Below, in pieces: positions 1-28,555 of a DNA stretch of 28,555 nt. Under the pieces are notes generated by a model. That model made no database searches, was not told the origin of the DNA, and worked only from the letters and a program-made list of their open reading frames with translations. Both the position numbers and the translations under genes were made by a program. Where the stretch lies: NCBI GenBank assembly GCA_002414505.1, contig DHZF01000126.1:1-28555 (forward strand). Reading direction: 5' to 3'. Origin of the DNA: Hyphomonas sp. UBA5111 (GTDB lineage Bacteria; Pseudomonadota; Alphaproteobacteria; Caulobacterales; Hyphomonadaceae). Each line of letters starts with the position of its first letter. The stretch's first letter is position 1.

Positions 1-302
1 TCATTGGCGCCATTCGGCACCGTCCAGGCGGGGACGGTCGTGCCGGCATCCAGCACGGCAAAGCCGGCCGGGTATTCGCCGGGCCAGCCGGGGCTGACAT
101 ACCAGCTGTCATCATAGCCGGACAGGGCCTTGTAATCGAGATCATCGACCGGCGGCGCGGCAGGCTCTGCCTCCAGCGCGCTGTCGAGGCCGGGATCGGC
201 TTTGGTCTCGGCGGGCGCCGGCGTCGCTGCCGGAACGTCCGCGCGCTCCTGTCCGCAGGCCGCGAGCAGGCCCGCTGCGATCAGAATACAGCCCAGTCTC
301 AT
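1..302 (-). CDS. Lipoprotein, 3' end outside window (partial)
   Basis: The frame stays open from an ATG at 302 to the left edge (at least 100 residues). The N-terminus is a short hydrophobic signal ending in the lipobox LAAC, with Cys16 as the predicted lipidated residue, so the product should be exported and membrane-anchored. After the Cys comes a low-complexity Ala/Pro/Glu linker (about residues 20-50), then a more ordered part rich in Tyr, Trp and Gly. A good ribosome binding site (AGGAGAGG) sits just upstream of the ATG. The gene is divergent from gltX. No domain is recognised in the visible part and its function is unknown. Confidence 0.75.
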   Translation of the reverse strand, partial: MRLGCILIAAGLLAACGQERADVPAATPAPAETKADPGLDSALEAEPAAPPVDDLDYKALSGYDDSWYVSPGWPGEYPAGFAVLDAGTTVPAWTVPNGAN

Positions 303-334
303 CTACCTCTCCTTGACGGCGACTCACATGCCCG

Positions 335-370
335 TGCCACATTAGCACGAACAATAGCAAGAATGTGGCA
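335..370. promoter_or_regulatory. Perfect 9-bp inverted repeat in the lipoprotein/gltX divergent promoter region
   Basis: TGCCACATT at 335-343 is repeated in inverse as AATGTGGCA at 362-370, with an 18-nt spacer. It lies in the only shared upstream region of the lipoprotein and gltX. It could be a regulator-binding dyad or an RNA hairpin in a leader. No regulator is assigned. Confidence 0.4.
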
Positions 371-432
371 TCGATCCCTTGGCTTTTTATGCAATTTGAT
401 GTCGAAAGCACGCTTCAAAACAGGTTTTCTCC

Positions 433-1773
433 ATGACTGCACCGATTGTTCGCTTCGCTCCCTCGCCCACCGGCCGCCTGCACGTAGGCAATGTGCGCAC
501 GGCGCTGATCAACTGGCTGTTCGCCAAGGGCCAGCAGGGCAAGTTCATCCTGCGCATTGATGACACCGATACAGAGCGCTCGACACAGGAATATGAAGAC
601 GGCATCCGCACGGATCTGACCTGGCTCGGCCTCGTCTGGGATGACACATTCAGCCAGTCGAAGCGATTTGCGGAATATGACGCGGCGGCGGACAAATTGC
701 GCGAGATGGGCTTGCTCTATCCCTGCTACGAGACGGCTGACGAGCTCGACCGCAAGCGCAAGATCGCGCTGTCGCGGGGCCGCCCGCCCGTCTATGACCG
801 CGCGGCGCTGGAGCTGAGCGATGAGGACAAGGCAAAGCTGGAAGCCGAAGGCCGCACGCCGCACTGGCGTTTCAAACTCTCCGGCGGGCGCGTGGAGTGG
901 ACCGACCTTGTGCGCGGAGACCAGAGCATCGACACGTCCAGCCTGTCCGACCCGATCCTGATCCGCGAGGACGGCTCCTATCTCTACACCCTCCCCTCGG
1001 TCATCGATGATATCGAGGCGAAGATCACCCATGTCGTGCGCGGGGAAGACCATGTCACCAATTCCGGCGCCCAGATCGAGATCTTCAAGGCGCTGGGCGG
1101 CACGGCCCCGGACATGGCGCACACGCCGCTGCTGATCGGCGCGGATGGTCAGGGCCTGTCGAAGCGGCTCGGCTCGCTGTCGATGGGCGAATTGCGCGCG
1201 CAGGGCTATGAGCCGATGGCGGTCTCCAGCCTGCTCGCCAAGATCGGCACATCCGATAATGTCGAAGCGCGCGAGACGCTGGACCAGCTGGTCGCGGAAT
1301 TCGATTTCGGCAAGATCGGCCGCGCCCCGGCGCGCTTTGACGAGGCCGAACTCTTGTCGCTGAACGCGGCGATTTTGCACGGCCTGCCGTTTGATGCGGT
1401 GAAGGAGCGGCTCGCCGACGTGGACCCCCGCGCGGCGGATGAAGCCTTCTGGACCGTTGTGCGCGAGAATTGCTCCCTGCTGCCGGACGTGGCCGGCTGG
1501 GTCGAGACCGTGTTCGGCGAGATCACGCCTCTGGTAGACGCTGAAGACAAGGACTTCGTGGCGACCGCCGCGACCCTGCTGCCCGAGGGCGACCTGACGG
1601 GCGAGAGCTGGAGCCAGTGGGCGAACGCCGTGAAGGCCGAGACCGGCCGCAAGGGCCGCGGCCTGTTCATGACGCTCCGCAAGGCGCTGACCGGACAGGA
1701 ACACGGCCCCGACATGGGCGCGCTGCTGCCGCTGATCGGGCGGGACCGGGCGCTCAAACGGCTGCAGGGCTAG
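433..1773 (+). CDS. gltX: Glutamate--tRNA ligase (GluRS, short alphaproteobacterial form)
   Basis: Class I aminoacyl-tRNA synthetase that charges tRNA with glutamate in the cytoplasm. The 446-residue protein starts with the Rossmann-fold signature and has a HIGH-type motif, HVGN, at residues 17-20. The IDDTD segment follows at about 42-46. The KMSKS loop reads GLSKR at 241-245, so the first Lys of the usual KLSKR is Gly while the catalytic SKR is kept. No Cys cluster for a zinc site is visible. Many alphaproteobacteria carry two GluRS copies, and this shorter type resembles the second. Whether it prefers tRNA-Glu or also charges tRNA-Gln (then amidated by GatCAB) cannot be told here. The long frames opposite it are codon-bias shadows. 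Confidence 0.95.
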   Translation: MTAPIVRFAPSPTGRLHVGNVRTALINWLFAKGQQGKFILRIDDTDTERSTQEYEDGIRTDLTWLGLVWDDTFSQSKRFAEYDAAADKLREMGLLYPCYETADELDRKRKIALSRGRPPVYDRAALELSDEDKAKLEAEGRTPHWRFKLSGGRVEWTDLVRGDQSIDTSSLSDPILIREDGSYLYTLPSVIDDIEAKITHVVRGEDHVTNSGAQIEIFKALGGTAPDMAHTPLLIGADGQGLSKRLGSLSMGELRAQGYEPMAVSSLLAKIGTSDNVEARETLDQLVAEFDFGKIGRAPARFDEAELLSLNAAILHGLPFDAVKERLADVDPRAADEAFWTVVRENCSLLPDVAGWVETVFGEITPLVDAEDKDFVATAATLLPEGDLTGESWSQWANAVKAETGRKGRGLFMTLRKALTGQEHGPDMGALLPLIGRDRALKRLQG

Positions 1774-1820
1774 CGTTCTGCCCCTAGACTCCTGAATCTT
1801 TTCGGATTTCAAACTTTTTG

Positions 1821-1835
1821 GAACAAAGTCAGAAC
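1821..1835. promoter_or_regulatory. Possible LexA (SOS) box, GAAC-N7-GAAC
   Basis: GAAC at 1821-1824 and GAAC at 1832-1835 are separated by exactly seven bases. This is the reverse complement of the GTTC-N7-GTTC direct repeat known for alphaproteobacterial LexA. It sits in AT-rich DNA about 100 bp upstream of the small gene at 1933. A bare match of this kind is expected about once per window by chance, so this is only a candidate. Confidence 0.3.
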
Positions 1836-1932
1836 TTTTTCCTTTCCAAAAGGTGAATATTCTGGTTATGTTCTCTTATCGCAGATCAAGCGAAGAACAG
1901 GTTCAGCACACAGTTTCACGAGGGGTTTCAGC

Positions 1933-2262
1933 ATGTCGGGTTTGGTGATCAAGGGATGTGAGTACGATCCAATCGAGTCCAAGGATGTCGTCTATGGCGA
2001 TGGTTTCCGGATGGAGCTGGAACAGGCGATTGCGCTGGCCTCGACGGGCGTTGAATTCTGGGCCGCCGAGCGTGATGGTTCCGCCGCGCCCATCTCTGTC
2101 GCCAAGAATGAATATGGCGAACTGATCCTGAAGACCGAGCCGACGGCCTACGCCGCCAACCCGCTTGGCGAGATCAGCGCCCCACCGATCGTGCACCGCC
2201 GCTATCGCCCCGAAGCGCAGATGCCTGCACGGATCCATCCCGGTTACGCTGTCGCGGCCTAG
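1933..2262 (+). CDS. Small hypothetical protein, weakly DUF3892-like
   Basis: The predicted protein has 109 residues, is acidic to neutral, and has no signal peptide or membrane segment. A GAGGGG ribosome binding site lies about 9 nt before the ATG, and 160 bp of AT-rich, promoter-like DNA precede it. Residues about 28-80 (an EQAIALASTGVEF stretch, a short beta-rich part, then LKTEP and a NPLGEI turn) recall the small DUF3892 fold seen in stand-alone proteins of unknown role. That resemblance is from memory and is weak. The His/Arg/Pro-rich tail is not conserved in anything I recognise. A foldable 123-bp element begins 11 nt after the stop codon. Confidence 0.7.
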   Translation: MSGLVIKGCEYDPIESKDVVYGDGFRMELEQAIALASTGVEFWAAERDGSAAPISVAKNEYGELILKTEPTAYAANPLGEISAPPIVHRRYRPEAQMPARIHPGYAVAA

Positions 2263-2273
2263 TCACGCAGCGG

Positions 2274-2396
2274 CCCCTACCCTTTACATGTTTCCTTGCC
2301 TGACGCGTCTCCACACCCACTCTCCAGGCGCGCAGGATTGATCCGGCCTCACCTGACCGGATCGGAGGGGTCACACCAGCATGTGAAGGGTGGGGG
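2274..2396 (+). other. 123-bp structured element (candidate ncRNA, 3'-UTR structure or MITE-like repeat)
   Basis: The two ends pair along 17 bp (2274-2290 with 2380-2396). Inside lie two more helices: 2299-2307 with 2329-2336 (8 bp around a bulged A at 2303) and 2340-2346 with 2357-2363 (GATCCGG/CCGGATC, 7 bp). Together they make a three-way junction. The two imperfect positions of the outer helix (2278/2392 and 2285/2385) are U-G wobbles if the + strand is transcribed but A-C mismatches on the other strand, so a + strand RNA fits better. The right arm ends at the base before the direct repeat at 2397. No target-site duplication is evident. Its function is unknown. Confidence 0.5.
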
Positions 2397-2413
2397 TTAC
2401 TCCGCCTCCAGAT
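2397..2413. repeat. Direct repeat, copy 1 (distal copy of mccA 3' end)
   Basis: TTACTCCGCCTCCAGAT here is identical over 17 bp to 3345-3361, where it encodes the last codons and the stop of mccA. This copy lies 7 nt beyond the stop codon of the DUF4268 gene and is not part of any gene. The flanking bases differ on both sides (g/t and t/g), so the repeat is exactly 17 bp. Confidence 0.9.
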
Positions 2414-2420
2414 TAATTTG

Positions 2421-3341
2421 TTAATTGATAGCGTTTAAGGCTAAACTATATTCATTCAGACGCTTGTTTAACCACGAAGACAGCTCGGCCCAATTCGAAG
2501 GATCAGTATAATTCCCAGCGTGACTATCGATGTAAAAGTACCCTCCGGAACTGCCTGCATCGATCGTTATTCCAAGACTACGCTCTAAAGAATATTTGTG
2601 TGGCTCCAGCAAGGCACGCACTTCCTCCGGAGAAACATTTTCAAATCCTCGAATGAATAGCCCAACCTCGTTTTTCGCGATATAATAACTGACAACTAGT
2701 CCGAGATCAGTGAATTTGCGCCATCTGTTCGATGCGCCGCCAGCGCTGCCGTCCGCTTCATTTTCGGGATAATACTCTAAAAAGTACTCCCAGAAACTTC
2801 TACGCCTCACACCCTCTGGACTTAATTGTTTAGTTGCCCGAGTGACACTCTGCAGTCTTCGCTCCCAAGAGTTTGGTTTTTCTAGAACTTCGAAAAGCGG
2901 CGCATACCTACTGTCTTCGATTCGAACTACTCGTGCACGTACGGCAAAGAACGAGAATTCTTCGGCGGTGCTTTCATTCAGCCATTTCATCGCCGCCAAA
3001 TGCGCTTCTCTGAATGATGACGCGACCCAAATGACAGTTTTGGCCTCGAGTCCGGCTAGATATGTCAGAATTTGCCCAAGGTGTCTGTGATCAGACATTT
3101 CCAGCTGGTTTTCTATCAGAATATTTGAATTATCCTGCGTGTTTCTAGCAAGTATGTCAGCGGAAAAATAATCGTCGTGAGTTGGCAGCCCTGCTTCAGC
3201 CTTTATTAGTTCTAACTGAAGCCCAATAACCTCTCCTATACGGTCTAGGTTGTCGGCAAGCCACGGAGTAAAGTTTTTTGCTTCATCTGCCCATGCATCT
3301 CGTACTGATACGTCAGACAGCCTTCCAAATTCTTTTGACAT
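2421..3341 (-). CDS. DUF4268 protein, PD-(D/E)XK nuclease-like
   Basis: A 306-residue soluble protein. The stretch with D62 (ADILA), then IENQ at 76-79, then HLGQILTYLAGL at about 87-98 and KTVIWVA at 101-107, is typical of DUF4268 proteins. These look like restriction-endonuclease folds with a D...E-x-Q active site in place of E-x-K, and they often occur in defence or accessory regions. The C-terminal third (about 200-306) is the DUF4268 part proper. The ATG lies 3 nt after the mccA stop, and the purine-rich GGAGGCGGAG serving as its ribosome binding site is inside the last mccA codons, so translation should be coupled to mccA. GC is far below the neighbours. The real substrate is unknown; a DNA-targeting or defence role is inference. 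Confidence 0.85.
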   Translation of the reverse strand: MSKEFGRLSDVSVRDAWADEAKNFTPWLADNLDRIGEVIGLQLELIKAEAGLPTHDDYFSADILARNTQDNSNILIENQLEMSDHRHLGQILTYLAGLEAKTVIWVASSFREAHLAAMKWLNESTAEEFSFFAVRARVVRIEDSRYAPLFEVLEKPNSWERRLQSVTRATKQLSPEGVRRRSFWEYFLEYYPENEADGSAGGASNRWRKFTDLGLVVSYYIAKNEVGLFIRGFENVSPEEVRALLEPHKYSLERSLGITIDAGSSGGYFYIDSHAGNYTDPSNWAELSSWLNKRLNEYSLALNAIN

Positions 3342-3344
3342 ACT

Positions 3345-3361
3345 TTACTCCGCCTCCAGAT
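3345..3361. repeat. Direct repeat, copy 2 (within mccA 3' end)
   Basis: This is the functional copy of the 17-bp repeat. Read on the minus strand it gives the codons for LEAE and the TAA stop of mccA and carries the GGAGGCGGAG that precedes the DUF4268 ATG at 3341. It is identical to 2397-2413. Confidence 0.9.
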
Positions 3362-5249
3362 GAACCAAAATATCGCCCTCGGCGACCTGGTCCCCCGCAG
3401 CAGCCTCCACGGCTTCTACCACCCCATCGCGCGGCGCCGGCAAGGTGTGTTCCATCTTCATCGCTTCCATCACCGCAACCGGATCGCCCTTGGTGACCGT
3501 ATCGCCCGGCTTCACATGTACGGCGAGCAGCTTGCCCGGCATCGGCGCGCTGACAGTGTCGCCACCCAGCACCGCTTCCACATCTGCGTCATAGTCCGGC
3601 ACCTCAACCAGCACCGTGTCGCCGCCGGTCGTGACCGCATAGCGGCGCGGCGAGATGTCTGTCACGAAAGGCAGCGGCGCGTCCGGATCGACCTCATGCT
3701 CTGACGGATCGAACCAGTCGGCATCGGTGCCTACGGCAATTGCGGCCTTGCGCACAGGCGAAGCGTTCGAGCGGAATCCGTCGCGGATTCCCCACGGCGT
3801 GATGGCGCCGGCATCATCCAGTTCAACATCACTCACCGCCAGAACAGACGCATGCTGATGTGCGGCGGGCGGATGGGTCAGCGCATCCCCCTGCTCCGCA
3901 ATCCAGTTCACATGATGCGTGCCTTCGCGGAAGGCCTCCGACAGGGCGCAGCGGCGCAGGAAGCCTGTATTGGCCGGCACGCCCGCCAGTTGTGTGTGCG
4001 CCAGCGTCTCGGTCAGCAAATCCACGGCGGCGTCGCGATCTTCTCCGTGCACGATCAGCTTTGCGATCATGGAATCATAGCTCGCCGGCACACGGTCGCC
4101 CGTCTCGAAGCCGGTATCCCAGCGGACCGTCTCGCCGTCAATCGGCTGCAACAGGCCGAATTCGAGGATCAGGCCCGCGCCGGGGCGGAAGCCATCGGCC
4201 GGGTCTTCGGCGCAGATGCGCGCCTCGATGGCATGGCCCATTAGCGGGATTTCGTCCTGCGCCAGCGGGATTTCCTCGCCGGAGGCCACCAGCAATTGCC
4301 AGGCGACAAGATCCTGCCCGGTAATCATCTCGGTGACCGGATGCTCCACCTGAAGCCGGGTGTTCATTTCAAGGAACCAGAATGTGTCGACGCCCAGCGG
4401 CTTGGACCCGTCCACGATGAATTCTACCGTGCCGGCCCCCTGATATCCAACAGCCTGCGCCAGTTTCACCGCCGCGTCCGTCATGGCCGCGCGCACCTCG
4501 TCCGGCATGCCGGGCGCAGGCGCTTCCTCGATGACTTTCTGACGGCGGCGCTGCAGCGAGCAATCGCGCTCATAGAGATGGACGACATTCCCATGTGCGT
4601 CGCCGAAGACCTGGACTTCGATATGGCGCGGCTGCTCGACCAGCTTTTCCAGCATGACCCGGCCATCGCCGAAGGAACTCTCGGCTTCGCGCACCGCGCT
4701 TTCGAGTTCGGCCTTCAGCTCGCCCGCCTTGGAGACAAGACGAATGCCGCGCCCCCCGCCCCCGGCGACCGCCTTGATCAGCAGCGGAAAGCCCACGCCT
4801 TTCGCGGCCTTGGCGAGCGTTTCGAGTTCCTGGCCTTCGCCGCGATAGCCGGGCAGCACGGGCACGCCCGCCTCTTCGGCAATGCGCTTGGCTTCATCTT
4901 TCGGGCCCAGGGACCGGATCGCCTTGGCGGACGGGCCGACCCAGATCAACCCGGCTGTCTCGACGGCTTCGGCGAAATCGGCATTCTCGGACAGGAAGCC
5001 ATAGCCCGGATGGATGGCATCGGCGCCGGTCGCCCTGGCCGCGGCAAGGATGGCCTCGACCTTGAGATAGCTTTCGGGCGCAGGCGACGGGCCGATATGG
5101 ATCGCCTCATCGGCCTCGCGCACATGTTTTGCGCGCGCATCGGCGTCGGAATAGACGGCGACCGTCGCAATACCGAGCCCACGGCAGGTCTCAAAAATGC
5201 GGCAGGCGATCTCGCCCCTATTCGCGACGAGCAGCTTCTGGATCTTCAA
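3345..5249 (-). CDS. mccA: 3-methylcrotonyl-CoA carboxylase, biotin-containing alpha subunit
   Basis: This subunit (LiuD) carboxylates biotin with ATP and bicarbonate and supplies CO2 to the beta subunit in leucine breakdown. The N-terminus LLVANRGEIACRIF opens the biotin carboxylase domain, followed by an ATP-grasp region (GGGGRGIRLV, then ERDCSLQRRRQKVIEEAPAP) to about residue 450. A linker follows, then a biotinyl domain with EAMKM, biotin on about Lys598. I place the start at TTG 5249: GGGAGGG lies 7 nt upstream and the protein then begins like its relatives, 634 residues long. ATG starts at 5285 or 5306 would add a Pro/Arg-rich tail inside the upstream gene. The reading frame overlaps the DUF817 gene, so coupling is likely. 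Assignment as MCC rather than another acyl-CoA carboxylase rests on liuA, liuB and liuC nearby. Confidence 0.93.
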   Translation of the reverse strand: MKIQKLLVANRGEIACRIFETCRGLGIATVAVYSDADARAKHVREADEAIHIGPSPAPESYLKVEAILAAARATGADAIHPGYGFLSENADFAEAVETAGLIWVGPSAKAIRSLGPKDEAKRIAEEAGVPVLPGYRGEGQELETLAKAAKGVGFPLLIKAVAGGGGRGIRLVSKAGELKAELESAVREAESSFGDGRVMLEKLVEQPRHIEVQVFGDAHGNVVHLYERDCSLQRRRQKVIEEAPAPGMPDEVRAAMTDAAVKLAQAVGYQGAGTVEFIVDGSKPLGVDTFWFLEMNTRLQVEHPVTEMITGQDLVAWQLLVASGEEIPLAQDEIPLMGHAIEARICAEDPADGFRPGAGLILEFGLLQPIDGETVRWDTGFETGDRVPASYDSMIAKLIVHGEDRDAAVDLLTETLAHTQLAGVPANTGFLRRCALSEAFREGTHHVNWIAEQGDALTHPPAAHQHASVLAVSDVELDDAGAITPWGIRDGFRSNASPVRKAAIAVGTDADWFDPSEHEVDPDAPLPFVTDISPRRYAVTTGGDTVLVEVPDYDADVEAVLGGDTVSAPMPGKLLAVHVKPGDTVTKGDPVAVMEAMKMEHTLPAPRDGVVEAVEAAAGDQVAEGDILVHLEAE

Positions 5250-6123
5250 TGCGTGGCCCTCCCGGCGCCCGGTGGGCTTTGCCATGTACGGCCGCCACCA
5301 GGACAAAACTGATTATCATCAGCAGATACCATGATCCGAGTTTCGATAAAGAGACCATCTGCCAGCCATGCTCTTGCCCGGGATAGGCCCAGGCACGGGC
5401 GAATGTTCCAAGATTTTCGGCAAACCAGATGAAGATTGCCACCAGCCCGAAGCCGATCACGAGCGGCATCGGCCGGTGCGCCTCATCGGCGCGAAACCAG
5501 ACCATGCTGGGCCCGTAAACCATCGCTATGCCCACGAACAGGGCAATCCGGACATCCGGCAGCCAGTGATGCGCGAAGAAATTCACATAGATCGCCGTCG
5601 CCAGCAGGCCCTGCAGCCAGAGCGGCGGGAACCGGTCGAACCGGAACTCGAAGATACGCCAGACCCGCGCAAGATAGGAGCCCACCGCGCCATACATGAA
5701 GCCCGTGAACAGCGGCACCGCGCCGATGCGCAGGAAACTGTCTTCCGGATAGATCCAGCTGCCATGCGCGGTCTTGAACAGCTCCATCACCGTGCCGACG
5801 ACATGGAAGACGAGAATGATCCTCGCCTCCTCCCAGGTCTCGAGGCCCGTCCAGAGCATCATGATCTGGATGGCGAGCGCGCCGAGCACGAGGAAATCAT
5901 AGCGCGAGAGGCGCGCGCCGTCCGGATACCAGGCAAAGGTGAGCAAAAGCAGGCCCAGCATCAGGCCGCCAAACAGGCACGCCCAGCCCTGCTTGATGCC
6001 GAAGGCAATGAATTCAAAGACCGCCTGACTGACCGGTCCGGTCACGTAACGGGCATGCAGGGCCGCGCGGGCGGCATGCAGGCGCTGCTGGGCGCGCGTC
6101 GGGGCAGGTTTTGGTGTCTCCAT
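5218..6123 (-). CDS. DUF817 family integral membrane protein
   Basis: A 301-residue inner-membrane protein with about eight hydrophobic segments and conserved polar motifs such as TGLETWEEAR, the GSWIYPE turn, FTGFMYG, and NFFAHHWLPD. These match the DUF817 family (Bacillus YoaT-like), whose function is unknown. The start is taken at ATG 6123, just after a purine-rich AGAAGAGGGG; a TTG at 6144 would add seven residues but has no ribosome binding site. Its 3' end overlaps the start of mccA by 32 nt, so the two are probably translated from one mRNA. No link between DUF817 and leucine metabolism is established. Confidence 0.85.
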   Translation of the reverse strand: METPKPAPTRAQQRLHAARAALHARYVTGPVSQAVFEFIAFGIKQGWACLFGGLMLGLLLLTFAWYPDGARLSRYDFLVLGALAIQIMMLWTGLETWEEARIILVFHVVGTVMELFKTAHGSWIYPEDSFLRIGAVPLFTGFMYGAVGSYLARVWRIFEFRFDRFPPLWLQGLLATAIYVNFFAHHWLPDVRIALFVGIAMVYGPSMVWFRADEAHRPMPLVIGFGLVAIFIWFAENLGTFARAWAYPGQEHGWQMVSLSKLGSWYLLMIISFVLVAAVHGKAHRAPGGPRIEDPEAARRE

Positions 6124-6255
6124 CCCCTCTTCTATCCGGGTCAATCACGGCGCAATCCGGGCGCGGCGGGGACCTTTGCCGGTCCAAATTCCGGCTTGGA
6201 CACCCTTCCGAGCTGTCGTAAGGGTTAACGGGCAGAAACCACACGGGAGTGTCTT

Positions 6256-6612
6256 ATGGCCTATGCATCAGGTATCGGAATCAGCAGTCTGGCAGGCGTG
6301 GTCGGCGCCGTTGTCGGGGGCTATATCGGCTTCACGCAGGCGGCAGATGTCAGCAATCTGGAGCCGGTTTCCGGCGCGCTGATCCTGGGGGCGATCGGCT
6401 TTGTGGCAGGCAGCGCGGGCGCCTTCCTCCTGAAATCCCTGATGCAGTTCGTCATCTACATCATCCTGTTCGGCATTGTGGCGTATTTCTTCCAGCACCA
6501 GATCGAGTCACTCACAGGGATAAACCCGGTGAGCGCGACGCTGAATTTCCTGGCGGATCTTGGCCTGCCCGTGAGCGCGAAGGACAGCGTTCTGGTTACC
6601 GACCCCAGCTAG
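6256..6612 (+). CDS. Small membrane protein with glycine-rich helices
   Basis: The 118-residue protein has three hydrophobic stretches: about 8-27 (glycine-zipper-like, GVVGAVVGGYIG), 40-60 and 63-82. A short soluble tail follows. GGGAG lies 8 nt before the ATG. The Gly/Ala-rich hairpins resemble glycine-zipper membrane proteins, but I recognise no named family. Its last 17 nt overlap the end of liuC on the other strand, so the two genes are tail to tail. Confidence 0.75.
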   Translation: MAYASGIGISSLAGVVGAVVGGYIGFTQAADVSNLEPVSGALILGAIGFVAGSAGAFLLKSLMQFVIYIILFGIVAYFFQHQIESLTGINPVSATLNFLADLGLPVSAKDSVLVTDPS

Positions 6613-7396
6613 GCGGGCGCTTGTCGAGGAAGGCCTCGATGCCTTCCTTGCCCTCATCCGAGACACGGCGCGCAGCGATGCGCTTTGACGTCTCGTGGCT
6701 GAGATCCTTGTCGATGAACACGCCGGAGACATCGCGCACCAGCGCCTTGCTCTCGGCCACCGCGCCCGGCGCCGCCGCGAAGACGAGATCGGCGAGGTGC
6801 TCTTCCATCGCCGTCATCTCGGCCTGGTTTTCGACGACATACTGAACGAGGCCCAGCTTTTCGGCATAGTCGGCGTCGAACGTCTCGGCCGTGGTGAACA
6901 GGGCCTTGGCCCAGCGCGCGCCGATCGCCTCGATGACATAGGGGCTGATCGTGGCCGGCGTCAGGCCGAGCCGCGCTTCGGAAAAGCGGAACTTGGTGCC
7001 TTTCATCGCCACGGCCACGTCACACGCCGCCACGAGGCCAGCCCCGCCGCCCATGGCCGCGCCCTGCACCAGTGCCAGCGTCATCTGGGGCATGTCGTAG
7101 AGTGTGCGCAGCATTTCAGCGAGGTTCATGGCATCGCGCTCATTGTCCTCGCGCGTGTGCATGGCCGCCAGCTTCATCCAGTTGAGGTCCGCGCCGGCGG
7201 AAAAGCTCTTGCCCGCGCCGCGCAGGATCATCATGCGAATGGTGCGCTGGTCGGCGATGGTGTGGAACACATCGGTCAGCTCGGCGATCAGTTCGGCATT
7301 GAAGGCATTGTGTACGTCCGGCCGGTTGAGCGTGACGACGGCGAGGCCTTCCTGCGTCGCTTCGAGCGTGATGAGATCATAATCGGAATCGCGCAT
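6596..7396 (-). CDS. liuC: Enoyl-CoA hydratase family, likely 3-methylglutaconyl-CoA hydratase
   Basis: A 266-residue crotonase-fold enzyme. LNRPDVHNAFN (about 23-33), the first oxyanion-hole strand SAGADLNWM (about 67-75) and GAAMGGGAGLVAACD (about 112-126) are classical. FSEARLGL (about 138-145) carries the Glu expected as catalytic acid/base. In leucine catabolism this step hydrates 3-methylglutaconyl-CoA, made by the MCC complex, to HMG-CoA. The specific substrate is inferred from liuA, liuB and mccA in the same window; the fold alone does not fix it. The gene begins 5 nt after the acyltransferase stop codon, which suggests cotranscription with it. Confidence 0.88.
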   Translation of the reverse strand: MRDSDYDLITLEATQEGLAVVTLNRPDVHNAFNAELIAELTDVFHTIADQRTIRMMILRGAGKSFSAGADLNWMKLAAMHTREDNERDAMNLAEMLRTLYDMPQMTLALVQGAAMGGGAGLVAACDVAVAMKGTKFRFSEARLGLTPATISPYVIEAIGARWAKALFTTAETFDADYAEKLGLVQYVVENQAEMTAMEEHLADLVFAAAPGAVAESKALVRDVSGVFIDKDLSHETSKRIAARRVSDEGKEGIEAFLDKRPPSWGR

Positions 7397-7401
7397 AGGG
7401 A

Positions 7402-8448
7402 TCAGTCCTGTTCAGTGTTGGAAGCTACCTTGCGGTAGTGGCTGGATGGGCGCAAGGCGGGCCGCTCGACAAGATGCCACAGCGCATAGCTGGCGGCGAT
7501 GACCCCAACTGCAGAGAGGATAAATCCAGCCGCATAGCCGAGCGCCGCAAAGGCCCCGGCCATGACCAGGCCCTGCAGGATCGGGAAATGCGTGATGTAG
7601 ACGCCATAGCTGATATCACCGAACCGCGCGGCATTGAGGGCCGGCCCCGGCAGGAAGGCGGCGCAGGCGATCAGACCCGCCAGTCCGGCACCGCGCAGCG
7701 GTTCAAGCCAGGGATGCAGCGCCGACAGGAGCGCCAGCGCCAGCCCCGCCGCGCCAAACCAGAGCGGCTTCGACTTGGCCAGATCCCAGACCAGCCAAAG
7801 CGCAATACCACTGGCGAAGAAAGCCATCTGTCCGGGCAGCTGGCGCGCCAGCACAGGGGCGAGCGGATGATCCAGCAGGACCGGCACATAATGGCGCCAC
7901 GCCTCCCCTGCCGCATAGAGCGCCACCAGGACAATCCATTGCGCCCGGCCCGTGCGCCGCAGGATCCATCCGATGATGGGCAGACAGAGATAGAACATGA
8001 CCTCGATCTTCAGCGTCCACAGGGCGCCATTGACCTCAGTGAAGCGATTGTCCTCGAACAGGCCGGGCAGGTCCGGCGACAGGAAGTTCAGGAAGACGAG
8101 GTTTGCACCGACATATTCCGCGACGCCGCCGACCGTCCCGCCCATCAGCAGGCTGATGAGCGCGGGAATGAGGATCACGGCGGCATAAGCCGGATAGAGT
8201 CGCCGCACACGCTTTCCGGCATAATCGGCAAGGCTTTGAGACCGCACAAGCGAGCCGGCGACCAGCGCGCCGGAGACGATGAAAAATCCCTGAATGGCAA
8301 TTTCGGCGACATGCCCCCAAGCGCGCTCCAGCCCGCTCATCGGGGCCAGCGCGGACAGCACAATGGCATGATAGGCAAACACCGCAGAGGCGAGCGCCAA
8401 CCGGATGAGATCAAACCTGTTTGCCGCCAATCGGTGCGCTGTCGCCAT
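7402..8448 (-). CDS. Acyltransferase 3 family membrane protein (OafA/YrhL-like)
   Basis: A 348-residue polytopic membrane protein with about ten helices. It has the family's N-terminal NRFDLIRLALASAVFAYH, with the His expected in the active site, and the mid-protein LWTLKIEVMFYLCLPI block. These enzymes move acetyl or other acyl groups to sugars of surface polysaccharides or lipids. The acceptor cannot be predicted. No ribosome binding site is obvious before ATG 8448. A terminator-like hairpin separates it from the EF-hand gene upstream, while liuC follows after 5 nt. It may therefore head a small two-gene unit. Confidence 0.87.
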   Translation of the reverse strand: MATAHRLAANRFDLIRLALASAVFAYHAIVLSALAPMSGLERAWGHVAEIAIQGFFIVSGALVAGSLVRSQSLADYAGKRVRRLYPAYAAVILIPALISLLMGGTVGGVAEYVGANLVFLNFLSPDLPGLFEDNRFTEVNGALWTLKIEVMFYLCLPIIGWILRRTGRAQWIVLVALYAAGEAWRHYVPVLLDHPLAPVLARQLPGQMAFFASGIALWLVWDLAKSKPLWFGAAGLALALLSALHPWLEPLRGAGLAGLIACAAFLPGPALNAARFGDISYGVYITHFPILQGLVMAGAFAALGYAAGFILSAVGVIAASYALWHLVERPALRPSSHYRKVASNTEQD

Positions 8449-8471
8449 CGCGCGTGTTTAGCGCATCGGCC

Positions 8472-8509
8472 CCAAATGGAAAGGGGCCCGCTGGACCGGC
8501 GGACCCCTT
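8472..8509 (-). terminator. Terminator-like hairpin after the EF-hand gene
   Basis: Bases 8481-8491 pair with 8499-8509 around a 7-nt loop (11 bp including one G-U when read on the minus strand, A-C on the plus strand). A T-rich TTTCCATTT run follows on the minus strand. It fits an intrinsic terminator for the EF-hand gene, placed before the acyltransferase start. Confidence 0.55.
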
Positions 8510-8531
8510 CAGCACCGACTGGCTGGGCAGC

Positions 8532-8840
8532 CTACCGACCCGGCAGGCCAGCCGCCGTCACGGCGCTGTGCTCGGACCGTCCCCGCCAGGCAGCAAGGGC
8601 ATCTGCCAGTTCTTCCTCGGAAACGGTTCCGTTCGAATTGAGGTCGAATTTCGTGAACTTGGCTTTCGCCTCCGACTCGCTGGCCGTGCCCGCGCTGGCG
8701 GAATAGCTCACATATTCATCCTCGCTGATCAGGCCATCATCATCCAGATCCAGCAACGAGAAGTCGGGCATCTCGCCCGCATGACCCATCAGGGCCGTCA
8801 TCATCGCCGCCGTTACCAGAAAGCTGCTACGTCTGACCAT
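8532..8840 (-). CDS. Secreted EF-hand calcium-binding protein
   Basis: Start chosen at ATG 8840, with AAGGAG 8 nt upstream, giving 102 residues. A longer frame to 8906 lacks support. Residues 1-21 form a signal peptide (MVRRS, then a hydrophobic run ending HA). Two EF-hand loops follow: DLDDDGLISEDE and DLNSNGTVSEEE, both with Asp/Asn at positions 1, 3 and 5, Gly at 6 and Glu at 12. Calcium binding in the periplasm or outside the cell is expected; no partner is evident. It is flanked by 118 and 83 nt gaps, so it may be transcribed alone. Confidence 0.85.
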   Translation of the reverse strand: MVRRSSFLVTAAMMTALMGHAGEMPDFSLLDLDDDGLISEDEYVSYSASAGTASESEAKAKFTKFDLNSNGTVSEEELADALAAWRGRSEHSAVTAAGLPGR

Positions 8841-8958
8841 GTTCGAACTCCTTCTCACTCTATGCGTCGCAGGGGACCGCGACAGGACTGAACTTACCCG
8901 AAACACCTGGTAATGATGCGTGAAAAGACGTTCACGACGAAGATGTAATGAATGCGGC

Positions 8959-9546
8959 TCAGACCGCTTCGCCGCCGATCTCTTTCATGAAGGTGAACCA
9001 GGATTCCACCTTGGACGGCGTCAGTTCGTCAACGCTGCCGATGATCGTATGGTGCATCGGCTTGAAGCCGGAAAGGCCGAGCACCCCCCGCTCCAGCGCC
9101 TTCAGGGCGCCCGCATCCATACCGAAGCGATAGATGAGGTCCGGCATGCCCATCGTCACGACAATGCGCGCCGACTTGCCCTTCATCATCCGCTCCGGCC
9201 AGCCAGCATTGGACTCACGCGTTTTCAGAAAGAATTCTGCCCGGGCCGCCTGTTCGAAAAAGGCCTTGAGCCGCGCCGGCATGCCGCCCAGCCAAAGCGG
9301 AAACGCGATGAAGAGATGGTCGGCCTCGGCGATCTTTCCGCGCTGGCTGAGGATGGGTTCCGGCGGCGGGTCGTCGAATTCTGCCTGCGAGGTCAGGAAG
9401 GGCACATTGAGATCTGCTACCCGGATGCGGGATACCTTGTGATTGGTGGCCTCGGCGCCCTCGGCATAGGCATCGCAGAGCGCGTGGATCAGATGATCGG
9501 GATCGGGATCGGGGTGGCCATCGATGATACAGATAGAGCGGGTCAT
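8959..9546 (-). CDS. Flavodoxin-fold NAD(P)H-dependent oxidoreductase
   Basis: The 195-residue protein is of the flavodoxin_2 type (NAD(P)H quinone reductase/MdaB-like). The N-terminal strand SICIIDGHPDPD leads into the phosphate-binding loop, and AFPLWLGGMPARLKAFFEQ (about 81-99) is the flavin-binding and dimer motif of the family. It probably reduces quinones or other electrophiles with FMN or FAD in the cytoplasm. ATG 9546 has GGAGG 9 nt upstream. The gene follows liuB on the same strand after 72 nt, so read-through from liuB is possible. Confidence 0.85.
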   Translation of the reverse strand: MTRSICIIDGHPDPDPDHLIHALCDAYAEGAEATNHKVSRIRVADLNVPFLTSQAEFDDPPPEPILSQRGKIAEADHLFIAFPLWLGGMPARLKAFFEQAARAEFFLKTRESNAGWPERMMKGKSARIVVTMGMPDLIYRFGMDAGALKALERGVLGLSGFKPMHHTIIGSVDELTPSKVESWFTFMKEIGGEAV

Positions 9547-9618
9547 GGGGGTCAGCCTCCTGCCATGTGACAGGGGGCTTCTAGCATGGCTCTGCAACAG
9601 GTTTTATACGTAGGATTA

Positions 9619-11226
9619 CTACATCCGGAATACGCCGAAGCCTCGGTCCGGGAACGGAGCATTGAGGCTGGCTGACAGGGCGAGGCCCAGCACGCGGCGG
9701 GTGTCGGCCGGGTCGATGATGCCGTCATCCCAGAGGCGCGCGGTGGAGAAATAGGGCGAGCCCTCGGCCTCATAGAGATCGCGGATCGGCTGTTTGAAGC
9801 CCTCTTCCTCGTCGGCGGACCATTCACCGCCCTTGCGCTCGATGCCGTCGCGCTTGACCGTGGCCAGCACGCTGGCCGCCTGTTCGCCGCCCATGACCGA
9901 GATGCGGGAGTTCGGCCACATGAACAGGAAGCGGGGGCTGTAGGCCCGGCCGCACATGCCGTAATTGCCTGCGCCGAAGCTGCCGCCGGTCACGACGGTG
10001 AATTTCGGGACGCTGGCGGTGGCCACGGCGGTTACCATCTTGGCGCCATCCTTGGCGATGCCGCCAGCCTCATATTTAGAGCCGACCATGAAGCCGGTAA
10101 TATTCTGGAGGAATACCAGCGGAATGCGGCGCTGGTCGGCCAGTTCAATGAAATGCGCCGCCTTCTGGGCGCTTTCAGAGAACAGGATGCCATTATTGGC
10201 GAGGATCGCGACCGGCATGCCATAGAGGCGCGCAAAGCCGCAGACGAGCGTTTCGCCGTAGAGCTTCTTGAACTCATGGAATTCCGACCCGTCAACGAGA
10301 CGCGCGATCACTTCGCGGGCGTCATAGGGTTCGCGGACATCCTGCGGCACGAGGCCATGCATTTCGGCCGGATCATAGAGCGGCTCGGCCGGTTCGGTCA
10401 GGTCGAAAGGCTGGGGCTTCGGCTTTGCCAGCGTACGGACAATGGAGCGCACAATGGCGAGGGCATGGGAATCATGGGCCGCGTAATGGTCGGCCACGCC
10501 GGACTGGCGGGCATGCACATCCGCGCCGCCCAGGTCTTCGGCGGAGATCACCTCCCCTGTCGCGGCCTTCACCAGCGGCGGACCGCCGAGGAAGATGGTG
10601 CCCTGCTTGCGCACGATGATGGTCTCGTCCGACATGGCCGGCACATAGGCGCCGCCCGCGGTACAGCTGCCCATGACCGCAGCGATCTGGGGAATGCCCT
10701 TCGCGCTCATCTGGGCCTGGTTGTAGAAGATCCGGCCGAAATGCTCGCGGTCGGGAAAGACTTCGGACTGGTGCGGCAGGTTCGCGCCGCCGCTATCGAC
10801 CAGATAGATGCAGGGGAGGTGATTTTCGAGCGCCACTTCCTGCGCGCGGAGGTGCTTCTTCACCGTCACCGGGAAGTAGGCGCCGCCCTTCACCGTCGCA
10901 TCATTGCAGACGATGAGGCATTCGCGGCCTTCGACCCGGCCGACCCCCGTAATCAGGCCTGCGCCGGGGGCTTCATTTTCGTACATGCCATTGGCGGCGA
11001 GCGCGCCGATCTCAAGGAAGGCCGAGCCCGGATCCAGCAGGCGTTCGACTCGCTCCCGCGGCAGCAATTTGCCCCGCTCGACATGGCGTTTCCGGGACGC
11101 TTCCGGCCCGCCAAGCGCCGCTTCAGCGGTTTTTCCGCGCAATTCGGCAAGAAGCGCGCTCATGGCCGCTTTATTGGCGGCAAATTTGCTACCGGACACA
11201 TCAAGGCTGGATTTCAGAACCGGCAT
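9619..11226 (-). CDS. liuB: 3-methylcrotonyl-CoA carboxylase, carboxyltransferase beta subunit
   Basis: This subunit transfers CO2 from biotin on MccA to 3-methylcrotonyl-CoA in leucine breakdown. It is 535 residues, the normal length for MCC beta. The crotonase-like carboxyltransferase halves are visible: [18 protein letters not shown], then [35 protein letters not shown] and, in the C-terminal half, [10 protein letters not shown] and [16 protein letters not shown]. The GGANLPHQ and NYGMCGRAY patches are typical of MCC beta rather than PCC beta. ATG 11226 has GGGAGG 4 nt upstream. It is divergent from the patatin gene, sharing a 117-bp promoter region. Confidence 0.95.
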
Positions 11227-11343
11227 AACGCCTCCCACTGGAATTTTGTGCCTGCTTAGCGGCGCCCGGCCCACCTGTCACGCGGGCGTCATGCGAATTT
11301 GAAACACAGGGGATGAGCGAAAGGCTTTGAAAAGGGAATCGAA

Positions 11344-13140
11344 ATGGGCATGTTCTTCAACATGGGCATTGATATCACTCCCCGCCTGCGGGCCATCGAA
11401 TTCCTGAAGGATGTCCCGCGCCGGGCCATGAAGGCCGCCGGCAAGGAAGCCGACTGGTTTTCCCTTCCGGCCGGCAAGCCGCTCTACCTCGCGGGCGAGC
11501 CCGCAGACACGCTCTATTTCGTCCTGTCCGGCACGCTGGGCATCTTCCGCGAAGGCCCGCACGGCAAGACCGAATTCGTGGGCCATATCCGCTCCGGCGA
11601 ACCGGCGGGCGAGATGTCCCTTTTCCTGGGCGGGGTGGACCTGACCGGCGACGGCCAGCCGAATGATGCCCCGCACACCAGCTCGGTCTACGCCCTGCGC
11701 GACACCGAACTCGTCGGCGTCTCCCGCAAGGGATGGGACCGGATGGTCCGCGCCGAGCCGGAACTGCTGGAAGCGATGATCCGGGTGATCCTGCTTCGCC
11801 TCGGCAAGTCCGGCGACCGGGTGGCGAGCGCCGCGCCGAAAGTGTTCACGCTGGTGGCGACGTCTCCCACGATTGACCTCAAACTGCGCGCCCGGTCCCT
11901 GAAGCAGGCGCTCGAACGCCTCGGCCGCAAGGCCATCATCGTGGACGAGAAGATGGGCGACGAGCGACCCGCCGCCTATTTCGACGAGCTGGAACGCACG
12001 CATGATGTGGTGATCCTGATCTCGGCCATCGGGGACAATGCCTGGTACCGCCTGTCGATGCGCCAGGCCGACCGGATCTGGGTCGTTGGCCGCGCTGATG
12101 CGCGCCCGTCCAATCCGCTGATGCCGGATGACCAATCCCCTGCCCGCGCGCTGAAACTGGTCGATGTCCTGCTGCTGCATCACAGCGACGAGCGTCAGGG
12201 CGCCAAGCCCGCCCAATGGATGGCGGCCTCCGGCGCGACCCGCGTCTTCCACTGGAGCCGGGTCGAAGGCCAGGACTGCGACCGGCTGGCCCGGATCATG
12301 GCCGGCGTGTCGGTCGGACTGATCCTGTCCGGCGGCGGCGCACGCGCCTATTCCCATATCGGCGTCGTCCGGGCGATGCGCGAACTGGGCCTGCCGATCG
12401 ACTTTGTGGGCGGCGCCTCGATGGGATCGGTCATCGCGGCCTGTGTCGCCATGGGCTGGAGCGATGATGAAATCGAGATGCGTATCCGCAAGGCCTTTGT
12501 CGACAGCAATCCGCTTGGGGACTATCACCTTCCCGTGGTCGGCATGGTCAAGGGCGCACGCGTGAATGCGCGGCTCAAGGAACATTTTGGAGAGGCCGAG
12601 ATCGGCGATCTCCACCTGCCCTTCTTCTGCACGTCCACCAACCTCACCACCGGCTCGACCCGCATCCATCGCGAAGGCCTGCTACGCGAGGCCCTGCGGG
12701 CCACAATCTCGCTGCCGGGCATCCTGCCGCCGGTCGTGGACGGCAAGGATTTGCTGGTCGATGGCGCTGTGCTGAACAATTTCCCGGCGGACATCATGCG
12801 CGACCTGCATCGCGGCTTTGTCGTCGGATCTGATGTCACGCGCCAGCCAGAAAATATCGACCTTGAAGAGTTTTCAGAACCCCCGGGCTTTTTCCGCTGG
12901 GTGTTCAATAATGGCTTTTCCAGCCCGCCGCCGATTGCGGGCCTGTTGATGCGAACAGCAACGATCCGTGCCGATACAAAGTTCGGACATGACATGGCCG
13001 ACGTGCTGGTGCTGCCCCAACTGGCTGACGTCCAGCTGCGCGACTGGAAGGCCTATGACGAAACCGTCCAGGCTGGCTATGTCGCCACGATGAAGGCTTT
13101 CGAAGGTACGAAGATCAAGGAAAAGTGCTGTCCGGCCTAG
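11344..13140 (+). CDS. NTE-type patatin-like phospholipase with cyclic-nucleotide-binding domain
   Basis: The 598-residue protein has three parts. Residues about 30-150 form a cNMP-binding beta-roll (GEPAGEMSLF as the phosphate cassette). About 165-310 is the intermediate region seen in neuropathy-target-esterase relatives (WYRLSMRQADRIWVVGR). About 322-500 is the patatin hydrolase. The oxyanion loop GGGAR is at 330-334, the nucleophile Ser359 in GASMG, and Asp473 in DGA completes the dyad. It likely hydrolyses (lyso)phospholipids at the membrane face. A ribosome binding site (AAGGGA) lies before the ATG. It has no evident link to leucine catabolism other than sharing a promoter region with liuB. 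Confidence 0.92.
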   Translation: MGMFFNMGIDITPRLRAIEFLKDVPRRAMKAAGKEADWFSLPAGKPLYLAGEPADTLYFVLSGTLGIFREGPHGKTEFVGHIRSGEPAGEMSLFLGGVDLTGDGQPNDAPHTSSVYALRDTELVGVSRKGWDRMVRAEPELLEAMIRVILLRLGKSGDRVASAAPKVFTLVATSPTIDLKLRARSLKQALERLGRKAIIVDEKMGDERPAAYFDELERTHDVVILISAIGDNAWYRLSMRQADRIWVVGRADARPSNPLMPDDQSPARALKLVDVLLLHHSDERQGAKPAQWMAASGATRVFHWSRVEGQDCDRLARIMAGVSVGLILSGGGARAYSHIGVVRAMRELGLPIDFVGGASMGSVIAACVAMGWSDDEIEMRIRKAFVDSNPLGDYHLPVVGMVKGARVNARLKEHFGEAEIGDLHLPFFCTSTNLTTGSTRIHREGLLREALRATISLPGILPPVVDGKDLLVDGAVLNNFPADIMRDLHRGFVVGSDVTRQPENIDLEEFSEPPGFFRWVFNNGFSSPPPIAGLLMRTATIRADTKFGHDMADVLVLPQLADVQLRDWKAYDETVQAGYVATMKAFEGTKIKEKCCPA

Positions 13141-13149
13141 AGCTTTTAC

Positions 13150-13162
13150 CAAGCCGTTCCGC
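13150..13162. repeat. Imperfect direct repeat, copy 1 (near GNAT 3' end)
   Basis: CAAGCCGTTCCGC here matches CAAGCCGTTTCGC at 13704-13716 in 12 of 13 positions. This copy lies 4 nt beyond the GNAT stop codon, outside any gene, while the other copy forms the 3' end of liuA. Confidence 0.5.
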
Positions 13163-13166
13163 GCGA

Positions 13167-13700
13167 TCAGTCAGAAACAGGCTTCGACGGTGCGCTGAGG
13201 TCGCCAGAAACATTGGACAAGCGTTTTTGCCACCAACCAACATCATGCCAAGCGTCTAGCTTGTAGCCAACATTGCGATACGTTCCGAGATGCTCGAACC
13301 CTAGACGCTCATGCAGGGTAACGCTGGGGACATTCGGCAGGGCAATTCCAGCGAAGGCATTGTGAAACCCTTGACGTTTCAAAACCTCCAGCAATTCGAT
13401 GTACAGGCGCTGTCCAACATTCCGACGCCGTGCGACCGGCGCAACGTATACGCTGACATCGCATGACCATTGATAAGCCGCGCGTGCTCTGTGCGATGAC
13501 GCATAGGCATAGCCCAATGGCTGACCATTTTCTTCTGCCGCGAGCCAAGGAAATGTCTCAAGAGTGGTCTGTATACGCTCCGCCATTTCACTCACCGATG
13601 GCGGGGTCAGTTCAAATGAAATGACCGTTTCTTCAACAATCGGTGCGTAGATATCTGTAATCCATCCGGCATCTTCAGGTGCTGCCAAACGGATGTCCAT
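13167..13700 (-). CDS. GNAT N-acetyltransferase, phosphinothricin-acetyltransferase-like
   Basis: A 177-residue GNAT enzyme using acetyl-CoA on the amino group of a small molecule. YAYASSHRARAAYQWSCDVS, VYVAPVARRRNVGQRLYIEL and the C-terminal GYKLDAWHDVGWW are the hallmarks of the Pat/YncA (MnaT) subgroup, which acts on phosphinothricin or methionine sulfone and sulfoximine. The acetyl-CoA loop reads RRRNVG, with Asn where RRxGxG normally has Gly. ATG 13700 lies 2 nt after the liuA stop, with no good ribosome binding site, so it depends on coupling to liuA. Its GC (about 52%) is roughly ten points below its neighbours, and an imperfect direct repeat flanks it, both pointing to acquisition. 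Confidence 0.88.
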   Translation of the reverse strand: MDIRLAAPEDAGWITDIYAPIVEETVISFELTPPSVSEMAERIQTTLETFPWLAAEENGQPLGYAYASSHRARAAYQWSCDVSVYVAPVARRRNVGQRLYIELLEVLKRQGFHNAFAGIALPNVPSVTLHERLGFEHLGTYRNVGYKLDAWHDVGWWQKRLSNVSGDLSAPSKPVSD

Positions 13701-13702
13701 AT

Positions 13703-14875
13703 TCAAGCCGTTTCGCCGAAAAGTTCCCGGCCGATTAGCCAGCGGCGGATTTCCGACGTCCCTGCCCCGATTTCGTAGAGCTTGGCATCGCGCAGCAGGC
13801 GACCGGTCGGGTATTCATTGATATAGCCATTGCCGCCAAGGATCTGGATCGCGTCTAGCGCGAGCTTGGTCGCGGTTTCGGCCGCATACAGAATGGCGCC
13901 GGCGGCATCCTTGCGGGTCGTCTCGCCCCGGTCGCAGGATTTGGCGACGGCATAGACATAGGCCTTTGCCGCATTCATCTGGACATACATGTCCGCCACC
14001 TTGCCCTGGATCAGCTGGAACTCGCCGATGGACTGGCCGAATTGTTTCCGGTCATGGATGTACGGGATCACGACATCCATGCAGGCCTGCATGATGCCGG
14101 TTGGACCGGCTGACAGGACGGCGCGCTCATAATCGAGCCCACTCATCAGAACGCCAACGCCGCCATTCAGCGGGCCCATGACGTTCTCTTCGGGCACTTC
14201 GCAGTCCTCAAAGACAAGTTCGCCCGTCTCCGATCCGCGCATACCCAGCTTGTCGAGTTTCTGGGCCACCGAGAAGCCCTTGAAGTCGCGCTCGATCAGG
14301 AAGGCCGTGATGCCGCGCGAACCCGCCTGCGGCTCGGTCTTGGCGTAAACAACCAGCGCGTCGGCGTCCGGTGCATTGGTGATCCACATCTTGGTGCCGT
14401 TCAGCACATAGCGGTCGCCTTTTTTCTCGGCGCGCAGCTTCATGGACACGACGTCAGAACCGGCTCCGCTTTCGCTCATGGCGAGGGCGCCCAGATGTTC
14501 GCCGGAAACCAGCTTTGGCAGATAGCGGGATTTCTGGTCGTCATTGCCCCAGCGGCGCAGCTGGTTGACGCAGAGATTTGAGTGCGCCCCGTAAGAGAGG
14601 CCCACAGAGGCAGATGCGCGGGAGATTTCCTCCATCGCAACCACATGTTCGAGATAGCCAAGGCCGGTGCCGCCCCACTCTTCCTCTACCGTGATGCCAA
14701 GCAGGCCAAGCTCGCCCATCTTGGGCAACAGGTCGCGCGGAAATGTGTCCGTTCGGTCGATTTCAGCGGCGCGGGGCGCGATCTCGTTCTGGGCAAAACT
14801 CGCCACAGTCTCGCGGGTCATGTCCGCAGTTTCGCCGAGATCGAAGTTCAATGTAGGATATGTGTTCGGGATCAT
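13703..14875 (-). CDS. liuA: Isovaleryl-CoA dehydrogenase
   Basis: FAD-dependent acyl-CoA dehydrogenase that turns isovaleryl-CoA into 3-methylcrotonyl-CoA and passes electrons to ETF. It is the first committed step of leucine breakdown after the branched-chain keto-acid dehydrogenase. Of 390 residues, [13 protein letters not shown] (about 133-145) and WITNAP (165-170) are the FAD and substrate signatures. Glu250 in [12 protein letters not shown] is at the position of the catalytic base specific to isovaleryl-CoA dehydrogenase; most other family members have it elsewhere. [21 protein letters not shown] and the [11 protein letters not shown] end are family-typical. spmX lies upstream with a 36-nt gap, and GNAT follows. 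Confidence 0.95.
13704..13716. repeat. Imperfect direct repeat, copy 2 (liuA 3' end)
   Basis: CAAGCCGTTTCGC is read on the minus strand as the last codons of liuA running into its TGA. It begins 3 nt before the GNAT ATG, the same spacing as in the DUF4268 insert. It matches 13150-13162 at 12 of 13 bases. Confidence 0.5.
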
Positions 14876-14911
14876 GCGGGTGACTTAGCAAGACTTCCCT
14901 TGCCTGTCAGC

Positions 14912-16102
14912 CTAATCTTCCTGAGCCAGCATCCGGTACAGATAATAGACAGACACGAACAAAAGAAAGCCGCCACCAAGCGCCATCAGGGGGCCGGTAT
15001 AGGTCTGGCCTGCGGCCTCGCCCATCCGCGTGCCCGACTGCGTCAGGATACGCCGCAGCCCGTCATAAAGGCCAATAGTGCCAAGCCCCGCCAGTAGAGC
15101 GAAAGGCAGCCAGCGCCAGCCATGGGCCGGGGCGAAATCGGCCACTTCGTCCTGGGCCGGGGTGGTCAGGCGGGATGTATCGACCTCGACCGGGGCAAGG
15201 TCGTCAATCACGACCTGGTCGGACGGGCGAACGGCGAGATTGTCGAGCGTCATGCCCTGCCCTTCCGGGTCAGACAGGTTTGGCGGGCGATAGGCGCGGC
15301 GACGTTCCGACATGGAGGCTGGCGGAGGAGCTGTATCGCCATTGCCTTCCGGGCCCGCCAGCGCGGAGACTGCGCGGGTAATCTCGGCAACCGTCTCGTC
15401 CCCGGCAGGCTGGCCCTCCGGTTCACCGGTCGCGCGGGAGCCATTCTCACCGAGGATCCGGGTCAGGCGCTGGGCCACGGCGCGGGCCGCGGCTTCCGGG
15501 GCGCTTTCGCGCTCTGCGCCGGTCCGGCTGCGATCCTGCTCCGGGCGCGGTTCCACCACGATAGAGGTTTCACGCCCGCCATTCAGGCTGGCCAGTCCGT
15601 CGCGCTCCGGCCGGACAAGCGCGCTTGGAATTGCCACGCGCTTACCCGGTGTATCCAGGAACATGGCCACTTCGACGGCGCGGCGGCGCACAAGGCCGTC
15701 GATCACACGAATCTGGCCATCCACCCTGCCCCGGCGCCAGCCACCCATCGCTTCGGCCGCCAGGATGCGGTCGCCCGAATTGAGATGCGCCAGCACGTCA
15801 GACGCGTCGAAGGCTTTCAGGCCGATATTGAACGCAAAGGAGACCAGCGCATCGAACTCGTTCTGGCTCAGCGGCGTGTAGACCTGCCGGGCCAGGTGGT
15901 TTTCGACGCGCTTCAAATCATGAAACCGCAGGATCAGTTCGGCATCGAACGCACTGACCGTCAGACCGGCCCGAGCGGTTTCCATATGGCCATACCCGAT
16001 CAGCCATTTGCCATCCGGCAGGCGGCTTGCGCGCGCACGGAAGCCCTCGAAACTCTTGATGAGTTCGACCCCCTTGTCGGACGTGCGCATTTGACGGGCC
16101 AT
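14912..16102 (-). CDS. spmX: SpmX-like polar development protein (GH24 domain plus two C-terminal TM helices)
   Basis: The 396-residue protein has an N-terminal phage-lysozyme (GH24) domain (about 8-150), a long Glu/Pro/Arg-rich disordered middle (about 165-310) and two membrane helices near the end (about 333-352 and 368-388). This is the SpmX architecture of Caulobacterales, where SpmX marks the stalked pole and recruits the histidine kinase DivJ. Glu19 of the lysozyme triad is kept (SFEGFR), but the Thr before IGYGH is Leu34. The Asp is at 30 rather than the usual nine residues after the Glu. Muramidase activity is therefore probably weak, in keeping with the co-opted domain known in SpmX. 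ATG 16102 has GGGAG 9 nt upstream. A plain phage endolysin is unlikely: no phage genes are near. Confidence 0.85.
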   Translation of the reverse strand: MARQMRTSDKGVELIKSFEGFRARASRLPDGKWLIGYGHMETARAGLTVSAFDAELILRFHDLKRVENHLARQVYTPLSQNEFDALVSFAFNIGLKAFDASDVLAHLNSGDRILAAEAMGGWRRGRVDGQIRVIDGLVRRRAVEVAMFLDTPGKRVAIPSALVRPERDGLASLNGGRETSIVVEPRPEQDRSRTGAERESAPEAAARAVAQRLTRILGENGSRATGEPEGQPAGDETVAEITRAVSALAGPEGNGDTAPPPASMSERRRAYRPPNLSDPEGQGMTLDNLAVRPSDQVVIDDLAPVEVDTSRLTTPAQDEVADFAPAHGWRWLPFALLAGLGTIGLYDGLRRILTQSGTRMGEAAGQTYTGPLMALGGGFLLFVSVYYLYRMLAQED

Positions 16103-16153
16103 GCAGATGGCTCCCGTTTTGGGACAGTTTGACTTTTTACTACGGCCAAGCGC

Positions 16154-16169
16154 TGCAAATCGCGCGCCC
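16154..16169 (-). promoter_or_regulatory. Sigma-54-type promoter upstream of spmX
   Basis: The minus strand reads GGGCGCGCGATTTGCA. Compared with the sigma-54 consensus TGGCACG-N4-TTGCW, the invariant GG and GC are ten bases apart as required, the -12 box TTGCA is perfect, and the -24 box differs at two positions. Transcription would start about 40 nt before the spmX ATG. In Caulobacter, spmX is known to depend on sigma-54 and TacA. Confidence 0.6.
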
Positions 16170-16209
16170 ATTCACCCGAGACGCGAGAATCCGCCCAAAT
16201 GTGCCCAAT

Positions 16210-17592
16210 TTACAGGAGCACGAGGGACGCCAGACCGAGAAAACTGAAGAAAGCCATCACATCGGTCAGCGTCAGGACGAAGACCGAGGAGGCGACGGCA
16301 GGGTCTGCGCCGAGGCGTTTCAGGCCGAGCGGCACGAGGATGCCCGACAGGCCCGCCCAGATAAAGGTCGCGAGCATGGCCACGCTTATGACGAGCGCCA
16401 GCTTGATGTCACGGAACCAGACGAGCGAAATCAGCCCGACGCCAATGGCGAAGATCACGCCATTGACGCAGCCGCTGAGCACTTCGCGCAGGATGGCCCG
16501 GCGCGCGGCGGCCCCGTCCAGCTGGCGCTCGGCGATGGCGCGCACCGCCACGGCGAGGCCCTGGCTGCCGGCATTGCCGCCCAGCGCCGCCACGACGGGC
16601 ATCAGCACGGCCAACGCGACAACTTGGGCGATGGCCGCTTCAAACAGGGAAATGATGGCCGAGGCGATGAAGGCGGAAAACAGGTTCACGCCCAGCCACG
16701 GGGCGCGCGCCTTGACCGTGTCCCAGACCGTATCGGCCCCGTCGGCAGAGCGAACGTTGAGCAGGGAGAGCAGGTCTTCTGCGTTCTCTTCCTGCATGAC
16801 GTCGACCATGTCATCGACCGTGATCATGCCGACCAGCCGGTCGCCCTCATCGGTGACCGGCGCCGCCGCGAGGGAGTATTTGCGAAACTGGAAGGCCACT
16901 TCTTCCTGGTCCATCTCGGGCTTCAGGGACGAAAGCGGGTCTTCCATGATGTCGGACAGCTGAACGTCCCGTGGGGTGCGCAGCAATGTGGCCAGCGGGA
17001 CAATGCCCATCAGGCGGTGGCCGGGATCGGTGACATAGAGTTCGTAGAAGACTTCCGGCAATTCCTCGCCAAGCTCCCGCGCATGATCGATGGCATGACC
17101 GACGGTCCAGTATTCCGGCGCGGCCACGAATTCCGTCTGCATGAGACGGCCGGCCGTGTCCTCTTCATAGGAGAGACCCCGTTCCAGCTGGGCCCGGTCA
17201 ATCGGGGCGAGGTCTTCCAGAATGCGTTCGCGCCGCTCGTCCTCAAGGTCTTCGAGGATCGTGGTCGCATCATCGGAGTCGAGTTCGTCGAGTGCGCTGG
17301 CCACGGCAGCGTCCGGCAGGACTTCGACCGCCTCTTCCCGGTAGGAATCGCGCAGCTCGATGAGAATATCGGCCGGCAGCTCTCCGCCGAGCAATTCCAC
17401 GGCCTCCGAGAACGTATCGAAGGAGAGAGCTTCGAGCGCATCCGCAGCATCGGCCGGGTGCATGCGCTGCAGCGTCCGCGCCAGCCAGCGCGTGTCCTTT
17501 TCATCAATGGCATCGATGATGTCTTCCAGCATTTCCGGGTCGACGTTGGGCGTCTCGGCGGTCTGGCCAGGCTGAGCGGGCGAGTCTGTCAT
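16210..17592 (-). CDS. mgtE: Magnesium transporter MgtE
   Basis: A 460-residue Mg2+ channel of the inner membrane. The acidic N-domain (about 20-125, superhelical repeats rich in Asp/Glu) and two CBS domains (about 135-255) form the cytoplasmic Mg2+ sensor. The last 180 residues hold five helices with PVVAALGGNAGSQ in the pore. TLTDVMAFFSFLGLA carries the conserved pore Asp. Length and order of domains are normal. The start is ATG 17592, with GAGAGG 5 nt upstream, rather than a farther in-frame codon at 17628. spmX follows on the same strand after a 107-nt gap with its own promoter. Confidence 0.95.
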   Translation of the reverse strand: MTDSPAQPGQTAETPNVDPEMLEDIIDAIDEKDTRWLARTLQRMHPADAADALEALSFDTFSEAVELLGGELPADILIELRDSYREEAVEVLPDAAVASALDELDSDDATTILEDLEDERRERILEDLAPIDRAQLERGLSYEEDTAGRLMQTEFVAAPEYWTVGHAIDHARELGEELPEVFYELYVTDPGHRLMGIVPLATLLRTPRDVQLSDIMEDPLSSLKPEMDQEEVAFQFRKYSLAAAPVTDEGDRLVGMITVDDMVDVMQEENAEDLLSLLNVRSADGADTVWDTVKARAPWLGVNLFSAFIASAIISLFEAAIAQVVALAVLMPVVAALGGNAGSQGLAVAVRAIAERQLDGAAARRAILREVLSGCVNGVIFAIGVGLISLVWFRDIKLALVISVAMLATFIWAGLSGILVPLGLKRLGADPAVASSVFVLTLTDVMAFFSFLGLASLVLL

Positions 17593-17714
17593 GGGGCCTC
17601 TCTTGCCGGGGTTACGATGCGTCGGCAAGAACCGAATACGTTGAGCTAGCCGGGATTCGCAGGAATCTCACAGGGTGCCCACAGCAGAGTCTGGAACAGG
17701 TGAATTGACCCGTG

Positions 17715-18143
17715 TCAGCGCAGGCGCCTCAAGCCCGCTGTGAGCTGGGACAAGCCATCCTCGCGCAATCGGCCTTCAATTCGGTCCTGAACCTCCTTCC
17801 AGAGCGGATAGGCCTCCTCCAGACGGCGTACCCCAAGCGTGGTGAGCAATAGGCGACGGCGCCGACCATCTCCCTCCTCTCCCCGAAAGATTAGACCGGC
17901 CTTCTCCAGCGGCTTCAGATTGCGGGACAGGGTGGTACGCTCCAAGGCAAGCAAATCTGCCAGCTCCGAAATGGAATCGGGCTCAAACCGGCCTACCGCA
18001 TTCAAAAGCCCGAACTGGGCAATGGTCAGGTCAACAGGGCGCAAGGCGTCGTCATACTCGCGTGTAATGCGCCTGGCCGCACGCAGCACGCGGCCAGCCG
18101 TACAGCGCTGGGTCACATCTTCATGAATTCTTGTTTGGTCCAT
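17715..18143 (-). CDS. MarR family transcriptional regulator
   Basis: A 142-residue winged-helix dimer-type regulator. DLTIAQFGLLNAV, then SISELADLLALERTTLSRNLKPLEKAGLI as the recognition helix-turn-helix and EGDGRRRRLLLTTLG as the wing are clear MarR features. I take ATG 18143. A GTG at 18158 directly abuts the AGGAGG and so has poor spacing, while the ATG has long spacing, so the start is uncertain. A perfect palindromic box (18147-18158) lies right at the start region, which suggests autorepression. It is divergent from the TPR gene, whose leader carries the same box. The ligand is unknown. Confidence 0.88.
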   Translation of the reverse strand: MDQTRIHEDVTQRCTAGRVLRAARRITREYDDALRPVDLTIAQFGLLNAVGRFEPDSISELADLLALERTTLSRNLKPLEKAGLIFRGEEGDGRRRRLLLTTLGVRRLEEAYPLWKEVQDRIEGRLREDGLSQLTAGLRRLR

Positions 18144-18146
18144 AGC

Positions 18147-18158
18147 GTGTAGATACAC
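18147..18158. promoter_or_regulatory. Palindromic box GTGTA-N2-TACAC at the MarR gene start
   Basis: GTGTAGATACAC is a perfect 5-bp inverted repeat with a 2-bp centre, just upstream of the MarR ATG and abutting its AGGAGG. The same half-sites recur at 18360-18371. Likely the operator of this MarR protein (inference). Confidence 0.55.
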
Positions 18159-18234
18159 CCTCCTTTCGAAACTTCAAACACATCAGTAAATCTAACACAC
18201 CCATTCCAAGGCGCCCCATTGATTCCCCCATATA

Positions 18235-18246
18235 GTGCATATACAT
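18235..18246. promoter_or_regulatory. Degenerate third box and candidate + strand promoter
   Basis: GTGCATATACAT differs from the GTGTA-N2-TACAC boxes by one base in each half-site. It overlaps a possible + strand promoter: TTGATT at 18219-18224, 17 nt, TACATT at 18242-18247. Both readings are weak alone. Together with the downstream terminator they suggest a short transcript starting near 18254. Confidence 0.3.
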
Positions 18247-18253
18247 TACTTAT

Positions 18254-18338
18254 GTCGCTGGCGTCTCTCTACAACAGTCAGTTTCCCGTGATCCAGTGAC
18301 ACACTTCCGCCCGGCACACCCTGTCGGGCGGCCTTTTC
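18254..18338 (+). ncRNA. Candidate small RNA ending at an orphan terminator
   Basis: A clear + strand intrinsic terminator (18307-18338) lies in an intergenic region with no + strand gene before it. A candidate promoter at 18219-18247 would give a transcript of about 85 nt. It is either a small RNA or an attenuated leader of the TPR gene. No family is recognised. Confidence 0.35.
18307..18338 (+). terminator. Orphan intrinsic terminator in the MarR/TPR intergenic region
   Basis: CCGCCCG at 18307-18313 pairs perfectly with CGGGCGG at 18325-18331, followed by CCTTTTCT. It lies 49 nt upstream of the TPR gene start, on the same strand. Confidence 0.6.
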
Positions 18339-18359
18339 TGGATGCATACATCCTATATC

Positions 18360-18371
18360 GTGTACTTACAC
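18360..18371. promoter_or_regulatory. Palindromic box GTGTA-N2-TACAC upstream of the TPR gene
   Basis: GTGTACTTACAC repeats the half-sites and spacing of the box at the MarR start. It lies 15 nt before the TPR-gene ATG, just beyond a TATATC sequence that could be the -10 element, a repressing position. Confidence 0.55.
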
Positions 18372-18386
18372 TATTGGAGTTTCAAC

Positions 18387-18992
18387 ATGAAACCTGCCGT
18401 CCCAGCCTTTTTGCTCTCCGCCCTTTTCAGCATTTCCACTCCCCATGCCGGCGCCAGCCCGGATGTCTACAGATCCAGCCCGGCCGAGTTATGCGCAACA
18501 GAACTCGGGCACTACTCTGAGGCCACGTTGCGCCTCCAGCGGCTGTGCGATGCGGGCGCAAAGCAGTCAGACCTGACGCTGAGCGGCCGCGCTGCCGCCC
18601 AAGCAAATGCGGGCACAGTCCGCATCAGGCGAGGCGACCTTGAAGGCGCCGCACGCCTGTTGTCCGAAGCCCATGCCATGCGCGGCGCCTCTGCCGATAT
18701 CGCCATCAGCCTCAGTGCGGTGCTGATACGACTGGAGCGCTATGACGAGGCCGTCCTGGCACTGGCAGACCTGGATCAGGTGTCAGAAGAATTGCGGCAC
18801 AAGGCGCTCTACAATCGCGCCACGGCCGAATTGCAGCGCAACAATGTCGAGGCAGCCTATGTCGATTTGCGCAAGACGGTCCAACTGGCACCGGATTTTG
18901 TTCCGGCGCAGGACATGTTGAAGCAATTCAAGGTGACGCCCCACACACTTACGGCTGATGCGCAAGACGGCACCAGAAATGGACAGCCTTGA
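18387..18992 (+). CDS. Secreted tetratricopeptide-repeat protein
   Basis: Start at ATG 18387, with TTGGAG 8 nt upstream, giving 201 residues; the longer frame from 18342 runs through the operator box. Residues 1-23 are a signal peptide ending near AGA. A Cys pair (about Cys37 and Cys54) and helical TPR-like units follow (about 70-175), with the recurring pattern AxxxxRxGDLEGAARLLSEA and RYDEAVLALADL. TPR domains bind partner proteins, and this one would do so in the periplasm. It is divergent from a MarR gene and shares its box, so it may be that regulator's target. No specific role can be given. Confidence 0.85.
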   Translation: MKPAVPAFLLSALFSISTPHAGASPDVYRSSPAELCATELGHYSEATLRLQRLCDAGAKQSDLTLSGRAAAQANAGTVRIRRGDLEGAARLLSEAHAMRGASADIAISLSAVLIRLERYDEAVLALADLDQVSEELRHKALYNRATAELQRNNVEAAYVDLRKTVQLAPDFVPAQDMLKQFKVTPHTLTADAQDGTRNGQP

Positions 18993-19071
18993 GCCCGATC
19001 CATCGCACAAAAGCCGTGTGTGAAATTCAGACAGTCATCAAATGTTTCAGCGAAGCTGGAACGATTGAAAA

Positions 19072-19156
19072 TGGTGCGGTCAAGAGGACTCGAACCTCCA
19101 CGGGTTGCCCCACAGCGACCTCAACGCTGCGCGTCTACCAATTCCGCCATGACCGC
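19072..19156 (-). tRNA. tRNA-Leu, anticodon GAG
   Basis: On the minus strand the acceptor GCGGTCA (19150-19156) pairs with TGACCGC. A discriminator A and an encoded CCA follow (19072-19075). The D arm TGGCGGAATTGGTAGACGC is typical of tRNA-Leu. The anticodon stem CAGCG/CGCTG encloses loop TTGAGGT, with anticodon GAG at 19120-19122. A long variable arm (GGGGCAACCC) and a T loop with GTTCGAGTC complete a class II tRNA. Confidence 0.96.
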
Positions 19157-19182
19157 ACTGGTCTTCATTGAGGCAGACGGGC

Positions 19183-19211
19183 CGTATAAGGCGACACCAA
19201 CACTTTGTGAA
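19183..19211 (-). promoter_or_regulatory. Likely promoter of the tRNA-Leu gene
   Basis: On the minus strand, TTCACA (19206-19211) and TATACG (19183-19188) are 17 nt apart, close to sigma-70 -35 and -10 boxes. They lie about 27 nt before the mature tRNA 5' end. The site falls in the upstream region of lipB. Confidence 0.45.
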
Positions 19212-19229
19212 GCCCCGAATGTCGCCTAT

Positions 19230-19940
19230 ATGCCCCCAGTGATGCAGAAATTCCCCGACACAGAATGGGCCGTCTCAAAGCGTCTGGTTCCTTATGAGGA
19301 CGCGGTCCAATTCATGGAGGCGCGCGCCCGTGCGATCCGCGAGGAAAGCGCGCCGGAACTGGTGTGGTTCCTGGAGCATCCGCCGCTCTATACGTCCGGG
19401 ACATCTGCCAAGCCGGACGATCTGCGCGACCCTGCCCGCTTTCCCGTCTTCGATGCCGGACGCGGCGGGCAATACACGTATCACGGCCCCGGCCAGCGCG
19501 TGGCTTATGTGATGCTGGATGTTGCCCGGCGCGGCCGCGACGTGCGCGCCTTCGTGCAGAATCTGGAGACCTGGATCATCACCGGCCTCGCAGCCTTCAA
19601 TGTGGAGGCAGGCCCGCGTGACGGCCGCGTCGGCGTGTGGGTCGATCGGACAAAAGCGGGCGGGCCGCTTCGTGAGGACAAGATCGCCGCCATTGGCGTG
19701 CGGCTGAAAAAATGGATCAGCTTCCACGGCATCTCGCTGAATGTGGAGCCGGATCTGGAACATTTTTCCGGCATCACACCGTGCGGCATCGCCGATCCGC
19801 GCTATGGCGTCACCAGCCTGGTCGATCTTGGTATTCCCGCCACGATGGATGAGGTCGACCTTGCCCTGAAGGACGCCTTCGAGAGCGTGTTCGAAAGCCG
19901 CCTCGTGCGAGCACCCGACCCGGTCAGCGAACCCGCCTAA
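19230..19940 (+). CDS. lipB: Octanoyltransferase LipB
   Basis: It transfers octanoate from acyl carrier protein to apo-lipoyl domains, the first step of lipoate synthesis for pyruvate, 2-oxoglutarate and branched-chain keto-acid dehydrogenases and the glycine cleavage system. [34 protein letters not shown] and SLNV are family signatures. Lys151 and Cys185 (GITPCGI) are the catalytic pair. I start at ATG 19230 (236 residues), which matches the usual N-terminus; the frame is open further upstream but would run through the tRNA. An ATG at 19242 is also possible, and no strong ribosome binding site marks either. It converges on the DUF805-like gene, overlapping 4 nt. Confidence 0.93.
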
Positions 19941-20707
19941 GCCGTTTTATAGGCTTCCAGCCGCTGTTCTTCCTGTGTCAGGTCGCTGCCGGTGCGGAAA
20001 TTGCCCACCCCGCCATTCGGCAAGCGCGCGACATGCAACAACGTCCAGAGCATTACGATGAAGGACGAAATCGCCCAGAGCGGCATGGCCAGGCCCATGC
20101 CTGCGCCCATCGCCATCTGCATCTGGGTTGGCGGCGGGCCGTCCGGGCGGCGCGGTTCCTTCGCTTCCGTCTGCGCGTCGGCAGGCGCGGCAGCCGCCTC
20201 GCCTCCTTCCGCAACCGCGGCTTCAGCTTGCGCCACCTTCGCCTGCTGCGCAGTGAACTGCGCTGAGCCCATCACGACACCGCCCGCAAAACCCAACAGG
20301 CCGAGGAAAAGCGGGATCAGGACAATCGCGGCCTTCAGCGTCGACCGGTTCACTTCCGCAAAGCGGCGCACATGCGCCACCCAGGACGTGAATTCGGTCA
20401 AAATGGTGAAGAAGAAGAACGGTACCAGAAGCGCCGGCAATGGCACGCCAATCGCCTTGATCGGTTTCCACGCGCCAGACATGTCCGCGCCTGCCAGACC
20501 GGCAATAAAGGCCACGAAAACCGGCACGATGAACAACAGGACCCGTCCCATGAACATGAAGGTCCAGGCCCGGCTGAAATGCAGCTTGCCGGTCATCCCC
20601 ATCGGATTGAACAGGGTCTGAAGCCAGTCCATGCGCGCCGGATCATCCCGTACGTCGCGTATCCAGGGGCGATGCGGATCGATGGGCGTCGTCGTATGAT
20701 GGGTCAT
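19937..20707 (-). CDS. Membrane protein, divergent DUF805-like
   Basis: The 256-residue protein has four or five hydrophobic segments (about 48-72, 87-108, 125-147 and 203-228). A charged Ala/Glu/Pro-rich loop (about 155-195) lies before the last one. The start of the membrane part ([20 protein letters not shown]) and the [17 protein letters not shown] end recall DUF805 proteins, two clear examples of which lie directly upstream. The resemblance is weak and the loop is unusual. No function is known. The gap to the next DUF805 gene is 23 nt, so they are probably one operon. Confidence 0.7.
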
Positions 20708-20730
20708 GCCGGTCGGGTCCTCTGGGGTCT

Positions 20731-21252
20731 TCAGGAAAAAGTGTTGGACATGGAATTGCGGGATGTGGGCGGGCCGTACTGGTTCGCGTCCGGATCGGTC
20801 GGCAAGCGCGCCGCGATGAAGCCGAGCAAGGCCGTCGTGAGCAGGAAGCTCGCGAGCGTCGTAAGGGACGTTAGACGCTCGAATTCCTGGATATTCTCGG
20901 TCAGGGCCTCCATGGCGCCGGACAGATCACTCCTGAACTGGGCGTACATCTCGAACGCAACCGGCGACAGGATGGGCATCAACAGCGCGCTCACAATGCT
21001 GCCGACCACGCCGTAACCGATCAGGAACAACAGGTAGAACCAGCCGGAATGCCCGGCATCGTGCAGTCGCTTGGAGAACAGGCAGACATACACATAGACC
21101 ATCGGATAAACGAGAATGCCGAAGATTGGCGAAATGAAAGTGTTCGCGATCTGAACGATGATGAAGGCCGCCGTGATGACGGACAGGCCACGCAGGAAGG
21201 TGCGCGAGCCAATCCGGCCTTTTGACGACAAGAGGACATATCTCATGTCCAT
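20731..21252 (-). CDS. DUF805 family membrane protein
   Basis: A 173-residue protein with four hydrophobic segments. SSKGRIGSRTFLRG at the N-terminus and CLFSKRLHDAGHSGWFYLL in the middle are the DUF805 signatures (a GR.sR..fw start and a kRLHD.g.sGW motif). The C-terminus ends in DPDANQYGPP, as in other members (N.yG). A loop of about 40 residues between the third and fourth segments is longer than usual. GAGGAGA lies about 10 nt before ATG 21252. The family's function is unknown. Confidence 0.85.
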   Translation of the reverse strand: MDMRYVLLSSKGRIGSRTFLRGLSVITAAFIIVQIANTFISPIFGILVYPMVYVYVCLFSKRLHDAGHSGWFYLLFLIGYGVVGSIVSALLMPILSPVAFEMYAQFRSDLSGAMEALTENIQEFERLTSLTTLASFLLTTALLGFIAARLPTDPDANQYGPPTSRNSMSNTFS

Positions 21253-21294
21253 AGGATTTCAGTCTCCTCGATACGGCGACGTACGCCTCAAAGC

Positions 21295-21312
21295 CGCGAA
21301 TAGTGTTTCGCG
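21295..21312. promoter_or_regulatory. Inverted repeat CGCGAA-N6-TTCGCG upstream of a DUF805 gene
   Basis: A perfect 6-bp inverted repeat with a 6-nt centre lies 43 nt before the ATG at 21252, followed by a TTATC/GATAA dyad just upstream of it. It could be an operator or leader hairpin. No regulator is known. Confidence 0.3.
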
Positions 21313-21343
21313 TCCTTATCAATAAACGATAAATACATGCAAC

Positions 21344-21372
21344 AAAAAAGAGCCGGACAACTGCCCGGCTCT
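21344..21372 (-). terminator. Rho-independent terminator after the DUF805 gene at 21398
   Basis: AGAGCCGG and CCGGCTCT (21349-21356 with 21365-21372) form a perfect 8-bp stem with an 8-nt loop, followed on the minus strand by six T. It ends the transcript of the DUF805 gene at 21398-21844. Confidence 0.85.
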
Positions 21373-21397
21373 CCTGAACTCCGTGTCTGGCAAGTGC

Positions 21398-21844
21398 CTA
21401 GACGAAGGTGTCGGCGGCCATTGCGCCGGGGTTTTTCGGATCCGGACCATACTTGTTCGGGCCGACAGTGCCGGGAATACAGGCAATCACGATCTGGGCG
21501 ATCGACGCCAGGAAATTGATGAATGGAATGAAGCTGGCGACGACGAGGCCGAGATAGATCCAGCCGGTCTGGTTGATATCGTGCAGGCGGCGGATGAACA
21601 GGGCAATACCCGGAATGATCACGGCCAGGCCATACAGGCCCATCAGGGCGAAGAAGATCATTCCGATCGGGTTCATTTCACCGGTTTCGAAATTGCCGCC
21701 AAGGCCGAATGCTAGGGCCGCCAGGACCCCGAACACGATCAGGTTGAAGAGTACGACCCACCAGTATTCCGAGCGGCGTGAGCGGCCCTGAAAGTCCACA
21801 TAGCGGGAAAAGAACATTTTGACTGCGTCTGGAAAACTGACCAT
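21398..21844 (-). CDS. DUF805 family membrane protein
   Basis: A standard DUF805 protein of 148 residues: an amphipathic N-terminus (AVKMFFSRYVDFQGRSRRSEYWW), three to four hydrophobic segments, and FIRRLHDINQTGWIYLG in the middle. It ends with GPNKYGPDP, also family-typical. AAGGGGG lies 8 nt before the ATG. A terminator follows, so it is transcribed separately from the other two DUF805-type genes downstream. The family's role is unknown. Confidence 0.9.
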   Translation of the reverse strand: MVSFPDAVKMFFSRYVDFQGRSRRSEYWWVVLFNLIVFGVLAALAFGLGGNFETGEMNPIGMIFFALMGLYGLAVIIPGIALFIRRLHDINQTGWIYLGLVVASFIPFINFLASIAQIVIACIPGTVGPNKYGPDPKNPGAMAADTFV

Positions 21845-21931
21845 TTTCGGCCCCCTTGATTGCTTTCACCACGAAAGGCTGGCGCATTTTCGGTGCACCA
21901 GCAGCAAGGTCAAGGGATGACTCGTTAATGG

Positions 21932-21980
21932 TCCCCTGCCCCATGCGGCGGGATTCCGCGCCGATTTGGTTAGGGCAGGG
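21932..21980. repeat. Inverted repeat downstream of pccA
   Basis: CCCTGCCC (21932-21939) pairs with GGGCAGGG (21973-21980), enclosing a shorter GCGG/CCGC stem. It lies between pccA and the DUF805 gene. It lacks a T tract, so it may be a Rho-type or mRNA-end hairpin, not a classical terminator. Confidence 0.35.
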
Positions 21981-22010
21981 TTAATAATCGCCGTCCGGGG
22001 CAACGTTTGC

Positions 22011-24014
22011 CTAGTCGAATTCGACCATGATCTCGTCGGCCGCGACACTGTCACCGGCGCCGACATTGATCGCCTTCACGGTGCCATTGGCTTCGGCGCG
22101 GATGATGTTCTGCATCTTCATCGCCTCGACCACGCAGACCGCTTCGCCTTCCTGCACTTCCTGGCCCATCTCGACATCGACCGAGACGACAAGGCCCGGC
22201 ATGGGGGAAATGATCAGCTTGGACGTATCCGGCTTTTCTTTTTCCGGCAGACGGGCATGCAGGTCGGCCACGTTCGGCGTGCAGACCAGGGCGCGCACAG
22301 CGACACCCCGATGACGGAACAGGTAACCCTCGGTACGGTCGGCAAATTTCACCGCAAACGGCTTGCCATCCAGCAGGCCTTCCACGAGGTGCTGGCCGGG
22401 ATACCACGGTGTCACCAGCGTATGCGGCTTGCCGCCATTGACGGTGATTTCGGCATCGCCATCCTCGCCAAGATCCAGCGTTACCGGATGGTGCTTGTCG
22501 CCCAGAATGACAATCCAGTCGCGACGCGCTTCGGGCGGAGGCGACATGCGGCCGCTCGTATCGGCGGCTCGGCGCGAGAAGAAGCCGTGCACATAGGCCG
22601 CCGCGCAAATCAGCTGGGTTTCCTGTTCCTTGGTCGGCTCTACGCCTTCAAATCCTTCCGGGAACTCATCCTTGATATAGGCGGTCGTGATATTGCCGGA
22701 GCGGAACCGTTTTTCGTCGATCACAGCCGCAATGAAGGGCATGTTGTCCTGGATGCCTTCGATATGGAACCGGTCAAGCGCCTCGCCATGCACATCCAGC
22801 GCGGTGTCGCGATCCTTGCCGTGCGTGATCAGCTTGGCGATCATCGGGTCATAGAACATGGAAATCTCGTCGCCCTCGCGGACGCCGGAATCCATTCGCA
22901 CTTCGCCGCCCGCCAGCTTGCCCTCTTCCGGCGCGTGGAAGCGCTTCAGACGGCCAATGGATGGCAGGAAGTTGCGATACGGGTCTTCGGCATAGACGCG
23001 GCTTTCCACGGCCCAGCCATTGATCTTGATGTCGGACTGTTTGAGCTTCAGCTTCTCGCCATAAGCGACCCGCAGCATCTGCTCGACCAGATCGACGCCG
23101 GTAATCATCTCGGTCACCGGATGCTCGACCTGCAGGCGGGTATTCATTTCAAGGAAGTAGAAGCCCTTGTCGGCGCCCGAGGCCACGAACTCCACCGTGC
23201 CGGCGCTGTCATAATTGACGGCCTTGGCAAGGGCCACGGCCTGTTCGCCCATCTTCTTGCGCGTTTCCGGGTCGAGCAGCGGCGAAGGCGCTTCCTCGAT
23301 GACCTTCTGGTTGCGGCGCTGGATCGAACATTCGCGCTCGACCAGATAGATGCAATTGCCGTGCTTGTCGCCGAGCACCTGGATCTCAATATGGCGCGGC
23401 TCAAGGATGAATTTCTCGATGAAAACGCGGTCGTCGCCGAATGAGGCTTTTGCTTCAGCCTTCACGGCCGGGAAGCCTTCTTCGACTTCCTTGTCATTGG
23501 CCGCGACGCGGATGCCCTTGCCGCCACCGCCAGCAGACGCCTTGATCATCACCGGATAGCCGATCTCGCGCGAGATCTTCACGGCCTCTTTGGTGTCCTC
23601 GATCAGGCCCATATGGCCTGGCACGGTCGACACGCCGGCTTCGGCGGCCAGCTTCTTGGAGCTGATCTTGTCGCCCATTGCTTCGATGGCGTAGGCGTTC
23701 GGGCCGATCCAGCCGATCCCCTCTTCCTCAAGCCGTTTGGCGAAAACAGGGTTTTCGGACAGGAAGCCAAAGCCCGGATGGATCGCCTCGGCGCCGGTCT
23801 GGCGGACAGCGTCAATGATCTTGTCGGCAACAAGGTAGGATTCCGAAGCCGGGGACGCGCCGATGTAAACCGTCTCGTCGGCCATCTCGACGGCCATCGA
23901 ATCCGCGTCTGCGTCGGAATAGACAACGACCGTCTGCACGCCCAACCGTCTACAGGTCTTAATGACCCGGACTGCAATTTCCCCCCGGTTGGCGATCAGA
24001 ATCTTTTTGAACAT
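22011..24014 (-). CDS. pccA: Propionyl-CoA carboxylase, biotin-containing alpha subunit
   Basis: It charges biotin with CO2 for carboxylation of propionyl-CoA to methylmalonyl-CoA, from isoleucine, valine and odd-chain fatty acids. Of 667 residues, FKKILIANRGEIAVRVI opens the biotin carboxylase domain. GGGGKGIRV and ECSIQRRNQKVIEEAPSP mark the ATP-grasp part, a BT-type connector covers about 480-590, and EAMKMQNIIRAE holds biotin on about Lys633. AMKMQN, the connector and the length point to PCC rather than MCC. ATG 24014 (GAGG just upstream) gives the normal N-terminus; 31 extra residues from 24107 are unlikely. The beta subunit pccB is not in the window. Confidence 0.94.
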   Translation of the reverse strand: MFKKILIANRGEIAVRVIKTCRRLGVQTVVVYSDADADSMAVEMADETVYIGASPASESYLVADKIIDAVRQTGAEAIHPGFGFLSENPVFAKRLEEEGIGWIGPNAYAIEAMGDKISSKKLAAEAGVSTVPGHMGLIEDTKEAVKISREIGYPVMIKASAGGGGKGIRVAANDKEVEEGFPAVKAEAKASFGDDRVFIEKFILEPRHIEIQVLGDKHGNCIYLVERECSIQRRNQKVIEEAPSPLLDPETRKKMGEQAVALAKAVNYDSAGTVEFVASGADKGFYFLEMNTRLQVEHPVTEMITGVDLVEQMLRVAYGEKLKLKQSDIKINGWAVESRVYAEDPYRNFLPSIGRLKRFHAPEEGKLAGGEVRMDSGVREGDEISMFYDPMIAKLITHGKDRDTALDVHGEALDRFHIEGIQDNMPFIAAVIDEKRFRSGNITTAYIKDEFPEGFEGVEPTKEQETQLICAAAYVHGFFSRRAADTSGRMSPPPEARRDWIVILGDKHHPVTLDLGEDGDAEITVNGGKPHTLVTPWYPGQHLVEGLLDGKPFAVKFADRTEGYLFRHRGVAVRALVCTPNVADLHARLPEKEKPDTSKLIISPMPGLVVSVDVEMGQEVQEGEAVCVVEAMKMQNIIRAEANGTVKAINVGAGDSVAADEIMVEFD

Positions 24015-24123
24015 GCTGCCTCGATCCATTGTAAAGTCTTTCAGCGACTGCACTAAGCCGCCCGAAACAGGATGTCCACAATTCCCATAGGGGAAGTCGG
24101 TTGCCACGATGCCGCAGATATGT

Positions 24124-24139
24124 TAGTAAGCGCTCACTA
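24124..24139. promoter_or_regulatory. Palindrome TAGTAAGC/GCTCACTA between pccA and the DUF2157-like gene
   Basis: Two 8-bp half-sites meet without a spacer and match in 7 of 8 positions. The site is 110 bp before the pccA start and 19 bp before the ATG at 24158. The size and symmetry are typical of TetR-family operators. No regulator is encoded nearby. Confidence 0.4.
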
Positions 24140-24157
24140 TTTATGGAGAATGATCTC

Positions 24158-25135
24158 ATGACCCGGATTACGCTGGACCTCGATGCCTTGCTCGCAAAAG
24201 GCCAAATAGACAGCGCCGAAGCGGCGCGGCTGCAGGGTTTTGCCCTGCCGGATCGCCAGAATGGGCTGCTGGTGAACATTCTGCTGATTTTCGGCGCGAT
24301 ATCCGTGGCAGGCGGCACGATTGCCCTCGTTCCGAATGCCATAACAGGCCTCATCCTGGCGCTGCTGTCGCTGGGCGGCGCGGAATTCCTGCGCCGCAGC
24401 GCACGCGGAAATTCCCTGAAAACCCTTGGCATGGCGCTCACCCTGATGGGTACGCTGGGCCTGGCAGGCTGGGTCGGGTGGGAATTCCGGGAAGTCGATG
24501 ACGGTACCCTGCCGACCCTGCTCATTGCACTCATCATGACCGCGTCGGCGCTCTGGTTCCGCTCCGCCCTTCTGGCGGCCTTTGCGGTCCTGTCCCTTGG
24601 CGCCATTCTCGGCTCCGGCACAGGTTACTGGCATGCCAGTTACGCCCTGTTTGTCGAAGAACCGACCATCACCATCATCGTCTTCGGCCTGCTGGCCGCC
24701 GGCCTCTACCATGCCCGCAAATCGCTGGCGGACACCTGGGCCAATCTGGTGACCGTCTCCGCGCGAACGGCCTTCTTCATGATGAATTTCGGGTTCTGGG
24801 TCGGCTCGCTCTGGGGCGACCGAGTGGGCGAGCACTGGTTTGCGCCAAGCCGCTGGTCCGACCGGTCGGAGTGGCGCGAAGCCGCGCTGGCAATTCCTGA
24901 CCATGTCTTCACGCTGGGCTGGATCGGCGCCCTCGTGGCCGTGATCGCCACCTCACGCCGGAGCAGTTTCCTGTCGATCACCTCGATCGTGTTCCTGACG
25001 ATTCATGGCTACACCCAGTATTTTGAATACCTGGGCGCGAAGCCGGAAACGCTGGTGATTGGCGGACTGGTCCTTGTCGGGCTGGCGGTCGCGGGCGCGC
25101 GCTTCCTGATGCGACCGAATGCGAAGACGGCCTAG
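24158..25135 (+). CDS. DUF2157-like integral membrane protein
   Basis: The 325-residue protein starts with a short soluble part whose LDALLAKGQIDSAEAARL pattern is like the N-terminus of DUF2157 proteins. About nine hydrophobic helices fill the rest. ATG 24158 has GGAGA 9 nt upstream and is preferred to ATG 24143. It is divergent from pccA and shares the palindrome at 24124-24139. It ends overlapping the potassium channel gene by 4 nt. Function unknown. Confidence 0.75.
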   Translation: MTRITLDLDALLAKGQIDSAEAARLQGFALPDRQNGLLVNILLIFGAISVAGGTIALVPNAITGLILALLSLGGAEFLRRSARGNSLKTLGMALTLMGTLGLAGWVGWEFREVDDGTLPTLLIALIMTASALWFRSALLAAFAVLSLGAILGSGTGYWHASYALFVEEPTITIIVFGLLAAGLYHARKSLADTWANLVTVSARTAFFMMNFGFWVGSLWGDRVGEHWFAPSRWSDRSEWREAALAIPDHVFTLGWIGALVAVIATSRRSSFLSITSIVFLTIHGYTQYFEYLGAKPETLVIGGLVLVGLAVAGARFLMRPNAKTA

Positions 25136-25584
25136 TCCTTGTCGTCGAGCTGCTCGATATGCGCCTCGAAGGTGCGCACCCGGGCGGAGACAGACACGAG
25201 GAAGGCTGTCGACCACCCCAGCAGCAGGAAGCCGATCACCGATTCCGCGGCCCCGAGCATGCGCCAGTCCTGGCTGATCACGACATCGCCAAAGCCGACG
25301 GTCGAGAAGGAGGAGGTAGAATAATAGACGGCCGTTTCGATATCCGGGAACACGTCCAGCAGGAGATAGGCAAAGGTGAAAACCCATATCTCCACCGAAT
25401 GGAGCGCGAACAGGCTGATCAGGATGAAAAAGATGGCCAGTCCCTGCCCGGCCACCGTGGTCAGGTTCACATGCGGCATGTCTCGCCGCCGGATGAGCGC
25501 TGACAAGCCGACGAGCCCCGCAAAGTGAATGGCGAAGGTAATCGCGACCAGAGCCCCGGCCACAATCAGGTTGAGCAAGAGCAT
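25132..25584 (-). CDS. Two-helix potassium channel (Ion_trans_2 type)
   Basis: The 150-residue protein has an N-terminal helix (about 2-27), an outer helix (about 45-70), a pore loop and an inner helix (about 112-133). The selectivity filter STVGFGD (about 94-100) is close to the TVGYGD consensus, with Phe in place of Tyr, a known variant. DIETAVYYSTSSF forms the pore helix. No RCK domain follows, so it is a minimal channel that would need to tetramerise. ATG 25584 (GGGGA upstream) is preferred; the 99 extra residues upstream overlap the neighbouring gene. It lies 16 nt after the gene at 25601 and is probably cotranscribed. Confidence 0.88.
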   Translation of the reverse strand: MLLLNLIVAGALVAITFAIHFAGLVGLSALIRRRDMPHVNLTTVAGQGLAIFFILISLFALHSVEIWVFTFAYLLLDVFPDIETAVYYSTSSFSTVGFGDVVISQDWRMLGAAESVIGFLLLGWSTAFLVSVSARVRTFEAHIEQLDDKD

Positions 25585-25600
25585 GGCAAAATTCCCCGTG

Positions 25601-26545
25601 TCAGTGCGCCGCGACCACCAAGCCGGCCAGTAGACCTGGCGCTTCACGGTTGAGGAAGTCAACCAGGGCATGACTGGCCGTCGGGATGGCAGCGGGCGGC
25701 GGGCTCTTGCGCCACCACACATTTCGCATCGGCGCCGCATCCGGTTTGCGTTTCGCGGCAAGGCTTGCGGCGTGACGGGCCAGGCGCGCGCGCTCTGCCT
25801 CGTGACCGATGTGTTCGAACCACCGTCCCTTGTCGAATCCGAGCGCAAGGCAGCCGACAAACTTCCCTGGATGCGCGTCATTCTGATCGAGCCAGTGCTT
25901 GCGGCTGAGCGCGTGCCGCTCGCTATGGGGATTCGGATGAGCGCTGGCGATCAGATGATTGGCGATGGCGCGCGAAAACAGGAAATTCCAGGCCGGGTCA
26001 TTTTCGCACCCCTCAAGCTGGTCATGGGCCCGCAGGAGGATCGCGGCTTCGGCGCGACTGAGCCAGGGTGCCTGCTCCGTGCCGAGACGGGACACGATTT
26101 CGGCGATCTGTTCGACCATGTCATCCAGCGCGCGGCCATCCCGAACCATCTGCTCACAGAGATGTGTGAGGACGACCAGGCCGTAGCCGTCGGGGACCTG
26201 GCTGGCCTTGCGAAACAGACGCGTGAACAGGCCGGCCAGATTACGGTTGCGTGGCCCGCCCCCCGACACAATCCGTTCTTGCAGCCAGTCGAGATTGGAT
26301 TGGGTCAGGGCGTTATTGGCGCCCTCCCGCGCGAGCACATAGCTGGCCATCACGCGAACGAACCGGCTGTCCCAATCGAGATCGGTGCCATTCATCCGTG
26401 TATTGAAGTCAAACAGGGCCTGGGCCTCGGCGTCGGATTTCGGCCCGCGCGAGCACATTTCGAGCGCAACCTGCCGCGCATCCTCGCGTGAGCGGTGCGA
26501 GACGGCCTGAATGCGCTGGATAATACCGCTGGCCGTTCTGACCAT
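25601..26545 (-). CDS. Hypothetical helical protein
   Basis: The 314-residue protein has no signal peptide and no convincing membrane segment. It is mostly helical, with Arg-, Ala- and Leu-rich stretches. An FSRAIANHLIA and HPNPHSERHALSRKHW region (about 187-215) is rich in His. I do not recognise a family. The start has GGGAG about 13 nt upstream and GGGA 4 nt upstream. It lies 16 nt before the potassium channel gene, so the two may act together, but this is only positional evidence. Confidence 0.75.
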   Translation of the reverse strand: MVRTASGIIQRIQAVSHRSREDARQVALEMCSRGPKSDAEAQALFDFNTRMNGTDLDWDSRFVRVMASYVLAREGANNALTQSNLDWLQERIVSGGGPRNRNLAGLFTRLFRKASQVPDGYGLVVLTHLCEQMVRDGRALDDMVEQIAEIVSRLGTEQAPWLSRAEAAILLRAHDQLEGCENDPAWNFLFSRAIANHLIASAHPNPHSERHALSRKHWLDQNDAHPGKFVGCLALGFDKGRWFEHIGHEAERARLARHAASLAAKRKPDAAPMRNVWWRKSPPPAAIPTASHALVDFLNREAPGLLAGLVVAAH

Positions 26546-26693
26546 GGGTCCCTGTCTCCCGTATAGCCATCGACAGGTAGCAATCAGGGGTTTCTGCTTT
26601 CTTGACCAATTCGGTGAAACCTGTTGCCACTATTGCGTCGTGCCCCCTACATTCCCGCCCATACACATGCGGAAATTCACGGGAGAAAACGCG

Positions 26694-27509
26694 ATGACAC
26701 ACCAGAAAGACCTCGCCGGTCGCAAGGCAATTGTAACCGGCTCCGCCACAGGACTCGGGCGGTCCATAGCGCTGAAACTGGCCGAGCGCGGCGCGGATGT
26801 GATCATTAATTGCGCACGATCGGTCGAAGAGGGCGAAGCCACCGCCGCCGACTGCCAGGCTCTGGGCTCACAGTCCCGGCTCGTCCAGGCTGACGTGTCG
26901 ACGGATGAGGGCTGCCGGAAGCTGGCCGACGCGGCCGCGCAATTCGGACGGCTCGATATTCTCGTCAACAATGCCGGCACGACAAAACATGCCCGCGACC
27001 ATTCCGATCTCGACGCCTTGACGCGAGAGGATTTCCTGCATCTCTACGCCGTCAATGTCGCCGGCCCCTTCCTGATGATGCAGGCCTGCAAGCCCCTGCT
27101 CGTTGAAAGCCACCGCCAGACGGGCCGCGCGGCCACTGTTCTGAACACATCCTCGATTGCCGGTGTGACGGGCATTGGCTCGTCCGTTGCCTATGCTGCC
27201 ACGAAGGGCGCCCTGAACACGATGACGCTGTCGCTGGCCCGCGCGCTGGCGCCGCAGATCCGGGTTAACGCGATCTGCCCCGGCTTCATCGGCACGCGCT
27301 GGTTCAAGGACAAGATGGACGAAGACCAGTACAAGCGGATGGAAGCCTCCGTGGCGGCGGCGACCCCGCTGAACGCCGCCAGTGGCCCCGACGACATTGC
27401 GGATTCGGCGCTTTTCTTCCTGTCGGATGCGTCGCGCCACGTCACCGGGGAAACCCTTCTGGTCGATGCCGGAACCCATCTCGGTTACGCCCCTTTGGTC
27501 GCGCGGTAA
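26694..27509 (+). CDS. SDR family NAD(P)-dependent oxidoreductase
   Basis: A classical short-chain dehydrogenase of 271 residues. TGSATGLG (15-22) is the cofactor loop, NNAG (92-95) the structural motif, and Ser154, Tyr167 and Lys171 (YAATKG) the catalytic set. The C-terminal VTGETLLVDAGTHLG is typical of FabG-like members. It probably acts on a 3-hydroxyacyl or sugar-like alcohol, but the substrate cannot be told. ATG 26694 has GGGAG 8 nt upstream; the in-frame extension to 26511 covers the promoter region shared with the divergent gene. It probably forms its own unit, followed by TorF after 171 bp. Confidence 0.92.
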   Translation: MTHQKDLAGRKAIVTGSATGLGRSIALKLAERGADVIINCARSVEEGEATAADCQALGSQSRLVQADVSTDEGCRKLADAAAQFGRLDILVNNAGTTKHARDHSDLDALTREDFLHLYAVNVAGPFLMMQACKPLLVESHRQTGRAATVLNTSSIAGVTGIGSSVAYAATKGALNTMTLSLARALAPQIRVNAICPGFIGTRWFKDKMDEDQYKRMEASVAAATPLNAASGPDDIADSALFFLSDASRHVTGETLLVDAGTHLGYAPLVAR

Positions 27510-27620
27510 GGGAATCCAACACGCCCAAGTCTCAGGCATAGTCGCACCTGCGTGCACAAAATACTGGCGATCCGTTTGCGGTCCAGCAACCTCCATAATT
27601 TTGTTTCTGATCCCGGATGA

Positions 27621-27657
27621 AGCCACGTCATCGTGGTTTTGGCGCTGGCAACAGCGC
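27621..27657 (+). promoter_or_regulatory. Tandem hairpins in the leader of the TorF porin gene
   Basis: CCACG/CGTGG (27623-27627 with 27632-27636, TCAT loop), followed by TTTT, may end the SDR transcript. GCGCTG/CAGCGC (27642-27647 with 27652-27657) has a GCAA tetraloop of GNRA type. They could be a terminator plus an mRNA-stabilising 5' hairpin. Confidence 0.3.
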
Positions 27658-27680
27658 GATTCAACAACGGGGAATAAAAC

Positions 27681-28355
27681 ATGAAACAACAGCTTTTACG
27701 CGCAGGGGTTGCGGTGGCAGCGATGCTGGCAGTGGCTGGTACGGCGGCTGCCGAGGGAGAATGGTCTGGCAATGTCGCTCTCAGCACTGACTATGTCTGG
27801 CGCGGCGTCTCGCAGTCCAATGAAGACATGGCCATCTCCGGTGGCTTCGACTATGCCAACGGCATCTTCTATGCGGGCACTTGGGCATCGAACATCGACT
27901 TTGAAGACGGTTCCGACTCGAACGTGGAACTCGATCTTTACGCCGGTGTCGCCAGCGAATTCGCCAATGGCGTGTCCTGGGATCTGGGGGTTATCTACTA
28001 TTCCTATCCGGACTCGGACGATGAAGACCTCGACTTCGTCGAACTGCAGGCCGCTCTGGGATACGCCTTTGAAGGCGGCATCGAAGTGGGCGGCGCCGTC
28101 TACTGGGATCCGGACAATGAGAACATCTATGTCGAAGGCTCTGCGGGGTATGCCTTCACGGATGTGTTCTCGGCAGACGTATCCGTCGGCAACTATTCCT
28201 TCGATGGTGGCGGCGACTACACCAACTGGTCGCTCGGCGGCACGTATTCGACGCCGGTCGGCATCGATCTCGACCTCCGCTACTGGGATACCGATATCGA
28301 CGATACGGGCATCGCAGACGAGCGCGTTGTGCTGACCATCGCAAAGAGCCTCTAA
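27681..28355 (+). CDS. TorF family putative porin
   Basis: The 224-residue outer-membrane beta-barrel protein has a signal peptide (1-24, cleavage after TAAA) and the family's opening strand WSGNVALSTDYVWRGVSQS. Alternating amphipathic strands rich in Tyr, Asp and Gly follow, ending with the RVVLTIAKSL terminal strand. TorF proteins are putative small porins of uncharacterised substrate, common in alpha- and gammaproteobacteria. The mature protein is strongly acidic. The ribosome binding site GGGGA lies 8 nt before the ATG. A strong terminator lies downstream, so it is monocistronic or the end of a short unit. Confidence 0.9.
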   Translation: MKQQLLRAGVAVAAMLAVAGTAAAEGEWSGNVALSTDYVWRGVSQSNEDMAISGGFDYANGIFYAGTWASNIDFEDGSDSNVELDLYAGVASEFANGVSWDLGVIYYSYPDSDDEDLDFVELQAALGYAFEGGIEVGGAVYWDPDNENIYVEGSAGYAFTDVFSADVSVGNYSFDGGGDYTNWSLGGTYSTPVGIDLDLRYWDTDIDDTGIADERVVLTIAKSL

Positions 28356-28419
28356 CGCTCGAAAATTTCTTCTCAAACTGTGTGCGAGACTTTGCCCTCC
28401 TTCGTGCGCAGTCTGGTGA

Positions 28420-28460
28420 AGGCCGCCGGTTCCCTGGAGAACTGGCGGCCTTTATTTTTG
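28420..28460 (+). terminator. Rho-independent terminator after the TorF gene
   Basis: Thirteen bases at 28420-28432 pair with 28439-28451 (one G-U), with a 6-nt loop, followed by TTTATTTTT. It is a strong intrinsic terminator for the porin gene. Confidence 0.9.
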
Positions 28461-28514
28461 GGCAATTCTGCTTACGTTGGGAATTCATAACCACCCGAAC
28501 GAAAGAACCCCTCC

Positions 28515-28555
28515 ATGGCCGCTGAAATGAGCCCTGCCGACGCCGTGGGCGCGCT
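28515..28555 (+). CDS. Start of an unidentified gene (partial)
   Basis: ATG at 28515 opens a frame of 13 complete codons, MAAEMSPADAVGA, that runs off the right edge. It follows the porin terminator at a normal distance, but no good ribosome binding site is seen. Too little is visible to name the product. Confidence 0.4.
   Translation, partial: MAAEMSPADAVGA

Follow-up and report, generated by a model that had tools for sequence, protein, structure and literature searches.

Insertion of a lone PDC-S11 gene, with a 17-bp target duplication, behind the stop codon of an mccA-like gene in Hyphomonas

We analysed a stretch of 28,555 nucleotides from Hyphomonas sp. UBA5111 (assembly GCA_002414505.1, contig DHZF01000126.1, positions 1 to 28,555 of the forward strand), which is called the window here. 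Genomes are designated by G numbers, the window's own genome being G000, and loci by L numbers. On the minus strand the window carries an intact gene for an acyl-CoA carboxylase subunit (3345..5252), whose product ends in the same C-terminus, HLEAE, as those of L003 and L005. The full open reading frame extends over 3345-5306 (653 aa), and the 635 aa from the start codon used here served as query for relatives. Biotin carboxylase and biotin carrier domains were detected with Pfam. No NCBIfam cut-off was reached, and the name mccA, also given by the initial annotation, comes from context. The gene is therefore referred to as the mccA-like host gene. Behind it, again on the minus strand, lies a gene of the PDC-S11 family (2421-3341, 921 bp, 306 aa), termed the cargo gene. 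The cargo gene is placed between two identical 17-mers, repeat copy 1 at 3345-3361 and repeat copy 2 at 2397-2413, both read on the minus strand. Repeat copy 2 marks the distal end of the target duplication. The foot of a strong imperfect hairpin, predicted at 2274..2396 between the convergent genes, directly abuts it. Beyond the insertion an open reading frame of 109 aa runs convergently on the plus strand (1933..2262). No Pfam family was found for it, and its DNA aligns with G026 and G003.

The direct repeat, ATCTGGAGGCGGAGTAA on the minus strand, is identical in 17/17 positions, and over 20 nt the two copies agree at 95%. The distance from start to start is 948. Copy 1 consists of the final codons and the stop codon of the host frame, as had been noticed from the sequence before. 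The boundaries are exact. Three nucleotides separate the host stop from the cargo ATG, again in agreement with the earlier reading, and 7 nt lie between the cargo stop codon and copy 2. When up to two mismatches were allowed, the 17-mer was found in G000 at these two places only. The composition of the cargo gene is foreign. Its GC content of 45.8% (GC3 42%) is far lower than the 64.9% (GC3 76%) of the host gene, as the initial annotation had claimed, and this deviation was the largest among the 87 cellular family loci with enough flanking sequence. Between the repeats, the frames of at least 80 aa were the cargo gene and an 82-aa frame on the opposite strand. No integrase gene was found inside the unit, where the cargo gene is the only long frame. 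Likewise, no inverted repeats of at least 12 bp involving the insert were detected, and a comparison of the insert ends in register gave matches at 9/40 places, so that the ends are not alike. The earlier statement that recombinase and terminal inverted repeats are absent was thus borne out.

The host protein was searched in 61 genomes, and 30 loci were fetched, the window's own included; many of the compared genomes are drafts. In L003 (G026) and L007 (G025) the 17-mer occurred once and without change, followed by CCCCCACCC as behind copy 2. In L004 (G003) the site was also present once, with one substitution in the 17-mer. An empty site with a single copy of the repeat, which had been proposed as a check, was thus found in related genomes. 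The stretch missing at the empty site of the relatives comprises 948 bp (2397..3344, minus strand), that is, the cargo gene, the 3 and 7 flanking nucleotides and one repeat copy. Alignment of the window to G026 gave 95.2% identity up to base 2416 and 94.3% from base 3345, and the two blocks overlap by 20 nt in G026. The same two blocks were obtained with G003, which aligns through to the window end at 85.8%, gaps included. The cargo gene is a single-gene insertion that kept the host gene intact, and in this the initial annotation was right. One could still suspect an assembly artefact that joined a foreign 931-bp stretch into the contig, since G000 is a draft of 162 contigs and 83% completeness. 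Yet both junctions are internal to a 47.8-kb contig, the flanking sequence on either side aligns to G026 at about 95%, and an erroneous join would have had to create the same 17-mer at two junctions. We hold such an artefact to be most improbable. Elsewhere in the window, two segments (13139-13702 and 17686-19026) did not align to G026 and were spanned by the G003 alignment; they likely reflect a replacement and a deletion in G026.

Within the genus a family gene was detected at E 1e-10 or better in 1/42 genomes, namely the window's own. In the taxonomic family 3/105 genomes had one. Wider, overlapping draws yielded 15/398 genomes with a family gene in the order, 20/385 in the class and 11/398 in the phylum. 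The tree of the host gene contained 30 rows and was rooted at the midpoint; 16 rows could be scored for the site and 14 had other sequence behind the gene. The window was placed beside G026 and then G003. The compact site was seen in G026, G003 and G025 and in 6/8 rows of the next clade. Given this distribution the compact site is most likely ancestral, the root being a midpoint root only. Because the site is single in the close relatives and the gene is present in the window's own genome only among the 42 of the genus, we conclude that a 948-bp insertion with target duplication took place recently.

A unit bounded by direct repeats could also be the relic of a larger element, such as an island or a phage satellite, that made the 17-bp duplication and then lost all but one gene. 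In line with this idea, family members were seen on plasmids (63 records) and viral contigs (49 loci). However, the deletions would need to have left just 3 nt ahead of the ATG and 7 nt behind the stop codon, no remnant of another gene was seen, and the gene was absent from every other genome of the genus that was searched (42 including its own). Such a relic is improbable in our judgement.

The cargo protein matched the PADLOC family PDC-S11, a phage defence candidate, with an E value of 1.7e-85 over residues 1-303 of 306, and no difference from this family was seen. The label DUF4268 that had been assigned at first did not hold. Pfam DUF4268 (PF14088) scored 17.0 bits (E 0.006) on the cargo protein, below the gathering cut-off of 27, and two relatives, L234 and L040, passed this cut-off. 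A PD-(D/E)XK nuclease domain is predicted at about residues 7-160, followed by a DUF4268-like C-terminal part. The predicted structure contains the PD-(D/E)XK core fold, with EndoMS, AspBHI and FokI as nearest structures. With Foldseek alone, the PDB yielded no match at an E value of 0.001 or below, and the best match of a PDB sequence search with the cargo protein had an E value of 0.53. D62 and E77-x-Q79 were invariant in 45 sequences, with Q in place of the K of the D...(D/E)xK motif. From this conservation, D62, E77 and Q79 would be the catalytic residues. The protein would cut DNA and probably act in phage defence. NCBIfam matches that pointed to an acyl-CoA synthetase were far below cut-off, and this assignment was rejected. 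The closest protein relative has 70% identity, and the nearest one with a named organism is from Hyphomonas oceanitis (60%). DUF4268 has been described as occurring with restriction proteins and in GmrSD type IV restriction fusions (PMC4619093). The C-terminal part of the cargo protein resembles the DUF4268 of these fusions, but it stays under the Pfam cut-off, and the cargo protein had no DUF262 or DUF1524 match.

We next turn to the genomic surroundings of other PDC-S11 genes, for which neighbours were called mechanically as longest open reading frames; many of these loci end within 3 kb. A same-strand upstream neighbour was present in 75/95 cellular loci, the window included, and in 39/75 the gap ranged from -30 to +10 nt. 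Among 94 relatives, 25 had an upstream res-like gene (as in L056, L064 or L033, these three included), 10 had a downstream mod-like gene (as in L056 or L064), and 8 had both. In L056 and L064 the upstream gene reaches the Pfam ResIII cut-off, and the downstream gene has an MTase_III match at E 0. In L038 and L043 the PDC-S11 gene lies behind a type I specificity gene. From the tight gaps and the res- and mod-like neighbours it follows that PDC-S11 genes are often part of restriction-like operons, in tight overlap with their neighbours. Eight loci (L056, L057, L064, L067, L074, L087, L089 and L090) show a three-gene operon of a ResIII-type protein, PDC-S11 and a type III methyltransferase. The ResIII-type protein has about 1,000 aa or more and is cut by the locus end. 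In this arrangement PDC-S11 may be an additional subunit of a restriction system resembling type III.

Lone copies were also seen behind ordinary genes. In L040 (G307, a related genus) the inserted PDC-S11 gene (1132-2136) separates murB from a Mur ligase gene, which is taken as murC from its position. There is a 4-nt overlap, and the GC content of the PDC-S11 gene is 13 points below that of its flanks. In 11/28 other loci of that genus the site is empty, the end of the Mur ligase gene adjoining murB directly, as judged by eye, and the rest carry other sequence. No long repeat flanks the murC/murB insertion, which indicates that a duplication is not obligatory. In L117 the PDC-S11 gene starts 2 nt after fusA, and in L114 it starts 2 nt after a gene for an MgsA-type ATPase.

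The occurrence of flanking repeats was then determined for the family. The set comprised 181 family genes (176 distinct sequences), made up of the window, the order, genome-contig, viral, class and phylum searches and 8 plasmid places of 40 listed. Of these loci, 173 had 150 bp on both sides and were tested, and 8 were skipped. Exact flanking repeats of at least 15 bp were found in the window (17 bp), L234 (27 bp) and L107 (45 bp) only. L107 is a tandem array of paralogs, in which four shifted controls all exceeded 15 bp, and it was taken out of the main count. The remaining loci gave 2/172 with a repeat, compared with 0/1,096 shifted controls (one-sided Fisher p 0.018). As the window had prompted the test, it was also left out, and 1/171 loci remained. 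An earlier control set with other shifts contained 1/974 outside L107 that reached 20 bp (L124). With mismatches allowed (150-bp flanks, score of at least 17), 3/138 loci were positive against 6/948 controls. A first scan with 100-bp flanks and 138 loci had revealed only the window and L107, and L234 came from the later class scan. We conclude that the PDC-S11 family has no significant habit of flanking repeats. Chance as the origin of the 17-bp repeat is ruled out by the shifted controls and by the two places of the 17-mer in G000. The initial annotation had reasoned that the repeat would be a local accident if relatives had no empty site, or if family genes elsewhere had no flanking repeats. 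Empty sites do exist, whereas nearly all other family genes tested are without a repeat.

In L234 the 27-bp repeat is perfect, and its 23-nt core occurs in that genome at those two places only, with up to three mismatches allowed. This repeat is not due to chance. The stop of a deaminase-like gene, whose Pfam score falls just short of the cut-off, precedes it by 7 nt, and the end of a convergent HxlR gene follows. The search for an empty site matched the upstream gene in 2/5 genomes of the taxonomic family, its own included, and G792 (77%) differs behind the gene.

Further repeats were examined and set aside. The array in L107 (1108-5028, Dehalococcoidia genome) holds at least four PDC-S11 paralogs with shared leaders and looks like the growth of an array of a defence-candidate gene. 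The exact repeat of 303 bp in L111, seen with 400-bp flanks and thus outside the 150-bp test, corresponds to two identical tandem gene copies (2977-5124), each behind the same 3' piece of the neighbouring gene; this may be a recent duplication or an assembly effect. An imperfect 36-nt repeat in L119 was rejected as a dispersed repeat, since the motif occurs three times in the 6.9-kb locus. These intergenic repeats (2910, 4032 and 5321), on a Bacteroidales contig with PDC-S11 between two of them, look like a cassette-like or regulatory series. In L159 and L054 the repeats obtained with 400-bp flanks lie inside neighbouring frames, apparently paralogous by eye.

The initial annotation had offered a homing-like event driven by the nuclease itself. 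In such an event the enzyme would have cleaved the host gene at its end and placed a copy of the cargo gene there. The predicted PD-(D/E)XK fold would suit such an activity. Homing by way of gene conversion leaves no target duplication, and homing endonuclease genes occupy the same site across relatives. Here, in contrast, a 17-bp duplication is present, and the relatives adjoin many different genes, many of them in restriction-like operons. Moreover, flanking repeats are rare in the family, as the 1/171 other loci demonstrate. We regard self-driven homing as very improbable.

Folding of the predicted hairpin behind the insertion gave -58.0 kcal/mol on one strand and -63.2 kcal/mol on the other. 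Long hairpins with altered bases were likewise obtained for four relatives. In six species of the genus (L005, L006, L008, L009, L011 and L015) the host stop and the hairpin foot are separated by additional and largely unrelated sequence. The extra bases amount to 121 in G013, 105 in G009 and 122 in G017. Just ahead of the foot, 8, 6 and 8 nt, respectively, are the same as at the gene end (CGGAGTAA, GAGTAA and CGGAGTAA). These short matches read as possible remnants of a duplication. In G020, with 99 extra bases, the gene-end match was 2 nt only. G033 and G004 have about 170 extra bases each, in which no copy of the gene end was seen by eye. On the host gene tree the group of G020, G013, G009 and G017 requires at least two changes. 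The G013 stretch was found at one place in G013 and had no BLAST match in five other genomes searched, so that a dispersed repeat was ruled out (one place in 6 genomes); the stretches of G009 and G017 are partly similar to it by eye. The spot thus appears prone to insertion, with a possible duplication in part of the cases only. Intergenic stretches gain insertions and deletions anyway, and this weakens the reading of the extra sequence in the relatives.

Integrative elements and phages often integrate at the 3' ends of genes. If a tyrosine or serine recombinase had acted in trans and used the 17 bp at the host gene's end as its attachment core, this would fit the position of the repeat, the regenerated gene end, the discrete unit and the other material at the same spot in relatives. 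Against this, the unit contains no integrase and offers just 3 and 7 nt beyond the open reading frame for arm sites. The 17-mer has no further place in G000 within two mismatches, the G013 stretch is present once and unmatched by BLAST in the five other genomes (the partial similarity of G009 and G017 by eye notwithstanding), and the repeat of L234 is an unrelated 27-mer. We consider a recombinase in trans unlikely.

We favour, as somewhat better than an even guess, that the lone PDC-S11 gene was inserted behind the stop codon of the mccA-like gene by functions of the cell, likely through break repair or template switching at the hairpin foot and without a recombinase of its own. If a fragment was captured in a staggered break and both sides were then filled in, the 17-bp duplication would result. 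Alternatively, a template switch during replication that copied the last 17 bases once more would give the same product. The predicted hairpin would be a plausible cause of the break or the stall. No donor is known, the best protein relative having 70% identity, and homology at the junctions can thus not be read. It seems rather doubtful that PDC-S11 is instead a minimal mobile gene, free of recombinase, terminal repeats and att site, that spreads as its product cuts host DNA in a staggered fashion, fill-in then producing target copies that differ in length (17 bp in the window, 27 bp in L234), and that is kept where it has come to lie directly behind a host stop.

PDC-S11 genes likely travel without a promoter of their own, because the gene often overlaps its upstream gene. 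Repeat copy 1 places GGAG 6 nt before the cargo ATG, and the end of the host gene therefore probably serves as the cargo ribosome binding site. The cargo start is placed such that the repeated purine run GGAGGCGGAG can act in this way, in agreement with the earlier prediction from the sequence. The cargo gene would then be translated from the host transcript, ahead of the hairpin.

The initial annotation had found no known process that resembles this insertion. Yet reports since 2000 describe restriction-modification genes that entered by insertion with long target duplication (Nobusato et al. 2000; Furuta et al. 2010, as referred to in papers citing them), with published duplications on the order of 100 bp. 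In common with the present case are a defence-type unit without its own recombinase, a direct repeat derived from the target and an empty site in a close relative. In contrast, the duplication here is 17 bp (27 bp in L234, a possible second case), and the unit is a lone nuclease-family gene without a methyltransferase. In addition, it follows a stop codon, and its predicted ribosome binding site comes from the duplication. A complex of restriction-modification genes as the inserted unit is frequent but not obligatory in the published pattern, and many relatives of the cargo gene reside in type III restriction-like operons. Because of the 17 bp and the lone gene we describe the window case as apparently working like insertion with long target duplication, on a smaller scale, and do not file it as a member. 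According to a review, some restriction systems seem to have individually mobile component genes. The passages on DUF4268 and, in a survey, on PDC-S11 make no mention of mobility. In Arabidopsis, whole genes have been reported as transposed and flanked by direct repeats, mostly of host non-transposon sequence, and these repeats are often present at the orthologous empty site (PMC2869330). The Arabidopsis cases differ in that they concern a plant genome, in that many repeats exceed 30 bp, and in that recombination of circles is discussed for them. Our case is set apart by the lone nuclease gene, the short duplication that supplies a predicted ribosome binding site, and the spot beside a predicted hairpin with other inserts in relatives. 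A further difference is a second bare insertion, between murC and murB in a related genus, which has no long repeat.

The case presented here bears on the movement of defence genes without a visible mobile element. It offers a young insertion with empty sites, exact boundaries and a single gene. It suggests that a component of restriction-like operons can travel alone. It further suggests that such a gene can gain immediate expression from its position after a host stop codon, since the predicted ribosome binding site comes with the duplication. A second landing of this kind in the PDC-S11 family is the murC/murB case, and both sites make the insertion of bare restriction-type genes testable in a laboratory strain.
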